From NCBI RefSeq assembly GCF_900099925.1, contig NZ_FNDE01000001.1, positions 1-64,000 on the forward strand: a DNA stretch of 64,000 nucleotides, read 5' to 3'. Both the position numbers and the translations under genes were made by a program. Shown here piece by piece: positions 1 through 64,000 of this stretch. Source of the DNA: Aneurinibacillus thermoaerophilus. GTDB taxonomy: Bacteria; Bacillota; Bacilli; Aneurinibacillales; Aneurinibacillaceae. The notes below the pieces were generated by a model, which was not told the origin of the DNA, did not search any database, and saw only the letters and a program-made list of their open reading frames with translations. Positions within the stretch are counted from its first letter, which is position 1. Each line of letters begins with the position of its first letter.

Positions 1-99
1 GGAAAATATATCTTGGTTTTTTGGTTAATAGTCTCTCGAATTCAACTGGAAATTCGTGATTTTGAGGGGCTTAAACATACTATACGAGGAGGATTTGTC

Positions 100-345
100 A
101 TGAGCAAGAAAGCGGCGGATATGTCATTTGAGGAAGCGATGAAACAATTGGAAAACGTTGTGCAGCAGTTAGAAGCAGGAGAGGTGCCGCTTGAAAGAGC
201 GATCGCGTTGTTTCAGGAAGGAATGGAGCTTTCCCGTCTGTGCAGCCGGAAATTGGAGGATGTGGAGCAAAAAATCGAAATGTTGCTGGAGCAGGAAGGG
301 GAGCAAATTGCGGTTCCGTTTCGATTGGAGGGAGACGGCGAGTGA
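100..345 (+). CDS. xseB: Exodeoxyribonuclease VII small subunit
   Basis: 81-residue small subunit of exonuclease VII, which with XseA degrades single-stranded DNA in the cytoplasm. The body carries the usual family pattern: SFEEAMKQLE near the N-terminus, then LEAGEVPLERAI and LFQEGMELSRLC, followed by an acidic helical tail. Length is normal for the family. The start is the ATG preceded by GAGGAGGA at about 86-93; a longer open frame upstream has no ribosome site. The stop overlaps the GTG start of ispA by four bases (GTGA), so the two are translationally coupled. xseA would lie to the left but its coding end is not recognisable in the first 99 bases. Confidence 0.93.
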   Translation: MSKKAADMSFEEAMKQLENVVQQLEAGEVPLERAIALFQEGMELSRLCSRKLEDVEQKIEMLLEQEGEQIAVPFRLEGDGE

Positions 346-1238
346 ACCAGGCGCTGCTACATGACTATATGAAAACCAAAGCCGATCTTGTCGGGAAACG
401 GCTGGCGGATTTGATCGAAACGCCGGAGATTCCGGAAACACTGCGTCAGGCGATGGCGTATTCATTGCTTGCAGGAGGAAAGCGCCTGCGTCCGGTGCTG
501 GTGCTTGCGACGCTCGAAGCGTTCGGTAAGTCGATTGATGCAGGGATTCCGGTCGCCTGTGCCGTGGAGATGGTGCATACATACTCTTTGATTCATGATG
601 ATTTGCCTGCGATGGACAACGATGATTTTCGGCGTGGAAAGCCGACGAACCATAAAGTGTATGGGGAGGCAACAGCGATTCTCGCTGGCGACGCGCTGTT
701 GACGTACGCTTTTGAAACGGTGTGCAGTGCGGAAGAAGCGGGTGCGCCATCAGGGCGTGTGTTGCGCATTGTACGGGAGCTGGCTTCTTACGCCGGCCCA
801 AGAGGTATGGTGGGTGGACAGAGTGCGGATATGGAAGGTGAGGATATTCCGCTAACGCCTGAGCAACTCCGGTATATTCATCAGCATAAAACGGCCGATT
901 TGCTTGTCTTTTGCGTGCGCGCGGGTGCCATTCTTGCCGGGGCTTCGGAAAGACAGTTATCGCTTTTGACCCGCTATGCGAACAATATCGGACTTGCGTT
1001 TCAAATTCAGGACGATATTCTTGATGTGACGGGCGATGAAACGAAAATGGGCAAGCCTGTAGGCAGTGACGAAAAGCGCAAAAAATCAACATACCCTGCG
1101 CTTATCGGAATGGAGAAATCGCGCTCGCTCCTGAAACAATTGATCGAAGAGGCAAATTTGGCGCTCGTGGAAGCTGCCCTTGAAGATAATAGTATTTTAC
1201 GCGCCTTAGCTGCCTTTATCATTGAACGGGACTATTAA
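342..1238 (+). CDS. ispA: Farnesyl diphosphate synthase (geranyltranstransferase)
   Basis: 298-residue trans-prenyltransferase condensing isopentenyl diphosphate with allylic diphosphates to farnesyl diphosphate, the precursor of undecaprenyl phosphate and quinones. The first aspartate-rich motif DDLPAMD is at residues 86-92 and the second, DDILD, at 224-228, with GGKRLRP at 45-51 and the KKSTYP stretch downstream. Length matches bacterial IspA (about 295). GTG start inside the end of xseB with GGAGGG upstream. The longer in-frame extension overlapping xseB is rejected because family members start here. Followed by a strong terminator, so xseB-ispA end one transcript; dxs, the first enzyme supplying its substrate, follows. 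Confidence 0.95.
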   Translation: MNQALLHDYMKTKADLVGKRLADLIETPEIPETLRQAMAYSLLAGGKRLRPVLVLATLEAFGKSIDAGIPVACAVEMVHTYSLIHDDLPAMDNDDFRRGKPTNHKVYGEATAILAGDALLTYAFETVCSAEEAGAPSGRVLRIVRELASYAGPRGMVGGQSADMEGEDIPLTPEQLRYIHQHKTADLLVFCVRAGAILAGASERQLSLLTRYANNIGLAFQIQDDILDVTGDETKMGKPVGSDEKRKKSTYPALIGMEKSRSLLKQLIEEANLALVEAALEDNSILRALAAFIIERDY

Positions 1239-1252
1239 AGAAAAACCGCAGA

Positions 1253-1282
1253 CCGCAGGTTTATACCTGCGGCCTTTTTTTT
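1253..1282 (+). terminator. Rho-independent terminator after ispA
   Basis: Stem ACCGCAGGT/ACCTGCGG with a short loop followed by eight or more T. It separates xseB-ispA from dxs. Confidence 0.9.
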
Positions 1283-1403
1283 AGATTGGAGTTTATCGTT
1301 CGTTTGTGATACCATGTTGTTGATTCGTTTATAAAAAAATAGGTATGATATGTGTGCTATGTATGGAAAAATTAGAATGAAACGTTGAAAGCGAGGGTTT
1401 TCC

Positions 1404-3287
1404 TTGTTATCTACAATCAATTCCCCGCAAGACTTAAAAAAATTAAATATATCTCAACTAACTGAACTGGCGGAAGAGATTCGCGCGTTTCTCATCGAAA
1501 ATTTATCAGTGACCGGGGGACACTTGGCGCCGAACCTTGGCGTAGTAGAACTAACGCTTGCGCTTCATTATATTTTTGACAGCCCGAAAGATAAACTCAT
1601 TTGGGATGTAGGGCATCAGGCTTACGTGCATAAAATGCTGACAGGGCGTATGGAAAGGTTCGATACGCTGCGCCAATATAAAGGATTATGCGGTTATCCA
1701 AAGCGGAGTGAGAGCGAACATGATGTTTGGGAGACGGGTCATAGTAGCACTTCGCTTTCCGCGGCGATGGGCATGGCAATCGCCCGCGATTTAAAAGGTG
1801 AGAAGCACAAGGTCATTGCGATTATCGGTGACGGTGCGCTAACCGGCGGCATGGCGTTGGAAGCGATGAATCATATGGGGCACGAAGGCAGAGATGTTAC
1901 TGTTATATTGAATGATAACGAAATGTCCATCGCGCCGAACGTCGGGGCGATGCACAACCACTTAGGAAAGCTGCGCACGAACCATAATTACAGACGCGCT
2001 AAGGAAGAGATTGAACAATTGCTGAAGAAAATACCGGCAGTTGGCGGCAAAATGGCCAAGCTGGTCGAGCGGCTTAAAGATGGTCTGAAATATGTAGTCG
2101 TGTCCGGCATTCTTTTTGAAGAGCTGGGCTTTACATATCTGGGACCGGTGGACGGGCATAATTTGCCTGCGTTGATGGAAGCTTTGCGTCAGGCGTCTCA
2201 CACAAAAGGCCCTGTACTCGTTCATGTTATTACTAAGAAGGGGAAAGGATATGCCCCGGCTGAGCTCGACTCATACGCATTTCATGGTGTGGGTATGTAT
2301 AAGATCGAGAGCGGTGAAGTGTTGAAAAGTGAAGGCCCGCCGAGTTACACAAGTATTTTCGCACGTACAATTGAAAAACTGGCCGAAAAAGATTCCCGCA
2401 TCGTAGCAATTACAGCAGCGATGCCTAACGGTACAGGTCTTGATCACTTTGCGCAGAAATATCCCGAACGCTTTTTTGATGTCGGAATTGCAGAGCAACA
2501 TGCGACAACGATGGCGGCGGGAATTGCGACGCAGGGGTTAAAGCCGGTGTTTGCTGTATATTCTACATTTTTGCAGCGTGGGTACGATCAGCTTGTGCAC
2601 GATGTATGCCGCCAGAACCTGAATGTGACGTTTGCCATTGACCGAGCTGGTTTGGTCGGCGCGGACGGGGAAACACATCAGGGTGTATTTGATATCGCAT
2701 ATATGCGCAGCCTGCCTAATATGACAATTATGATGCCGAAGGACGAGAATGAATTGCAGCATATGCTGTACACGGCGCTTATGTATGATGGCGGTCCGAT
2801 TGCTGTCCGTTATCCGCGCGGTAGCGGAGAAGGGGTGCCGTTAGATGGAGAGTTCAAGCTTCTTCCGATCGGTAAAGCAGAAATTTTGCGTCCAGGAGTG
2901 CATGTGGCGATTTTGGCATTTGGGAACATGGTGCCTATCGCGCAAAAAGCTGCGGACATGCTGATGGCGGAAGGAATGAATCCGATGGTGGTCAATGCCC
3001 GGTTCGCCAAACCGTTGGATGAGGAATTGCTTTTCATGTTGGCGCGGGACGGCTATACGATTGTGACGCTTGAGGAGGGGGCGGTGCACGGCGGCTTCGG
3101 CAGCGCCGTACTCGAATGTTACGCGCAGGCCGGTTATCATCATATAACGGTCGAATTAATGGGCATCCCGGATTACTATGTGGAACACGGCAGTGTGAAG
3201 GAACAGCGCGCTGAGGTAGGCTTAACTTCTGAAAAGGTAGCACATAAGGTTCGTTCGCTTTGGCCGGCAAGGAGGCAGAGGGCGTAG
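1404..3287 (+). CDS. dxs: 1-deoxy-D-xylulose-5-phosphate synthase
   Basis: 627-residue thiamine diphosphate enzyme joining pyruvate and glyceraldehyde 3-phosphate, the first step of the MEP isoprenoid pathway. The TPP/Mg site GDGALTGGM begins at residue 142 with LNDNEMS near 169-175. The N-terminus [14 protein letters not shown] and [17 protein letters not shown] are hallmark DXS segments, and the transketolase pyrimidine-binding domain follows ([23 protein letters not shown]). TTG start with GAGGG six bases upstream. A 120-base gap with no clear promoter separates it from ispA. tlyA follows after three bases, so dxs and tlyA are probably cotranscribed. Confidence 0.96.
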
Positions 3288-3290
3288 TCA

Positions 3291-4103
3291 ATGAACAAAA
3301 AAGAAAGAATTGATGTACGCTTGGTGCAGGAAGGTTATTTCCCGAGCCGAGAAAAAGCAAGGGCCGCCATTATGGCAGGCCTTGTCTTTGTGGGGCAAGA
3401 ACGCTGTGACAAACCAGGGGTGAAAGTGGAAGTCGATAAGTCGATTACGGTTAAAGGACATGTTCATCCTTACGTCAGCCGTGGCGGATTAAAGCTTGAG
3501 AAAGCGCTCAAAACATTCGGCATTGATGTAACGGATGCGGTGGTAATGGATATTGGTGCTTCCACTGGTGGATTTACCGACTGTGCACTTCAGCACGGTG
3601 CACGTCTTGTGTACGCGATTGATGTAGGTTATGGGCAGCTTGATTGGTCGTTGCGTCAGAACGAAAAAGTAGTCGTGATGGAGCGGACCAATTTTCGTTA
3701 TTTGAAAGCGGACGAATGGGAAGGCGAGCGTATCCAGTTCGCCATGATTGATGTTTCTTTTATTTCGTTGCGGTTGATTTTGCCTGTCCTCAAAGATTTC
3801 CTAGATCCGGGTGCCAGCGTGCTAGCATTGGTTAAGCCACAGTTTGAAGCAGGGCGCGAACAAGTTGGAAAGCATGGTGTCGTTCGTGATGCGGCTGTGC
3901 ACAGGGAAGTGCTCACCACAATGATGAGGTTTAGCGAGCAGCTTGGCTTTCGGGTGCGCGGTCTATCATTTTCTCCAATTACGGGTGGCCAGGGCAACAT
4001 TGAGTTTTTGCTATATTTGGAATGGACAGAAGGGCCGGTGGTGCCGGAAGACCATACGGAAGATATTGCTCGTATCGTGCGAGAAGCGCATGCCGCTTTC
4101 TAA
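3291..4103 (+). CDS. tlyA: TlyA family rRNA (cytidine-2'-O)-methyltransferase
   Basis: 270 residues. An N-terminal S4-type RNA-binding domain (about 5-65, with RLVQEGYFPSREKARAAIMAG) is followed by the linker YVSRGGLKLEKAL and a Rossmann methyltransferase core with SAM motif DIGASTGGFTDC at 87-98. The family 2'-O-methylates 16S and/or 23S rRNA; the B. subtilis homologue is YqxC. The position between dxs and nadK-argR-recN is the conserved Firmicutes arrangement. Which rRNA is the target cannot be read from sequence. Confidence 0.93.
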   Translation: MNKKERIDVRLVQEGYFPSREKARAAIMAGLVFVGQERCDKPGVKVEVDKSITVKGHVHPYVSRGGLKLEKALKTFGIDVTDAVVMDIGASTGGFTDCALQHGARLVYAIDVGYGQLDWSLRQNEKVVVMERTNFRYLKADEWEGERIQFAMIDVSFISLRLILPVLKDFLDPGASVLALVKPQFEAGREQVGKHGVVRDAAVHREVLTTMMRFSEQLGFRVRGLSFSPITGGQGNIEFLLYLEWTEGPVVPEDHTEDIARIVREAHAAF

Positions 4104-4113
4104 ATAGAAAGGT

Positions 4114-4151
4114 AAAAAGCAGGAGCCTTGAAAGAGGATTCCTGCTTTTTT
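4114..4151 (+). terminator. Terminator between tlyA and nadK
   Basis: Inverted repeat AAAAAGCAGGA / TCCTGCTTTTTT with an interior of about 15 bases and a T run. A TATAAT hexamer at 4183-4188 just downstream may be the -10 of a nadK promoter, but no good -35 box is visible. Confidence 0.8.
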
Positions 4152-4231
4152 GCATTTTTATGCACTCGGAAATAAAACCATGTATAATAAGAGAGCAGGC
4201 AGTATCACCCTACGTAATCGAGGTGTTGTTT

Positions 4232-5089
4232 GTGACGGCAATAGGCATCGTAATGAACAAAGATAAGCACAATGCTTGGCTTGTAGCCGAAGCGCTTGTC
4301 CGCCTGCTGGAGGGGAAAAAAGCGGGCGTATATATAGACCATGTGGTTGCTGCCCATATTGGACGGCAGGATTTATCTTTACCGCTTGAACAGTTTCATG
4401 AAAAAGTAGATATTGTGTTCGTATTGGGCGGAGACGGCACATTGATCGGCTTAGCCCGCGAAATCGCTCCGTATTCCATTCCGATTCTCGGGATTAATCT
4501 TGGGCACCTTGGCTTTCTTTCTGAATCAGAGCCAGACGATTTGCCACGTGCGGTGGATCGCATCTTAAGCGGTGAATACTGTGTGGAAGAGAGGATGATG
4601 CTGCAAACGGAGGTATTCCGTAACGGGGAACGGGTTCACCAATCCGTTGCGCTGAATGATGTTGGCATTGCAAAGGGAAGCTTCGGTCGAATGATTAAAT
4701 GCAGCGTGTACGTTGATGATTTATATGTAGGTACCTACAACGGCGACGGGCTCATTATTTCTACTCCTACGGGTTCAACCGCCTATTCCTTGTCGGCAGG
4801 AGGGCCAATTGTGGTACCGTATATCAATGTTATTTTGTTAACGCCAGTGGCGCCACATTCGCTGACAGCCCGTCCGCTTGTACTGCCAGCTAACGAAGAA
4901 ATTCATGTGGTAGTTGATGCGACTCATAATGATATTGGCTTAACGATCGACGGCCAGCTTGGATATCCGCTTAAGATTAATGATGAAATTGTCATTTGCC
5001 GCTCACCTTACATTACTCCGCTAATTAAATGGAAAGAGCGAAGCTTTTTCGAAGTTGTGCGAAAAAAACTTCAAAGGGAGAACGGATAA
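4232..5089 (+). CDS. nadK: NAD kinase
   Basis: 285-residue ATP-dependent NAD kinase making NADP. The invariant GGDGT is at 66-70, followed by [14 protein letters not shown], and the [16 protein letters not shown] segment completes the active site. GTG start preceded by GAGGTG six bases upstream; the reading frame is open for another 70 codons upstream but that part overlaps tlyA's end and the terminator and has no family similarity. Placement between tlyA and argR is common in Paenibacillaceae and clostridia, unlike B. subtilis, where NAD kinases lie elsewhere. Confidence 0.93.
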
Positions 5090-5120
5090 CATGAAAGAAA
5101 GCAGTACCGGAGGAAAGAAT

Positions 5121-5570
5121 ATGAACAAAGGTCAACGACATATTAAAATCAGAGAAATTATTGCTCGGAATGATGTAGAGACGCAGGACGAATTGGTTTA
5201 TTTGTTGTGTGAAGCAGGATTTAATGTAACACAGGCTACAGTCTCACGCGATATTAAAGAATTGCACCTGGTGAAAGTGCCGACAAACGATGGGCGTTAT
5301 AAATACTCTTTGCCTGCTGATCAGCGTTTTAACCCCCATCATAAATTGAAGCGAACCCTGATTGACAGCTTTGTCAGCATCGATCAGGCGGATAATCTGC
5401 TTGTGATGAAGACGATGCCGGGCAACGCACATGCGATCGGCGCGTTGATTGACAACTTGGAATGGTCCGAGATTTTAGGTACGATTTGCGGCGATGACAC
5501 GATTCTAATTATTTGCCGGACAAAAGAAGCGGCAGGCGAGATGTCGCAGCGTTTTCTTAACATGCTGTAA
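5121..5570 (+). CDS. argR: Arginine repressor ArgR/AhrC
   Basis: 149 residues, the same length as B. subtilis AhrC and clearly alignable to it from memory ([14 protein letters not shown] start, [15 protein letters not shown]). The winged-helix DNA-binding domain occupies about 1-70, with recognition segment [12 protein letters not shown] at 38-49. The C-terminal hexamerisation and arginine-binding domain ends with [14 protein letters not shown]. The protein represses arginine biosynthesis and activates catabolism when arginine is bound. ATG with GGAGG upstream; a longer frame from 5055 overlaps nadK and was not chosen. Part of the nadK-argR-recN run. Confidence 0.96.
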
Positions 5571-5592
5571 ACAGGCGGAGGGGGACTGTTTA

Positions 5593-7320
5593 ATGCTTCT
5601 GGAATTAAACATTCGCAACTTTGCCGTAATTAAAGAGGTCTCCATTTCGTTTGGACGAGGCCTTACGATTTTAACCGGAGAAACGGGAGCAGGGAAATCG
5701 ATTTTGATTGACGCCATCAGCATGCTTCTTGGTGGACGCGGCTCTTCTGAATATGTTCGCTACGGATGCAAAAAAGCGGAAATTGAAGGACTGTTCGAAT
5801 TCGAAGCAGATGCCCCGGTGCTTGGCATGCTCAAGGAGATGGGGATTGATGTGGAAGACAATACGCTGATTATTCGCCGTGAATTGGCGAGTACGGGCAA
5901 GACGGTATGTCGGGTGAACGGTCGGCTTGTAACTCTATCCATGCTTAGAGAAGTGGCTCCGTGGCTGATCAATATTCATGGCCAGCACGAACATCAATCG
6001 CTTATGCAGGGTGAGCGGCATATTGACTGGCTGGATGCATTTGGTGACGAGAGAATCGTTCCCGCCTTTCGTGAATTTTCTAAGCTGTACGCGCAGTATC
6101 AGCAACTCCGTTCCGAATTGGATTATATATCCACTAATGAACGGGAAATGGTACAGCGAATGGACATGCTTCGGTTTCAATTACAGGAGATTGTATCCGC
6201 TAACTTGAAGCCAGGTGAAGACGAAGAGCTTATGAAGGAGAAGAAAAAGCTTTCGGGTGGCGAAAAGCTTGTGTATAGTCTCGAAGACGCGTATCGTTCC
6301 CTTATTGGAGAACAGCGTGGCATTGACTGGGTGGGGAATGCGGTTAGCCATCTAGAAACCATTCTTGAATACGATGAAGAACTAAGGGAAACACATCAAA
6401 TGTTAGAAAGCGCATTTTACCAGATTGAAGAGGCAGCACGACTCATACGCGCGTACCGCGATACTATTGAATTCGACCCGGAGCGCCTCACACAGATTGA
6501 GAGCAGGCTGGATGAAATCAATCGTTTGAAGCGGAAATACGGCCTTTCGGTGGATGAAATTTTGGAATACGGTGCTTCCATTGAAGATGAACTCGACAGC
6601 ATGGAAAATCGGGAGACGCGCATTGAGGAACTGCAAAAGAAGCTAAAGGAAGTCGCTCTTGATTTAGCGGTTGAGGCCCAAGAACTTTCGCAAATTCGCA
6701 AGCAAATCGCAGAAAAACTTGCCGTGGCGATTGAGCAGGAACTGAAAGACCTGCACATGAGCCGTGCCCAGTTTAAAATCGCCGTTCGGCAGCAGGAAGA
6801 TGAGCGTGGACTTGATGTGAACGGTAACCGTTTTCGTGTGACGAGCAAGGGGATCGACACCGTCGAGTTTCTGATTGCGCCGAATCCGGGCGAACCGCTC
6901 CGACCGGTCAGCAAAATTGCCTCCGGCGGCGAATTGTCCCGTATTATGCTGGCGATGAAAACGATTCTTGCCGATGCGGAGAGCACGGATACGATGATTT
7001 TTGACGAGGTAGATACAGGAGTAAGCGGGCGGGCCGCACAGGCGATTGCGGAAAAATTGATGCGGGTTTCCCGCAAACGTCAGGTATTGTCGATTACACA
7101 TCTGCCACAGGTGGCAAGCATGGCTGATACGCATCTGCGCATCGAGAAACATATGAATGAGAAAGAAACGGAGACGAAAGTCAATCCGCTGTCGTACGAG
7201 GAGCGGGTGGTAGAACTTGCTCGCATGCTCGGCGGCGCTCAGGTAACTGAGACAACGAAAGACAATGCCCGTGAAATGCTGGCGCAGGCTGAGGAAGTCA
7301 AGCAGGAGCTGGAAGGGTAA
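5593..7320 (+). CDS. recN: DNA repair protein RecN
   Basis: 575-residue SMC-like ATPase of double-strand break repair, almost identical in length to the B. subtilis protein. Walker A GETGAGKS is at 29-36, coiled-coil arms fill about 150-380, the ABC signature ASGGELSR lies near 443-450 and Walker B MIFDEVDTG near 470. The NIHGQHEHQSL segment is a RecN hallmark. It acts on DNA ends in the cytoplasm. Strong GGCGGAGGGGG site upstream. The argR-recN-spoIVB-spo0A order is conserved in Bacillales. Confidence 0.96.
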   Translation: MLLELNIRNFAVIKEVSISFGRGLTILTGETGAGKSILIDAISMLLGGRGSSEYVRYGCKKAEIEGLFEFEADAPVLGMLKEMGIDVEDNTLIIRRELASTGKTVCRVNGRLVTLSMLREVAPWLINIHGQHEHQSLMQGERHIDWLDAFGDERIVPAFREFSKLYAQYQQLRSELDYISTNEREMVQRMDMLRFQLQEIVSANLKPGEDEELMKEKKKLSGGEKLVYSLEDAYRSLIGEQRGIDWVGNAVSHLETILEYDEELRETHQMLESAFYQIEEAARLIRAYRDTIEFDPERLTQIESRLDEINRLKRKYGLSVDEILEYGASIEDELDSMENRETRIEELQKKLKEVALDLAVEAQELSQIRKQIAEKLAVAIEQELKDLHMSRAQFKIAVRQQEDERGLDVNGNRFRVTSKGIDTVEFLIAPNPGEPLRPVSKIASGGELSRIMLAMKTILADAESTDTMIFDEVDTGVSGRAAQAIAEKLMRVSRKRQVLSITHLPQVASMADTHLRIEKHMNEKETETKVNPLSYEERVVELARMLGGAQVTETTKDNAREMLAQAEEVKQELEG

Positions 7321-7347
7321 GCAGGAAGAGATTGTTTGAGCTATGCG

Positions 7348-7377
7348 GTTATAAACGCAGCCAACTACGGCAACATT
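7348..7377 (+). promoter_or_regulatory. Possible sigma-F-type promoter of spoIVB
   Basis: GTTATA (7348-7353), then 15 bases, then GGCAACATT (7369-7377), loosely fitting the sigma-F pattern of a GYATA-like -35 and GGnnAnnAT-like -10. In B. subtilis spoIVB is read by forespore sigma factors, which makes this plausible. The match is weak. Confidence 0.25.
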
Positions 7378-7433
7378 ATTACTACAGATATATGGAGGTG
7401 TAGGTAGGGAACGTGTAGGAGCGTGATGACCCA

Positions 7434-8759
7434 TTGACCACCCGAAACAAAAAGAAAATGCTGATTGGATGCATTACAATTGCACTCGCTCTTCTCACTT
7501 TCTCTTCGACCCCTTTTCAGCAATTTGCTTCTTTTCCTGAGAAAATCCGCATGTTCCAGGGCTCTCTGTCTCAGCTTTCGCTCACCATGCCGGTGACGGC
7601 AACGCTTGAATCGACTGATCCTGATGTGGCGCATGTCAAGGAAGCCGTTACGTCAAAAAAGGTCGATTTACGCAATCCCCTTACCATTCAGCCCGGAAAA
7701 CCGGGCGAAGCTAAAGTGACGCTAAAGCTTGGCAATATTCCTGTAAAAACGGTTGATGTGGAGGTTTTGCCTCAGCTAAAAGTAATACCGGGCGGACAGT
7801 CTATCGGTGTGCAATTGCACACTACCGGTGTCTTGGTCGTTGGCCATCATCAGGTGGAAAGCCGAGGCAAGAAGTTTTCTCCTGGAGAATTTGCTGATGT
7901 TAAAGTGGGCGATATGATCATCGGAATTAATGACGTGACCATCCACAACATGGATCAAGTGGGAAAGATAGTGAATGAAGCAGGGAAGCAGGGAAAAACA
8001 ATCAAACTGAAGATTCTTCGGGGAAAGCAAAAGCTTACCGTTGATTTAAAGCCCGCTCTTGAGGATAAGGACAACACATATCGGATGGGATTGTATATTC
8101 GTGATTCGGCTGCCGGAGTTGGAACGCTGACGTTTTATGACCCGGAAAGCAAAAAGTATGGCGCGCTTGGCCATGTAATTTCCGATATGGACACCGGGAA
8201 GCCGATTACGGTCGGTAAAGGGCATGTTGTGCAGTCAAATGTAACATCCATTGAAAGAGGAAGAAACGGTGCGCCCGGCGAGAAGTATGCGCAGTTTCGC
8301 AACGAACGAGTCAAACTGGGCACCATTGAAAAAAATACGCTGTTTGGAATTTTCGGCACGATGAAGCAATTGCCGGATGACGCACTTACAACAGAGCCGA
8401 TTCCGATTGCGCTGAGCGAGCAGGTAAAGACCGGGCCAGCCGAAATTTATACAGTCGTTAATGGTCAGAAAGTGGAAAAGTTCAAAATTGAAATCGTAAA
8501 CACGATACCGCAAAAATACCCGGCCACCAAAGGATTGATCATTAAAGTAACAGATCCGGTACTGTTGAAAAAAACCGGAGGTATTGTTCAAGGGATGAGC
8601 GGAAGCCCTATTATTCAAGATGGTAAGCTTGTTGGTGCAGTTACTCATGTGTTTGTAAATGATCCGACCAGTGGATACGGTACGTATATCGAATGGATGT
8701 TGCAGGATGCGGGGATCGATCTTCGGCATCAAGCAGAAGAAAAGCGCAGGGCGAGTTAA
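7434..8759 (+). CDS. spoIVB: SpoIVB peptidase (stage IV sporulation protein B)
   Basis: 441-residue serine peptidase secreted from the forespore into the intermembrane space, where it triggers SpoIVFB-dependent pro-sigma-K processing. One N-terminal membrane/signal segment at about 9-25, a PDZ domain at about 105-190 ([21 protein letters not shown]), then the SpoIVB peptidase domain with catalytic-type His247 in GALGHVIS and the serine motif GMSGSP at 387-392 (likely Ser391). TTG start; an upstream stop at 7416 leaves it as the only early start, with TAGGAG rather far upstream. A terminator follows directly. Confidence 0.94.
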
Positions 8760-8776
8760 CTCCCTGCGTTTTTTTT
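8745..8776 (+). terminator. Terminator after spoIVB
   Basis: CGCAGGG/CCCTGCG stem overlapping the stop codon region, followed by eight T. It isolates spo0A as a separate transcription unit. Confidence 0.9.
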
Positions 8777-8783
8777 GGAGTTT

Positions 8784-8858
8784 CGTCGAAACAGATAAAT
8801 ATTGGTCGAAAAGTCATTGGATTTTATTTGCAGGAGATAAAGGAAGAACGTCGAATTA
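8784..8858 (+). promoter_or_regulatory. spo0A control region: 0A-like boxes and sigma-H-like promoter
   Basis: Three copies of a GTCGAA core stand at 8784-8790, 8804-8810 and 8849-8855, resembling the Spo0A box TGTCGAA. AGGAGAT (8832-8838), 14 bases, then GAATT (8853-8857) fits a sigma-H promoter, with the third box overlapping its -10. B. subtilis spo0A is likewise driven by a sigma-H promoter and bound by its own product. Confidence 0.55.
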
Positions 8859-8986
8859 CAAAGTGGACAGAGCCATATTGCTTTTCCATACAGAAATTAG
8901 CCGCATATATACATGAAACGAGAGGATTTATAAGCAATGTGATGAAAATATAATTAAAGCAGTAGCGCAAAAGGGGCGAGACCATT

Positions 8987-9766
8987 TTGAGAATGATTCA
9001 AGTGATTTTGGCGGATGACAATCGAGAATTTACAGAATTGCTTCAGGAGTATTTGAATGACCAGCCTGATATTGAAGTCGTAGGAGTTGCGTTTAACGGA
9101 AACGACGTATTGAGTTTATTGAAGCATACGTTGCCGGATGTGTTGATTCTTGATATTGTTATGCCGCACTTGGACGGACTGGCGGTGCTTGAACAAATCC
9201 GCAGCATGAAATTGCCGACTATGCCGAAGATTATTATGCTGACCGCGTTTGGACAGGAAGAAATTACGAAGAAAGCAGTAGAATTGGGCGCATCGTATTA
9301 CATTTTGAAACCGTTTGACATGGAAGTTTTGGCGAACCGCTTGCGGCAGGTTGCAGGGCTGACCCCTGTTTCTGCCCATAATCTACGTTCGCCTTCTCTG
9401 CCGCCGAAAGGAAAAAACCTTGATCAGAATATCACGAATATTATTCATGAAATCGGTGTTCCAGCACACATTAAAGGCTATTTATACCTGCGTGAAGCGA
9501 TTACGATGGTGTACAATGATGTGGAGTTGCTCGGATCGATTACGAAAATTTTGTATCCGGAAATTGCTAAGAAGTTCAATACGACAGCAAGTCGGGTGGA
9601 ACGGGCTATTCGGCATGCGATCGAAGTAGCATGGAGTCGTGGCAACATGGATTCCATCGGCAAACTGTTCGGCTATACGGTGAGCAACAGCAAAGCAAAA
9701 CCGACGAACAGTGAATTTATTGCCATGGTCGCGGACAAGCTGAGAATTGAGCATCATGTAGGATAG
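8987..9766 (+). CDS. spo0A: Sporulation master response regulator Spo0A
   Basis: 259 residues. Receiver domain (about 4-125) with acidic pocket Asp10/Asp11, phospho-acceptor Asp56 in LILDIVMP and LKPFDM at the end. A variable linker leads into the C-terminal effector domain with [19 protein letters not shown] and the DNA-reading segment [20 protein letters not shown], nearly identical to B. subtilis. Phosphorylated by the phosphorelay, it commits the cell to sporulation. TTG start ten bases after AAGGGG; an ATG two codons later is the alternative. A Spo0E-type phosphatase lies convergently downstream. Confidence 0.97.
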
Positions 9767-9983
9767 AGTAAGTTGTATCAAGTATTTTATATTTATGCAA
9801 ATTAAACCCAATCAGTGAAACAATACCAGCTCCCTTCTTTTCAAAGCTATAATTTTTTCATCAAGTCGCAATGGAGACATATGCCAACAAATTTTTCATG
9901 CAAGACTATTGAAAATATTAAACTGTAATGAAAGCAAAAGCTGACGCCTGTTTTTATGGTGTCGCTGCCTATGCCTAAAAGAA

Positions 9984-10019
9984 ACTCCCAAGTGATGGTA
10001 CGCTGAACCGCTTGGGAGT
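9984..10019. repeat. Inverted repeat in the gap downstream of spo0A
   Basis: Perfect 9-base arms ACTCCCAAG/CTTGGGAGT around an 18-base interior, with no T run after it. It is the only clear structure in 9767-10111, where no gene is seen. It could be a weak terminator for spo0A or an RNA hairpin. Confidence 0.5.
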
Positions 10020-10111
10020 CCATCATGTTTATCGCGTTGAAATGGGATGAATAACATGATATTTTTATATTGTCTTTCCGGAAGTTGGCGGATTGTGAAG
10101 GGGTGACGCCA

Positions 10112-10198
10112 ATGCGTATGAAAAAAGCATATGTGATTATCTCGGTTATTGTTGCCATTTCTTTGATATTGTCTATGATTGTGCCGTTCCTGCCATAA
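10112..10198 (+). CDS. 28-residue single-pass membrane peptide (Prli42-like?)
   Basis: Short frame MRMKKAYVIIS... ending in VPFLP: a basic start of five residues followed by one hydrophobic helix of about 20 residues. AAGGGG stands about eight bases before the ATG (a second ATG lies two codons in). The size and KK-helix-FL layout recall Prli42/DUF4044 peptides, which anchor stressosome proteins to the membrane in Listeria and are encoded by many Bacillales. The family assignment is a guess; the frame, ribosome site and helix are seen directly. Confidence 0.55.
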   Translation: MRMKKAYVIISVIVAISLILSMIVPFLP

Positions 10199-10229
10199 GG
10201 GGATAAAGTATGGACAATGGATAAAAAAA

Positions 10230-10442
10230 TTAATGTGAACGGCGATTCGATACACGGGCATGAAGATTGAGCTTCTGATCTAGAAGTTGGCTGATTTCCA
10301 CAACTTCCGGATGGCATAAACTGTTCTTTTCTTTGGCGATTTTATACATAGATTCGCGGAGTTGTGTGATTTCTTGTTGCAGATTTTCCAATTGATAGAC
10401 AAAGTCTGTGTTCGGGGTATTTTCCATATACGAGGAAAGCAT
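10230..10442 (-). CDS. Spo0E-like aspartyl-phosphate phosphatase
   Basis: 70 residues. Two predicted helices: YQLENLQQEITQLRESMYKI, then after NSLCHPEVV the signature-like ISQLLDQKLN, which corresponds to the SQELD motif of Spo0E/YisI/YnzD proteins that dephosphorylate Spo0A~P. The motif has Leu-Leu in place of Glu-Leu after SQ but keeps the key Asp. The start is the ATG with AAGGAGG seven bases upstream on the minus strand; the frame continues upstream without a site. It points at spo0A from the opposite strand, which suits a direct antagonist of Spo0A. Confidence 0.75.
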   Translation of the reverse strand: MLSSYMENTPNTDFVYQLENLQQEITQLRESMYKIAKEKNSLCHPEVVEISQLLDQKLNLHARVSNRRSH

Positions 10443-10602
10443 CTGAATTCCTCCTTCCGTATCTTGGCTTAAGCAACGCACATTCCTTGATGATTCCTAA
10501 AATTAGTTTGTGGATTTTTGTTTGCTTTTTGTTTTTTAATATATAGTGTTTACCGCTGGACTATGCTTGTATAAGGTAAAATTAACAGGAGAAAATAAAC
10601 GA

Positions 10603-10731
10603 ATGAGTATGCTGAAAAGTAGGAAAATTTTTGTTATGGACGTGGCGGAAACGGCGCTTGAGATGGGCATGCGTTATTTAGCATCTAGCCTTGGCCGGGA
10701 AAATATCCGCTATGCACAATTGGATGGATGA
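10603..10731 (+). CDS. Small protein upstream of the PHP gene, function unknown
   Basis: 42 residues (MSMLKSRKIFVMDVAETALEM...), an amphipathic mostly helical sequence with no membrane segment. ACAGGAGA lies ahead of the ATG. Its TGA is nine bases before the likely start of the PHP gene and its last codons supply that gene's ribosome site, so the two are probably cotranscribed and coupled. I do not recognise the family. Confidence 0.5.
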   Translation: MSMLKSRKIFVMDVAETALEMGMRYLASSLGRENIRYAQLDG

Positions 10732-10740
10732 GGTGACATG

Positions 10741-11577
10741 ATGGCAAGAGTGGATTTGCATTCTCATACAGTAGCGTCTGACGGAACATTCACAGTACGC
10801 GAGGTAATAGAGCGGGCGAAGCAAAAAGGACTTTGCGCTCTTGGCATTACCGATCACGATACGGTTGCAGCTTTACCGGAAGCGTTGGAGGAAGGAAAAC
10901 GCCTTGGAGTGGAAATCGTACCAGGTGTTGAAATCAGTTCTGTAGATGAAGGGAAGGATGTGCATGTGCTTGGATATTATATTAACATTCATGACGAGAA
11001 GTTTCTTTCCTATCTCGAAGAGCTGCGCCAGGTACGGAGCAGGCGTAATCGGATGATCATTGCGAAGCTGAATGAACTAGGCATTGATATTACGGTAGAA
11101 GAAGTAGAAAGCCGCAAGAAAGAACAAGAGGGGAACATAGGGCGGCCACATATTGCCGAAGTATTGATGGAGAAAGGAATTGTGGCATCCATGGGAGAAG
11201 CGTTTGATAAATATCTTGGTTTTTCTGGCGCTGCGTATGTGAACCCGCCGCGTATTTCACCGGAGGAAGCGATTGACTTGATTAAGGATGCGGGCGGAGT
11301 AGCTGTGCTCGCTCATCCTGGCCTGTATGATAAGCCAGATATGGTAAGACGGCTGATCGGCCATGGTTTACAGGGGATTGAAATTCACCATCCGGATAAC
11401 GATGAAGCGGATCGACGTCTATACGGGGAAATGGCGGATGAATACGGTTTGGTAAAGACAGCAGGCTCAGACTTTCACGGCATGCGGAACGCTCTTATAT
11501 TTCATGCCGATTTAGGAACATGCACGACCACCCTAGACACCGTGCGCTATCTGCGTGAATTAAGCAAAAGCTGGTAA
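10741..11577 (+). CDS. PHP-domain phosphoesterase (TrpH/YciV-like)
   Basis: 278 residues. Polymerase-and-histidinol-phosphatase fold: metal ligands in DLHSHTVASDG at the N-terminus, ITDHDT, EIVPGVEISS, AHPGL, HHPDN, and SDFHG near the end. This set matches stand-alone PHP proteins such as E. coli YciV (RNase AM/3',5'-nucleoside bisphosphate phosphatase), which trim short RNA or hydrolyse pAp. The exact substrate cannot be assigned. ATG at 10741 is preferred to 10738 because of spacing to GAGGTG. Confidence 0.85.
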   Translation: MARVDLHSHTVASDGTFTVREVIERAKQKGLCALGITDHDTVAALPEALEEGKRLGVEIVPGVEISSVDEGKDVHVLGYYINIHDEKFLSYLEELRQVRSRRNRMIIAKLNELGIDITVEEVESRKKEQEGNIGRPHIAEVLMEKGIVASMGEAFDKYLGFSGAAYVNPPRISPEEAIDLIKDAGGVAVLAHPGLYDKPDMVRRLIGHGLQGIEIHHPDNDEADRRLYGEMADEYGLVKTAGSDFHGMRNALIFHADLGTCTTTLDTVRYLRELSKSW

Positions 11578-11624
11578 AAACATAAAAATCACGAAAGAGA
11601 CATGTTCGTCAGCATTCCTTTTTG

Positions 11625-12071
11625 TTACATGGATTTAATCATTGCGATGTGTTCAATCCCCGCTTCCATAAACGTCTCCCCGTGTGCCTTATAGCCAAGG
11701 CGTTCATAAAACGGCTTGGCATGTACCTGCGCGTTCAATTTTAAGGTATGATAACCGCTTGCTTTCGCTTCAGCTTCTAGTTTCTCCATGAGCAAACGTC
11801 CGAGTCCGCTTCTGCGGCAGGAAGAAACGATAGCCACCCGTTCGATTTTACCGATCCCCTCGCCATAAGGACGTAACCTTCCCGTACCGACGGCATTTCC
11901 ATTCTCATCAAGTGCCAGGACGTGCAGTGTATCAGCACTTTGATGGTCATACTCGTCCCATTCTATTTCTTCTGGCACATTCTGCTCTTCAATAAATACT
12001 TGGCGTCTAACAGCAAGAGCTTGCTGTTTCTCGGTTTCATTATGTACACACTTCACAGTATATATTGACAT
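11625..12071 (-). CDS. GNAT N-acetyltransferase (YjcF-like)
   Basis: 148 residues. The N-terminal segment VRRQVFIEEQNVPEEIEWD is typical of the ElaA/YjcF subgroup. The acetyl-CoA site is RRSGLGRLLM, followed by LNAQVHAKPFYERLGYK, a characteristic C-terminal GNAT segment. Substrate unknown. It stands alone, convergent with the PHP gene; no T-rich hairpin is obvious in the 47 bases between them. Confidence 0.85.
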   Translation of the reverse strand: MSIYTVKCVHNETEKQQALAVRRQVFIEEQNVPEEIEWDEYDHQSADTLHVLALDENGNAVGTGRLRPYGEGIGKIERVAIVSSCRRSGLGRLLMEKLEAEAKASGYHTLKLNAQVHAKPFYERLGYKAHGETFMEAGIEHIAMIKSM

Positions 12072-12176
12072 TATTTATCAGCTCCTTTTTTCTTTTTCTG
12101 TAAAGTAACATTGATTCTCTGTATATTTTTTATGATGATGGAAACCCTTATACATATTGAAAAAAGGGGGGGTTTT

Positions 12177-12338
12177 TTGGCTATTTTTTATATTGTTATT
12201 TTGTCTTTACTTTCCCTTTTCTTGCTTTTTGGTGCGAGTTATCTGGTGGTGGTCGTGCTAAACAAAATCAATCCGCCGCGTGCGGATTGGAAAGCGGAAT
12301 ATAGGCTTGCGTCTAAAGACAAAGAACCGGAGGATTAA
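12177..12338 (+). CDS. Small single-pass membrane protein
   Basis: 53 residues from a TTG four bases after a run of seven G. One long hydrophobic helix (about 3-28) and a polar cytoplasmic-type tail ending KDKEPED. The frame continues upstream to 12111 but that part lacks a ribosome site. The terminator stem begins inside the last codons. Family not recognised. Confidence 0.55.
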   Translation: MAIFYIVILSLLSLFLLFGASYLVVVVLNKINPPRADWKAEYRLASKDKEPED

Positions 12339-12367
12339 GGCGAGAATCGGCCTTAAGCGCCGGTTTT
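12325..12367 (+). terminator. Terminator after the small membrane protein gene
   Basis: Nested stems AACCGG/CCGGTT and TTAAGGC/GCCTTAA followed by seven T. Confidence 0.85.
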
Positions 12368-12375
12368 TTTATGTT

Positions 12376-12456
12376 ATTAAGAAAGGATATGTTATTTTAC
12401 AGTATAAAGCAACATATATTTTCTTTTCATGAGTAAATGAGGAAACATTCACGCGT
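12376..12456 (+). repeat. Intergenic hairpin repeat, copy A (degenerate)
   Basis: Matches copies B (13248) and C (35273) over the hairpin core and the following GAGTAAA block, but the right arm is eroded (AACATATATTTT instead of AACATATCCTTT) and the 3' GTGTGCCAAACG block is missing. Same strand as the other two. Confidence 0.7.
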
Positions 12457-12623
12457 TTTGCTATTGGCAAAGAAACCAAGAAGAACATATATATAATTAT
12501 ATCTTTTTTCTTTAATATTTGTTATAGCCAGAATATTACCATCGTTACGGATCGGTTGTGATATGATGAAATTATATATTTTTTTTACTTGTAGCGTTAT
12601 TGGTTTGGGGAAGGAGATAAAAA

Positions 12624-13178
12624 ATGAAAAGACAAGTACACAGCAAAGAAGTAAAAAATGCAGCATTGCAGCGTCTTGCTGAGAGAGGGGTTACCGTTGA
12701 AGATATCGCGGAAATCGTTTATTTGATGCAGGCACCGTACAATGTGAATCTAAAAATGAATGTTTGCATTGAGAGTGTACGGGCGGTGCTGGAAAAAAGA
12801 GAAATTCAGCATGCTATTCTCGTAGGCACCGAATTGGATATTCTCGCTGAAAAGAAAATGTTATCCGAGCCGTTGCAATCGATTATAGAAGCTGATGAAG
12901 GGCTATTCGGTTGCGATGAAACATTGGCGCTCGGTTCTGTATTCGGTTATGGAAGCATTGCTGTCACCACTTTTGGTCATCTTGACAAGCAAAAAGTGGG
13001 GGTTATCAAACGGTTGGACACGAAGCGAGGGAATGGGATTCATACGTTCCTGGATGATTTGGTGGCGAGCATTGCGGCTTCCGCTTCAAGCCGACTGGCC
13101 CATCGCTTGCGCGACGAGGAAGAAGTGGAACGTGATCGACAGTTGAACGCTCAACCTAATAATGAACAGGGGAGCTAA
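12624..13178 (+). CDS. YutG/PgpA-family phosphatidylglycerophosphatase A-like protein
   Basis: 184 residues, aligning by eye with B. subtilis YutG along its length: RGVTVEDIAEIVYLMQAPYN, EKREIQHAILVGTELD, LFGCDETLALGSVFGYGSIAVTTFG and the acidic GNGIHTFLDDLVASIAASAASR-like segment that carries the PgpA-type metal-binding Asp residues. The family hydrolyses phosphatidylglycerophosphate or is of unproved function; YutG lacks the membrane helices of E. coli PgpA, as does this protein. AAGGAGAT precedes the ATG. Flanked on both sides by copies of the hairpin repeat. Confidence 0.85.
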   Translation: MKRQVHSKEVKNAALQRLAERGVTVEDIAEIVYLMQAPYNVNLKMNVCIESVRAVLEKREIQHAILVGTELDILAEKKMLSEPLQSIIEADEGLFGCDETLALGSVFGYGSIAVTTFGHLDKQKVGVIKRLDTKRGNGIHTFLDDLVASIAASASSRLAHRLRDEEEVERDRQLNAQPNNEQGS

Positions 13179-13216
13179 GCTTTTATATTTTTAACCTGTA
13201 TCTATTGTGGAGAAAG

Positions 13217-13246
13217 AGTTCTGGAGTAACCGGAACTTGTTTTTTG
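13217..13246 (+). terminator. Terminator after the yutG-like gene
   Basis: AGTTCTGG/CCGGAACT stem (one G-U pair) followed by TGTTTTTT. Confidence 0.8.
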
Positions 13247-13247
13247 G

Positions 13248-13368
13248 CGTATGAGAAAGGATATGTTGTTTTACAGTGATAAAGCAACATATCCTTTTTT
13301 TGTGAGCAAACAGGAGAACACTCGTAAGGTGTGTGCCAAACGTAGCTTTTTCTATGTGGAGTGTACGG
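13248..13368 (+). repeat. Intergenic hairpin repeat, copy B
   Basis: 18-bp stem AAAGGATATGTTGTTTTA/TAAAGCAACATATCCTTT (13256-13297, one G-U pair, 6-base loop), then a conserved block ending in GTGTGCCAAACGTAGC and a CTTTTTC run. About 120 bases align with copy C at 35273. The two stems differ by a compensating A-U to G-C change and a C-G to U-G change, evidence for selection on an RNA fold. Confidence 0.85.
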
Positions 13369-13446
13369 GACAGAGAGAATCGGAAAGACACGCTAGAAGG
13401 AAATGGATATGTGTTTATGCAGAAAGTTTCCCTTAGGAAAAAAAGT

Positions 13447-13475
13447 TTGATCAACGAAAAATATTTTTATATAAT
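13447..13475 (+). promoter_or_regulatory. Sigma-A promoter of sodA
   Basis: TTGATC, a 17-base spacer, then a perfect TATAAT. Confidence 0.8.
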
Positions 13476-13521
13476 TGCTATTGAATATACATTACGCGAA
13501 TAATGGAAAGGAGTTTTATGG

Positions 13522-14142
13522 ATGTTTTTCTTGCCGGATTTGCCGTATGCATACGATGAACTTGAGCCTTATATTGACGCTCGAACTTTGGAAATTCATC
13601 ACAGTAAGCATCATGCAAATTATGTGAACCAATTAAATGTTGCTTTAGAAGGACAACATGAATTGGCTGATAAGTCAATAGAGTGGCTATTAAGCAATTT
13701 AGAGCATATTCCAGAATCTATTAGAACGGCTGTCCGTAATAATGGTGGCGGACATTATAATCATTCTTTATTTTGGTCGGTGATGAGTCCAACTGGAGGA
13801 GGAGAACCAATCGGGGAGCTCGCCGAGGCGATTGCTGCTTGTTTTGGCAATTTTAAAAATATGAAAGAAATGGTATCCCAAGCTGCGATTCGCCATTTTG
13901 GCAGCGGATATGGCTGGCTTGTTTTTGATAACGGGAAGTTGGAAGTTATGAGTACATCTAACCAGGATACTCCTCTTGCGGAAGGAAAAATCCCGCTTAT
14001 GGTCATTGATGTGTGGGAGCATGCTTATTACTTGAAGTATCAAAATAAGCGTCCTGATTTTGTTTCTGCTTGGTGGAATGTGGTGAATTGGAGAGAAGTA
14101 GAAAAACGTTATCAAGAAGCAAAAGAAAGAATGAGCGTATAA
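13522..14142 (+). CDS. sodA: Superoxide dismutase (Mn/Fe type)
   Basis: 206 residues; converts superoxide to peroxide and oxygen in the cytoplasm. Metal ligands by alignment to E. coli MnSOD: His26 (in EIHHSKHH), His81 ([11 protein letters not shown]) and the Asp and His of DVWEHAYY near the C-terminus. Length and all core motifs are normal. AAGGAG eight bases before the ATG, good sigma-A promoter upstream. Its codons look more A/T-rich than those of neighbouring genes, which may reflect acquisition or divergence. Metal preference (Mn or Fe) is not certain. Confidence 0.93.
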
Positions 14143-14247
14143 AAAAATTTACTTATAGAAAAAAAGTTGCATTAGGTAAAAATATAAGTTATAATTTTAT
14201 TGTAAAAATATTACATCCTTTTTGGTTGTGGATATGTTTCTGCATTC

Positions 14248-14280
14248 GGCTGCCGATATACTCAGGCAGCCTGATTTTTT
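14248..14280 (+). terminator. Terminator downstream of sodA
   Basis: GGCTGCC/GGCAGCC stem and a TGATTTTTT tail, about 100 bases after the sodA stop. The rest of 14143-14430 is A/T-rich with no convincing gene. Confidence 0.75.
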
Positions 14281-14430
14281 GCATAAATATTTTTTATATT
14301 GTTCTTTTATCTTTATCCCGGAAAGTGATGAGCGAAAAGAAATGGAAGATGGGACAAAAGAAAAACAAAACAAAAAGACAAATGACGCGTATAAATATAG
14401 TAGGCGAAGAATCGGGAAAGAGGTTGAAGA

Positions 14431-15054
14431 ATGAAACGCAAAGCAATAGTCCTGCTATTATCGCTACTTGCTTCCAGCGTAACGGCTGCGGCTTCAAGCA
14501 ATGTATATCTCGGAAAATATCCGATTGTGCCTGTTGAAATAAACGGCAACAAGCTTCAAGAAAGCACCCCGTCTTTTTCTGTAAACGGCACCACAGTTGT
14601 TCCGCTACAGACGATCGCTGAACAGCTAGGCGCTTTCGTTATGAAAGATGAAGAAAGCGGAAAGACGACGGTAGTCAAGCCAAATATTAATATGATTGTG
14701 GCGGCATCCATCGATGAGAAGCGACAACGGAATTATACCATCGAGTCCCCGTTTATGATCGTGTCCAAAGGAAGCAAAGCCTCATTTGATATTTTTGTTG
14801 ATGTGGACAATGCTCCAAAATCGGACTCCCTCGTATTCAAGCTTGTCATTCGTAACCCTTCCGGTGCCGAAGAGTACGTTAGTTATCCCCAGAGTTATTC
14901 AACCGTCCGGAATGGCACCGCTTTTTTATATACGCATAATGTAAAAGAGATGCAGTTTAAAGAGGCTGGTGACTATAAGGTTCAGATGATTATGAAGCTG
15001 GGTAACAGCGGTGATTACCAGGTCGTTGGCGAAAACATCATTCATTCGCGATAG
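14431..15054 (+). CDS. Secreted protein with copper amine oxidase-like stalk domain
   Basis: 207 residues. Signal peptide MKRKAIVLLLSLLASSVTAA with an AAA/S cleavage region, then VEINGNKLQESTPSFSVNGTTVVPLQTIAEQLGA, the pattern of the copper amine oxidase N-terminal (stalk) repeat found in Bacillales surface proteins. The remaining 110 residues look like an immunoglobulin-like beta domain (SFDIFVDVDNAPKSDSLVFKLVIRNPSG). No cell-wall anchor or enzyme motif is seen. Function unknown. AGAGG lies upstream of the ATG. Confidence 0.75.
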   Translation: MKRKAIVLLLSLLASSVTAAASSNVYLGKYPIVPVEINGNKLQESTPSFSVNGTTVVPLQTIAEQLGAFVMKDEESGKTTVVKPNINMIVAASIDEKRQRNYTIESPFMIVSKGSKASFDIFVDVDNAPKSDSLVFKLVIRNPSGAEEYVSYPQSYSTVRNGTAFLYTHNVKEMQFKEAGDYKVQMIMKLGNSGDYQVVGENIIHSR

Positions 15055-15171
15055 CATTTTGACTTATCCCTGTATTTATATTTATGTAAAAAAGTGATAT
15101 AATCAGGATATACTACAGGGTAGCGTTGTAAACTGCATATATTTTATTAAAGAAAGGAACGAGAGCAGCGG

Positions 15172-15552
15172 ATGAAAGCGAAGCCTAAAAGGCGCACCTC
15201 TAAGCTTGATGTAGAGGGACCGAATATACGTGTCGCATGGAATGATACACAGTCGCTCACGGCATCTTGGGAAATTGATGAACGTCAGAAGGAGGCTATT
15301 GAGCAGCGGTTTGCGATTCCGGTTTCTGAATTGCCGTTTGTACTTCGGCTGTATGACGTAACAGACCGGATGATCAAAAATGATGGCCTTGACTCGTATG
15401 TTGATTTTGATATCAACGTGCAGGCGTCAAATTGGCTTTTGTACGGAATCGAATCCACCCGTCAGTATTGTGTAGAATTAGGGGTGCGCATGGTTGACGG
15501 TCGGTACTATTCGCTGAAACGATCCGATCGGATCCTTCCCTATGCAGGGTAA
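15172..15552 (+). CDS. DUF4912 domain protein
   Basis: 126 residues with the pattern WNDTQSLTASWEI, then FVLRLYDVT, DFDINVQASNWLLYGI, YCVELGVRMVDGRYYSLKRSD, which is the layout of DUF4912 (beta-rich, function unknown). No signal peptide. AAAGGAACGAG precedes the ATG. It shares a perfectly symmetric terminator with the convergent gene at 15600. Confidence 0.75.
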   Translation: MKAKPKRRTSKLDVEGPNIRVAWNDTQSLTASWEIDERQKEAIEQRFAIPVSELPFVLRLYDVTDRMIKNDGLDSYVDFDINVQASNWLLYGIESTRQYCVELGVRMVDGRYYSLKRSDRILPYAG

Positions 15553-15580
15553 AAAAGGGCAGATGCATCTGCCCTTTTTT
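15551..15580. terminator. Bidirectional terminator
   Basis: Perfect 30-base palindrome built from AAAAAAGGGCAGATG and its complement; serves the DUF4912 gene and the minus-strand gene beyond. Confidence 0.92.
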
Positions 15581-15599
15581 ACGCATGTGTTGATCGCTG

Positions 15600-16067
15600 T
15601 TATTTACGCGGGTTGAAGTACATGATGCGACCATTAAACAGGTGCAGTTCGGCTTTGTACTCTTTGGCCAAATATTTGCAAAATTCGTTAGCTTTTCCTT
15701 TATCCCCGTGTGTAGATTGTTCGGTCAGCGTTACCTGTATATAGTGTTCTTCGTTAGGATTGGTCTGTCCTTCGCTTTTCAGGTCCGGTTGTATGGCGTG
15801 CTTTTCCGTCTGGCGTGAACCAACGCCGATCAGAATATAACGATACAGCTTTTCGTCCGTGCCTTTTAAGTAAAACCATTGACCGCTTGCTTCCGGCTTT
15901 TGTTCGATCGTATACGGAAACGCAGAGTTCTGGTACTCCCATCCCAGCTGTTCCCCTGTCTTTGTTGTCATTTCGATATAACGTTGCAGTTTCTGTTTTA
16001 CATCATCAAGAGTGACTTGCTTTGTAGTTGACCCTTCAACAAATTTTATGTAGGCGCTTCTGCTCAT
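15600..16067 (-). CDS. DUF1885 family protein
   Basis: 155 residues. The start SRSAYIKFVEGSTTKQVTLDDVK, the middle MTTKTGEQLGWEYQNSAFPYTIE and the end THGDKGKANEFCKYLAKE, then LHLFNGRIMYFNPRK, match my memory of DUF1885, a small Bacillus/Geobacillus family with a solved fold and no known function. Soluble, no signal. GGGAGTGAGGAT precedes the ATG. Confidence 0.75.
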   Translation of the reverse strand: MSRSAYIKFVEGSTTKQVTLDDVKQKLQRYIEMTTKTGEQLGWEYQNSAFPYTIEQKPEASGQWFYLKGTDEKLYRYILIGVGSRQTEKHAIQPDLKSEGQTNPNEEHYIQVTLTEQSTHGDKGKANEFCKYLAKEYKAELHLFNGRIMYFNPRK

Positions 16068-16183
16068 ATATCCTCACTCCCACCCCGGGTTCTTATGATA
16101 TCTTACCTTGAGTTTAGCACCGTACCCAATCTTTGACAACCGAAAACCGGATGAATTTCTATACATCTTTGCCGATTCTATTG

Positions 16184-16221
16184 TTGACTAAATTTTTAGA
16201 AAAATATACTATTGTATAGTA
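16184..16221 (+). promoter_or_regulatory. marR promoter with palindromic operator candidate
   Basis: TTGACT (16184) and TATACT (16205) form a promoter with a short 15-base spacer. The -10 is overlapped by TACTATTGTATAGTA (16207-16221), a perfect 6-3-6 palindrome, a plausible self-control site for the MarR protein. Confidence 0.5.
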
Positions 16222-16277
16222 GATAAAATAATTTTCGATATATTTTCATGTTGTGGAGGGGGAAGGAGAGGCTAATT

Positions 16278-16799
16278 ATGGATTACCACAACCAATCACA
16301 GGATTTGCATGAAGTACTTAACACATTGCGCGCTATTGCCGTCATCAATAAAGAGGATTGGGAAACAGCCGCAAGAAGTCTGGGGCTTGATTCGGCTGTC
16401 CAGCTTAATATTTTATGGATTGTGTATTGTTACGAAGGAGTACGTGTCACCCAGATTGCGGAATGGACGTTCTGGCATCCGTCCTCTGTTGTCATTCATG
16501 TGAAAAAGATGATGGAGAAGGGACTCGTCACAATTGAGAAGAGTGACAAAGATGGCCGCGTAGTCAATGTGTACTTGACTGAAAAAGGAAAGGGAATTAT
16601 CGAAAAAAGTAAAGTACAGGCCCCGGAAGTGTTTCGCATTACACGGGCGCTTGAAAGCCTAGAGGAACGCTATGGTCGTAATGTGTCTGCACTCTTTTTC
16701 GAATGTTTGGACTTTTTAGCAGAAGAGCTTCATGGTTCAGAAAAAATTCACTGGTTGCGCGAAAGTGAAGACAAGATGCGTCGCATGGCTACCATGTAA
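16278..16799 (+). CDS. MarR family transcriptional regulator
   Basis: 173 residues. Winged-helix MarR fold: QLNILWIVYCYEGVRVTQIAEWTFWHPSSVVIHVKKMMEKGLV (HTH), then the wing EKSDKDGRVVNVYLTEKGK. The ILWI.Y...G....IA start resembles Hpr/ScoC-type regulators rather than small aromatic sensors. GGAAGGAGAG upstream fixes the ATG at 16278; the frame runs back to 16248 without need. The target is unknown; the palindrome in its own promoter suggests autoregulation. Confidence 0.88.
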   Translation: MDYHNQSQDLHEVLNTLRAIAVINKEDWETAARSLGLDSAVQLNILWIVYCYEGVRVTQIAEWTFWHPSSVVIHVKKMMEKGLVTIEKSDKDGRVVNVYLTEKGKGIIEKSKVQAPEVFRITRALESLEERYGRNVSALFFECLDFLAEELHGSEKIHWLRESEDKMRRMATM

Positions 16800-16804
16800 T
16801 GACA

Positions 16805-16833
16805 AAGGAGCGGAAAAGGCCGCTCCTTCATTT
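16805..16833. terminator. Shared terminator of marR and the ccoG-like gene
   Basis: AAGGAGCGG/CCGCTCCTT stem with T-rich sequence on the plus side; the last bases overlap the minus-strand stop codon at 16828. Confidence 0.8.
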
Positions 16834-17802
16834 TTGAATCGGAAAAATGCTGATTTTCCGTTCGATTGTTTTGCCTTCTTCGTTTATGATAACAATTGTG
16901 ATGGTTGTGTTTTCGCCGATGCTCTTCCGGCCGATGCGGAACAGTAAGCTTTCATTCGCTACCGAATGGGGAGCTACTTTTATTTCTGTAGGCAGTATGA
17001 CATCCCAGTTTTCTGGAATGTTTTTGTATTTCAGCTTATAAGTGGCTGGTTTGTCGCGCAGATTTTCTACCTGCAGATTATACGTATAAATGATATGGTT
17101 TTCAGAGGGGACACCTTGCAAGTTTTTGTCAATACTTACGGTGAATCCCGTGCTTGTGAAGATGGCGAATAGCAAAATGGACACCATGACAGCCATAAGA
17201 ACGGTAAGCACCAAGCCTGTGCCGCGGAACATATTTTTGATCCCGCCGGTTCGCGAATTTTTATCGGACAGAATCATTTGCAGCATCCCGTATGGGCAGG
17301 CGTTGCGACAGAACACGTGGCGCAGGCGGTTAACCATAATAAAAAAGAAGATTGTTGTTAGAACGTATGCCCAGAACGCCCATGCTCCTGTATCAAGAGA
17401 AGTGATTTCGCGAAATAAGTCTTTTGGATTGTAAAAATAGGCGATCATGCTAAAAGCGATGATTGGAGCGAATACGAGTGACAAACCGATATCGAGAACG
17501 GTGCGCAGTGCCGGATGATTGCGCAACGTTCTAGAATGAGTGATTTTTGTTAAGTATTTGGAAAACGTGTTGTGTGGACACAGCCAACCACAGAATTGGC
17601 GGCCGAACCACTGCGAGATGGAGACGAAGGTAAAAACAAGCACCAGAACAGTTAATAAGAGAATGTATCCTTCATTGAAGGAAAAGCTTTTTGTAAGCAC
17701 ATAAAAGTGCAGATGCGTTACATCAATCCGGAATATGTCCAGCAACGGTACAATAAAGAATAAAATAAGGATCGTAACTTGCATGAATGCGCGCTTACTC
17801 AT
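16828..17802 (-). CDS. CcoG/FixG-like membrane protein lacking ferredoxin modules
   Basis: 324 residues. Transmembrane helices at about 5-22, 43-63, 105-125 and 140-158, then another after residue 190. Two NapH/CcoG-type cysteine motifs, FCGWLCPHNTFSKYL and CRNACPYGMLQM, lie near the membrane. The C-terminal ~110 residues form a beta-rich FixG-type domain (YTYNLQVENLRDKPATYKLKY...). Classical CcoG has two extra 4Fe-4S clusters of the CxxCxxC type between membrane part and C-terminal domain; they are absent here. CcoG acts in copper reduction for cbb3 oxidase assembly; what this short form does is unknown. Confidence 0.75.
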   Translation of the reverse strand: MSKRAFMQVTILILFFIVPLLDIFRIDVTHLHFYVLTKSFSFNEGYILLLTVLVLVFTFVSISQWFGRQFCGWLCPHNTFSKYLTKITHSRTLRNHPALRTVLDIGLSLVFAPIIAFSMIAYFYNPKDLFREITSLDTGAWAFWAYVLTTIFFFIMVNRLRHVFCRNACPYGMLQMILSDKNSRTGGIKNMFRGTGLVLTVLMAVMVSILLFAIFTSTGFTVSIDKNLQGVPSENHIIYTYNLQVENLRDKPATYKLKYKNIPENWDVILPTEIKVAPHSVANESLLFRIGRKSIGENTTITIVIINEEGKTIERKISIFPIQK

Positions 17803-17956
17803 TGCCTACACTCCTTTATATTCTCTTCCTGAATTCTTTATAGAGCAATAGAGTTGCACTTACTGAAATTTTCACATAGGAACTTTTGAAAAGAAAGTGA
17901 ATAATTTATGACCTTTGCCCTTGGAAGGTACAGATTTACTATTTTTTAAATCAGAA

Positions 17957-17985
17957 TTGTCAAATTATTGTTTTTGCAGTAAAAT
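17957..17985 (+). promoter_or_regulatory. Sigma-A promoter of the DUF3055 gene
   Basis: TTGTCA, 17 bases, TAAAAT, about 45 bases before the start codon. Confidence 0.7.
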
Positions 17986-18031
17986 ATGATTAATGACAAA
18001 TTCAAGCAAATTACAAGGAGGGTTTCTGAAA

Positions 18032-18325
18032 ATGTTCGAGCGCCTATACGAGACGTCAGAGACGACAAAAGCGAATTTTGTGGGCTTTGCATCTGAGAAG
18101 TCCCGCTACGATTTTGGGCTTATTTACACGAATCAATTTTTTGGAAAGCCTCTGGTGATTTGCATGCAGACGGGGCGTTCTTCACTGCTCTGTGCCGAAG
18201 ATGCGCGAAACATCGAGGTATTGAAAGATAAGTTTGCGATTAAGGACGACGAGGAAGCGATGGAACTTTCCTTGTTTTTGCAGGGACATCTTCCAGATAC
18301 AGACCATGCCTTGCCTCAGTACTAG
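18032..18325 (+). CDS. DUF3055 family protein
   Basis: 97 residues, soluble. KANFVGFASEKSRYDFGLIYTNQFFGKPLVICMQTGRSSLLCAEDARN is the pattern of DUF3055, a small conserved Bacillales family of unknown role. ATG with AAGGAGG upstream; the track continues back to 17993 without a ribosome site. Followed by two terminator-like hairpins. Confidence 0.75.
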   Translation: MFERLYETSETTKANFVGFASEKSRYDFGLIYTNQFFGKPLVICMQTGRSSLLCAEDARNIEVLKDKFAIKDDEEAMELSLFLQGHLPDTDHALPQY

Positions 18326-18366
18326 TATTTAATGACAAGATTAAATGTAAACGCATACGTAAAAGC

Positions 18367-18396
18367 AAGCCTTCAGGAAATGTCTGGAGGCTTTTT
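18367..18396 (+). terminator. Terminator after the DUF3055 gene
   Basis: AAGCCTTCAG/CTGGAGGCTT (one G-U pair) followed by TTT. Confidence 0.75.
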
Positions 18397-18470
18397 AAGT
18401 GGCGAGGAAAGTGTATATGACTCTAAATCGATAAAGTGATATATGCTTTTCTTCCTACTGTTGCAGAGAA

Positions 18471-18502
18471 AAACTTGCGAGGCACTTGCCCGCGAGTTTT
18501 TT
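18471..18502 (+). terminator. Second hairpin with T tract
   Basis: ACTTGCG/CGCGAGT stem followed by a run of six T and TATTTTT. No gene lies between it and the previous terminator, so it may end a short unannotated RNA or act as back-up. Confidence 0.55.
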
Positions 18503-18557
18503 ATTTTTGTACAAATATTTGTTTGAAAAATAGGTGCGCCTTTTAATTAAAAAACGA

Positions 18558-18586
18558 TTGACACAATTAGTATGTCATATTATATT
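18558..18586 (+). promoter_or_regulatory. Promoter of the SR1-type RNA
   Basis: Perfect TTGACA, 17-base spacer, TATATT. Predicted RNA start near 18593. Confidence 0.85.
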
Positions 18587-18666
18587 AATAATACAACATA
18601 TTGTACGTTTATTTAGTGATTATACATCATTAAAAGCGCGTATTTACTAAATGGAGGGTGAGATTT

Positions 18667-18783
18667 ATGGGGACAATCGTATGCCAACATTGCGAACAAA
18701 TTATTGAACACTATGAGCATGAGAAGGTGGAAGTGCTGTACACATCCTGCGGTAACTGTCCGACTTGTGATGAGGAGAAATAA
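18667..18783 (+). CDS. GapA-binding peptide SR1P
   Basis: 38 residues: MGTIVCQHCEQIIEHYEHEKVE... with two cysteine pairs, CQHC at 6-9 and CGNC at 28-31, plus Cys34. The MGTIVCQ start and length match SR1P of B. subtilis and other Bacillales. GGAGGG sits eight bases before the ATG. The cysteines suggest a metal-binding knuckle. Too short for an automatic track but the identity is clear from the start, size and the neighbouring speA. Confidence 0.88.
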   Translation: MGTIVCQHCEQIIEHYEHEKVEVLYTSCGNCPTCDEEK

Positions 18784-18792
18784 TGAGCGTAA

Positions 18793-18821
18793 AAAACCCC
18801 CGCGGTTCTTGCGGGGGTTTT
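18793..18821. terminator. Shared terminator of SR1 RNA and speA
   Basis: AAAACCCCCGC/GCGGGGGTTTT stem, 7-base loop; works in both directions. Confidence 0.92.
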
Positions 18822-18840
18822 CGTATATGATACCGAGTTT

Positions 18841-20310
18841 TTATTTTATGGCTTGTGCCCGTTTAATGACTTTAACAGTCTGAATTGATTCGTCTTCCGG
18901 TCCCTGCACCGGCAGGCCAGCTTCCAGGTTTTCAAGTATATAGTCAATATTATCTTGTGTCATGATTTCTCCTGGAAGCACAATTGGAATACCTGGCGGA
19001 TATACCATAATAAACTCAGCCATAATGCGTCCTGCCGCTTCACGAAGAGGAATCATTTCTGTTTCCGCATAGAACGCTTCCCTTGGTGACAGCGATAGTG
19101 CTGGAATGTTTGGCAGATGCACGGGGAGTGGTTGGATAGAATCTTTGCCGAGCTGAATGCGCGCCAGTTCGCGGAGCGCCTGTACAAGTGTTGTTACGGT
19201 CAAGATCGAATCACCTGGCGTAATGATACACAAAATGTTATACAGGTCGCTTAGCTCGACCTCAATGTTATACTTCTCGCGTAACCACACTTCTACTTGG
19301 TGTCCTGTTAGCCCAATTCCGCGCACCTGAATAATAAGCTTTGAAGGGTCCATGTCATATGTCGCTTCGCTGCCGAGAATTTCTTTGCCCACACAGTACA
19401 AGCCTGGAATTTCGTTGATTTCTTCCCGTGCGTACGCTGCCAGCTCAAGCACATGGTCTATCATCTCTTTGCCGTGCTCTACCAGTTGTCGGCGTGCCGC
19501 GTCAAGCGATGCGAGCAACAGATAAGAAGTGGATGTTGTCGTCAGCATACTGATTACGGATTTTACGCGGTTTGCGGATACGCGGCCTTCTTTCACATTC
19601 AAAATTGAGCTTTGCGTCATTGAACCGCCCAGCTTGTGCACGCTTGTGGCTGCCATATCAGCGCCTGCCTGCATTGCCGACAACGGTAGAGCATTATGGA
19701 AATGAATATGCACGCCATGCGCTTCATCTACAAGCACAGGAATGTCGTATTCGTGCACCAGATCCACGATTTCCTTCAGGTTGGCGGCAATGCCGAAATA
19801 AGTCGGGTTAATGACAAGTACCGCCTTGGCTGTCGGGTGTTGCTCCAATGCCTTGCGTACAGATTCGGTTGTAATGCCGTGCGCAATTCCTAAGTTTGTA
19901 TCCATAACGGGGTGCACGAAAATCGGAATCGCGCCTGCGAAAATAATGGCAGACAATACGGACTTATGCACATTGCGCGGAACGATGATTTTGTCACCCG
20001 GTCCCACGACAGACATAATCATCGTCATAATGGCACCGCTCGTTCCTTGCACGGAAAAAAACGTATAGTCGGCGCCGAATGCTTCTGCCGCCAGTTCCTG
20101 CGCTTCTTTAATCATCCCTTTTGGATGATGGAGATCATCGAGCGGGGCGATATTGATTAAGTCGATCGATAGTGCATTCTTTCCGATAAAATCGCGGAAC
20201 TCAGGAAGCATACCGCTTCCTTTTTTATGGCCCGGAATGTGAAACTGGATTGGATTGCGCCGGGCGTGTTCCAGGAGCCCCGTAAACAGGGGAGTTTTTG
20301 ATTGATCCAT
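18841..20310 (-). CDS. speA: Arginine decarboxylase SpeA
   Basis: 489 residues, colinear with B. subtilis SpeA (490). PLP-dependent fold-type I enzyme of the Orn/Lys/Arg decarboxylase family, making agmatine from arginine for spermidine synthesis. PLP lysine is Lys226 in SVHKLGGS; VDEAHGVHIHFH at 194-205 binds the cofactor; the N-terminal QFHIPGHKKG and C-terminal VYPPGIPIVLPGE are family signatures. GGGGAA precedes the ATG on the minus strand. speD, a later polyamine gene, is 5.5 kb away. Lysine as substrate cannot be excluded by sequence alone. Confidence 0.93.
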   Translation of the reverse strand: MDQSKTPLFTGLLEHARRNPIQFHIPGHKKGSGMLPEFRDFIGKNALSIDLINIAPLDDLHHPKGMIKEAQELAAEAFGADYTFFSVQGTSGAIMTMIMSVVGPGDKIIVPRNVHKSVLSAIIFAGAIPIFVHPVMDTNLGIAHGITTESVRKALEQHPTAKAVLVINPTYFGIAANLKEIVDLVHEYDIPVLVDEAHGVHIHFHNALPLSAMQAGADMAATSVHKLGGSMTQSSILNVKEGRVSANRVKSVISMLTTTSTSYLLLASLDAARRQLVEHGKEMIDHVLELAAYAREEINEIPGLYCVGKEILGSEATYDMDPSKLIIQVRGIGLTGHQVEVWLREKYNIEVELSDLYNILCIITPGDSILTVTTLVQALRELARIQLGKDSIQPLPVHLPNIPALSLSPREAFYAETEMIPLREAAGRIMAEFIMVYPPGIPIVLPGEIMTQDNIDYILENLEAGLPVQGPEDESIQTVKVIKRAQAIK

Positions 20311-20545
20311 AGAGCATTCCCCATTTCTGTATGTGATGTCGCCTTACGCGGTATAATCATTCATTACATTGCAAACAAATTAGAGTATATCAAAATGCAT
20401 TTCTAATTTAAATCTTTCTTTGTTAAGGGGAACTGATTTCCATCTATTTTTTTATTTTTAATTGTTCTTAAAAATCAGAAAGGATTTTTAGAAGCTGAAC
20501 GCGAATACAATCATATACAATTGTGTTGAAGGAGTGGGGAAAGGT

Positions 20546-21523
20546 ATGAAAACACGCATAACAGAGATTTTCGGCATTAAATACCCTATTGTGCAAGGCG
20601 GGCTTGCATATCTGGCGTATGCTGAATTGGCAGCGGCTGTTTCCAACGCCGGCGGTTTGGGGCAGATTACGGCTATGACGTTAGGTACGGCGGAGAAATT
20701 GCGCGAAGAAATTCGGAAAGTACGCACGATGACCAATAAGTCCTTTGGGGTGAATTTCGCTATTGGACAGCATGGTAGACCGTATGAAGAATTGCTGGAA
20801 GTGGCGATCGAGGAAAAAGTTCCGGCCATCTCTGTGACTGGCGGGAACCCAAAGCCGATTTTTGAGCGGCTGCAAGGAAAAGATATTCGTACACTCGTGC
20901 TGGTGGCTGGGGTACGGCAGGCGCAAAAAGCGGAAGAATTGGGCGCGGACGCGGTGATGGCAGTCGGTCAGGAGGGCGGAGGCCATCTCGGACGTGACGA
21001 TATCGGGACAATGGTACTTATCCCCCGTGTGGTAGAATCGGTTTCGATTCCAGTACTTGCAAGCGGCGGTATTGGTGACGGACGCGGACTGCTGGCAGCG
21101 CTTGCGCTAGGGGCAGAAGGAATTGAGATGGGAACGCGATTTATCGCTACTCAGGAGTGTATTCATGCGAGTGAAGCGTATAAGCAAGCCATTCTCACCA
21201 GCAAGGAAACCGATACAGTTATCATTAAGCGTACGCTTGGCGCTCCGGGCCGCGTATTGAAGACGCCGCATGCGCTCAACATTGTTGCACGCGAGCAGGA
21301 AGGAGCGACGTATGAAGATTTGAAGGATATGATTAGCGGCAAAGCAAACCGTGAGTATATTTACAACGGAAACGAAGAGGCTGGATATGGTTGGGCAGGA
21401 CAAGTGATCGGGCTGATCCACAGTATTCCGACGGTTCAGGAGTTATTCGATGAGATCATTTCCCAGGCGGAGGAAGGCCGCAAGCGGCTGGAGATGATTT
21501 TCGGAGCCAAGGTACATCGCTAA
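20546..21523 (+). CDS. Nitronate monooxygenase-family flavoenzyme
   Basis: 325 residues, TIM-barrel FMN protein of the 2-nitropropane dioxygenase/FabK superfamily. KYPIVQGGLAYLAYAELAAAVSNAGGLGQI is the N-terminal FMN-binding signature; GADAVMAVGQEGGGHLGRDD contains the conserved GxEGGGH; VLASGGIGDGRG and GAEGIEMGTRF bind phosphate. Most such Bacillales proteins oxidise alkyl nitronates; a FabK-like enoyl reductase role is the alternative. GGAGTGGGG upstream selects the ATG at 20546. The 248 bases downstream (21524-21771) hold no gene I can support. Confidence 0.88.
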   Translation: MKTRITEIFGIKYPIVQGGLAYLAYAELAAAVSNAGGLGQITAMTLGTAEKLREEIRKVRTMTNKSFGVNFAIGQHGRPYEELLEVAIEEKVPAISVTGGNPKPIFERLQGKDIRTLVLVAGVRQAQKAEELGADAVMAVGQEGGGHLGRDDIGTMVLIPRVVESVSIPVLASGGIGDGRGLLAALALGAEGIEMGTRFIATQECIHASEAYKQAILTSKETDTVIIKRTLGAPGRVLKTPHALNIVAREQEGATYEDLKDMISGKANREYIYNGNEEAGYGWAGQVIGLIHSIPTVQELFDEIISQAEEGRKRLEMIFGAKVHR

Positions 21524-21771
21524 TAAGGATTATTTAAAAACAAGGCCATCCTCTCCTTCTTTCTTTTGACTTGATTGTCTTTTTCATCCACGAAGCCAAT
21601 TCGTTCTTCAAGCGGAGCGCACAAAACATCCGGATATCTCGAAAGGAAGACAACAGAGTGCTTTTCTCGCTTTCCGAACGGCTTTGTTAGAGTGAGGCAA
21701 AATCGCCGGAGAAGAGAAGGAGAGGAATGGATTCAGGTATGAACATCATAAAACGTCGATAAGCTGAACGG

Positions 21772-22461
21772 CTAAGCTTGTACGTAGTCAGTAGCCTTTT
21801 CAGTTACCGGAAAGCTTTGTGTTGAAGGTAAGCGTCCGCCCGCTTCCTTTGCCAAGCGGTAGAGAGGAAGCAGCGTACGGAACGTGTTTTCCACTGTTTT
21901 CATTAATTCGTTTCCTGACATGACGATTGCTTTTTCGCGGTCGATGGTAATGCCGCAGAGAATTTCTGATTTCTTGTTCTTTTTTAATTTATGTATCATT
22001 TCTTGTGCTTTGTCTTCATCCATTTGACTGTGTTGAAATACGTCTGGCTTCGTATGATCAAATGACCAAACGAACGATTTGGGGATGTTTTTTTCAATGG
22101 TTGTCCATTCTTTTTCCAAGCGTTCGGCAAACGCTGGCTTTATCGGGCATTCGTAGATGATGGCGAACCAGATGAACATATGGCTTTCCCAAAGTCCTAC
22201 TTGGAAGTGCGGTAGCATTTTGTAGCCGCGTTTGTTCGCCGCCCATGCGACCCATGTGTCGTTTGGAGGATGTACGGTACGCCTTGCGTGTTTGGCGACA
22301 TGGTAAAACATCTCATCTTTTGTTTCTGCTGATAAAAACAAAGCTATTTCTTTTCCTAATTCCTCTAGTTTTGGGCGAATTGTAGCTCTCAGCGCTTTCA
22401 TACGCGCATCGAGCCCTGGAACAGCAAATACGGCAAAATCCTGCTCAGTGAAGCTGTGCAT
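21772..22461 (-). CDS. UPF0637/DUF1054 protein (YktB-like)
   Basis: 229 residues, aligning throughout with B. subtilis YktB: FTEQDFAVFAVPGLDARMKALRATIRPKLEELG, MFYHVAKHARRTVHPPNDTWVAWA, GYKMLPHFQVGLWESHMFIWFAIIYE, NIPKSFVWSFDHTKPD, ILCGI. Soluble, function unknown. Start chosen at the ATG behind GAGGAGGAA; seven further codons upstream are open but lie on top of that site. Confidence 0.88.
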   Translation of the reverse strand: MHSFTEQDFAVFAVPGLDARMKALRATIRPKLEELGKEIALFLSAETKDEMFYHVAKHARRTVHPPNDTWVAWAANKRGYKMLPHFQVGLWESHMFIWFAIIYECPIKPAFAERLEKEWTTIEKNIPKSFVWSFDHTKPDVFQHSQMDEDKAQEMIHKLKKNKKSEILCGITIDREKAIVMSGNELMKTVENTFRTLLPLYRLAKEAGGRLPSTQSFPVTEKATDYVQA

Positions 22462-22680
22462 ATTCGGGTTCCTCCTCGTCAAAATCTGTTCTCATCGTAC
22501 CATGCGATGCATAAAATGTGAACACAGGCTGCCTGTATGCTTTTCTCTTGTCGTAGTGAAGTCGATTGTTGCAGACAAGCTAGATTGGTAATAGAAACAC
22601 ATTGCTTTTGTTTGATGAATATAGTACAATAAACATAATAAATTAAATATTTTGAAAATTCTACGAATGGAGGGGTAGTT

Positions 22681-23280
22681 GTGCACACATTTGAACAGAT
22701 TGAGTACAGCGACGTAGCTTTATGGTTTAACGAAGAGCAGATACACGAACTTGTGGCACATATCGTCGAAGCAGGTATGAGCATCGCATGGAAAGAAACG
22801 AAGAAATACTTTACCCTCTCCGTCCGGACAGAACATAAAACTCATTGGTTAACGTTTCGTAAGGTGGGCGCGCGCTATCGTTTGCGCGATCGCCATTATA
22901 ATATTTCCGATCCGCGCTTTGAAAAGATTTTGCAGTATTTTATTGAACAGGTGAAAGGGCATGCGGTAGTGAAAATCTTCTTCGGAGGACAGCTTGTCAT
23001 TCAAAAAATTCGCTATGGAGAAGCGGAACAAATTATAAAAATTTCCGGTGCTTCTAAAGAGGTTATTTTCGAGAAGGAGTGTTCTGTCTCGATGGAAGAA
23101 GTAATGGCAGTGCTTTGTCGGCGCGATGCTGAAGAAAGGATTCCGGTGCTGACGCTTGAAATTGACTATGAATTGGCGGTGCTGCATGAAGCGATGGAAG
23201 CGGGAGATGAAGAGACGATTGCAGCTTGCAAGCAAAAGCTCAGCAAGCTTCATCAGGAAATGGTGATGCTAGAAGTATAA
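22681..23280 (+). CDS. Conserved-looking protein of unknown function
   Basis: 199 residues from GTG, with ATGGAGGGG upstream. The N-terminal ~140 residues are mixed alpha/beta with many aromatic and basic residues (WKETKKYFTLSVRT, THWLTFRKVGARYRLRDRHYN); the C-terminal ~45 residues (LAVLHEAMEAGDEETIAACKQKLSKLHQEM) are probably an antiparallel helical pair. No signal or membrane segment, no enzyme motif. I do not recognise the family. It has its own terminator and stands between two opposite-function neighbours without an operon. Confidence 0.6.
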   Translation: MHTFEQIEYSDVALWFNEEQIHELVAHIVEAGMSIAWKETKKYFTLSVRTEHKTHWLTFRKVGARYRLRDRHYNISDPRFEKILQYFIEQVKGHAVVKIFFGGQLVIQKIRYGEAEQIIKISGASKEVIFEKECSVSMEEVMAVLCRRDAEERIPVLTLEIDYELAVLHEAMEAGDEETIAACKQKLSKLHQEMVMLEV

Positions 23281-23324
23281 TTGTAAAGGAAAGCAGGAAA
23301 TAGTTTTTCCATGGAGAAATAAGT

Positions 23325-23355
23325 AAAGCATACTTCACCCGGAGTATGCTTTTTT
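23325..23355 (+). terminator. Terminator before pepA
   Basis: AAAGCATACT/AGTATGCTTT stem followed by TTTTT. Nearly the same stem ends the ccoS-like gene at 35238. Confidence 0.88.
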
Positions 23356-23412
23356 GCATTTTGGATATCGCATACTAACAGAGAAGACATTTTGACTTGC
23401 GGAGGGTAGAGC

Positions 23413-24921
23413 ATGAAAGTAAAAATCTCAAAAGAAACAATTTCTTCCATCGCTACGGATTGTTTGATTGTGACATATTGTGAGGATCAAGACACGGTGA
23501 AGGGATACGCGAAAATTGTCGACACCGCGCTTGAACACCGTATTTCGCTACTGATTGCGGAAAAAGAAATCCGTGGAACCTTCGGGGAAGTAACATTGCT
23601 GCATAACTGGGGCAAGATTCCGGCCAAGCGGACGCTTGTCCTTGGTTTGGGTAAAGAAAAGGAATTAACAGTGGCTAAAGTGCGCGACGCGATTGGAATC
23701 GCTGCCCGTTACGCCCAGAAGCGCGGAGTTAAAAACATTACATTTGGTGTATCGAATTATTATGTCGAGAAGCAACTCTGGAATGCAGTCGATATTGTGC
23801 AAAATGTTGTGGAAGGCGTTGCGCTTGGAACGTACACCTTCGCAGGTTATAAAAAGCGTGAGGAGCAGCCTTTCGTTATCGAAGAGTTTATCTTAGGAGT
23901 AGACGAAAAGATGGAACAAAGCGCGATCCAAGCTGGACTCGACAGGGCGGACGTCGCGGCGTATGCGACGAATCTGGCGCGTGATTTGGTAAATGAGCCA
24001 GGAAATAAAATGACGCCAGCAATCTTAGCGGAGCGTGCGCGCGAAGTGGCACATCGTCGAAATTTAGAAATTAAAGTGCTGGATCGAGAAGAGTTAGAAG
24101 AGCTTGGCATGGGTGCATTGCTGGCTGTTGGTCAAGCGAGCGCCAACGCGCCTAAAATGATTGTCATGAAATATTATGGGGCGGCTGACAGCAAAGAAGT
24201 GCTCGGATACGTAGGCAAAGGTGTCACATTTGATACTGGCGGCATTCAGGTAAAACCTGATGAAGGTATGGGTGAGATGAAAACTGATATGGCGGGAGCC
24301 GCAGCTGTTATCGCCGCGATGGATGCCATTGGTGCGCTACAGCCGCATGTCAATGTAATCGCGGTGATTCCCGCATGCGAAAATATGATTTCGGGCAACA
24401 ATCTGAAGCCGGCGGATGTTATCACTTCCTTTTCCGGCAAAACCATTGAGGTCGTGCATACCGATGCGGAAGGCAGACTCATTCTGGCAGATGGGGTTGC
24501 ATACGCCAAGCATCTTGGCGCAACTAAACTTGTTGATGTGGCAACGCTTACCGGCTCCGTCATTTCCGCGCTTGGGCATGTCGCAACCGGCATGATCACC
24601 AATAATGAACAATGGCTTGAAGAAGTAAAGGCAGCAGCGCGCATTGCAGGCGAAAAAATGTGGCAGTTACCGAACTTTGAAGAATATCAGGAATATATCC
24701 AGAGCGAAATTGCTGATATTAAGAATGATGCGGGACGTCCAGCCGGTTGTATCCAAGGCGGCATTTTTATCGGCGCGTTTGCTGGAGATACGCCTTGGGT
24801 GCATCTTGACATTGCAGGTACAGCTACAACCGACAAGGACAGAGGTCACAATCCGACAGGAGCAACCGGCGTAGCGGTGCGCACGCTCATTCAACTGGCT
24901 ATCCGCTTTGGCGGAAAATAA
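23413..24921 (+). CDS. pepA: Cytosol (leucyl) aminopeptidase, M17 family
   Basis: 502 residues. N-terminal macro-like domain (1-165), then the M17 catalytic domain with ARDLVNEPGNKMTP, the metal/substrate segment VGKGVTFDTGGIQVKP, MKTDMAGAAAV and the signature HTDAEGRLILADGVAYA with its Asp and Glu dizinc ligands. It releases N-terminal residues from peptides in the cytoplasm. GGAGGG precedes the ATG; a strong terminator follows, so the gene is monocistronic. Confidence 0.94.
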   Translation: MKVKISKETISSIATDCLIVTYCEDQDTVKGYAKIVDTALEHRISLLIAEKEIRGTFGEVTLLHNWGKIPAKRTLVLGLGKEKELTVAKVRDAIGIAARYAQKRGVKNITFGVSNYYVEKQLWNAVDIVQNVVEGVALGTYTFAGYKKREEQPFVIEEFILGVDEKMEQSAIQAGLDRADVAAYATNLARDLVNEPGNKMTPAILAERAREVAHRRNLEIKVLDREELEELGMGALLAVGQASANAPKMIVMKYYGAADSKEVLGYVGKGVTFDTGGIQVKPDEGMGEMKTDMAGAAAVIAAMDAIGALQPHVNVIAVIPACENMISGNNLKPADVITSFSGKTIEVVHTDAEGRLILADGVAYAKHLGATKLVDVATLTGSVISALGHVATGMITNNEQWLEEVKAAARIAGEKMWQLPNFEEYQEYIQSEIADIKNDAGRPAGCIQGGIFIGAFAGDTPWVHLDIAGTATTDKDRGHNPTGATGVAVRTLIQLAIRFGGK

Positions 24922-24927
24922 AGACCA

Positions 24928-24973
24928 TAAGAAAAAAGCTTTTTCCTTTATTTAGGAGAAAGCTTTTTTCTTA
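24928..24973. terminator. Terminator after pepA
   Basis: Long near-palindrome with arms TAAGAAAAAAGCTTT and its complement, T tract on both strands. Confidence 0.88.
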
Positions 24974-25116
24974 TGTTTCGGACAAGCTAGGTTTATTTTT
25001 GTCCGGTAAAATTGGCATAATTATTTAAATGTCGGTGATTCGGTGTAGTCATGAGGCTTTCCCTGATATAAAATAAACACGTTGTGGATTTTTTGTAGTG
25101 AAAGGATGGTATAGCC

Positions 25117-25623
25117 GTGGAGGTATGGTTCACGAAAGAGATCGCCATGGGCATCGTCGGTCTTTTTCTTATTATGTTCCTTCTCCTTTTCATCTGGAAC
25201 ATTGTACTTAGCGTAAAATTTGGACGGTTACAGAAACGGTTCCGGAGGATGGCGCAAGGCAGTTCCAAAGAAAATTTGGAGCAGATGTTAGAGAAACTGT
25301 TCGATCGTATGGAAACTCTGGAGAATTCTCAGCGGGCGGTTGAACAGTTGACAGAGAGTATGCGGGCGCGTATCCGGGAACAAAAAGGCCGGCTTGGCAT
25401 TCTTCGGTTTTCTGCATTTGAAAACGAAGGAAGCGACTTAAGCTTTTCTTTCGCGCTTGTGGATGAAAATAACAACGGAATGGTCATGACAAGCATTTAT
25501 GGGCGTCATGAATCCCGGGTATATGCGAAACCGGTTGAGAACGGGGCTTCATTGTACGCATTGTCCGAAGAAGAAAAGCAGGCGCTTGCGCTGGCGATAA
25601 AAAATGGGGCTAAAGACGAATAA
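25117..25623 (+). CDS. DUF4446 membrane-anchored protein
   Basis: 168 residues. One N-terminal membrane helix (about 8-32), a coiled-coil stretch (about 38-88, ENLEQMLEKLFDRMETLENSQRAVEQL), then the DUF4446 core GRLGILRFSAFENEGSDLSFSFALVDENNNGMVMTSIYGRHESRVYAKPVENG. Probably a cytoplasmic domain tethered to the membrane. Function unknown; the family is widespread in Firmicutes. GTG start. Confidence 0.8.
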   Translation: MEVWFTKEIAMGIVGLFLIMFLLLFIWNIVLSVKFGRLQKRFRRMAQGSSKENLEQMLEKLFDRMETLENSQRAVEQLTESMRARIREQKGRLGILRFSAFENEGSDLSFSFALVDENNNGMVMTSIYGRHESRVYAKPVENGASLYALSEEEKQALALAIKNGAKDE

Positions 25624-25630
25624 AAAAGTA

Positions 25631-25796
25631 TTGCATGTTTGCTTCAACCGTGTTATGTTATTTCTCGTTAAGAAAATTTGTGATTAGGAACCAGGATTCA
25701 CTTAAAGGGTGGGAATGTTCATCGCTCACTCGCCCCCGTGGTGAATGACGTAGGTCCTAGAGATGTTTACAATACTCATCCTAGGAAGGGGGAGCT
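25631..25796 (+). promoter_or_regulatory. speD promoter and structured 5' leader with two alternative stems
   Basis: TTGCAT/TATGTT (17-base spacer, 25631-25659) is a candidate promoter. Downstream, TAGGAACC (25685) can pair with GGTCCTA (25753) and GATTCAC (25695) with GTGAAT (25741), closing a domain. The same TCCTAG (25755-25760) can instead pair with CTAGGA (25781-25786), which abuts the ribosome site AAGGGGGAG. The two folds exclude each other, as in a translational riboswitch or attenuator. No known riboswitch class was recognised. Confidence 0.5.
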
Positions 25797-25801
25797 GGAA
25801 G

Positions 25802-26203
25802 ATGGAATACTCAACTTTCGGCAGACACATTGCAATTGATGTTTGGGGAGTGGATTTTGAGCGTTTGAATAACGCCGAATTCCTAAAAAACCATATGGTA
25901 GAAGCGGCAGAAGCTTGCGGCGCGACCGTGTTGTCGGTGCAGGCGAAACAGTTTGAACCGCAGGGCGCGACTGTACTTGTTATGCTTTCGGAAAGCCATC
26001 TTTCGATTCATACCTATCCTGAAAAAGGCTTTGCTGCCCTAGACTGCTACACTTGCGGTGAAACAGTGGATCCGCAGATTGCTATTGATTACATGGTTTC
26101 TATTTTAAAACCGGAAAAATACTATGTGAAAAAGTTAGTTCGCGGTATGGGTGAAATGGAAATTGTAACGCCAAAAGTGAACCCGAACTACATTCATGCG
26201 TAA
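25802..26203 (+). CDS. speD: S-adenosylmethionine decarboxylase proenzyme
   Basis: 133 residues, the short bacterial class (B. subtilis SpeH-like). The proenzyme cleaves itself between Glu64 and Ser65 in SESHLSIHTYPE, and the serine becomes the pyruvoyl cofactor; His70 and the cysteines of DCYTCG are the remaining conserved active-site residues. It makes decarboxylated SAM, the aminopropyl donor for spermidine. AAGGGGGAG precedes the ATG; the frame upstream (to 25763) belongs to the leader. Shares polyamine function with speA on this window. Confidence 0.95.
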   Translation: MEYSTFGRHIAIDVWGVDFERLNNAEFLKNHMVEAAEACGATVLSVQAKQFEPQGATVLVMLSESHLSIHTYPEKGFAALDCYTCGETVDPQIAIDYMVSILKPEKYYVKKLVRGMGEMEIVTPKVNPNYIHA

Positions 26204-26232
26204 AAAGAGAGGTGTTTACACCTCTCTTTTTT
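26202..26232 (+). terminator. Terminator after speD
   Basis: AAAAAGAGAGGTGT/ACACCTCTCTTTTTT hairpin directly after the stop codon. Confidence 0.92.
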
Positions 26233-26317
26233 GTATCTATGCTTTTCAGCAGTTGTTTTTTGCTGGCAGGCTGGTTTAAGATGAGAACATATATAAGTTT
26301 TCATAGGCGGGAGATAT

Positions 26318-26575
26318 ATGAAATATCCAGAATTTTTTCTTATTTTTGTATTGACGGCGGTTACATATGAACTCGGTTTCGCACAAAAGCTGCCGATTCT
26401 TAAAAAAGCGATCATTTATGTATTGCTTCTTGTTGGTGCGTTTCCGCTGACAATTTTAAACGCTATAGGATTGTCGATGATTCCAGCGTTGTGCGTGGCT
26501 GTCGCCGTGCTTGCTATCGTTCGTATTCGCAGGAAAGTTGCGAAGTCGTGGCGCGAAAAAGAATATAAGGGGTGA
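26318..26575 (+). CDS. ylaH: YlaH-like membrane protein
   Basis: 85 residues with two or three hydrophobic segments; the motif ELGFAQKLPILKKAIIYVLLLVGAFPLTIL is the YlaH-like family hallmark. Shorter than B. subtilis YlaH (about 105) at the N-terminus. CGGGAGAT precedes the ATG. Membrane protein of unknown function; ylaJ, ylaK and ylaL homologues follow in this window, so the Bacillus 'yla' neighbourhood is partly kept. Confidence 0.78.
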   Translation: MKYPEFFLIFVLTAVTYELGFAQKLPILKKAIIYVLLLVGAFPLTILNAIGLSMIPALCVAVAVLAIVRIRRKVAKSWREKEYKG

Positions 26576-26579
26576 TAGT

Positions 26580-26740
26580 ATGCTGTGGTTAACTCCTGTT
26601 TCCTTGACACCGGACGATAAGTATTGAAAGATGAGGCGCGGAAGTTGCTGGCGGTTGTTTTCGGTATTTCCGGGCCGGTGGCCGAACGGATGTCTTACTG
26701 GCTTGAACGGGGCGATTACGTCATTCTTATAAAAGAATAG
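26580..26740 (+). pseudogene. Small gene split by a one-base frameshift
   Basis: ATG at 26580, right behind AAGGGGTG, reads MLWLTPVSLTPDDKY and stops at once. A second frame, one base off, continues LKDEARKLLAVVFGISGPVAERMSYWLERGDYVILIKE to the TAG at 26738. Restoring one G after GATAAG would join both halves into a smooth 53-residue protein. The second half has no ribosome site of its own. Either a sequencing error, a real frameshift, or programmed slippage. Family not recognised; position between ylaH and the next gene suggests an operon member. Confidence 0.55.
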
Positions 26741-26759
26741 AGGGAAAGGAGAGAGTGCG

Positions 26760-27035
26760 ATGAAGCGGTTGGAAAATGCTTTGTTTGACTATTTGCAGAT
26801 AAAGGTCGTTTCCGATGCCCGGCCTGAGGATAATGCGGCAAAGAAAACAAGTGATTTTTTCTATTCCATCCTTAAGGAAGATTATAAACTTGAGGGCTTG
26901 GAAATTACAAAAGACGATACGATGTATCATATAAAATATATATCTGACGGTAAAACCAAAACACAGTTTTTCGATAGGGAAGCTGTAGAGCAATTGCTTT
27001 CGGCGATTGAAGCGGAGCCGCGTTATGGCCGGTAA
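26760..27035 (+). CDS. Small soluble protein, unknown
   Basis: 91 residues, MKRLENALFDYLQIKVVSDARPEDNAAKKTSDFFYSILKEDY followed by a beta-like segment (MYHIKYISDGKTKTQFFD) and a helix. GGAAAGGAGAG precedes the ATG. It is the last gene of the ylaH transcript, ended by a terminator. Not similar to YlaI or YlaN as I remember them. Confidence 0.6.
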   Translation: MKRLENALFDYLQIKVVSDARPEDNAAKKTSDFFYSILKEDYKLEGLEITKDDTMYHIKYISDGKTKTQFFDREAVEQLLSAIEAEPRYGR

Positions 27036-27059
27036 GGAGAGGATACCCCTCTCCTTTTT
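27034..27059 (+). terminator. Terminator ending the ylaH unit
   Basis: AAGGAGAGG/CCTCTCCTT stem followed by TTT, starting at the stop codon. Confidence 0.88.
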
Positions 27060-27134
27060 GCTGATTTTATGATTCTCGTACATAATTAGAGTATAGAAAA
27101 GAAAGCACAGGTCGAGCAGGGAAGGAGGAAATAG

Positions 27135-29264
27135 ATGAGAGTACGGGATTACATGACGCCCAATCCGATTGTATTGCATAAGGAAGACCCGATTAGCCGG
27201 GCGGCGTCGCTACTTTTGGAAAACCGAATTGATGGCCTGCCAGTGGTGGATGAGGCGCATAAACTTATCGGCCTTGTAACAAAATCGCACGTATTCCGAG
27301 CGATGAAAAACCATTTGCCTGAGGAAACACCGGTAGGTATACTTATGCAGACTCGGCTCGTCACATTGTATGACGATCAGCAAATTTATGAGGACTGGGA
27401 TGAAGAATTGGATGCAGGTCGCCTGCCTGTTATTGACCGTTCTGGCACGTTGGTTGGCATTTTGACGCGTACCGACATTTTGCGCGCGTTCGAACACCAG
27501 ACGCGGAAAACCATATCACAATTAGATGCCATTTTACAATCTACGTATCATGGCATTGTAGCTGTTGATTTAACGGGGCATGTGCTATCCATTAACCAAG
27601 CGGCTGAAAGGCTCTTGGGCATTTCGCAAAAAAATATGATCCGCACATCCATTACAGAATTAGTATCTGATAAGACATTGTTGAACCTGCTTCTTTCGCT
27701 TGAAAAACAGCATATGGTGCGGCTTGACTACGGCGGACGCAAATTGTTGATTAACCATACTCCGATTGTGACTGATGAGGGAAAAAAAATCGGAATGGCA
27801 AGCGTCATGCAGGACATTACAGAGCTTGAAGTGATTTCCCAGGAATTGACTGCCATGCAAAAGTTAAACCGTGAACTAGATACAATTATCGAGTCGTCTC
27901 ATGATGGAATTGTCGTAACCGACCGGAACGGCGTCATTCGCCATTTTAATCAGGCCTTTAGTCGAATGACAGGCTTGCCGGCGTACGAAGCGATCGGTTG
28001 TAAGGAAGAAGAATTAGAGCGGCGAGGAATCATTTCCCAGGCGGTTAGCAGGCTGGTTATCGAAAAGAAAAAAAGGGTAAGCGTGATTCAGCATGCGGCG
28101 AACGGTAGCGTGCTTTTATCGACGGGAACGCCGATTTTAGACGATGAAACAGGGGAAATCCTACAGATTGTTATGAATTGTCGAGACTTAAGCCAGCTGA
28201 ACCGGGTAAAAGCGGAGTTGGAAGAAGCGAAGCAGCTTTCTGAACGATACCATTCCGAGCTGGAAGTATTGCGCGCGCAGCAAATGGAAATCGAAGGAAT
28301 TATTGCGGAAAGCGAAGAAATGCGTAACATTCTGCAGATGTGTATCCGCATCGCCCCGGTTGATACGTCCATTTTGATTCTCGGAGAATCAGGCGTTGGA
28401 AAGGGGGTGCTTGCCAAGCTGATTCATCAGCGGAGCGATCGGGGACGCGGCCCGTTCATTTCCATCAATTGTGGCGCGATTCCTAGCAATTTGTTGGAGT
28501 CGGAATTGTTCGGGTACGCATCAGGCGCTTTTACGGGGGCACAGCAGAAAGGTAAGCCCGGCCTCATTGAACTTGCAGATGGAGGCACACTATTTTTGGA
28601 CGAAATCGGAGACCTGCCACTTGATCTTCAAGTAAAATTGTTGACGGTGTTGCAGGAAAAACATGTTACCCGCATTGGGGATGTGAAGGAAAGGGCCGTC
28701 GATTTTCGGTTAATTGCCGCAACAAACGCTAATTTGCTGGAACGAGTACAGACAGGAACGTTTCGGGAAGATTTGTATTACCGGATTAATGTTGTTCCCA
28801 TCGAAGTGCCGCCGTTGCGTAAGCGACGGGAGGATTTGTTCCCGATGATCCGGTATTTCTTGAACAAGTTTAATGAAAAGCACCATACAAATAAGCGTAT
28901 TTCCTATGAATCGTTGGAAGTGATGCAAGCGTATTCGTGGCCGGGCAATGTGCGGGAATTAGAAAATATCATCGAGCGCCTGGTGGTAACGACTGTAGAC
29001 CCGATCATTGAAGTAAAGCATCTTCCGAAATTGATGCTTGGGGCGAATCTTGCCTCGGTCGCTTTTCCGATGGAAGAAAAGCGAGAGGTGGGCATGCATT
29101 CAAAGATGGTTCTTCATGCGGCGGATCAGGAGAGTGAAAAAGAGCGTTTGCTTGCATTGTATGAAAAATACCGCAGTACCCGAAAAGTAGCGAAAGTGCT
29201 TGGAATTCATCAATCGACAGTCGTTCGCAGGTTGAATAAGTACGGGGTTCAGCAGAAAAAGTGA
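27135..29264 (+). CDS. Sigma-54-dependent activator with two CBS and two PAS domains
   Basis: 709 residues. Two CBS motifs (about 1-60 and 62-122), PAS 1 (about 128-235), PAS 2 (about 246-352), a short coiled coil (355-385), the AAA+ domain with Walker A GESGVGKG at 417-424, the sigma-54 contact loop GAFTGA at 464-469 and Walker B TLFLDE at 485-490, and a TyrR-type helix-turn-helix at 676-704. The layout recalls PrdR-type activators of clostridia. CBS domains usually sense adenosyl compounds. Unlike most such activators it is not beside a catabolic operon; palindromes and a -24/-12 promoter directly follow its stop codon. GAAGGAGG precedes the ATG. Confidence 0.92.
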
Positions 29265-29323
29265 TGCATATGCATCGGTGATGCGAGGATTGATGCAAAA
29301 ATTGATGCATATGCATCAATTTT
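29263..29323. promoter_or_regulatory. Palindromic upstream activating sites for the sigma-54 activator
   Basis: Two palindromes share the core GATGCATATGCATC: 29263-29276, overlapping the activator's stop codon, and 29298-29323, where it grows into a perfect 26-base palindrome (AAAATTGATGCAT and its complement). Half-sites TGATGC also lie at 29279 and 29291. They sit about 50-110 bases upstream of the -24/-12 promoter, the normal place for enhancer sites. The longer palindrome could also act as an A/T-rich terminator. Confidence 0.65.
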
Positions 29324-29371
29324 CTAAGAACAAAGTGCGCAAAATGTGCTAAAAAAGCTTGGGGTGGAATT

Positions 29372-29387
29372 TGGCATTGAATTTGCA
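29372..29387 (+). promoter_or_regulatory. Sigma-54 (-24/-12) promoter
   Basis: TGGCAT, five bases, TTGCA: the invariant GG and GC dinucleotides have the exact sigma-54 spacing. Predicted start near 29398. The gene for sigma-54 itself is not in this window. Confidence 0.75.
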
Positions 29388-29397
29388 TTATTATAAA

Positions 29398-29690
29398 AAG
29401 TATAGAGGATGAATAAATAAACTATCGCAAGTTTTACTGGAGAGAACTATATTATATACATTATTATTCAATCAAAAAAGTGTCGCGGTGGGAAACTTAT
29501 ACAATATAAACAATAAAACATAATTAAAGATAAAAAACGGAGAAAGTCACCCCGTCAAGAGAGTGGAGAGTAACCCAAGTGAACGGTATATATCTTGCGA
29601 TAGTTTATTTTCATCTAAAATCGCATAGGCTCCCCCTGCCTCTAAGCGAGCACTAGTGTAGGAGGGGAGTGACTTTCACCATTTTCAGCG
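29398..29690 (+). other. Structured segment driven by the sigma-54 promoter
   Basis: Non-coding-looking A/T-rich stretch. Helix 1: 29408-29431 pairs with 29594-29615, 22 pairs with only a two-base bulge. Helix 2: GAAAGTCACCCC (29542-29553) pairs with 29664-29677, 12 pairs with a two-base bulge. The arms interleave (1-2-1'-2'), so they form a pseudoknot or exclude each other. CTCCCC (29630) also competes for the second helix. Helix 1 begins ten bases after the predicted RNA start. It may be a small RNA, a leader, or a mobile-element remnant; no known family was recognised. Confidence 0.5.
29579..29656 (+). CDS. Possible 25-residue peptide inside the structured segment
   Basis: GTG start with GGAGAG eight bases upstream; product begins MNGIYLAIVYFHLKSHRL and is hydrophobic for ten residues then basic. 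The right arm of helix 1 covers codons 6-13, so folding would hide the early coding region, as in type I toxin messages. Very short, no recognised family, may be chance. Confidence 0.2.
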   Translation: MNGIYLAIVYFHLKSHRLPLPLSEH

Positions 29691-29714
29691 ATCATACTGC
29701 TTTCCAATTGGCTG

Positions 29715-29756
29715 TTGAGGATACGTTTCTACGCAGTGTACAATAAAAGTATCCTC
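29715..29756 (+). promoter_or_regulatory. Sigma-A promoter of ylaL inside an inverted repeat
   Basis: TTGAGG, 18 bases, TACAAT. Perfect arms GAGGATAC (29718-29725) and GTATCCTC (29749-29756) bracket the core promoter, so the repeat may be an operator or a 5' hairpin. Confidence 0.6.
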
Positions 29757-29777
29757 ATGTCCAAGGAGGTTTTGCTT

Positions 29778-30233
29778 ATGGCAGAAGTTGTGGCGCAATC
29801 TTTAAGCCAGGAATTGCTTTCACTGCTTCAGGGTGAGCGGTTTGTCATGCTTTCCACGATCAGCAAACAATCCGGCGCTCCGTATGTAAGCGCAATTTCG
29901 TGGGTGTATGCGCCGGAAGTATCTACTATTTTGTTTGCTGTGAACAGCAAATCAGTGATCGTTGAAAACATTCAGCATAATCATCTGGTTACGCTGAGTG
30001 TGTTTGCTGAGGGTTCCGTATATTCGATTCATGGGCGCGCGCGGATTAAAGCGGATCGTATGGAAAATGTCCCGCTTAAGCTTACGATGGTGGAGATTAC
30101 CATTGAGGAAGTGCGTGATGTTATGTTTTATGGCTCGCGTATTGCCATTGAGCCGCGTTATGAGAAGACGTATGATACGCGCGCAGCGGAAAAATTGGAT
30201 AAACAGGTTATGCAAGCGCTTAAAAATGCCTAG
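29778..30233 (+). CDS. ylaL: Pyridoxamine 5'-phosphate oxidase-family protein (YlaL-like)
   Basis: 151 residues with the split-barrel flavin-binding fold: ERFVMLSTISKQSGAPYVSAISWVYAPE, then TILFAVNSKSVIVENIQHNHLVTLSVF, and RDVMFYGSRIAIEPRYEKTYDTRAAEKLDKQVM at the end. Agrees with my memory of B. subtilis YlaL. Probably binds FMN or F420-like cofactor; the substrate is unknown and pyridoxamine phosphate is unlikely. AAGGAGG eight bases upstream of the ATG; own sigma-A promoter. Its terminator is the landing site of the group II intron. Confidence 0.82.
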   Translation: MAEVVAQSLSQELLSLLQGERFVMLSTISKQSGAPYVSAISWVYAPEVSTILFAVNSKSVIVENIQHNHLVTLSVFAEGSVYSIHGRARIKADRMENVPLKLTMVEITIEEVRDVMFYGSRIAIEPRYEKTYDTRAAEKLDKQVMQALKNA

Positions 30234-30252
30234 TCGTATGACTAGGCATTTT
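30222..30252 (+). terminator. Terminator of ylaL, group II intron target
   Basis: ATGCCTAGTC/GACTAGGCAT stem, GTAT loop, then TTTTGTT; it overlaps the ylaL stop. The intron starts six bases later, the classic class C target. Confidence 0.9.
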
Positions 30253-30257
30253 GTTGT

Positions 30258-32033
30258 GTGTGCCCGGCATGGGCGTCATCTCTAGGGTTCAAGTCCCGAG
30301 TGGCGAAGGCAGTAGTAGCCATTAGCTTGTGGCAAGGGTGTCGACCGTGAGGTCGAATCTGAAGGAAGCCGGCGGCAAACCTCCGGCCTGAGGAACACGA
30401 ATCTCATATAAGGCCAGCGTTCGTTGGATGAGCCTGCACAACAAGGCGAAGTCCATACTGCCGAAGGCGAGCGAAGGTAAATGAGGCAGGTAGATGGAGG
30501 GGAAGATGGCGCTCTTACCCGGGGAGATCTGTCTGATAGGCCGAGTATCCTCGGTAACCTCATTCGCGAGAATGAGTTGAACAGACAGAAGTCAGCAGAG
30601 GTCATAGTACATGCCATGTGACGACATGACATGGAAGGGCCGAACATTATGGAGAACGAAAGACCAGGCGTTCGAAGACACGCGATGAAGGCAGACAATC
30701 CGTATGGACTTATCCGAAGGAGGATGTGGTGAATTCCACGGGGGACTTCGGAAGGGCAGAGTGTGCCTTCGGCACAAATGGAACCTTTCGCTCACGCAAG
30801 GAGTGTACGTTCAATGATGGAACAATTGTTAGCACGGGACAATCTCTTACGTGCCTTGAAACAGGTAGAACGAAATAAAGGAAGTCATGGTGTGGACGGT
30901 ATGTCCGTAAAATCCCTACGTAGATATATCATGGACCACTGGCATGACATTCGTCGTTCCATTGAGGCGGGAACTTATGAACCGAGGCCTGTCCGTCGCG
31001 TCGAAATCCCGAAGCCGAACGGAGGAGTCCGACAGTTAGGTATCCCTACCGTGCTCGACCGTTTCATCCAACAGGTAATTGCACAGATACTTACCCCTGT
31101 GTTTGACCCTTATTTTTCCGAACATAGTTATGGATTCCGCCCCTCACGGCGCGGACATGACGCGGTACGAAAAGCAAAGCAATACATTCAGCAAGGCTAT
31201 CGATGGGTAGTTGACCTTGAACTTGAAAAGTTCTTTGACCGTGTCCATCATGACCGACTGATGGCAAGAATCGCGGAGAAAATAGAAGATAAGAAGCTTC
31301 TCCTGCTTATCCGTCGTTTCCTCCAATCTGGCATTATGGTGAACGGTGTAGTTCTTAATCCTACAGAGGGAACACCGCAAGGTGGCCCACTGAGTCCGCT
31401 TCTCTCCAATATTGTATTGGATGAATTGGATAAAGAACTTGAAAAGCGGGGACATAAATTTGTTCGCTACGCGGATGACTGTAATATCTACGTACGAACC
31501 CACAAAGCAGGTGAACGGGTGAAACAGTCTGTCACTGCCTTTATCAAAGGGAAGCTAAAATTGAAGGTCAATCAAGAAAAGAGTGCTGTTGACCGACCAT
31601 GGAAACGCAAGTTTCTCGGTTTCAGCTTTACTTCTCTCCTTGAACCAAAGATTCGCATTGCAAAACAGTCACTACAGCGGGTGAAGCAGAAAATCCGTCA
31701 GATTACATCTCGACGCATGGGTGCGCAGGCGACTGCGTATGTGTTTGTGGAAAGAGTGGAAACTTCCCCGAACAAAAGTGAAAAGGCTTCTCGCTTTAGG
31801 CGTGCCTAGAGGAAAAGCCTATGAGTGGGGAAATTCCCGTAAGGGATACTGGCGTATCGCCAAAAGCCCTGTTTTACATCGGACTCTTGATAAACGATTC
31901 TTCGAATCGTATCAACTTAAGAGTCTAAAAGGACGATATCACGCCTTGCGGCGTACATAATGAACCGCCGTATACCGAACGGTACGTACGGTGGTGTGAG
32001 AGGACGGGGGCTAGTCACCCCCTCCTACTCGAT
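30258..32033 (+). mobile_element. Class C (IIC) group II intron
   Basis: About 1.78 kb. The 5' end GTGTGCCCGGCATGGGCG is a bacterial group II consensus; domains I-IV occupy 30258-30813 with GTTCAAGTCCCGAGTGGCGAAGGCAG. Domain V is at 31963-31996 (ACCGCCGTA/TACGGTGGT arms), followed by a domain VI-like GGGGG/CCCCC hairpin and the 3' end CTCCTACTCGAT. It encodes a reverse transcriptase in the plus direction. Location immediately behind a terminator is diagnostic for class C. The exact 3' boundary is uncertain by a base or two, and its last base coincides with the ylaJ stop codon. Confidence 0.88.
30814..31960 (+). pseudogene. ltrA: Group II intron reverse transcriptase/maturase, deleted and frameshifted
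   Basis: Starts at ATG behind AAGGAG. The reverse transcriptase domain is complete: GVDGMSVKSL, PKPNGGVRQLGIPTV, FRPSRRGHDAV, LELEKFFDRVHHDRLM, GTPQGGPLSPLLSN and the catalytic FVRYADDCNIY. After ITSRRMG (about 31720) the frame runs out-of-register to 31809, while the family's end (RRRLRMCLWKEWK ... YEWGNSRKGYWRIAKSP) continues in another frame from 31721 to 31960. The roughly 35-40 residues that normally lie between these parts, in the maturase (X) domain, are missing. A deletion not divisible by three explains both. The protein is probably not functional for splicing. Confidence 0.88.
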
Positions 32034-32557
32034 TATTGCTTGGTGCTTCGCAGCTGATTGCGTTCTAGAAGACGAGGCGGCGCTTGCGGAACGATACGGC
32101 CAGCGATATCGGCCAGTTCCTCTGCGAATCCCGCAATCGGACGGCCGCGGCGAATGTCCGCGTTTATTTCCTTAAGCCGCTGTACGATATCCGGGTCAGC
32201 GGTAATCAAAGCTCTCGCTCCCTGGGGATCTTCCCTAAGGGATTCCGCTACCGAATATTTAATGGTACCGACTCGCGAGCGATCAAGCCTGGCATCGACA
32301 TCGATGCCGACGATGGCTACCTTACCAAATACAACAGCGGTGGCACTGTTTACTTTTGGCACGCTGGAAGCGAGTTTCACCAGTCTATCCGCGGTTGCTT
32401 TGGCATTTTGCGGTTGCTTCGGTTTCGGTGCTGTTTGTTGCACACGCTGGGTTCCATTGCTTTGTGGAGCGGGTTTAGGGCTTGCCTTTTTATTTGCACT
32501 GCATCCGGCAAATATAAGAGCAAGGACAATGAGTGGCAAGAGCAAACGTTCTTTCAT
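32033..32557 (-). CDS. ylaJ: YhcN/YlaJ-family sporulation lipoprotein
   Basis: 174 residues. Lipoprotein signal MKERLLLPLIVLALIFAGCSA with the lipobox ending at Cys20 or so, a Pro/Lys/Gln-rich linker, then the YhcN/YlaJ domain: ATADRLVKLASSVPKVNSATAVVFGKVAIVGIDVDARLDRSRVGTIKYSVAESL and DPDIVQRLKEINADIRRGRPIAGFAEELADIAGRIVP. Such proteins are found in the spore membrane. The ATG behind AAAGGATG is used; 24 open codons upstream are ignored. The stop TAA straddles the junction with the group II intron. Confidence 0.85.
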   Translation of the reverse strand: MKERLLLPLIVLALIFAGCSANKKASPKPAPQSNGTQRVQQTAPKPKQPQNAKATADRLVKLASSVPKVNSATAVVFGKVAIVGIDVDARLDRSRVGTIKYSVAESLREDPQGARALITADPDIVQRLKEINADIRRGRPIAGFAEELADIAGRIVPQAPPRLLERNQLRSTKQ

Positions 32558-32824
32558 CTTGTCACATCCTTTCCGGTATTGAAATGCATAAGCTTTATGC
32601 GTAGTGTTTCGCAAACCGAAAGGAGTCATACATGATTTTTCCTTCTAGAATATTTTTGTGACATACACTAACAACAAATCTCCGTAAACCATAAAGTAAA
32701 GTAAAGCGAATGTATTAACGGTTACACTTTATTTGTACTTGCAAACAAAAAAGCTTTCAGCAAGCGTTTTTTATGCGTTTGCCGCTGGATAGCATCCATA
32801 TATATTGCCTTGGGAGGCGAGACA

Positions 32825-34159
32825 TTGAAAAAAATCTATGTCTTAGATACGAATGTATTGTTGCAGGATCCGCTGGCGATTTTTTCGTTTCAGGATAACG
32901 ATGTTGTATTACCAGCCGTGGTATTGGAAGAGGTGGATTCGAAAAAAAGGTTGATGGATGAAATAGGAAGGAACGCGCGACATGTAGCCAGGTTGCTGGA
33001 TGAACTGAGGGTGAAAGGACAACTGCACAATGGAGTCATGATGGAAAATGGCGGCCGTTTACGGGTGGAATTAAACCATCGCTCTTTTGCCAGGATGCAG
33101 GAGTTATTTCACGATATGACGAATGACAATCGGATTCTTGCAGTGGCTATGAATCTACATGATGAAGAACAGCAAAAACAGCATCCACGGCCCGTGATTT
33201 TAGTGTCAAAAGACGCATTGCTGCGGGTAAAAGCCGATGCGATTGGACTTGTGGCGGAAGATTTTTTATCCGACCGTGTGGTGCATGAGTTCTCCAGTCT
33301 CTATAAAGGATATACGATCATCAATGTTCCTGTTGATATTATTCAAAAATTTTACAGCATGCCCCTGTTTGAAATTCAAAATTTTCTTCCCGGTCGCTCT
33401 TTTTTGCCAAATGAGTTCCTGATCTTGAAAGATGAACTGGGATCATCGGCATCGGCCATCGGGCGGGTCAGCGGTGACAGAAAGTATTTGCTTCCTCTAG
33501 TGTTTGGTGACGAATTTGTTTGGGGAGTCAAAGCGCGTAACGCTCAGCAGAAAATGGCGATGGAATTGCTATTAAACAAAGAGATACCGCTTGTAACCCT
33601 TACTGGTAAGGCTGGTACAGGCAAAACGCTGCTCTCGCTTGCTGCTGGTTTGATGCAAACGGAAGATGAACACGCATACAAAAAATTGCTAGTAGCAAGA
33701 CCCATTGTGCCGCTTGGCAAAGACATCGGCTATTTGCCGGGTGAAAAAGAAGAGAAGCTTCGTCCTTGGATGCAGCCGATTTATGATAACCTGGAGTATT
33801 TGTTTAACACGAAACAGTCGCGGGATTTGGATAAAATTTTGGCGGGTCTTGGAAGTATTCAGGTGGAGGCGTTGACGTATATTCGCGGACGCAGCATCCC
33901 CGAGCAGTTTATCATTATTGACGAAGCACAGAATTTAACAAAGCATGAAGTAAAAACAATTTTGACAAGGGTTGGAGAAAACAGCAAGATCATCCTGATG
34001 GGTGACCCGCAGCAAATTGACCATCCGTATCTTGATGAAGTAAACAACGGGCTGACGTATGTGGTAGAAATATTTAAAACCGAGAAAATGTCGGGACACA
34101 TTACATTGCATAAAGGTGAACGGTCTTTGCTGGCGCAACTCGCGGCCGACTTGCTATAA
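32825..34159 (+). CDS. ylaK: PhoH family PIN-ATPase (PhoH2/YlaK)
   Basis: 444 residues. N-terminal PIN ribonuclease domain (about 1-145) with VLDTNVLLQDP, EEVDSKK and the later acidic residues (SKDALLRVKADA); C-terminal PhoH helicase-type ATPase with Walker A LTGKAGTGKT (near 263) and Walker B FIIIDEAQNLT plus MGDPQQIDHP. PhoH2 proteins couple RNA unwinding with PIN cleavage. TTG start six bases after GGGAGGCG. It diverges from ylaJ across a 267-base gap that holds an imperfect A/T-rich hairpin at 32747-32772 but no clear promoter pair. Confidence 0.92.
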   Translation: MKKIYVLDTNVLLQDPLAIFSFQDNDVVLPAVVLEEVDSKKRLMDEIGRNARHVARLLDELRVKGQLHNGVMMENGGRLRVELNHRSFARMQELFHDMTNDNRILAVAMNLHDEEQQKQHPRPVILVSKDALLRVKADAIGLVAEDFLSDRVVHEFSSLYKGYTIINVPVDIIQKFYSMPLFEIQNFLPGRSFLPNEFLILKDELGSSASAIGRVSGDRKYLLPLVFGDEFVWGVKARNAQQKMAMELLLNKEIPLVTLTGKAGTGKTLLSLAAGLMQTEDEHAYKKLLVARPIVPLGKDIGYLPGEKEEKLRPWMQPIYDNLEYLFNTKQSRDLDKILAGLGSIQVEALTYIRGRSIPEQFIIIDEAQNLTKHEVKTILTRVGENSKIILMGDPQQIDHPYLDEVNNGLTYVVEIFKTEKMSGHITLHKGERSLLAQLAADLL

Positions 34160-34168
34160 GAGAATGGT

Positions 34169-34204
34169 AAAAGCTCTATCCGCTTCCGGGTAGAGCTTTT
34201 GCTT
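34169..34204 (+). terminator. Terminator after ylaK
   Basis: AAAAGCTCTA/TAGAGCTTTT stem with further T. Confidence 0.9.
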
Positions 34205-34261
34205 TTCGTTTTATGGAGAAAGATGGTACACTAAAAAAAACAAGAAGAGGGGGAGTTTTGA

Positions 34262-34897
34262 TTGCGTATTTATACTTTTCCGTTAGGACCGCTGCAAACG
34301 AACTGTTATATTATCGCCAACGAAGAAACAAACGAAGCGATTATTATTGATGCGGGGATGCATCCAGGCTCGTTGCTTGACAAAGCGTCCGAATACAAAG
34401 TGCGGGCGATTTTGATGACGCATGCTCATTTTGACCATATGGGCGGATTGGATGAAATCCGGAAGAAAACCGGTGCCCCTGTATATATTCACCCGAATGA
34501 GCAGGAATGGCTGCAAAATCCGGATTTAAACGGTTCTTCACACTGGCCGATGGTCGGAGATGCAATGAGGACAGAACGGGCGGAATACGAACTTGCAGAC
34601 GGAGATGTTCTGGATTTGGCCGGTATGAGCATACGTGTGTTGGAGACGCCGGGACATACGCCAGGTGGAGTATCTTTTCTGATTGGTGAGCATTTATTTA
34701 GCGGGGATACGCTGTTTGCCCATTCCATTGGCAGGACCGATTTGCCGGGCGGAAACTACGGGCAACTGATTCGCAGTATTCAGGAGAAGCTCATGCCGCT
34801 TCCCGAAGAAACGCATGTATACCCGGGGCACGGGCCTGAGACTACTATCGGATTTGAGAAAATGCATAATCCGTTTATTGCTGGAACGTTACGGTAA
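34262..34897 (+). CDS. yqgX: MBL-fold hydrolase (YqgX-like, glyoxalase II type)
   Basis: 211 residues. Metallo-beta-lactamase motif THAHFDHMGG (near 58-67), GHTPGGVSFLI, SGDTLFAHSIGRTDLPGG and YPGHGPETTIGFEK supply the two-metal site. This set is typical of the YqgX/YcbL glyoxalase II-like group, hydrolysing thioesters such as S-lactoyl-thiols; in bacillithiol organisms the thiol may be bacillithiol (bshC is in this window), which is inference. TTG start behind AGAGGGGGAG. yqgY and mgsR (yqgZ) homologues follow within 4 kb, as in B. subtilis. Confidence 0.87.
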   Translation: MRIYTFPLGPLQTNCYIIANEETNEAIIIDAGMHPGSLLDKASEYKVRAILMTHAHFDHMGGLDEIRKKTGAPVYIHPNEQEWLQNPDLNGSSHWPMVGDAMRTERAEYELADGDVLDLAGMSIRVLETPGHTPGGVSFLIGEHLFSGDTLFAHSIGRTDLPGGNYGQLIRSIQEKLMPLPEETHVYPGHGPETTIGFEKMHNPFIAGTLR

Positions 34898-35051
34898 TAC
34901 TAGGATTGTCACATACTTTTCACACTAGTGTTGTGTTACATTTCCACAAAAGGCACGAACATTGCTAAACTAAAAGATAGAAGGGCTTGGAAGAATGAGG
35001 ATATTCATGGATGTTTGGTGATTTACTGTCAAGAAAGGGAATGGTGAAAGA

Positions 35052-35237
35052 ATGTTGTTGGGAATGTCCATCGGAACATGGATTTTACTCATCACTATGG
35101 TTTGCTTCTCCGGCTCCGCCCTGCTGATCTGGTATGCTGCCAAAACAAGCGGACAGTTTGACGATGTAGAAGGCGTAAAGTATCGAATGCTTGAAGAAGA
35201 GTCCGCTGTGGATGCGCCAATTGATGCAAAGCGTTGA
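35052..35237 (+). CDS. CcoS/FixS-like small membrane protein
   Basis: 61 residues. One membrane helix (about 6-28) immediately followed by TSGQFDDVEGVKYRMLEEES, matching the SGQFDDLEGPAxRIL hallmark of cbb3 oxidase assembly protein CcoS. AATGGTGAAAG lies before the ATG, a modest ribosome site. A CcoG-like gene exists at 16828 but no cbb3 subunit genes are in the window. Strong terminator behind. Confidence 0.75.
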   Translation: MLLGMSIGTWILLITMVCFSGSALLIWYAAKTSGQFDDVEGVKYRMLEEESAVDAPIDAKR

Positions 35238-35270
35238 AAAAGCATACTTGCCTGAGTATGCTTTTTTTTT
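35238..35270 (+). terminator. Terminator after the ccoS-like gene
   Basis: AAAGCATACT/AGTATGCTTT stem followed by a run of T; almost identical to the one at 23325. Confidence 0.92.
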
Positions 35271-35272
35271 GT

Positions 35273-35397
35273 CGTATAAGAAAGGATATGTTACTTTATC
35301 ACTATAAAGTAACATATCCTTTCTTTCTATGAGTAAACAGGGAAACACTTGCAAGGCGTGTGCCAAACGTTGCCTTTTTCCATGAGGAGCGTGTGGC
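35273..35397 (+). repeat. Intergenic hairpin repeat, copy C
   Basis: Perfect 19-bp stem AAAGGATATGTTACTTTAT/ATAAAGTAACATATCCTTT (35281-35322, 4-base loop), then GAGTAAACAGGGAAACACTTGC, GCGTGTGCCAAACGTTGCC and a CTTTTTCC run. About 120 bases align with copy B at 13248. Confidence 0.88.
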
Positions 35398-35473
35398 ACT
35401 TTTATGTATTACCATATGTACGCATAGAAAGACAATAAGTCATCTATATTTTATTTGGAAACTTGTCATTTTT

Positions 35474-35605
35474 CTAACAAAAATCTCATGCCATGTTATA
35501 ATGAATTAAGAAAAAGGAAAACACCACCTTGGGGTATAGGTGGTGTTTTAGGGGGAGGATTAGAATTTAGAGTTAAACTACTAATAGGGTGGGGCACTGC
35601 CCCTG
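35474..35605 (+). other. Gene-free stretch with promoter and two hairpins
   Basis: The 520 bases from 35398 to 35921 hold no gene I can support. TGTTATAAT (35494-35502) is an extended -10 element with a weak -35 (CTAACA). It is followed by AAAACACCACC/GGTGGTGTTTT (35518-35549, 11 perfect pairs, then TAGGGGGAGG) and by GGGGCACTGCCCC (35593-35605) with GGGTTTT. This looks like a promoter for a short structured RNA or a leader. From 35640 on only A/T-rich sequence is seen. Confidence 0.45.
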
Positions 35606-35921
35606 GGTTTTACATATGGGATGTTAATTAAATGATAAATCTCTTTTTAAACTATGTCAATAGTGTTAAGTAGTAATTTGTTTTTTGTTGCTCTCAGCAT
35701 CATTTTTTTAATAAACTAACTACCAGGATGAATGAATATTCTTTATAGCATGAGTTTTCGTGCCGTATCATCTATAACATACACTCTTGTTTTAGCTCTC
35801 ACTTTTTCTACGTGAAAATTTATAGCTACTTTTACATCGTTTGATTTATTAAAGTCTATAAATTCTTTTATGGAAAAAGTGGTGGAAGGATTTACGAATA
35901 TAAGGGGAAGAAAGAATCATT

Positions 35922-37073
35922 ATGAATGTTATATCAGTTATCAAAGATAAAATACGAAATGCGCCAGAAAAAATGATTCCGTTCCGCACATATATGGAAT
36001 ATGCGCTCTATCATCCACAAAGCGGCTATTATCAGCGTTATAATCAAAAAATTGGGAAAAAAGGGGATTTTTACACCAATGTTTCCGTTGGCTCGGTGTA
36101 TGGTGAAGTGATGGCCGATGTCATTTGGGAGATGATTGTGAAACTTCCGGATGATAGGCCGCGAGCGATTGTGGAGATAGGAGGCGGTACGGGACAACTA
36201 AGCGCCCAGATTCTTCATTATTTTAAGGAGAAGTGTCTTCTTCCGCTGCAAAACATTACCTATATCATGATTGAGTCAAGCAACTATCACCGTCGTTTAC
36301 AGAAAGAAACGCTGGAAACGTTTCGGGATATGGTAGAAATAAGATGGTATGAAAGTATGGCGCAGGCAAAAAAAGAGATTCCAGAATTGCGAGGCGTGTT
36401 GTTTTCAAACGAGCTTGCTGATGCATTTCCTGTTCATCTTATTGAATATAGAGATGGAGAGTGGCAAGAGGTATATGTAACAGAAAATAAAAACAGCACA
36501 CAAAAATTCAGCGAAAAACTGGGCCCGCTTTCGGTTCCGGAATTGGGTGTCTATATTAAAAGAGAAAACATCCCGTCTCTTGAAGGATATCGTACGGAAG
36601 TGAACTTGGCGGCTTTGCAATGGATGATAGAAATGGCGGAATGGCTTACGCAGGGATACGTTTTGACTGTGGATTATGGATACGAACGGAAGATATTATA
36701 TGCACCTTCAAGAAATGCGGGCACATTGCTTTGTTACCGAGCTCATACCGTAAGCGAGAACCCGTATAAATATCCGGGAGAGTGCGATATGACTTCTCAT
36801 GTGAATTTTTCTGCACTGATGGACGCAGGGATGCTTCATGGGTTGGAAACGATAGGATTTTATTCGCAGCAGCAATTCTTAATTCAAGCGGGGATTTTGA
36901 CGCGTCTTCAAGGACACGCGGGCGGTGATCCGTTTGCCAGCAAAGCAGCGAAACGAAACCGCGCTATTCGTCAGCTAATTATGCCTGAAGGTATGGGACA
37001 GGCGTTCTGCGTGCTTATTCAAGCGAAAAAGACCGATCATAAGCTTGCATGTTGCCGTCCGTGGGATTTTTGA
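35922..37073 (+). CDS. MidA/NDUFAF7-family SAM-dependent methyltransferase
   Basis: 383 residues. N-terminal PFRTYMEYALYHPQSGYYQ with GDFYTNVSVGSVYGEVMADVIWEM, SAM-binding IVEIGGGTGQLSAQIL near 88-103, then FSNELADAFPVHL and VLTVDYGYE and the LLCYRAHTVSENPYKYPGECDMTSHVNFSAL block. All are hallmarks of the DUF185/MidA family, whose mitochondrial member methylates an arginine of complex I. The bacterial substrate is unknown. It replaces nothing in the B. subtilis yqgX-Z order but is common there in Bacillales. Confidence 0.85.
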   Translation: MNVISVIKDKIRNAPEKMIPFRTYMEYALYHPQSGYYQRYNQKIGKKGDFYTNVSVGSVYGEVMADVIWEMIVKLPDDRPRAIVEIGGGTGQLSAQILHYFKEKCLLPLQNITYIMIESSNYHRRLQKETLETFRDMVEIRWYESMAQAKKEIPELRGVLFSNELADAFPVHLIEYRDGEWQEVYVTENKNSTQKFSEKLGPLSVPELGVYIKRENIPSLEGYRTEVNLAALQWMIEMAEWLTQGYVLTVDYGYERKILYAPSRNAGTLLCYRAHTVSENPYKYPGECDMTSHVNFSALMDAGMLHGLETIGFYSQQQFLIQAGILTRLQGHAGGDPFASKAAKRNRAIRQLIMPEGMGQAFCVLIQAKKTDHKLACCRPWDF

Positions 37074-37082
37074 AATAAACAA

Positions 37083-37118
37083 AAAACGGAGGGGGGCATC
37101 AAAACTCCGCTCCGTTTT
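37083..37118. terminator. Shared terminator of midA-like and yqgY genes
   Basis: AAAACGGAG/CTCCGTTTT stem with A and T tracts on the two sides, between convergent genes. Confidence 0.85.
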
Positions 37119-37125
37119 CGACGTG

Positions 37126-37413
37126 TTACAGAAATGAAACGACAGTATTTATCGCTGCGCTTGCATGGACCTCATCCAGATTTTTCTGATAATTACCGAA
37201 GGTTGCATAGAACATAAACCCAGTAAACGCTAACAATAAATAAGTCATGAAAATAATCATGTATGTTTTTTCAGACAAATCAACGTAGCTGAGAGCTAAG
37301 AACATCCCTGTTTGTGCAAAGAATAAGAGCGCCATTGTTTGCAGTCCACCCCATAACCCCATTAAAGCAATCACCAGGCAAAAAAACGCAAGTACACGGT
37401 ACATGCGTGCCAT
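37126..37413 (-). CDS. yqgY: DUF2626 membrane protein (YqgY-like)
   Basis: 95 residues with three or four membrane helices. MARMYRVLAFFCLVIALMGLWG, TMALLFFAQTGMFLALSYVDLSEKTYMIIFMTYLLLAFTGFMFYATF aligns with B. subtilis YqgY. The ATG at 37413 has the best spacing to AAGGAGGGG; an ATG two codons upstream is too close. Function unknown. Confidence 0.82.
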   Translation of the reverse strand: MARMYRVLAFFCLVIALMGLWGGLQTMALLFFAQTGMFLALSYVDLSEKTYMIIFMTYLLLAFTGFMFYATFGNYQKNLDEVHASAAINTVVSFL

Positions 37414-37515
37414 CCTCATTCCCCTCCTTATAGCTACAATATGGATAATCTATGAAATATTATAATCCAGCAGTAAAGGACTGTAAACGTGAAGGTTTGT
37501 CTATCGAATAAACCC

Positions 37516-38220
37516 TTAGGACAGGCGAAGCATTGTATAGTCGCAGGACTTGCACCCTACCAGCATGGAATTTTCTTCGATTAAAGAAATATTTTTACCG
37601 AAATACGTTTCAAAAATTCCTAATAGTAACGCATGGTGCATACGACAAATGCTTTCTGGATGATTAATGGCCGCTTCTTTAAATGTGCAGTTGAATACGC
37701 GGAAGCGGAGATTTTGCCCGTCGGTGAGTTCGATTTCAGGGTGTAATCCTTGCGCTACCACGAGGCGCTGAATGGAAGCGATTTTTTCCTCTATGTTCAT
37801 TTCGGTAATGCTCACGCGTTCTTTTTCGATGGCCTGTCTCGCTGCCTCATGCCCGAATTTGCGGCCCATTTCATAAAGAGCTTTCTGCCCTTCTTCTCCT
37901 AAAGTTACGAGCGTTTCTATGGCGATGTTGGCAAGTAACTGATAATCCCGCGGTGGGAATTGTAGGCTAATCATCTGATCGGATAGCGAGTAAAGACGAC
38001 TTGGACGGCCGCCTTTTCCAGTTTTTTCGGAGGTGGAAGTAAGCAGATTGACGTCCTCTAATTTTGTTAGATGGAGTCGCGCGACATTTGGGTGAATATC
38101 AAATTGTTCAGCAATTTCCTGAACGGTAACGGTTCCATGCTTGGATACGATATATTGATAAATGGAAAAGCGAGTAGGATCGGCGAGCACGCTTGTTAGC
38201 TTCAAAGTTTCGTTGTCCAT
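37516..38220 (-). CDS. SufR-like ArsR/DeoR-type regulator with C-terminal cysteines
   Basis: 234 residues. N-terminal winged helix (PTRFSIYQYIVSKHGTVTVQEIAEQFDIHPNVARLHLTKLEDVNLL, then KGGRPSRLYSLS). C-terminal domain with cysteines in FNCTFKEAAINHPESICRMHH and GCKSCDY, plus conserved histidines, the spacing seen in SufR-type iron-sulfur sensing repressors. It probably binds an Fe-S cluster or metal and controls nearby or suf-type genes. It diverges from mgsR over a 231-base A/T-rich gap. Target genes are unknown. Confidence 0.75.
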   Translation of the reverse strand: MDNETLKLTSVLADPTRFSIYQYIVSKHGTVTVQEIAEQFDIHPNVARLHLTKLEDVNLLTSTSEKTGKGGRPSRLYSLSDQMISLQFPPRDYQLLANIAIETLVTLGEEGQKALYEMGRKFGHEAARQAIEKERVSITEMNIEEKIASIQRLVVAQGLHPEIELTDGQNLRFRVFNCTFKEAAINHPESICRMHHALLLGIFETYFGKNISLIEENSMLVGCKSCDYTMLRLS

Positions 38221-38451
38221 CGAGTATTCCCCCCTCTTTATTTTTTTAAATATCTGGGGTTAATTATAGTATAAATAGAGAAAGCGGTAAATGAAACTTT
38301 TGTAAACACTATTGACATAGAATTAAACACAATAATATAATTAAGTTAACTAACAAGAATGGGAATTTTTATTATTTTATCACTTTACATTTTTAATCAG
38401 CTATATATTTTTATATAAATTGTGAAATTGTGAACAAGGAGATGACCGGGG

Positions 38452-38808
38452 ATGAGTGGGCACTTGACATTCTATACTTATCCAAGCTGTACGTCTTGTC
38501 GTAAAGCGAAAGCGTTCTTGAAAGAGAATGGAATTCCATACGATGAACGCCATTTATTTAAAAATCCTCCTTCGGTTGAAGAATTGTTAGAAATTATCAA
38601 AATGACAAACAACGGAACGGATGATATTCTTTCTACACGCAGCCGAAAATTTAAAGAGTTAGATAAAAATATCGAAGAGATGACCGTTTCGGAACTGTTG
38701 GAAATGGTAAGCGAAGAGCCGAGATTGTTGCGCCGTCCGATTATTTTTGACGGTGAAAATCTGATTATTGGATATAACCGCAACGCGATGCAAGAATTGC
38801 TGGCATAG
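38452..38808 (+). CDS. mgsR: Spx/ArsC-family regulator MgsR
   Basis: 118 residues. Thioredoxin-like Spx fold with redox pair Cys13-x-x-Cys16 in YPSCTSCRKAKAFLKENGI; ERHLFKNPPS, DDILSTRSRKFKEL and LLRRPIIFDGENLIIGYN follow. The RPI..... segment matches Spx family and overall the protein is closest to B. subtilis MgsR (YqgZ), which activates a stress sub-regulon by contacting RNA polymerase alpha. Position after yqgX/yqgY supports MgsR rather than Spx. AAGGAGATGACCGGGG leads to the ATG. Confidence 0.85.
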   Translation: MSGHLTFYTYPSCTSCRKAKAFLKENGIPYDERHLFKNPPSVEELLEIIKMTNNGTDDILSTRSRKFKELDKNIEEMTVSELLEMVSEEPRLLRRPIIFDGENLIIGYNRNAMQELLA

Positions 38809-38846
38809 AGTACGGAACTTATATAACAGACGATAGAAGCGAAGAA

Positions 38847-38876
38847 AGCCGACGGCAGAATGCCTGTCGGTTTTTT
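38847..38876 (+). terminator. Terminator after mgsR
   Basis: CCGACGGCA/TGCCTGTCGG stem with one bulge, followed by TTTTTT. Confidence 0.85.
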
Positions 38877-38905
38877 GTGTTACAATACAGAGGGAGGAGA
38901 TAGGA

Positions 38906-39790
38906 TTGAAACAGAATAAAGCACTGCTTGTCGATGGCATGAGTCTTCTGTTTCGCGGGTATTACGCGATGGCGAACCGAGGGCCGATGCGCGCAAAGAA
39001 CGGGTATCCAACGAACGCTGTATATGGTTTTATGCAATATTTTTTTGACGCGATCATGACTTTTGAACCGACACATGTCGTTTGCTGTTGGGATATGGGG
39101 GCGAAAACGTTTCGTAACGAGAAGTTTGCAGGATACAAAGCGAACCGTAGCGAAGCACCTGATGATTTGTTGCCGCAGTTCGACCTTGTAAAAGAAATGA
39201 TTGCTTCCCTTAATGTACCGAATGTCGGGGTGCCCGGATATGAAGCAGATGATGTTATCGGCTCCATTAGTCATACGTTTGCTAAGCAGGGCGCGCAAGC
39301 AATAATACTGACCGGCGATCATGATACACTTCAGCTAGTTGAAGAAAATGTGCACGTGGCAATTATGAAAAAAGGATTGTCCAATTATAAAGTGTACACG
39401 CTGGAAGCACTCCGTGCAGAAAAAGGTTTAAGCCCGGTACAAATGATCGATGTCAAAGGATTGATGGGAGACGCCTCGGACAATTATCCGGGCGTGAAAG
39501 GTATCGGGGAGAAAACAGCCATTAAACTTATTGCTAAATATGGAACGATTGAGAATCTTTTGTCGAATATGGACGATTTAACGCCAGGATTGCGCAAGAA
39601 AATTATCGAGAGCTTGGACATGCTGCATCTTTCTCGCGAACTTGCCACGATCGTTTGTGATGTTGATCATAAGATAACGCTGGATATATGCGTATGGTGC
39701 GTGGACGTAGAACAGGCGCGCGAAAAATTCGAAGAATATGAGATTCACCGTCTGTTGAACAGGCTGGTTGAATATACTACCAACGCGTAA
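38906..39790 (+). CDS. 5'-3' exonuclease (YpcP-like)
   Basis: 294 residues corresponding to the N-terminal nuclease domain of DNA polymerase I as a separate protein, like B. subtilis YpcP. LLVDGMSLLFRGYYAM, FRNEKFAGYKANRSEAPDDL, VPGYEADDVIGS, LTGDHDTLQLV and KGLMGDASDNYPGVKGIGEKTAIKLI (helix-hairpin-helix) carry the metal-binding aspartates. It removes RNA primers or flaps. TTG start behind GGAGGAGATAGGA. The enoyl-CoA hydratase gene follows after 19 bases. Confidence 0.9.
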   Translation: MKQNKALLVDGMSLLFRGYYAMANRGPMRAKNGYPTNAVYGFMQYFFDAIMTFEPTHVVCCWDMGAKTFRNEKFAGYKANRSEAPDDLLPQFDLVKEMIASLNVPNVGVPGYEADDVIGSISHTFAKQGAQAIILTGDHDTLQLVEENVHVAIMKKGLSNYKVYTLEALRAEKGLSPVQMIDVKGLMGDASDNYPGVKGIGEKTAIKLIAKYGTIENLLSNMDDLTPGLRKKIIESLDMLHLSRELATIVCDVDHKITLDICVWCVDVEQAREKFEEYEIHRLLNRLVEYTTNA

Positions 39791-39809
39791 TTTAATGGAG
39801 GGAGAGAGG

Positions 39810-40571
39810 ATGAATACGATTTTAGTAGACAGACAGGGCGGCATTGCTCTGGTAACATTGAACCGTCCGGAGGTGCGCAATGCCATCAGTTTTGAAATGG
39901 TAGAAGAATTGGATAAATGTTTGGATGAATTGGCGGTTGACCGGGAAGTTAAGGTTGTGATCTTCACAGGTTCTGGAGATAAAGCCTTTGTTTCTGGCGG
40001 TGATTTGGATCAGTTTTTGTCCGTACGCACGAAAGACAAGTCCCATCCGATGTTGATGCGGGTGGCGCGCCTCTTGAGCAAAATCGACCGCTATCCAAAG
40101 CCGACGATCGCGATGATAAATGGGGCGGCGATCGGAGGTGGTTGCGAGTTCGCCGTTGCTTGCCGCTTTCGTATGGCTAGTGACAGGGCAAGGATGGGAT
40201 TTGTACAAATTGGCATGCATATTATTACCGGATGGGGCAGTGGAACGCGTCTTATGAAGAAGATTGGAACGAATCGTGCGCTGGCGTTACTTTTAACTGG
40301 GGAGATGTTCGATGCAGCGTACGGTAAGGAAGTTGGGTTTATCGATCGCGTATTTCCGCATGAAAAGTTACGTGAAGAAGTGTTTGGGTTCGCTGCTAAG
40401 ATTGCGGAGAAGCCATTATGCAGCATCGAGGCGTATATGAAAGTAGCGAAAATGGTGGATTCAGGTCTGGAAAGCGACGTATGCATTGAAGAGGAAGTTG
40501 ATTTGTGCTCTTCGTTATGGGGCTCGGACGCGCATTATGGAATTGTTCAGAAATTTTTGCGAAAAAAATAA
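39810..40571 (+). CDS. Enoyl-CoA hydratase/isomerase family protein
   Basis: 253-residue crotonase fold. Oxyanion-hole segments SGGDLDQFL and NGAAIGGGCEFAVACRFRMAS are visible; the usual catalytic Glu after the GGG helix is not at the typical place (GFVQIGMHIITGWGSGTRLMKKIG), so the exact reaction is open. Could serve the acyl-CoA/leucine breakdown operon that starts 970 bases later, with rsfA between. TTTAATGGAGGGAGAGG precedes the ATG; an in-frame extension overlaps the exonuclease gene and is not used. Confidence 0.85.
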   Translation: MNTILVDRQGGIALVTLNRPEVRNAISFEMVEELDKCLDELAVDREVKVVIFTGSGDKAFVSGGDLDQFLSVRTKDKSHPMLMRVARLLSKIDRYPKPTIAMINGAAIGGGCEFAVACRFRMASDRARMGFVQIGMHIITGWGSGTRLMKKIGTNRALALLLTGEMFDAAYGKEVGFIDRVFPHEKLREEVFGFAAKIAEKPLCSIEAYMKVAKMVDSGLESDVCIEEEVDLCSSLWGSDAHYGIVQKFLRKK

Positions 40572-40710
40572 GAAAGTATTATTCTCTCCGTTTAAAGATG
40601 TCTTGGACTGGACATACTATTTTAGTAGAAAGTCAGTCTATGAACTCTAGCAAGTGCATAAAGATAGTGATAACAAAGTAAATTGCTAAATAAACGGAGG
40701 GATTTGCAAT

Positions 40711-41376
40711 ATGACAGCAACACGTCAAGACGCTTGGACGCCGGATGATGATTTGGTGTTGGCTGAAGTGACATTGCGCCATATTCGTGAAGGAAGTACT
40801 CAATTATCCGCATTTGAAGAAGTGGGTGAACGGTTGAATAGAACGGCGGCAGCTTGCGGCTTCCGCTGGAACAGTACTGTGCGCAAACGTTACGAGGACG
40901 CGATTCAAATTGCGAAAGCGCATCGCCAGGAACGGAAAAAGGCAAAACGCAAGCTGAAGTCAGTCGCTGTTTCTGCGGAAGCACAGACAAGTCTAGCAAA
41001 TGGGGCTTCTGCCATAGAAGGAAGCACAGGCATCATGCGTACGCAGGAATTAGAAGAGGAGATTTCGTTTGATATTGTTATCCGTTTTTTACGCAATCAG
41101 AAAGAAGCATTCAAGCGGGTGAAGCAATTAGAAAAAGAAGTGGTGGAAAGCCGTAAGAAAATCGAAGAATTACGCGCTGAAAACGATAGTCTAAAAGAAG
41201 AATTGAACCTTATGAAATCGGACTACCAGATTGTAAACGACGATTATAAAGCGCTTATTCAAATTATGGATCGCGCCCGCAAGATGGCGTTCCTTGGCGA
41301 TAATGAAGATATTGATGCAAAGCCACGCTTTAAAATGGATGCCAATGGTAATTTAGAGCGTGTAGACTACAGGTAA
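40711..41376 (+). CDS. RsfA-type prespore-specific transcription factor
   Basis: 221 residues. N-terminal SANT/Myb-like DNA-binding segment (DAWTPDDDLVLAEVTLRHIREGSTQLSAFEEVGERLNRTAAACGFRWNSTVRK), basic linker, then a C-terminal coiled coil (about 125-190, KRVKQLEKEVVESRKKIEELRAENDSLKEEL). This is the RsfA/YlbO family; RsfA of B. subtilis modulates the sigma-F regulon in the prespore. Two paralogues are usual in Bacillus, so rsfA and ylbO cannot be told apart here. AACGGAGGG precedes the ATG. Confidence 0.85.
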   Translation: MTATRQDAWTPDDDLVLAEVTLRHIREGSTQLSAFEEVGERLNRTAAACGFRWNSTVRKRYEDAIQIAKAHRQERKKAKRKLKSVAVSAEAQTSLANGASAIEGSTGIMRTQELEEEISFDIVIRFLRNQKEAFKRVKQLEKEVVESRKKIEELRAENDSLKEELNLMKSDYQIVNDDYKALIQIMDRARKMAFLGDNEDIDAKPRFKMDANGNLERVDYR

Positions 41377-41389
41377 ATACTTGAAAAGC

Positions 41390-41438
41390 AAGAGGCGAAC
41401 CGGCCAAACATTGCGGTTGGAGTGGGCCTCTTTTTTTT
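41390..41438 (+). terminator. Terminator after the rsfA-like gene
   Basis: AAGAGGC/GCCTCTT outer stem and AACCG/CGGTT inner stem, followed by eight T. Confidence 0.88.
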
Positions 41439-41538
41439 ATGGTAAAAATTTTGAAAGTTAAAAGGTTTTTGCAAATATTTGTAGAAAGTAATATAACAGT
41501 CGTTTATTTTTACATACCATGCATGAAAGGGTGAGCAA

Positions 41539-42891
41539 ATGGAAATCAAAACGATCCTTATTGCAAACCGTGGAGAGATTGCCCGCCGGATTATTCGGAC
41601 GTGCAAAGCGAAAGGAATTCGCACGATAGCGGTTCATTCGGAAGCGGATGCCTCTATGCCTTTTGTGCGTGAAGCTGATGCGGCCGCCCTAATCGGTCCT
41701 GCGCCTGTTGCGCAAAGTTATTTAAATATGGATGCGATTTTGCAAACGGCGAAAGAACACGAAGCGGACGCCATCCATCCGGGTTACGGTTTGTTGTCAG
41801 AGAACGGGCGTTTCGCCAGAAGATGCGTGGAAGAGGGAATCGTGTTTATCGGGCCACGCGCGGAAGTCATGGAGGAGATGGGGGATAAAATTCGCGCACG
41901 TGCCAAAATGATGCAAGCAGGCGTGCCGGTTGTGCCAGGTTATAATGGAAACATTCCGGATGCGGAAGAAGCTTGCCGTATTGCCTCGGAGATCGGCTAT
42001 CCGGTAATGCTGAAGGCGAGCGCGGGTGGCGGAGGCATCGGTATGCAGATTTGCCGGGATGACGAAGAAGTTAGAAAAGCATTCCAATCCGCTAAAGGAC
42101 GGGCGAAAGCATACTTTGGCAACGATGATATATTTATTGAAAAATATGTGGACAATCCACACCATATTGAAGTGCAGATTGCTGGTGATGAGCATGGAAA
42201 TATTGTACATTTGTTTGAACGAGAATGCTCGATTCAGCGTCGCCATCAGAAAGTGATTGAAGAAAGTCCTTCTCCGTTCCTTGATGAGACAACGCGGCAC
42301 CTGATTTGTGATGCGGCTGTACGCGCGGCGCAAGCGGTCAACTATACAGGCGTCGGTACGGTCGAATTTATTATGAACGGCGACAAGGAATTTTTCTTCT
42401 TGGAGATGAATACTCGCCTTCAAGTCGAGCATCCGGTTACCGAAGCGGTAACGGGACTTGATTTGGTGGAGTTGCAGCTTGCGATCGCGGAAGGGAAAGC
42501 GCTCTCATTTTCCCAGAAAGAGGTGAAACAGCAGGGACATGCGATGGAGTTTAGGGTGTATGCAGAAGACCCGATAACGTTTATGCCATCTCCCGGCACA
42601 ATTTCACGTTATGTGCAGCCTGAGGGGGAAGGGATTCGTGTTGATGATGCGGTCGAATCGGGGTCTGTCATTACACCATTCTATGATCCGATGATAGGCA
42701 AATTGATTGTAAGCGGAAATACGCGGCAAGAAGTGATAGAACGGGCGCAGGACGCGTTAGCGCAGTATGTAATTGAAGGAATTAAGACGAATTTGCCGCT
42801 ACTTTCTGGAGTGTTGCGTGACGAGGAATTTGTAGCAGGCGTGTATACGACGCAGTTTGTGCAGCAAATGAAACGGACAACAAATAAATAG
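41539..42891 (+). CDS. Biotin carboxylase subunit (acyl-CoA carboxylase)
   Basis: 450 residues, AccC family: ATP-dependent carboxylation of biotin. N-terminal domain ILIANRGEIARRIIRTCK, ATP-grasp with MLKASAGGGGIGM and the HHIEVQIAGDEHGNIVHLFERECSIQRRHQKVIEESPS block, catalytic EMNTRLQVEHPVTE. Together with the carrier, lyase and carboxyltransferase that follow, it is the alpha part of a methylcrotonyl/acyl-CoA carboxylase (B. subtilis YngH-like) rather than the housekeeping AccC. CATACCAT at 41513 upstream resembles a sigma-E -10, with a poorly spaced TAATATA at 41489. Confidence 0.9.
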   Translation: MEIKTILIANRGEIARRIIRTCKAKGIRTIAVHSEADASMPFVREADAAALIGPAPVAQSYLNMDAILQTAKEHEADAIHPGYGLLSENGRFARRCVEEGIVFIGPRAEVMEEMGDKIRARAKMMQAGVPVVPGYNGNIPDAEEACRIASEIGYPVMLKASAGGGGIGMQICRDDEEVRKAFQSAKGRAKAYFGNDDIFIEKYVDNPHHIEVQIAGDEHGNIVHLFERECSIQRRHQKVIEESPSPFLDETTRHLICDAAVRAAQAVNYTGVGTVEFIMNGDKEFFFLEMNTRLQVEHPVTEAVTGLDLVELQLAIAEGKALSFSQKEVKQQGHAMEFRVYAEDPITFMPSPGTISRYVQPEGEGIRVDDAVESGSVITPFYDPMIGKLIVSGNTRQEVIERAQDALAQYVIEGIKTNLPLLSGVLRDEEFVAGVYTTQFVQQMKRTTNK

Positions 42892-42911
42892 AAGGAGAAG
42901 GATGGTAGATT

Positions 42912-43127
42912 ATGAAACAAGTGATAGCAAACATGGCGGGTACGGTCATCAGTGTCCTTGTAAATACGGGGGACGAAGTGCAGGCAGGTAGTGATGTGGT
43001 GATGATTGAATCGATGAAAATGGAAGTTCCAGTGGCAGCCGAAGTGTCTGGCAAAGTGAAGGCTGTCAAGGTGAACCCCGGCGATTTTGTCAATGAGGGA
43101 GATGTGCTCATTGAATTAGAAGGGTAA
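42912..43127 (+). CDS. Biotin carboxyl carrier protein (lipoyl-type)
   Basis: 71-residue stand-alone biotinyl domain. Biotin is attached to Lys36 in ESMKMEV. Similar to B. subtilis YngHB (BLAP), which is encoded at the same place between biotin carboxylase and HMG-CoA lyase. It shuttles carboxybiotin between the two enzyme halves. GAAGGAGAAGGATGG leads to the ATG. Confidence 0.93.
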   Translation: MKQVIANMAGTVISVLVNTGDEVQAGSDVVMIESMKMEVPVAAEVSGKVKAVKVNPGDFVNEGDVLIELEG

Positions 43128-43139
43128 GGAGGGGGAAAC

Positions 43140-44102
43140 GTGAAAGATCAGGTTACCCTTTTTGAAGTCGGCCCACGCGATGGGCTACAGAATGAAAAAA
43201 CGGTCATTTCTACTTCTGACAAGGTTGAACTGATTGAGCGATTAGTCAGATCAGGTCTTCGTAAAGTGGAGGCGACTTCGTTCGTGAATCCGAAATGGAT
43301 TCCACAGCTGGCGGATGCCGTAGAGGTGTTAAACCGAGTACGTATACATGACGACGTTGTATACAGCGCGCTCGTCCCAAATCTAAAAGGACTGGAGCGC
43401 GCGTGCAAGACCGGTATCAAAGAAATCGCGGTGTTTATGTCCGCAAGCGAATCCCATAACAAAAGCAATATTAACAAGTCTATCGCAGAGACATTTCCTG
43501 TGCTTCAGGAGGTGGTCGAAGCAGCTACGGCCAAAGGGATGGACGTACGTGGATACGTATCGACGGCTTTTGGTTGCCCGTATGAAGGGGAGATTTCGCT
43601 TACGGCAGTTGCTCATGTGACGGAACAGCTGCTGAAAATGGGCGTATACGAGGTGTCCATTGGAGACACGATTGGTGTAGGTACGCCTAAGCAGGTAAAA
43701 GAGCGATTCACTTCGTTGATTGGACAATTTGGAAGCGATAAGTTAGCTGGTCATTTTCACGATACGCGCGGCATGGGGCTTGCAAATGTATATGCGGCGC
43801 TGGAAGCGGGCATTCGCACGTTTGATAGTTCCATTGGCGGATTGGGCGGTTGCCCGTATGCGCCGGGCGCTTCCGGCAACATTTCTACGGAAGATGTTGT
43901 TTACATGCTGCATGGTATGGGACTGAATACAGGCGTAGACTTGGAGAAGCTTGTGGAGGCGGGGGAATTCATGGAACGGGTTTTGGGTCGAGAGCTGCCT
44001 TCACGCGTGTTGCAGGTGATGAAAAAGACAGGCAAGGAAGGAGAATGCGGCAATGAGCGATACACAGCAGGCAAATCAAACATTGGAACAGACGCTTCAT
44101 GA
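43140..44102 (+). CDS. mvaB: Hydroxymethylglutaryl-CoA lyase
   Basis: 320-residue TIM-barrel enzyme splitting HMG-CoA to acetyl-CoA and acetoacetate, the last step of leucine breakdown. EVGPRDGLQNE at the start binds metal and substrate; catalytic Cys238 lies in GGLGGCPYAPGASGN; HFHDTRG carries metal-binding histidines. GTG start behind GGAGGGGGAAAC. Its 3' end overlaps the next gene by 50 bases, longer than usual, so the C-terminal tail (about 16 residues) is coded in both frames. Confidence 0.93.
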   Translation: MKDQVTLFEVGPRDGLQNEKTVISTSDKVELIERLVRSGLRKVEATSFVNPKWIPQLADAVEVLNRVRIHDDVVYSALVPNLKGLERACKTGIKEIAVFMSASESHNKSNINKSIAETFPVLQEVVEAATAKGMDVRGYVSTAFGCPYEGEISLTAVAHVTEQLLKMGVYEVSIGDTIGVGTPKQVKERFTSLIGQFGSDKLAGHFHDTRGMGLANVYAALEAGIRTFDSSIGGLGGCPYAPGASGNISTEDVVYMLHGMGLNTGVDLEKLVEAGEFMERVLGRELPSRVLQVMKKTGKEGECGNERYTAGKSNIGTDAS

Positions 44103-45609
44103 GCGAATCGAACAAATTCAACGGGGCGGAGCGGAGAAATACCATGCGAAGAATAAAGAGCAAAATAAACTGTTTGTGCGCGATCGGCTGAAGTTGTTAT
44201 TTGATGACGATTTTCAGCTTGAGGATGGCTTGTTTGCCAATTTCATGGCGGGGGATTTGCCGGCGGACGGTGTCGTAACAGCCATGGGTAAAGTAAACGG
44301 CCAGACAGTTTGTGTTATGGCAAATGATTCAACCGTTAAGGCAGGTTCATGGGGGGCTCGTACGGTTGAAAAAATCATTCGTATTCAGGAGACGGCGGAG
44401 AAATTGCGCGTGCCAATGATATATCTTGTGGATTCCGCAGGTGCGCGCATCACGGATCAGATTGAAATGTTCCCGGGCCGTCGTGGAGCTGGCCGCATTT
44501 TTTACAATCAGGTAAAATTATCCGGTATGATACCGCAGGTGTGTGTTTTGTTCGGGCCTTCTGCGGCCGGCGGCGCGTATATTCCAGCATTCTGCGATAT
44601 CGTAATTATGGTGGAAGGTAATGCCAGCATGTATCTCGGTTCGCCGCGTATGGCGGAAATGGTAATCGGTGAGAAAGTGACGCTGGAAGAAATGGGTGGA
44701 GCCCGTATGCATTGCTCGGTGAGTGGTTGCGGTGACGTGCTTGCCTCTTCGGAGCAGGAGGCGATCGCATCTGCGCGCAGATACTTGTCCTACTTTCCTG
44801 CTAATTATCAGGAGAAGCCTCCGGTAGAAGAGGCGAGGCCTCCAAGAACAGGAGTCCGCAGCGTGGAAGAAATCGTGCCGACCAATCAGAACGCGCCGTT
44901 TAATATGTATGAATTGATTGAAGCCATTGTGGACGAAGGTTCTTTTTATGAAATAAAAAAATTGTTTGCGGCAGAACTTATTACCGGATTGGCCCGTATG
45001 AACGGCAAACCGGTGGGCATTATCGCCAATCAGCCGCGCGTTAAGGGCGGCGTTTTGTTCGTTGACTCGGCTGACAAAGCGGCGCGCTTTATCAACTTGT
45101 GCGACGCGTTCGGCATTCCGCTTATTTTTCTTGCCGATGTACCTGGCTTTATGATCGGCACGAAAGTAGAACGCGCGGGAATTATCCGTCACGGGGCAAA
45201 GATGATTTCCGCGATGTCCGAAGCCACTGTGCCAAAAATCTCGATCATTGTGCGCAAAGCGTATGGTGCTGGATTGTACGCGATGGCGGGACCCGCGTTT
45301 GAACCGGATTGCTGCCTTGCGCTGCCAACCGCCCAGATCGCTGTTATGGGACCGGAAGCGGCGGTGAACGCGGTGTATAGCAACAAAATTAATGGTATCG
45401 AAGACCCGAAAGAGCGCCAGGCGTTCATTATGGAGAAACGTAAAGAGTATCAGCAGGATATTGATATTTATCGTCTTGCGTCGGAACTTATTATTGATGG
45501 TATTGTGGAAGGAAGCCGCCTGCGCGAGGAACTGATTGACCGTCTTGCCGCTTACAGTAGTAAGCAGCTTACGTTCTCACATCGCAAACATCCGGTGTAT
45601 CCGGTGTAA
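44053..45609 (+). CDS. Acyl-CoA carboxylase carboxyltransferase (beta) subunit
   Basis: 518 residues with two crotonase-type halves. RDRLKLLFDD at the start, FGPSAAGGAYIPAFCDIVIMVEG in the N half, and ADVPGFMIGTKVERAGIIRHGAKMISAMSEATVPKISIIVRKAYGAGLYAMAGPAF in the C half are typical of methylcrotonyl-/propionyl-CoA carboxylase beta. With HMG-CoA lyase next to it, 3-methylcrotonyl-CoA is the likeliest substrate (B. subtilis YngE). AAGGAAGGAGAAT precedes the ATG inside the lyase gene. Confidence 0.92.
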   Translation: MSDTQQANQTLEQTLHERIEQIQRGGAEKYHAKNKEQNKLFVRDRLKLLFDDDFQLEDGLFANFMAGDLPADGVVTAMGKVNGQTVCVMANDSTVKAGSWGARTVEKIIRIQETAEKLRVPMIYLVDSAGARITDQIEMFPGRRGAGRIFYNQVKLSGMIPQVCVLFGPSAAGGAYIPAFCDIVIMVEGNASMYLGSPRMAEMVIGEKVTLEEMGGARMHCSVSGCGDVLASSEQEAIASARRYLSYFPANYQEKPPVEEARPPRTGVRSVEEIVPTNQNAPFNMYELIEAIVDEGSFYEIKKLFAAELITGLARMNGKPVGIIANQPRVKGGVLFVDSADKAARFINLCDAFGIPLIFLADVPGFMIGTKVERAGIIRHGAKMISAMSEATVPKISIIVRKAYGAGLYAMAGPAFEPDCCLALPTAQIAVMGPEAAVNAVYSNKINGIEDPKERQAFIMEKRKEYQQDIDIYRLASELIIDGIVEGSRLREELIDRLAAYSSKQLTFSHRKHPVYPV

Positions 45610-45746
45610 GCGGGGTGGGGAGTAAAGCGGCACCTCCGCCCTTCTTTTCATTTCATACTGAGGATTGGTACTTTGCTCCCGGCGTTTTCTAATGTGTACG
45701 AATGTGCTATGATGGAACATAACGATAGCAATTGAGGAGCGGGAGT

Positions 45747-46334
45747 ATGAATCGGTCTTTTCAGCAGCGGATTTTAGAGGCTGCACATAAAGTTTTCATC
45801 GAAAATGGGTATCGTCAGTCCGACATGCGATCCATCGCCAGAGAAGCAGGAATCGCCGTCGGTACGATTTATAACTATTATCCGAATAAAGCGGTACTGT
45901 ATCAGGAGATTCTTACTGGGCAGTGGAGCGAATTGGAGCAGGCTATTTTCCGGATGACATGCGACAGAGAACTGGAACCGCTTTTGAGACTGCACAATAT
46001 TACAGATTGTTTGCTTAAATTCGTATCGCAACACTCCAGTTTTTGGCGGGAAATTATGGAAGACTCGAAACGCGAAGCAGAATTGCCGGATGAAGGACAT
46101 AAAGCCCAGATTCAGGCGTTTGAACAGTTGAAAAAGCATTTGCGCCGCTTGTTTTCCGAAATGGTAACCGACGATTCAGCTTGGATTGAGCGCCACGTAC
46201 TGACGTATATTGCCGCGGTCACACATATCGGTGTGTTTTTTCCGGATCAATTAGATATGAACCGAGAATATGTGACTGAACTGGTTCAACATATCGTTCA
46301 GTTAACGGAAAAGAAAAACTGCGACACTATATAG
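45747..46334 (+). CDS. TetR family transcriptional regulator
   Basis: 195 residues. N-terminal TetR helix-turn-helix (RILEAAHKVFIENGYRQSDMRSIAREAGIAVGTIYNYYPNKAVLYQEI) and a variable ligand domain. GAGGAGCGGGAG upstream fixes the ATG at 45747. Position right after the acyl-CoA carboxylase operon suggests it controls that operon, as fatty-acid-responsive TetR proteins do. No operator palindrome was recognised. Confidence 0.85.
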   Translation: MNRSFQQRILEAAHKVFIENGYRQSDMRSIAREAGIAVGTIYNYYPNKAVLYQEILTGQWSELEQAIFRMTCDRELEPLLRLHNITDCLLKFVSQHSSFWREIMEDSKREAELPDEGHKAQIQAFEQLKKHLRRLFSEMVTDDSAWIERHVLTYIAAVTHIGVFFPDQLDMNREYVTELVQHIVQLTEKKNCDTI

Positions 46335-46354
46335 TACAAATAAAAAAGCGAAGC

Positions 46355-46398
46355 AAAAAAAGAACTGCATAGAAGTGCTTCTATAGCAGTTCTTTTTT
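46355..46398 (+). terminator. Terminator after the tetR-like gene
   Basis: AAGAACTGC and ATAGAAG arms pair with CTTCTAT and GCAGTTCTT, followed by TTTT. Confidence 0.9.
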
Positions 46399-46550
46399 GT
46401 GCTATAAGAAGATTCATCGGTAAATCTCTTCTTTCTCCTAGATTTGTTTTCTATTTTTACAAAGAAATATTTTATGTCCGCACCGCTGTTTTCTTTTTTT
46501 CTCGTTTAGCGATATACTTATTTTTGATAAGAGAAGAAAGGATGAGCCAC

Positions 46551-48182
46551 GTGCAGATTAAACAGGTGAAGATATCATTCGATCAAAAACTTGTACATGA
46601 TTATATACATAACTACGAAAAGGTGAAGGAGTTCTATCCATATCACCCGTACCGGCAGAAGGATTACGAAGAACGTCTGGCATGGCTCGAGGCGCATCCG
46701 ATTTTGCACCGCGTCGAACTTGTAGAAGGGCTTCTTGCGTTCAACAAAGAAATTGGCAATCATGCCCGTGCGCTGGAGAATATTGAAAAGCTGCGCCAGC
46801 CGGATACATATGTCGTAGTGGCTGGTCAGCAGGCAGGCGCGCTTACAGGGCCGCTGTATACGATTCATAAGGCGATTACGATTATTCGGCTTGCCGCTGA
46901 GCAGGAGCGGCTTCTGGGCAAGCGAATGATTCCTGTGTTCTGGATCGCAGGTGAAGATCATGATTATGAAGAAGTGAACCATGTATATACGCAGAGCGGC
47001 GGCTCCGACATTAAGAAAATAAAGCTGGAGACAGAATCGCCAGGGCGCGTCTCCATTTCCCGGTTACCGATAAAGCCAGAAACGCTGCGTGCATTCGTAG
47101 ACGAATATTTCATTCAGCAGATTGTGACTGAGTTTTCTGATGAGCTAAAAGAAAAGCTGTATGAGTTTGCCGATGCTTCGGATACGTTGACAGGCTTTTT
47201 CGCGCGAACGATGGCTTGGCTGTTTGGGGAACAGGGACTGGTTCTTATGGATTCGGCGCTTTCCTTTGTCCGCCAATTAGAAAGGCCGGTGTTTGCCCGT
47301 GTTATCGAACAGAATGCGGAGTTAAACCAGGCGGTTGCTGCGCAAGGAAATAAGCTCGTAGCACTTGGTTATCATCGGCAAGTAGAGACCGACGAGACGA
47401 ATGCACAGTTTTTCTTGTATAAAGGCAACGAAAGAATAGGCGTTACGCGGTTGCCAGACGGAACATTTAAAACACGAGACGGCAGTGAAACATATAAAAA
47501 AGAGGAACTTTTGGCGTTGCTTGAAGAACGACCGGATCGATTCAGTGCAAACGTGGTGACTCGCCCGCTTATGCAGGAGTACTTATTGCCCACGCTGGCA
47601 TTTGTCGGCGGACCGGGTGAAATTGCATACTGGGGGTTGTATAGGAACAGCTTTATGCTTCTGGGATTTAACATGCCGCCTCTTGTTCCGCGCCTGACTT
47701 TCAGTTTGTTTGAAGGAGCGGTACAGAAAAGTATGCGGAAGTTTGGTTTAAGCGTAGAGGACGTATTGAACAGGCTGGAGGAGAAAAAAGAAGAATTTCT
47801 AGCTGCACAGGATACGCTTCACCTGGAAGACAAGTTTGCACGAGTGAAAGCCGAGATACAGGCGCTGTACGAGCCGCTGATCCGGGAAGCGGCCGGCATT
47901 GAACGCGGCCTTGAGAAGCTGGGTGAGAAAAACCTGGAGAAAATTCTTGAGCAGGTGGCATACTACGAAGGGAAAACCCGCTCCGCTTTTATTAAACGGC
48001 ACGAAGCGGCGCTGCGGCAGTTTGACCGCATTAGAGCATCGCTCTTTCCATTGGACAAACCGCAGGAACGAGTTTACAATATATTTGGTTATCTTAATAA
48101 ATACGGCATAACATGGTTTAGGGAGTTTGTTTCGTATCTATACGACATTTCGCCCGAACACTATGTCGTATGCATTGATTAA
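46551..48182 (+). CDS. bshC: Bacillithiol biosynthesis cysteine-adding enzyme BshC
   Basis: 543 residues, close to B. subtilis BshC (539). It adds cysteine to GlcN-malate in the last step of bacillithiol synthesis. Landmarks: [42 protein letters not shown] (nucleotide-type Rossmann core), [25 protein letters not shown], and a C-terminal coiled coil (about 410-470). The GTG at 46551 is chosen because AAAGGA lies eight bases upstream and the product then begins like known BshC (MQIKQV...). An ATG three codons earlier sits directly on that site. Confidence 0.92.
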
Positions 48183-48201
48183 AAAACGGGGGGCTGACAA
48201 T

Positions 48202-49464
48202 TTGAACACGATGGAAAAAAGCATTGTGCGCGATATGAGTCTGGCGCCAAGCGGTCATCTGAAAATTGATTGGGTAAAAGAACACATGCCGGTGTTAAAC
48301 CGCATTCGCGAACAATTTGAAAAAGAGCAGCCGTTCAAAGGGCTGAAAGTTGCTATTTCGCTGCACCTGGAGGCAAAAACGGCATACTTGGCGAAAGTGA
48401 TTAAAGCCGGCGGCGCTGACGTGACGATTACAGGCAGCAACCCGCTTTCCACACAAGATGATGTAGCGGCTGCGCTTGTTGAAGATGGTATTACAGTATT
48501 TGCTAAATACAATCCGAACCCGGATGAATATAAAGAGCATCTTATCAAAACATTGGAAACGAAGCCGGATCTGATTATTGACGATGGAGGAGATCTTGTC
48601 ACCATTCTGCATTCCGAACGTCCGGATTTGCTTGCGCAGGTGCGCGGCGGCTGCGAAGAAACGACAACAGGCGTAATTCGCAACCGGGCACTGGAAAAGT
48701 CCGGCGAACTGAAATTCCCAATGATTGCTGTAAACGATGCGTATTGCAAATACTTGTTTGATAATCGCTACGGTACGGGTCAATCTGTTTGGGACGGCAT
48801 CAACCGCACGACGAATCTTGTTGTGGCTGGCAAAACGGTTGTCGTTGTAGGCTATGGCTGGTGCGGACGCGGTGTAGCGCTACGTGCGAAGGGGCTGGGT
48901 GCCAAAGTTATCGTTACGGAGGTTGACGGCATTAAGGCCATCGAAGCGTACATGGACGGTTTTGAAGTCATGCCGATGGCGGAGGCCGCAAAGCATGGGG
49001 ACTATTTCGTAACCGTAACAGGCAACCGCGACGTTATCCGTGGCGAACATATAGAAGTGATGAAAGATGGTGCAATTCTTTCTAATGCCGGTCACTTTGA
49101 TGTCGAGATTAATAAGCAAGAGCTTGAAGCGCTTGCGGTATCCAAGCGCGTAGTACGCAAAGACATTGAAGAATATGTGATGAAAGACGGTCGCAAAATT
49201 TATCTGCTTGCAGAAGGACGTCTCGTAAACTTGGCGGCTGGGGACGGCCATCCGGCAGAAATTATGGATATGACGTTCGCACTGCAGGCTGTATCGCTCG
49301 CTTATGTTAATGAGCATTATAAAAAAATCGGTCCGCGCGTACTGAATGTACCTTATGAATTGGACGAAAAAGTGGCCCGTCTCAAACTAGAAGCTTTGGG
49401 ACTGGGTATAGACACTTTGACCGAGGAACAAAAGGCGTATTTGGAAAGTTGGAAAGAAGAATAG
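48202..49464 (+). CDS. ahcY: S-adenosylhomocysteine hydrolase (archaeal/Thermotoga-like short form)
   Basis: 420 residues. NAD-dependent cleavage of S-adenosylhomocysteine to adenosine and homocysteine. [79 protein letters not shown] and the NAD site [13 protein letters not shown] are unmistakable. The shorter type lacks the insert of eukaryotic enzymes and resembles archaeal and Thermotoga forms, some of which prefer S-inosylhomocysteine. Most Bacillaceae use Pfs plus LuxS instead. TTG start eight bases after GGGGGG; the ATG at 48211 is the alternative. Confidence 0.92.
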
Positions 49465-49476
49465 GAAAAAGGTTAT

Positions 49477-49517
49477 AATGTCGAATAGGTGTAATTACCT
49501 ATTCGACATTTTTTTTA
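49477..49517 (+). terminator. Terminator after ahcY
   Basis: AATGTCGAATAGGT/ACCTATTCGACATT stem, 6-base loop, then eight T. Confidence 0.93.
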
Positions 49518-49594
49518 TGATTTTAGCGCTAATTCAGCAAAACTTCCTATTTTTTTATAGAAGGATTTTCGTTTATAAGCTAGAATTACGTATG

Positions 49595-49619
49595 TGGTAT
49601 AAAGTGGGGCAAAGTGGAT
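49595..49619 (+). promoter_or_regulatory. MraZ-box repeats
   Basis: TGG occurs at 49595, 49605 and 49615 (TGGTA, TGGGG, TGGAT), exactly ten bases apart with five-base spacers. That is the direct-repeat pattern bound by MraZ (TGGGN repeats) at the head of division/cell-wall clusters. Confidence 0.65.
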
Positions 49620-49853
49620 GTCCGCGCTTTCACTCGCCTTTTTTTCAGGAATGACTGAATGTGTACAGGACAAGCAGGGCAGAGTAAATATACCGATCGT
49701 TTTGCTTCAATATGGTCTTATTGATAAAGGATGCGCCGTTATTGGCGTATCCAGCATTGAGATTTGGAGCCGGGCGATGTGGAAGGAATATGTCGCCCAT
49801 TCCAGCGATATTTTAATGAAATTGCAGAAAAGATGATTGATTTTGATTTGTAG
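49618..49853 (+). pseudogene. mraZ: Remnant of mraZ (N-terminal half lost, two frameshifts)
   Basis: The middle frame (49618 onward) reads [20 protein letters not shown] ... [21 protein letters not shown], which aligns with the second half of MraZ ([18 protein letters not shown]...IELWSKVIWEQY). Just before it, CGCGCTTTCACTCGC codes RAFTR in another frame; after it [13 protein letters not shown], the typical MraZ end, again sits in that first frame and stops at 49851. The first ~70 residues are absent. MraZ is a transcription factor of the division cluster; this copy cannot make it. Confidence 0.82.
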
Positions 49854-49875
49854 CAGGATACAAGGAGGAAATATG

Positions 49876-50814
49876 ATGTTCCATCATATTACGGTGCTGC
49901 ATCAGGAAGCAGTAGACGGCCTGGTGATTAAGCCGCACGGAATTTATGTGGACTGTACGCTTGGGGGCGCTGGCCACAGTTCGTTAATCGCGTCGCGCCT
50001 GACGAAAGGAGGCCGTCTTATCGCGATTGACCAGGATGATTACGCCCTTGCTTCCGCTAAGGAGCGGCTTGCGCCGTATATGGAACATGTGACGCTGGTA
50101 AAAAGCAACTTTCGCCGTATTGCGCACATATTGGACGAATTATATATCGAACAAATTGACGGCATATTGTTCGACCTAGGCGTTTCCTCTCCGCAGCTTG
50201 ATGAAGCTGAACGGGGGTTTAGCTATAATGCGGACGCGCCGCTTGATATGCGAATGGATCGGACGCAGCCGCTAACGGCCCATGAGATTGTGAACGGGTG
50301 GCCGGAAGAAGAGTTGGCGACCCTTATTTTTGAATATGGCGAAGAAAAATTTGCTCGCCGTATTGCTAGAGAAATTGTACAGGAGCGCAAAAAGCGTCCC
50401 ATCGAAACGACGGGAGATTTGGTTGAACTTATTAAGCGCGGCATTCCGGCCGCGGCAAGACGCACCGGACCACATCCTGCAAAGCGAACGTTTCAGGCGA
50501 TCCGCATTGCGGTAAACGATGAATTAAACGCGTTTAGGGAAGCATTGGAATCAGGGATTGAGCGGCTTGCACCCGGTGGCAGGGCAAGTGTTATTACGTT
50601 CCACTCGCTGGAAGATAGAATTTGTAAACAGACGTACCAAGAATACAGCAAAGGATGTGTATGTCCACCGGATTTTCCGCAATGTGTTTGCGAGAATAGA
50701 CCGGTTTTGAAAATTATTACACGTAAGCCGATTGTACCTAAAGAAGCCGAATTGAAAGAAAACCGCAGAGCTCGTTCGGCGAAATTGCGGATTGCTGAAA
50801 AATTAGCAAATTAG
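49876..50814 (+). CDS. rsmH: 16S rRNA (cytosine1402-N4)-methyltransferase RsmH
   Basis: 312 residues. [16 protein letters not shown] start, SAM-binding [56 protein letters not shown], the [18 protein letters not shown] block and [10 protein letters not shown] are all RsmH/MraW hallmarks. It methylates C1402 in the ribosomal decoding centre. ATG at 49876 chosen for spacing to AGGAGG and for family alignment; 49873 is also ATG. First intact gene of the division cluster here. Confidence 0.95.
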
Positions 50815-50834
50815 GAAAAGGGGGAGAGGTAGCA

Positions 50835-51212
50835 TTGCGTTTATACAATCAGGGAAATCTCGCCGCGCGTATCGAACAGAAGCCGAAGCAGCGCATGATT
50901 CAAAAGAAAAGGGTTACAATTCGCTACGGCATTAGCTCGGGAGAGAAATTGCTCTATTTTTTCGCGATTATTGCTCTTGTGGGTGTATCCACGCTCATCG
51001 TCGCTCGCTATGCGCAAATTTCCGACTATAACTATCAAATTCTTGAGACAAAGAGCGAGATGAAAAAAATGACAGAGGAAAACGGAGAGCTTAGAGCGAA
51101 AATCGATGAACTGAGCAAGCCAGAAAGAATCCGCAGCATCGCCGAACAAATGGGTTTGAGCAAGCTTGACAATACGGTTCGCGTATTCAAAGGCGGTACG
51201 GCCTCGAATTAG
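50835..51212 (+). CDS. ftsL: Cell division protein FtsL
   Basis: 125 residues. Basic cytoplasmic N-terminus (about 1-38), one membrane helix (LLYFFAIIALVGVSTLIVA, about 40-58) and an outer coiled coil with leucine-zipper spacing (ETKSEMKKMTEENGELRAKIDELSKPERIRSIAEQMGL). It forms a complex with DivIC/DivIB at the septum. TTG start behind GGGGGAGAGG. Sequence is poorly conserved in the family; position between rsmH and pbpB makes the call secure. Confidence 0.9.
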   Translation: MRLYNQGNLAARIEQKPKQRMIQKKRVTIRYGISSGEKLLYFFAIIALVGVSTLIVARYAQISDYNYQILETKSEMKKMTEENGELRAKIDELSKPERIRSIAEQMGLSKLDNTVRVFKGGTASN

Positions 51213-51224
51213 GGGGACATAGAA

Positions 51225-53450
51225 ATGAAAGATATAAGAAAGAAAATTAACCTGCGTACGTTTTTCATAGGGGGGCTATTTACGCTCTCTTTTTTTGCGC
51301 TTATTTTCCGCACGTTCTGGATTCAGTATATTGATAGCCCTGAATTGCTTGTCAAAGCCAAAGATACATGGGAGAGAAGTAGCGCGCTTAACCCGAAACG
51401 CGGCGAGATTGTAGACCGCAATGGTCAAGTTCTCGCTTATCAGGGAAAAGCGTATACCGTTATCGCGCGTCTAAAGCCGTACCCGAATGACAAAAAAAAT
51501 ACAAACTATGTGAGCAATCCTGAAGAAACAGCGTCCAAATTAGCTCCCATTCTTGACATGCCGAAAGAAAAAATTTTACAGCGTCTTATGCGCAAAGACG
51601 TAGACCAGGTAGAAATCAGGCCAGGTGGTTGGAAAGTTCCGAAAGAAACCGCTGATAAGGTAAAGGAGCTTAACCTTCCAGGCATTGGATTATATGAAGA
51701 ATCACGCCGTTATTATCCGTACGGCACATTTGCTTCTCATGTGATAGGCTATACCAACCTAGATGGAGAAGCGAAGATGGGGCTTGAACGCCAGATGGAC
51801 GAGCAACTGCGCGGAGAAAAAGGAAGTCTGAAATTTAGAAAGGATCGGCTGGGCAACCAGCTTCCGGGAGGCGTGGAGTCGTACAAGCCGGCCAAAGACG
51901 GAAATAAAGTTGTGCTGACGCTGAACCACCAGATCCAAAGCTATGTCGAGGACGCGCTGAACCAGGCGGACGCTAAATATAAAATGAAGAGCGTTAGCGT
52001 TGTGGTAGCAGATCCGAACACTGGTCAGATTCTGGCGATGGGCAGCCGCCCTAGCTTTAATCCGAATGCTCCCAAGGATATTCAAAATTTCACGAATCCG
52101 GTTGTCAGCGCGGAATTTGAACCGGGTTCCACATTTAAAATCGTCACACTGGCTGCGGCGATTGAAGAAAAGGAGTTTAATGCGAACGAATATTATAAGT
52201 CCGGAACTTACAAGATCAAAGGCAGTCCGCCAGTTCGTGACCATAACCGCGGCATTGGTTGGGGCTGGATTACGTTTAAGGAAGGTGTGAAGCGTTCCAG
52301 TAACGTGGCGTTTGTTATTCTCGGATACGACAGACTGAAAAAAGATAGGTTGTTTAGCTATCTGCAAAAGTTTGGCTTCGGTGGGAAAACCGGGATTGAA
52401 CTGCCGCATGAGGCGCGGGGTTCATTCGATCCAAATCGGAAATATTATCCGCGTGACATCGCGTCTATCACGTTCGGACAAGGTGTAACTGTTACGGCGA
52501 TTCAGCAGGTGGCGGCAGTTGGTGCGATCGCGAATGGCGGCAAGCTGATGAAGCCATATATTGTAAAAGAGATTCGTGACCCGAAAACGAACGAGGTGAT
52601 CCAGGAGTTTAAGCCGCAAATGGTTCGCCGCGTTGTGTCCGAAGATACGGCAAAGCAAGTGCGCGATTTGCTGGATGCGGTTGTCAACGAGAAGCATGGA
52701 ACCGGCCAACCGTTTGCGCTGCCGGGCTATCATGTCGCCGGTAAAACGGGAACTGCTCAGGTAGCGCGTAATGGACATTATGTGCGCGGTAAATATATTA
52801 ACTCCTTTATTGGTTTTGCGCCAAAAGATAAGCCGAGACTGCTTGTTTATGTGATGGTGGAAGAGCCGCAAATTGATACACCGTCTGCGGGCGGCAAAAT
52901 TATTGCGGCCCCGATTTTTAAGTCTGTTATGGAGCGCAGTCTCCAATACTTAAAGCTCTCGCCGGATGAGACGGATGGCCACACGACAGAAATCATGGGC
53001 GATGAATCGACCGTTATGCCGGATCTTATCGGAAAAAACGTTAGTCAGGCGAAACAAATCTTAGGGCAGGCCGGCCTTCGCGCCGAAATTCTTGGAAACG
53101 GAAAAACGATTGTCAGGCAATATCCGAGCGCGAAAGCGGAGTTGACCAAAGGAAGTGCTGTGTATATATTGACCGTTAAAGATGGAACGCAGATGCCGAA
53201 TTTGACGGGCAAAACGCTGCGTGAAGTAATGGAGCTTGCTTCGCTGCTCGATATCCAAGTGACCGGCATTAACGGGGAAGGCTACGTCATCACTCAGAGT
53301 ATACAGCCAGGAGCAAAAGTGAAAAAAGGCGACAAGCTGGCGGTGACACTGGCGCCGAAATCAACGACAGGCGCGGCGCAGCCGGAAGGAGAAAAAGCGA
53401 AAAAGCACAAGGAAGAAAGTGGTGAACAGAACATAAAAACGGCGAACTAA
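51225..53450 (+). CDS. pbpB: Penicillin-binding protein 2B (septal transpeptidase)
   Basis: 741-residue class B PBP. Membrane helix at about 12-30, dimerisation domain, transpeptidase domain with SxxK at Ser302 (PGSTFKIV), SSN, and GKTGTAQ further on, then two PASTA domains (about 590-650 and 652-715) and a Lys/Glu-rich tail. It cross-links septal peptidoglycan with FtsW. ATG 12 bases after ftsL. In this cluster the sporulation paralogue spoVD follows. Confidence 0.94.
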   Translation: MKDIRKKINLRTFFIGGLFTLSFFALIFRTFWIQYIDSPELLVKAKDTWERSSALNPKRGEIVDRNGQVLAYQGKAYTVIARLKPYPNDKKNTNYVSNPEETASKLAPILDMPKEKILQRLMRKDVDQVEIRPGGWKVPKETADKVKELNLPGIGLYEESRRYYPYGTFASHVIGYTNLDGEAKMGLERQMDEQLRGEKGSLKFRKDRLGNQLPGGVESYKPAKDGNKVVLTLNHQIQSYVEDALNQADAKYKMKSVSVVVADPNTGQILAMGSRPSFNPNAPKDIQNFTNPVVSAEFEPGSTFKIVTLAAAIEEKEFNANEYYKSGTYKIKGSPPVRDHNRGIGWGWITFKEGVKRSSNVAFVILGYDRLKKDRLFSYLQKFGFGGKTGIELPHEARGSFDPNRKYYPRDIASITFGQGVTVTAIQQVAAVGAIANGGKLMKPYIVKEIRDPKTNEVIQEFKPQMVRRVVSEDTAKQVRDLLDAVVNEKHGTGQPFALPGYHVAGKTGTAQVARNGHYVRGKYINSFIGFAPKDKPRLLVYVMVEEPQIDTPSAGGKIIAAPIFKSVMERSLQYLKLSPDETDGHTTEIMGDESTVMPDLIGKNVSQAKQILGQAGLRAEILGNGKTIVRQYPSAKAELTKGSAVYILTVKDGTQMPNLTGKTLREVMELASLLDIQVTGINGEGYVITQSIQPGAKVKKGDKLAVTLAPKSTTGAAQPEGEKAKKHKEESGEQNIKTAN

Positions 53451-53563
53451 GGAAAGCCCGTTCTATCTTTTTTCTTCATCGAATAGGGTTATTGTTGAGA
53501 GTATAATATGCGGACGGGCATACACGCGTCCGCGTATCCATTCGATGAGGGGGGAGAAAGGAC

Positions 53564-55477
53564 GTGCGTGTATCCGGAGTTACCGTTCGACGCCGTATTT
53601 TTATTGCGATGCTGCTTGGGTTTTTTATGTTCCTATTGCTTATCACACGCCTTGGATATGTACAATTATGGAAAGGATCTGGGCTTACGGACATGGCGGA
53701 AGAATTGTGGACGCGCAACATTCCGTTTGAAGCCAAGCGGGGACGGATTCTCGATCGGAATGGGGAAGTGCTTGCGTACAATATTAGCGTACCTTCCGTT
53801 TTGGCCATCCCGGCCCAAATCAAAGACAAATCCATGACCGCACGCAAGCTGGCGCAGGTTCTAAAAGGAAATGAAAAAGAAATACTCAAAAAAATTAGCC
53901 AGCGTCAGTTGATTGTGCGCGTGCCGGGAGGCCGCCGCATTTCCCCGGAGGTGGCCAAACAGGTGCAGGCGTTGAATTTGCCTGGCATTCAATTGACGGA
54001 AGATAGTCAGCGTTATTATCCACGTGGCGCGTTTTTGTCCCATGTGCTCGGCTTCACCGGAGTGGATAACCAGGGGTTAACCGGGATTGAGCGCGTGTAT
54101 GATGAACAACTAAAAGGGAAGTGGGGCTATATATCGTTCGGCGCAAATGCAGCCGGTCAGAAAATGCCAGGTCTTTCGGAGCGATTTACTCCGCCGGAGG
54201 ACGGGAAGGATTTGCATTTGACGATCGATGCTAATATTCAAGCCATTATTGAGCGGGAGCTAGACCAGGCGATGGTTGTATACCAACCGGACGATGCGCT
54301 TGCGATCGCTTATTCGCCAAAAACCGGGGAAGTGTTGGGAATGGCGAGCCGGCCGAACTATGATCCGGGCCGGTACAAAGAATATCCGGTTGAGACATAT
54401 AACCGAAACTTGCCGATCTGGAAAACGTATGAGCCGGGTTCCACGTTCAAAATTATTACTTTGGCGGCCGCGCTGGAAGATAAAAAGGTTGATTTGGATA
54501 AGGACACGTTCAACGACCCTGGATTTATCAAAGTGGCGGGTGCGACATTGCGCTGCTGGAAGCGAGGAGGACATGGCCATCAAACGTTTTTAGAAGGCGT
54601 AGAAAATTCATGTAACCCCGGTTTCGTTCTGCTAGGCCAGCGTCTTGGCAAAGAGCGCTTGTTTCACTATATTAAAGAGTTCGGATTCGGCAAGCGGACG
54701 GGGATTGACTTGCTTGGCGAGGAAAATGGTGTGCTATTTTCACTTAACCGTGTCGGACCAGTGGAACTTGCTACCACGGCGTTTGGTCAAGGGGTATCGG
54801 TGACGCCCATCCAACAGGTGGCGGCGGTCGGTGCCGCGATTAATGGCGGCAAGCTGATGAAGCCGTATATTGCCAAAGCGTGGTATGATTCAAAAACCGG
54901 CAAGATGCTAGAGGAAAACAAGCCGAAGGTGGTGCGTCAGGTGATTTCGCCTGAGACGTCCGCCAACGTGCGACGTGCGCTGGAAAGTGTCGTAGCGAAC
55001 GGTACAGGGCGCAATGCCTATATCGACGGGTATCGTGTCGGCGGCAAGACGGGAACCGCCCAGGTGGTAGAAAACGGGGTTTACTCGAAGAACAAGCATA
55101 TTGTATCGTTTATTGGGTTTGCACCAGCGGATGATCCGCAAATCATTGTGTATACAGCTATTAACAATCCGAAGGGCATTCAGTTCGGGGGGCGTGTCGC
55201 TGCGCCGATTGTACGTAACATTCTCGATTCTTCATTGCGTTATATGAAAGTTTTGCCCCGAACACAGCAGATGGAGAAAGAGTATCAGTATACGGACAAA
55301 AAAATCGTTCAGGTGCCGAATCTTATCGGCATGGAACGTAAAGATATTACCGGTTCCTATTATTCTTTCCCTCTTGATATTTCAGGCAGAGGCAGTAAAG
55401 TCACTTACCAGTCACCGCAACCGGGAACAAGAGTAGAAGAAGGCTCGACCATTCGCGTCTACCTGGGTGACAAATGA
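53564..55477 (+). CDS. spoVD: Sporulation-specific penicillin-binding protein SpoVD
   Basis: 637-residue class B PBP, paralogue of the preceding gene. Membrane helix about 8-30, transpeptidase SxxK at Ser293 (PGSTFKII), SCN in place of SSN (ENSCNPGF), GKTGTAQ, and a single C-terminal PASTA domain. SpoVD with SpoVE makes spore cortex peptidoglycan. GTG behind GGGGGGAGAAAGG. The 113-base gap before it contains CATACA (53519-53524), a sigma-E -10 look-alike with no convincing -35. Confidence 0.92.
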   Translation: MRVSGVTVRRRIFIAMLLGFFMFLLLITRLGYVQLWKGSGLTDMAEELWTRNIPFEAKRGRILDRNGEVLAYNISVPSVLAIPAQIKDKSMTARKLAQVLKGNEKEILKKISQRQLIVRVPGGRRISPEVAKQVQALNLPGIQLTEDSQRYYPRGAFLSHVLGFTGVDNQGLTGIERVYDEQLKGKWGYISFGANAAGQKMPGLSERFTPPEDGKDLHLTIDANIQAIIERELDQAMVVYQPDDALAIAYSPKTGEVLGMASRPNYDPGRYKEYPVETYNRNLPIWKTYEPGSTFKIITLAAALEDKKVDLDKDTFNDPGFIKVAGATLRCWKRGGHGHQTFLEGVENSCNPGFVLLGQRLGKERLFHYIKEFGFGKRTGIDLLGEENGVLFSLNRVGPVELATTAFGQGVSVTPIQQVAAVGAAINGGKLMKPYIAKAWYDSKTGKMLEENKPKVVRQVISPETSANVRRALESVVANGTGRNAYIDGYRVGGKTGTAQVVENGVYSKNKHIVSFIGFAPADDPQIIVYTAINNPKGIQFGGRVAAPIVRNILDSSLRYMKVLPRTQQMEKEYQYTDKKIVQVPNLIGMERKDITGSYYSFPLDISGRGSKVTYQSPQPGTRVEEGSTIRVYLGDK

Positions 55478-55556
55478 AACAAAGAGCATTAAAATATATG
55501 CGGATATGCATGAGAGATAGAAAGCGGATTTTCCGTCGGAAAGAAGGAGAAGGGTA

Positions 55557-57038
55557 ATGCAACTAGAACAGTTATTGGCACCTCTTGCCCTGTGGCGCGC
55601 CACAGGAAATGTGAAAACAAACATTACAGGGATTGAAGTTGATTCGCGTAAAGTAAAGCCGGGCGACTTGTTTATATGTTTGCCCGGTTTTACGGTCGAC
55701 GGACATGATTTCGCCGTGAAAGCCGTAGAGCGAGGCGCGGTGGCCGTACTTGCCCAACGTGAGGTAAGCGTGCATGTTCCGGTTGTGTACGTGCCGGATA
55801 CAAAGCGCGCGATGGCTGTGCTGGCAGACCGGTTTTTCGGCCATCCAACGCAACACATGAAAATCATCGGGGTAACTGGAACGAACGGCAAGACGACGAC
55901 CACGTATTTAATTGAGCGTATTCTGGGAGAAGCCGGTCATCCAACCGGCATCATCGGCACGATCGAGATGCGCCTGGGTGATGAAGTACGGGAAGTGAAA
56001 AATACGACGCCTGAAGCGCTCGACTTGCAGCGTGCGTTTCGCTGGATGAAAGACAAAGGAGCAGAATACGCGGCGATTGAAGTATCTTCACATGCACTGG
56101 ATATGGGACGTGTACGCGGCGTGCGTTTTGCGACAGGCGTATTTACCAATCTAACGCAAGATCATCTTGATTATCATAAAACGATGGAGAATTACTTGCA
56201 GGCAAAAGGCCTATTGTTTTCACAGCTTGGCAATGAGTATGATAATGAGCGGATGAAATACGCTGTGTTGAACGCGGATGATCCGGCGAGCGAAACGTTT
56301 GCGCGGATAACCCCGGCGCAGATCATTACATATGGTATTCGTAATGCAGCGGATGTACGCGCGAGAGATATTTTGATTACGGCCAACGGTACGCGCTTGA
56401 CGATTGATACGTTTGTTGGGAGCATGACGCTTACGCTTCGCATGATTGGCAACTTCAACATATACAATGCGCTCGCTGCCACTGCGGCTTGCCTTGTAGA
56501 GGGCATACCGCTTGAGCAGATTAAGGCTACGCTTGAAAAAGTGGAAGGTGTGCGTGGCCGCTTTGAGAGAGTGGATGCAGGACAGGACTTCACGGTTATC
56601 GTTGACTATGCTCATACGCCGGATAGTCTGGAAAATGTATTGAAAACAATCCGCGAATTTGCGGAAGGCAAAGTGTATTGCATTGTTGGTTGCGGCGGCG
56701 ACCGCGACCGGACAAAGCGCCCGATTATGGCCTCTATTGCAGCGCGCTACGCGGACGTGGCTGTGATTACGTCCGACAATCCGCGCTCTGAGGATCCTAA
56801 GGCCATTATAGACGAGATGGTGGCTGGCCTTATCGCCGATGGCGTAAGTGAAGAGCGCTACTTTACGCGCGTGGACCGTCGGGAAGCCATTCGTGAAGCG
56901 ATTCACAGGGCAGCGCCGAGCGACGTGGTGCTCATCGCCGGCAAAGGCCATGAAACGTATCAAATTTTAAAAGACAAAACCATTCATTTCGATGATAAAG
57001 AAGAGGCCTATCAAGCCATACTAGAAAAGAAAAAGTAG
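55557..57038 (+). CDS. murE: UDP-MurNAc-L-Ala-D-Glu:meso-diaminopimelate ligase MurE
   Basis: 493-residue Mur ligase. ATP loop GVTGTNGKTTTT near 105-116, N-terminal DSRKVKPGDLF, and DNPRSEDP from Asp407, the motif selecting meso-diaminopimelate (a DDNP(R/x) type is typical of Lys enzymes), so the wall is of A1-gamma type. AAGGAGAAGGGTA precedes the ATG. Cytoplasmic step three of stem-peptide addition. Confidence 0.95.
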   Translation: MQLEQLLAPLALWRATGNVKTNITGIEVDSRKVKPGDLFICLPGFTVDGHDFAVKAVERGAVAVLAQREVSVHVPVVYVPDTKRAMAVLADRFFGHPTQHMKIIGVTGTNGKTTTTYLIERILGEAGHPTGIIGTIEMRLGDEVREVKNTTPEALDLQRAFRWMKDKGAEYAAIEVSSHALDMGRVRGVRFATGVFTNLTQDHLDYHKTMENYLQAKGLLFSQLGNEYDNERMKYAVLNADDPASETFARITPAQIITYGIRNAADVRARDILITANGTRLTIDTFVGSMTLTLRMIGNFNIYNALAATAACLVEGIPLEQIKATLEKVEGVRGRFERVDAGQDFTVIVDYAHTPDSLENVLKTIREFAEGKVYCIVGCGGDRDRTKRPIMASIAARYADVAVITSDNPRSEDPKAIIDEMVAGLIADGVSEERYFTRVDRREAIREAIHRAAPSDVVLIAGKGHETYQILKDKTIHFDDKEEAYQAILEKKK

Positions 57039-57069
57039 GATGAGGAGAAAATAGAAAGGAGGGCGCACA

Positions 57070-58032
57070 ATGCTAGTACGGGTTTTGTTTTTTTCGATCG
57101 CTGCAGCTTTTTTGATTGCGGTTCTTCTCGCTCCGCTCTTCATTCCTATTCTAAGACGCTTGAAGTTTGGCCAGACAATCCGCGAGGAAGGACCGAAGGG
57201 GCACCAAAAAAAAGCGGGTACACCGACTATGGGCGGAATTATTATTTTGCTTGCGCTGACTTTTACAGTGATTAAATTCGCGAATCAGTCGGTCGAGATA
57301 TTTCTGTTGCTTTTTATTACACTGGGCTATGGATTAATTGGTTTTCTTGATGATTTCATCAAAATCGTGATGAAGCGAAATCTCGGGCTGACCGCAAGAC
57401 AAAAATTGTTTGGTCAACTCGTAATTGGCGGCGTATTTTATTATGTGCTGCTCCGCAACGGTTATGACACAATTGTTTCGATTCCCGGTACGGATTGGGG
57501 CATAGAGCTGGGATGGCTGTACTTGCCTCTTGTATTGCTTATGACTATCGGCGCTTCTAATGCCGTCAATTTGACAGACGGACTGGACGGGTTGTTAGCG
57601 GGAACGAGCGCGATTGCATTCAGCGCATATGCGGTAATTGCCTGGACAGCCAGCCAGATGAATATCGCTATTTTTTCGGCTGCGGTCGTCGGGGCAGTGC
57701 TTGGTTTTCTTGTATTTAATGCGCACCCTGCCAAAGTGTTTATGGGGGATACGGGTTCTCTTGCCCTCGGCGGCGCGCTGGCAGGCGTCGCGATTTTAAC
57801 AAAAACAGAAATCTTGCTTGTGATTATTGGCGGGGTATTTGTGATGGAAGCCCTGTCTGTTATCATTCAGGTTATTTCATTCAAAACGCGAAAAAAACGG
57901 GTATTCCGCATGAGTCCGTTGCACCATCATTATGAGTTGGGCGGCTGGTCCGAATGGCGAGTAGTGGTCACCTTTTGGTTTGCCGGACTGATTTGCGCAA
58001 GCCTGGGCGTGTATATTGGGGTGTTGAGCTAA
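57070..58032 (+). CDS. mraY: Phospho-MurNAc-pentapeptide translocase MraY
   Basis: 320-residue membrane enzyme with about ten helices that transfers the pentapeptide precursor to undecaprenyl phosphate, giving lipid I. Signatures: [27 protein letters not shown]-type segment ([16 protein letters not shown]), [15 protein letters not shown] and [23 protein letters not shown] precedes the ATG. The stop TAA overlaps the murD start by one base (TAATG). Confidence 0.95.
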
Positions 58033-59453
58033 TGTCAGTAGAAGAGGGAAAAGCGTTATATCAAGGGAAAAGAGTCCTGGTGCTTGGCCTCGCCAAAAGC
58101 GGGGCCGCTGTGGCGCGCGTGTTGAAGCATTGCGGCGCCTTAGTAACGGTAAATGAAAAAAAGCCGGAAAGTGAATGTGAGGAGGCAAGAGATTTGCGGG
58201 CGGAAGGGATTGATGTTATTTGCGGGGGGCATCCCGACGACATTGTAAATCCGTCCGTCGATTTCGTAATAAAAAATCCGGGGATTCCGTATTCGGTCGT
58301 ACCGATTCAAAAGGCGCTTGCGCTTGGCATTCCAGTAATAACGGAAGTGGAAGTCGCATATGAACTGTCGGATGCGCCCATTATTGGAATCACTGGCTCG
58401 AATGGTAAAACGACGACCACTACACTGATTGGGCGCATGCTGGAGGAAAGCGGTCTTCATCCGGTTGTGGCTGGCAATATTGGCACACCGTTGAGTGAAC
58501 AGGCGGCCCAGGCAAAGGCGGAGCAGACGCTGGTGGCAGAGTTGAGCAGTTTCCAATTGAAGGGCACGCGACGGTTCCGTCCGTCCATTGCCTGTCTGCT
58601 GAACGTGTATGACGCGCATTTGGATTATCATAAAACAAAGGAAGACTACGTACATAGCAAAAGCAAGCTGTTTGCGAATCAAACAGCCGAAGATGTGGCT
58701 GTACTGAATTATGATAGCGAGATTTGTCGGGCGCTTGCGGCTGATATAAAGGCCGCTCTTCTTTGGTTCAGCACAAAGCAAGAGGTGGAACAGGGAAGCT
58801 TTGTTCGTGGAGACGAAATCGTATTTAAGCGCCCGCAAAGCGGAAGATTAGCGCAAAAACTGTCGGAAGCCCCGGAGATAGAGAAAGTGCTTCGTCTGGA
58901 TGAACTGGCGCTTCCGGGAACACATAATCTGGAAAATATTTTGGCGGGTGTCTCTGTGGCGCGTGCTGCCGGGGCGAGTATAGAAGCGATTCGGCGCGTA
59001 CTTCGCACATTTGCCGGGGTGGAGCACCGGCTTGAATTTGTGGCGGAAATTAATGGGGTTAAATACTACAACGATTCGAAGGCGACCAATCCGGAGGCGG
59101 CGAGCCGGGCACTTGCTTCGTTTGTCGCGCCAATTATCTGGATTGCAGGTGGTCTTGACAGGGGCATTGATTTCAAAGAGCTTGTGCCACTTCTAAAAAA
59201 GCGCGTTAAAGCGGTCATCACATATGGACAAACAGCAGAAAAATTGTTGGCTCGGGCGGAAGAAGCAGGGATTATTCGCAGAAAGCGCGTCGATAATGTT
59301 ACTGACGCGGTTGCGCAGGCCCGACTGATCGCTCAGGAAGGGGATGTGGTACTGCTCTCGCCGGCGTGTGCCAGCTGGGATATGTACAAATCGTTCGAAG
59401 AGCGGGGGGTCTTGTTTAAGCAATCCGTGCATAAGCTTAAAACAAGCCTGTAA
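58032..59453 (+). CDS. murD: UDP-MurNAc-L-Ala:D-Glu ligase MurD
   Basis: 473-residue Mur ligase adding D-glutamate. VLVLGLAKSGAAVARVL at the N-terminus binds the uridine part, ITGSNGKTTTTTLIG is the ATP loop, NVYDAHLDYHKTKEDY and EHRLEFVAEINGVKYYNDSKATNPEAA are family landmarks. ATG coupled to the mraY stop with one-base overlap. A longer frame into mraY is not used. Confidence 0.95.
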   Translation: MSVEEGKALYQGKRVLVLGLAKSGAAVARVLKHCGALVTVNEKKPESECEEARDLRAEGIDVICGGHPDDIVNPSVDFVIKNPGIPYSVVPIQKALALGIPVITEVEVAYELSDAPIIGITGSNGKTTTTTLIGRMLEESGLHPVVAGNIGTPLSEQAAQAKAEQTLVAELSSFQLKGTRRFRPSIACLLNVYDAHLDYHKTKEDYVHSKSKLFANQTAEDVAVLNYDSEICRALAADIKAALLWFSTKQEVEQGSFVRGDEIVFKRPQSGRLAQKLSEAPEIEKVLRLDELALPGTHNLENILAGVSVARAAGASIEAIRRVLRTFAGVEHRLEFVAEINGVKYYNDSKATNPEAASRALASFVAPIIWIAGGLDRGIDFKELVPLLKKRVKAVITYGQTAEKLLARAEEAGIIRRKRVDNVTDAVAQARLIAQEGDVVLLSPACASWDMYKSFEERGVLFKQSVHKLKTSL

Positions 59454-59539
59454 CCGCTGTTTGAACGTTTGATCCAAAATCAGGGGATTGAACGGACAGG
59501 CAGCTGGATGCAGTAAATTCTGTGCTGTAAGAGGTGTTT

Positions 59540-60634
59540 ATGTTGATAAAGGCCCGTTCAACTCCTGATTTTATTATTATTGTTGTTACACTTGTACTGC
59601 TGGCGGTCGGTGTCGTTATGGTGTACAGTTCGAGCGCGGTTGTCGCTGCACAGAAAGGCGACCCGTTCTTTTTCACCAAACGGCAGCTTATTTTTGCGAT
59701 TCTCGGTATTTTCGCTATGTTTGTGACGATGAACATTGATTACTGGATATGGAAAAAATGGGCAAAACCTGGCCTTTACTTTTGCTTCTTTTTGCTTGTT
59801 ATTGTACTCCTTATCGGTAAGGAGGTTAACGGAGCAAAAAGCTGGTTGGGAATTGGTGCATTCGGAATTCAGCCAGCGGAGTTTACGAAGTTAGGTATGG
59901 CTATTTTTCTGGCCAAATGGCTTTCGGATAACCAGAAAATGATTGTTTCGTTTACGAAAGGTTTGGCACCAACGCTCGGCATTGTATGCCTTGCATTTGG
60001 TCTTATTATGATGCAGCCTGATCTTGGAACTGGCACGGTATTGCTTGGTACTTCAGTATTGATGATTTTCATCGCTGGAGCAAAAATGAAGCATTTGTTT
60101 GGGCTTGCCTTTCTCGGCGTTCTCGGGTTCGCTGGCCTTATTTTAGCGGCGCCGTACCGAATAAATCGGATTACCGCCTTTCTCGACCCGTGGAAAGACC
60201 CGCTTGGCGATGGATACCAGATTATCCAATCTCTATACGCCATTGGGCCTGGCGGTTTAATGGGGCTTGGCATCGGTATGAGTCGCCAGAAATTCTTGTA
60301 TTTGCCGGAACCGTATAACGATTTTATTTTTTCTATCCTTTCGGAAGAGCTTGGATTTATCGGCGGTGCGACAGTGCTGTTGTTATTCTTACTGCTGCTG
60401 TGGCGCGGTATGAGAATTGCAATTACGGCGCCCGATTTATTCGGTAGCTTGCTTGCGACGGGGATTATTGGTATGCTGGCGATTCAAGTGGTTATCAATG
60501 TCGGTGTTGTTACCGGTATGTTTCCGGTAACGGGAATCACCCTACCTTTTCTGAGCTACGGCGGTTCTTCCCTCACGCTGATGCTGACGGGAATTGGGGT
60601 TCTGCTAAATATTTCACGCTATTCTCGAATCTAA
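59540..60634 (+). CDS. spoVE: SEDS glycosyltransferase SpoVE (FtsW/RodA family)
   Basis: 364-residue polytopic membrane protein, closely colinear with B. subtilis SpoVE: LLAVGVVMVYSSSAVVA, IQPAEFTKLGMAIFLAKWLS, QPDLGTGTVLLGT, YRINRITAFLDPWKDPLGDGYQIIQSLYAIGPGG, SEELGFIGG, NVGVVTGMFPVTGITLPFLSYGGSSL. SEDS proteins polymerise lipid II; SpoVE pairs with SpoVD in cortex synthesis. It may also serve vegetative division if no other FtsW exists. ATG at 59540 behind AAGAGGTG; GTG 59534 or TTG 59543 possible. Confidence 0.92.
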   Translation: MLIKARSTPDFIIIVVTLVLLAVGVVMVYSSSAVVAAQKGDPFFFTKRQLIFAILGIFAMFVTMNIDYWIWKKWAKPGLYFCFFLLVIVLLIGKEVNGAKSWLGIGAFGIQPAEFTKLGMAIFLAKWLSDNQKMIVSFTKGLAPTLGIVCLAFGLIMMQPDLGTGTVLLGTSVLMIFIAGAKMKHLFGLAFLGVLGFAGLILAAPYRINRITAFLDPWKDPLGDGYQIIQSLYAIGPGGLMGLGIGMSRQKFLYLPEPYNDFIFSILSEELGFIGGATVLLLFLLLLWRGMRIAITAPDLFGSLLATGIIGMLAIQVVINVGVVTGMFPVTGITLPFLSYGGSSLTLMLTGIGVLLNISRYSRI

Positions 60635-60690
60635 GTGCACGGATTAAAATAGAGAGAAAATGAACAATAGAGGAGACAGGTGGTGCGAGT

Positions 60691-61791
60691 ATGGATATTG
60701 TTATTAGCGGGGGCGGCACAGGCGGACATATTTATCCGGCTCTCGCCCTTATTAAAGAAATCAAACGGCACGAGCCGGGCTCCCGCGTATTATATATTGG
60801 AACAGAAAAAGGGTTGGAGTCGGAAATTGTGCCGAAAGAAGGGATTCCGTTTGAGTCGGTGTATATTACTGGCTTTAAGCGGAGTCTTTCGTTTGAGAAT
60901 GTAAAAACAATCATGCGATTTTTTAAGGCGACCCGCCGGGCGAAACGTCTTATCCGGGAATTTAAGCCGGATGTTGTCGTAGGCACCGGCGGTTATGTTT
61001 GTGGTCCGGTTGTATACGCCGCGAGTTCGCTCGGTATTCCCACGCTGATTCATGAGCAGAACGTAATTCCAGGTCTGACCAATAAATTTTTGTCTCGTTA
61101 TGCGGATCGAGTGGCGGTTACATTCTCCGGGTCAGCTTCGTACTTTCCACAGGGAAAAACGGTGGTGACCGGAAATCCACGGGCTACGGAAGTTGCGCAC
61201 GCGGACGGACGGGCCGGGCTCGTTTCGCTACATGTTCCATCAGGGAAAAAATATGTTCTTATTGTTGGCGGAAGCCGCGGGGCGAAAGCGATTAACGAAG
61301 CAGTGATTCAAATGGCACCGAAGCTGTGTGATTATCCGGCTTACCATTTTATTTATGTAACGGGAGAGGTCCACTACGATAAAACAATGGAAGCTATAAA
61401 AAATCAGGGCGGTGTGCCGGAAAATATGACGATCCGTCCTTTTATCTATAATATGCCTGAAGTGCTGGCTGGTATTGATTTAATCGTAAACCGGGCAGGC
61501 GCATCTTTCCTAGCGGAGATTACTGCGCTCGGCTTGCCGTCTATTTTGATTCCTTCTCCTTATGTAACAAACAATCATCAAGAAAAAAATGGAAGGTGGC
61601 TGGAAGAACAGGGCGCATCGCGCGTGATTACTGAGTCGCAATTGAACGGTTCTCTTCTTCTTGCTGAAATTGACGCTATCCTGCGTGACAGCGCGCGAGT
61701 GGATAGAATGCGCCAGGCGGCAAAAGCGCTTGGTCAGCCGAATGCCGCCACACTCATATACAAAGAATTACAAGCGATCACCTGCGCCTAG
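60691..61791 (+). CDS. murG: UDP-GlcNAc transferase MurG
   Basis: 366-residue GT-B glycosyltransferase that makes lipid II from lipid I at the inner membrane face. [20 protein letters not shown] is the N-terminal glycine-rich loop; [42 protein letters not shown] and [25 protein letters not shown] are family hallmarks. ACAGGTGG precedes the ATG. Confidence 0.95.
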
Positions 61792-61890
61792 CTGTAACAC
61801 AGCGAGCGGGTTGGGCATACATTATTCTAGGCGCGTGACCCGTGGAAGCAGTGCGTACCAGGCAGGGGATTCACTCAAGGAGGTTCTATC

Positions 61891-62796
61891 ATGCAGGAGC
61901 TAATCAGAGAGTTGAAAGAAGCTAACATTGGAACAGTGCTTATCAATGAGCCGCTGGCAAACCATACAACATGGAAAATCGGCGGCCCGGCAGATATTCT
62001 TGTTGAACCGACTGACAAGATGGCGTTAGCTCGCAGTATGAAACTCGTTCACAAGCATAATGTACCTTGGTATGTGCTGGGCAGAGGCTCAAATATGCTT
62101 GTGCGGGACCGAGGAATCCGCGGCGTTGTCTTTAAACTGGCTGATGGATTTAATCACCTCGCTTTTAATGGGGAAGAGATAGAGGTGGGTGCTGGCTATT
62201 CGTTTATTCGATTAGCTGTCATGGCCGGGAAAGAGGGATTAACCGGGCTTGAATTTGCCGGTGGCATTCCCGGTACGGTGGGCGGCGCCATTTATATGAA
62301 TGCAGGCGCACACAATTCTGACGTTTCACGCATTCTTAAATCGGCTGAAGTGTTGCTCGAAACAGGGGAATTGGTGATTTTTTCCGCCGACGAACTCGGG
62401 TTTAGTTACCGCACGTCCATCTTGCAGAAGAGGCGGGGCATTGTTGTAAGCGCGGTGTTTAAGCTGGCTTACGGCGACCGTAAAGAGATCGCCCGTCATA
62501 TGGCAGCATATAAAGATAGAAGACGCCAGACACAGCCGTTGTCGCTGCCGTGCGCGGGAAGCGTGTTTCGTAATCCGCCAGGCGACCACGCCGGACGTTT
62601 AATTGAAAGCGCGGGACTTAAGGGGCTTCGGGTCGGCGGTGCACAAATTTCGGAGAAGCACGCCAATTTCATCGTAAATCGAGGGAACGCGACGGCCCAG
62701 GATGTCCTCGACCTGATGGAACAAGTAATAAAAATCGTAAATGAACGGTATAATATTAAACTTGTTCCGGAAGTATTGGTGGTGGGCGAGGGGTAA
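61891..62796 (+). CDS. murB: UDP-N-acetylenolpyruvoylglucosamine reductase MurB
   Basis: 301-residue FAD enzyme, type II (no extra domain). NHTTWKIGGPADILVEP, VLGRGSNMLVRDRGIRGVV, EFAGGIPGTVGGAIYMNAGAHN, GFSYRTSIL, PCAGSVFRNPPGDHAGRLIESAGLKG are all present, with the Ser of GSVFRNP as proton donor. AAGGAGG precedes the ATG. The 99-base gap after murG includes CATACATTA (61816), which would fit a sigma-E or sigma-K -10, without a firm -35. Confidence 0.95.
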   Translation: MQELIRELKEANIGTVLINEPLANHTTWKIGGPADILVEPTDKMALARSMKLVHKHNVPWYVLGRGSNMLVRDRGIRGVVFKLADGFNHLAFNGEEIEVGAGYSFIRLAVMAGKEGLTGLEFAGGIPGTVGGAIYMNAGAHNSDVSRILKSAEVLLETGELVIFSADELGFSYRTSILQKRRGIVVSAVFKLAYGDRKEIARHMAAYKDRRRQTQPLSLPCAGSVFRNPPGDHAGRLIESAGLKGLRVGGAQISEKHANFIVNRGNATAQDVLDLMEQVIKIVNERYNIKLVPEVLVVGEG

Positions 62797-62810
62797 ACGG
62801 AGGTGAAATC

Positions 62811-64000
62811 TTGGAGTCATTCGTAATAGAGGGGGGAACCCCTCTTTCAGGAGAATTGCGCATTCAAGGCGCAAAGAATGCGGCACTTCCGATTCTTGCG
62901 GCTACCGTGCTGACCGGAGGTTCCTACACCATCTACGATGTACCCCGTCTCTCTGATATTGATGTAATGCTTAAGATTTTGACAAAACTTGGTGCCGTAT
63001 GCAGTCATACAGGAACGACTGTTCACGTAGATACGACGAATCTTTCTTCTTCGTTTGTTCCACAAGATCTAATGGGGCAGATGCGTTCTTCTATCTTTTT
63101 AATGGGGCCGCTTTTGGCGAGATTCGGGCAAGTGACGCTTTCACGTCCGGGCGGCTGTGCTATCGGGGAGAGGCGCATCAATCTTCATCTTAAAGGATTG
63201 AAAGCTCTCGGAGCCACAATTACGACTCAAGACGGATTGATTCATTGTACAGCTAATAAGCTCAAAGGTAGCGTCATCTTTCTTGATTATCCGAGTGTCG
63301 GAGCTACGGAGAACATTATGATGGGAGCGGTGTTGGCAAAAGGGGAGACCATTCTTTCCAATGCAGCGCGTGAACCGGAAATTATCGATTTGCAAAATTT
63401 CCTTAACCGTTTGGGCGCGCGCGTACGCGGCGCTGGAACGGATCGGATTATCATCGAAGGGGTCTCCCGACTTCATGCCACAGATTATCAGGTGATTCCC
63501 GATCGGATTGTAACCGGGACGATGATGCTGGCGGCGGCTATTACACGCGGAAGCATTACTTTGCGAAACGTCAACCCAATGCATCTTGTGTCTTTGTTAG
63601 ATGTTGTCAAACAAAGCGGTGTTGAAATCACATATGGGCATGATATAATTACGGTAAAGGCCAGCAGATCATTTCGCGCCATTGATCGAATTATGACGGC
63701 ACCCTATCCTGGATTTCCAACCGACATGCAATCTCAGATGATGGCGTTTCTTTCACTGGCACGAGGATGCAGTATCATTAAAGAGACGGTGTTTGACGGG
63801 AGATTCCGGCATGTGAATGAATTATGTCGGTTGGGTGCTGATATTTACGTGGATTTGAATACGGCTTTTATTCGTGGTGTGCCGCGTTTATCGGGCGCGG
63901 TAGTAGAAGCAACTGATTTGCGAGCCGGTGCGGCGCTGATTATTGCCGGGCTCGCTGCGGAAGGAGAAACGAGAGTGACGCAATCCTATCATATTGATCG
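62811..64000 (+). CDS. murA: UDP-GlcNAc 1-carboxyvinyltransferase MurA (runs off the window)
   Basis: At least 396 residues; the 3' end is beyond the window. EPT-synthase fold, first committed step of peptidoglycan synthesis. GELRIQGAKNAALPILAA near the start, catalytic Cys116 in RPGGCAIGERRINLH (fosfomycin target), PDRIVTGTMM, and APYPGFPTDMQSQMMA. TTG start with ACGGAGGTGAA ahead of it, 15 bases after murB. Bacillales carry two MurA paralogues; the one behind murB is typical of Brevibacillus and B. cereus relatives. Confidence 0.94.
   Translation, partial: MESFVIEGGTPLSGELRIQGAKNAALPILAATVLTGGSYTIYDVPRLSDIDVMLKILTKLGAVCSHTGTTVHVDTTNLSSSFVPQDLMGQMRSSIFLMGPLLARFGQVTLSRPGGCAIGERRINLHLKGLKALGATITTQDGLIHCTANKLKGSVIFLDYPSVGATENIMMGAVLAKGETILSNAAREPEIIDLQNFLNRLGARVRGAGTDRIIIEGVSRLHATDYQVIPDRIVTGTMMLAAAITRGSITLRNVNPMHLVSLLDVVKQSGVEITYGHDIITVKASRSFRAIDRIMTAPYPGFPTDMQSQMMAFLSLARGCSIIKETVFDGRFRHVNELCRLGADIYVDLNTAFIRGVPRLSGAVVEATDLRAGAALIIAGLAAEGETRVTQSYHID

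Follow-up and report, generated by a model that had tools for sequence, protein, structure and literature searches.

A predicted sigma-54-dependent structured RNA encoded behind an orphan activator gene in Aneurinibacillus thermoaerophilus and its relatives

Regulatory RNAs driven by sigma-54 are known from proteobacteria. The literature searched, the coverage of which was partial, named no small RNA under sigma-54 control in Firmicutes, and in a start-site map of C. difficile the promoters of ncRNAs were assigned mainly to SigA, with a few given to SigD, SigB or sporulation factors (PMC7438776). The locus described here raises the question of what is encoded by the segment 29398-29690 of the window (the whole stretch of 64,000 nt that was analyzed), which lies between the gene of an orphan sigma-54 activator and a PNPOx/PPOX-family gene: a discrete RNA, the leader of the downstream gene, or the remnant of a mobile element. 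The features on which the argument is built are the following.

27135-29264, plus strand: orphan sigma-54 activator (enhancer-binding protein) gene, 709 aa (Pfam domains)
29263-29317, plus strand: activator-site-like array of six GATGC/GCATC half sites (half-site counts in 10 genomes)
29372-29386, plus strand: sigma-54 promoter, -24/-12, TGGCA-N6-TTGC = TGGCATTGAATTTGC (invariant in 10/10 genomes)
29407-29431, plus strand: P1, 5' arm of the closing helix (pairing, covariation, shuffle test)
29430-29448, plus strand: P2 hairpin, loop GGAGAG, stem AGUU/AACU (weak in the window copy)
29498-29540, plus strand: A-rich unpaired linker, about 67% A (A-rich in 10/10 members)
29552-29586, plus strand: P3, CCGU/ACGG closing the invariant purine loop (loop motif at 29561-29586)
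29594-29616, plus strand: P1, 3' arm, and approximate 3' end of the conserved RNA (pairing, covariation, conservation limit)
29611-29679, plus strand: lineage-specific hairpin insert, CTCCCCCTGCCT...AGGAGGGGAGTGACTTTCAC, resembling a TnpB/IS200-IS605 right end (missing in nine homologous loci)
29715-29744, plus strand: sigma-A-type promoter TTGAGG-18-TACAAT of the downstream gene (conserved in congeners)
29778-30233, plus strand: PNPOx/PPOX-family (YlaL-like) gene (Pfam PF01243)

The activator, its putative sites and the promoter

The order of activator gene, GATGC array, -24/-12 promoter, RNA and PPOX gene, within a yla-like neighborhood, was observed in 10/10 genomes. A sigma-54 promoter had been predicted in the sequence-only reading, and TGGCATTGAATTTGC indeed lies at that place and is conserved, since TGGCA-N6-TTGC is unchanged at the sigma-54 promoters of all RNA loci (10/10 genomes); rpoN is encoded in 15/15 genomes of the order. 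Given the position of this promoter, the transcript is predicted to start at about 29398, approximately 10 nt downstream of the perfect -24/-12 elements, and the RNA would have a length of about 215 nt in the window.

The activator consists of a CBS pair, two PAS domains, an AAA+ domain (Sigma54_activat, with GAFTGA present) and a HTH_50 domain, as defined by Pfam. Its best NCBIfam match is PrdR, with 493.8 bits, which is under the 795-bit equivalog cut-off, so that by this score the protein is not classed as a PrdR equivalog. The likeness to the PrdR-type activators of Clostridia lies in this best match, but the targets differ: PrdR recognizes TGT-N10-12-ACA sites and controls the prd genes (PMC6615313), while the repeats found here, upstream of an RNA, read GATGC. 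The window array, in which two GATGC-N4-GCATC dyads occur among the six GATGC/GCATC half sites, is separated from the promoter by a gap of 54 nt. In 10/10 genomes 6-7 half sites per 150 bp were found upstream of the promoter, where about 0.4-0.65 are expected. In several genomes the half sites are arranged as direct repeats every 10-11 bp, most clearly in G006 and G008. When strict sigma-54-type promoters were analyzed, only 1 of 29 in the window genome, and likewise of 29 in G006, had three or more of these sites within 300 bp, a target count that rests on the strict promoter consensus in these two genomes. Because the GATGC cluster is unique to its promoter, the RNA looks like the dedicated target of the activator, and is apparently the sole gene under its control; from the position and the exclusivity of the array we infer that the activator binds it. 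Two other strict sigma-54-type promoters of the window genome (G000:C33:112754 and G000:C40:78764, loci L216 and L224) have no open frame of more than 60 aa within 450 nt downstream, and the genome may thus encode additional sigma-54 RNAs.

The fold of the RNA and the insert at its 3' side

A first long-range helix had been noticed from the letters alone, and it was found where it had been placed. P1 comprises 22-23 pairs, i.e., 7 outer pairs (29407-29413/29610-29616) and 16 continuous inner pairs (29416-29431/29594-29609), and compensatory changes were observed in the nine other genomes; in G004 and G006 other letters make up the helix. Perfect Watson-Crick pairing in the segment 29398-29690 extends over at most 17 pairs, whereas the maximum among 300 dinucleotide shuffles was 11. 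Covariation was then scored for 22 pairs from P1, P2 and P3. The alignment, made from sequence alone, comprised the ten members, which belong to three genera of one family and include several close relatives. As a result, 94.5% of the cells were paired and 11 of the 22 pairs were altered on both sides; in shuffles the mean number of two-sided changes was 4.5 and 11 was reached in 0/500, and slid controls gave at most 4 two-sided pairs and at most 42% paired. P1 and P2 show compensatory changes beyond both the shuffled and the slid controls, which supports a structured RNA in this segment.

The P2 hairpin, with a NGGAGAG loop, was found in 8/10 members and covaries; it is strong in seven congeners and relatives, degenerate in the window copy and missing in two of the ten members. 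The short CYG/CGG stem P3, with 87% of cells paired, fails in two members and is less well supported because its changes are one-sided only. The loop that it closes carries the motif GAGUGGAG-N3-RACC-N7-9-CGG, which is invariant in 10/10 members (29561-29586 in the window). The linker that joins P2 to P3 has 52-70% A over the best 40 nt in the ten members. Among the homologous loci compared, sequence conservation ends just past the 3' arm of P1; no clear terminator was recognized downstream of P1, and the 3' end given for the RNA is an approximation. Two homologous RNAs fold at z values of -5.05 and -5.55 against shuffles, and the window copy at only -1.97, on account of its extra segments. 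Since P2 is weak there and extra segments are present, the RNA copy of the window genome may be partly decayed.

The GGAGAG loop could also be read as the Shine-Dalgarno sequence of an mRNA for a tiny peptide, MNYRK-x-x-AGEA[EG]. Four congeners carry a frame of 12-14 codons with an upstream GGAG, and a fifth has a longer frame, but the start codon is missing in 5/10 members, the window included, and the peptide similarity overlaps P1 and P2, the stems of which covary. Such a coding function is highly improbable.

The second helix of the sequence-only reading fared differently. Its letters are present (29542-29553/29666-29677, 11/12 Watson-Crick with one A-C mismatch, 17/20 when extended), but it is neither conserved nor beyond chance, its score of 9 being matched in 63/300 shuffles. 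As its 3' arm needs a lineage-specific insert, the helix lies outside the conserved RNA, and the pseudoknot or pair of exclusive folds that had been deduced from the interleaving of the two helices is not supported. This insert (approximately 29611-29679, hairpin CTCCCCCTGCCTCTAAGCG...AGGAGGGGAGTGACTTTCAC) is missing from 9/9 homologous loci. Its portion 29608-29648 recurs once in the window genome (G000:C35:39231) with 88% identity, and the TnpB right ends of the same genome (loci L265, L268 and L277) follow the plan seen in the insert, a C-run hairpin and then TTCAC. No significant alignment of the insert to a complete element was obtained, and there is no TnpB gene at the site; for want of such an alignment, its assignment as the relic of an IS200/IS605-type (TnpB) right end is made with moderate confidence.

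The whole segment had also been taken as possibly a mobile element in decay, with the repeats as its termini. The right-end-like hairpin at 29611-29679, in a genome rich in TnpB genes, speaks for this, and the claim is retained for this 3' part only. The hairpin is nevertheless missing from the nine other genomes, and the P1 arms sit at one syntenic place in ten genomes, in single copy and with covarying pairs, which refutes the mobile-element reading for the P1-bounded RNA; as an account of the entire segment it is hardly credible. In the window genome twenty TnpB zinc-ribbon matches were observed, several of them with almost identical right ends, which suggests that IS200/IS605 elements are expanding there or did so recently. 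A hairpin with the same C-run/AAGCG plan is also found at about 1690-1850 of locus L275 (G000:C16, minus strand), where it directly follows the terminator of a T-box-like leader and lies close to a TnpB fragment.

Linkage to the activator and to the downstream gene

BLAST of relatives revealed the locus in four further genomes of the genus. A covariance model built from the first five sequences and run on fifteen genomes of the order gave matches in 10/15, i.e., in all seven genomes of the genus and in three of the four other family members, with the RNA in single copy in each of the ten. The remaining covariance matches listed were weak opposite-strand echoes of the same loci and one match at G000:C14 of the genome that carries the window (E 0.011, 25 bits), judged to be due to chance; the L018 match from the first search, located away from the syntenic place, was likewise set aside as chance. 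The sequence-only reading had suggested a look for copies elsewhere in the genome, and had held that arms that do not covary, or many identical copies, would speak against an RNA. One RNA per genome was found, rather than many identical copies, and the arms covary, so that the outcome favors the RNA.

Across 399 genomes of the class (E ≤ 1e-175), activator orthologs were present in exactly the ten RNA-bearing genomes, and the family member G009 has neither the activator nor the RNA. When the same 399-genome sample was searched with the motif pattern, no further homolog with an upstream TGGCA-N6-TTGC was found, and nearly all of the other matches were located inside long open frames.

These data also bear on whether the segment is a cis-acting 5' leader of a longer, sigma-54-driven PPOX transcript rather than a free RNA. 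The PPOX gene has the same orientation, and its start codon, which could be located in nine genomes, lies 91-191 nt from the motif there; the absence of a clear terminator behind P1 would fit such a transcript. However, the spacer between RNA and PPOX gene is not conserved, and the gene has its own sigma-A-type promoter, TTGAGG-18-TACAAT, 3' of the RNA. Furthermore, the PPOX gene occurs in other Bacilli without activator and RNA (without the activator in three other genomes), so that the RNA belongs with the activator and not with the PPOX gene; the whole yla-like neighborhood is syntenic, and the adjacency is therefore inherited. A leader is thus unlikely, and on this genomic comparison the PPOX gene is an ancestral neighbor, not a partner, of the RNA.

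The PPOX promoter sits in a palindrome, TGAGGATA...TATCCTCA (29715-29757), that is kept in all seven congeners and is possibly the operator of a repressor. A group II intron (30341-31990) separates the PPOX gene from the YlaJ-like gene; its reverse transcriptase frame is broken near 31720-31810 (ORFs 30763-31809 and 31721-31960), so that the intron enzyme is probably frameshifted, and the homologous loci have no ORF matching the group II intron ORF at that place.

Possible function and comparison with known systems

That no riboswitch, 6S, tmRNA or ribozyme signature had been recognized from the letters agrees with the search of Rfam 15 (4227 models, including 6S, tmRNA and riboswitches), in which neither the segment nor its nine homologs gave a match at the gathering threshold. 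The weak Rfam matches, up to E 10, were all upstream in the GATGC array and none was in the segment. The earlier suggestion of a new small regulatory RNA is supported by the covariation, the single copy, the strict linkage to the activator and the lack of a Rfam match, and we consider it probable that the segment encodes a new family of sigma-54-dependent structured regulatory RNAs, with a predicted length of about 150-215 nt.

In the proposed mechanism, a signal would be sensed by the orphan activator through its CBS and PAS domains, and the activator would then bind the GATGC array behind its own gene and open the sigma-54 promoter. The RNA would fold with the long, covarying P1, P2 with its GGAGAG loop in most members, the A-rich linker and the small P3, which would display the purine loop GAGUGGAG...RACC, invariant in sequence. 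Most likely the RNA would be free and act in trans. An RNA-binding partner would dock at the invariant loop and the A-rich linker, and the signal of the activator would thereby be turned into a pulse of RNA that acts by titration or base pairing. No conserved complement of the antisense seed GAGTGGAG was found among the neighboring genes in the locus. If the RNA is expressed as predicted, the orphan activator would gain a clear function, an RNA family whose invariant loop can serve as bait would be added, and a like circuit layout would exist in an unrelated lineage.

Two known types of partner were considered. A sponge of CsrA, as in CsrB/RsmZ, would use the GGA loops as binding sites: like those RNAs, the RNA shows purine (GGA) loops on hairpins, here GGAGAG and GUGGAG, CsrA is encoded in the window genome, and GGAG occurs 22 times where 7.1 are expected. 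The RNA has, however, too few sites, with only 2-5 GGA each, and a single specific motif is conserved instead of repeated sites. A(N)GGA sites show no enrichment (21 observed, 25.8 expected from shuffles), which leaves CsrA titration unsupported and very unlikely. Titration of Hfq through the A-rich linker, which would make the RNA a mechanistic analog of CrcZ, has a precedent in Pseudomonas, where CrcZ titrates Hfq through its A-rich stretches (PMC4063720), and the A-rich unpaired linker is present in 10/10 members. Yet the purine loop, not the linker, is the most conserved part, and the A content of the linker falls to 52-60% in five members. Hfq is encoded in 15/15 genomes of the order, which allows this mechanism and does not support it; since it is encoded equally where the RNA is missing, its presence is uninformative. 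By analogy, an Hfq-titrating function is conceivable but quite unlikely.

Among the enterobacterial sigma-54 RNAs, GlmY/GlmZ act after transcription (PMC3162934); the RNA described here shares with this group the predicted sigma-54 dependence, but belongs to another phylum and has no sequence match to them. The closest layout is that of CbrB-CrcZ of the Pseudomonadaceae, in which the activator gene directly precedes its own sigma-54-dependent RNA, a separate unit that titrates Hfq, and in which synteny is likewise conserved within one bacterial family only (PMC8871633, PMC4063720). This layout, with a sigma-54 promoter directly 3' of the activator gene and candidate activator sites between them, was observed in 10/10 genomes. 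CbrB, however, is a response regulator with many targets, whereas the activator here has CBS and PAS domains and one recognizable target; CrcZ has 407 nt and six A-rich stretches, whereas the RNA here is shorter and tightly folded, with one A-rich linker and an invariant purine loop. With no sequence or covariance relation to CrcZ in Rfam at the gathering threshold, and with another size, fold and type of activator, the RNA is not a member of the CrcZ family. We tentatively suggest, as a possibility somewhat short of an even chance, that the locus is an independently arisen Gram-positive counterpart of CbrB-CrcZ, in which a CBS/PAS activator would have an RNA of new fold as its sole target and the RNA would sequester its partner via the GAGUGGAG...RACC loop.
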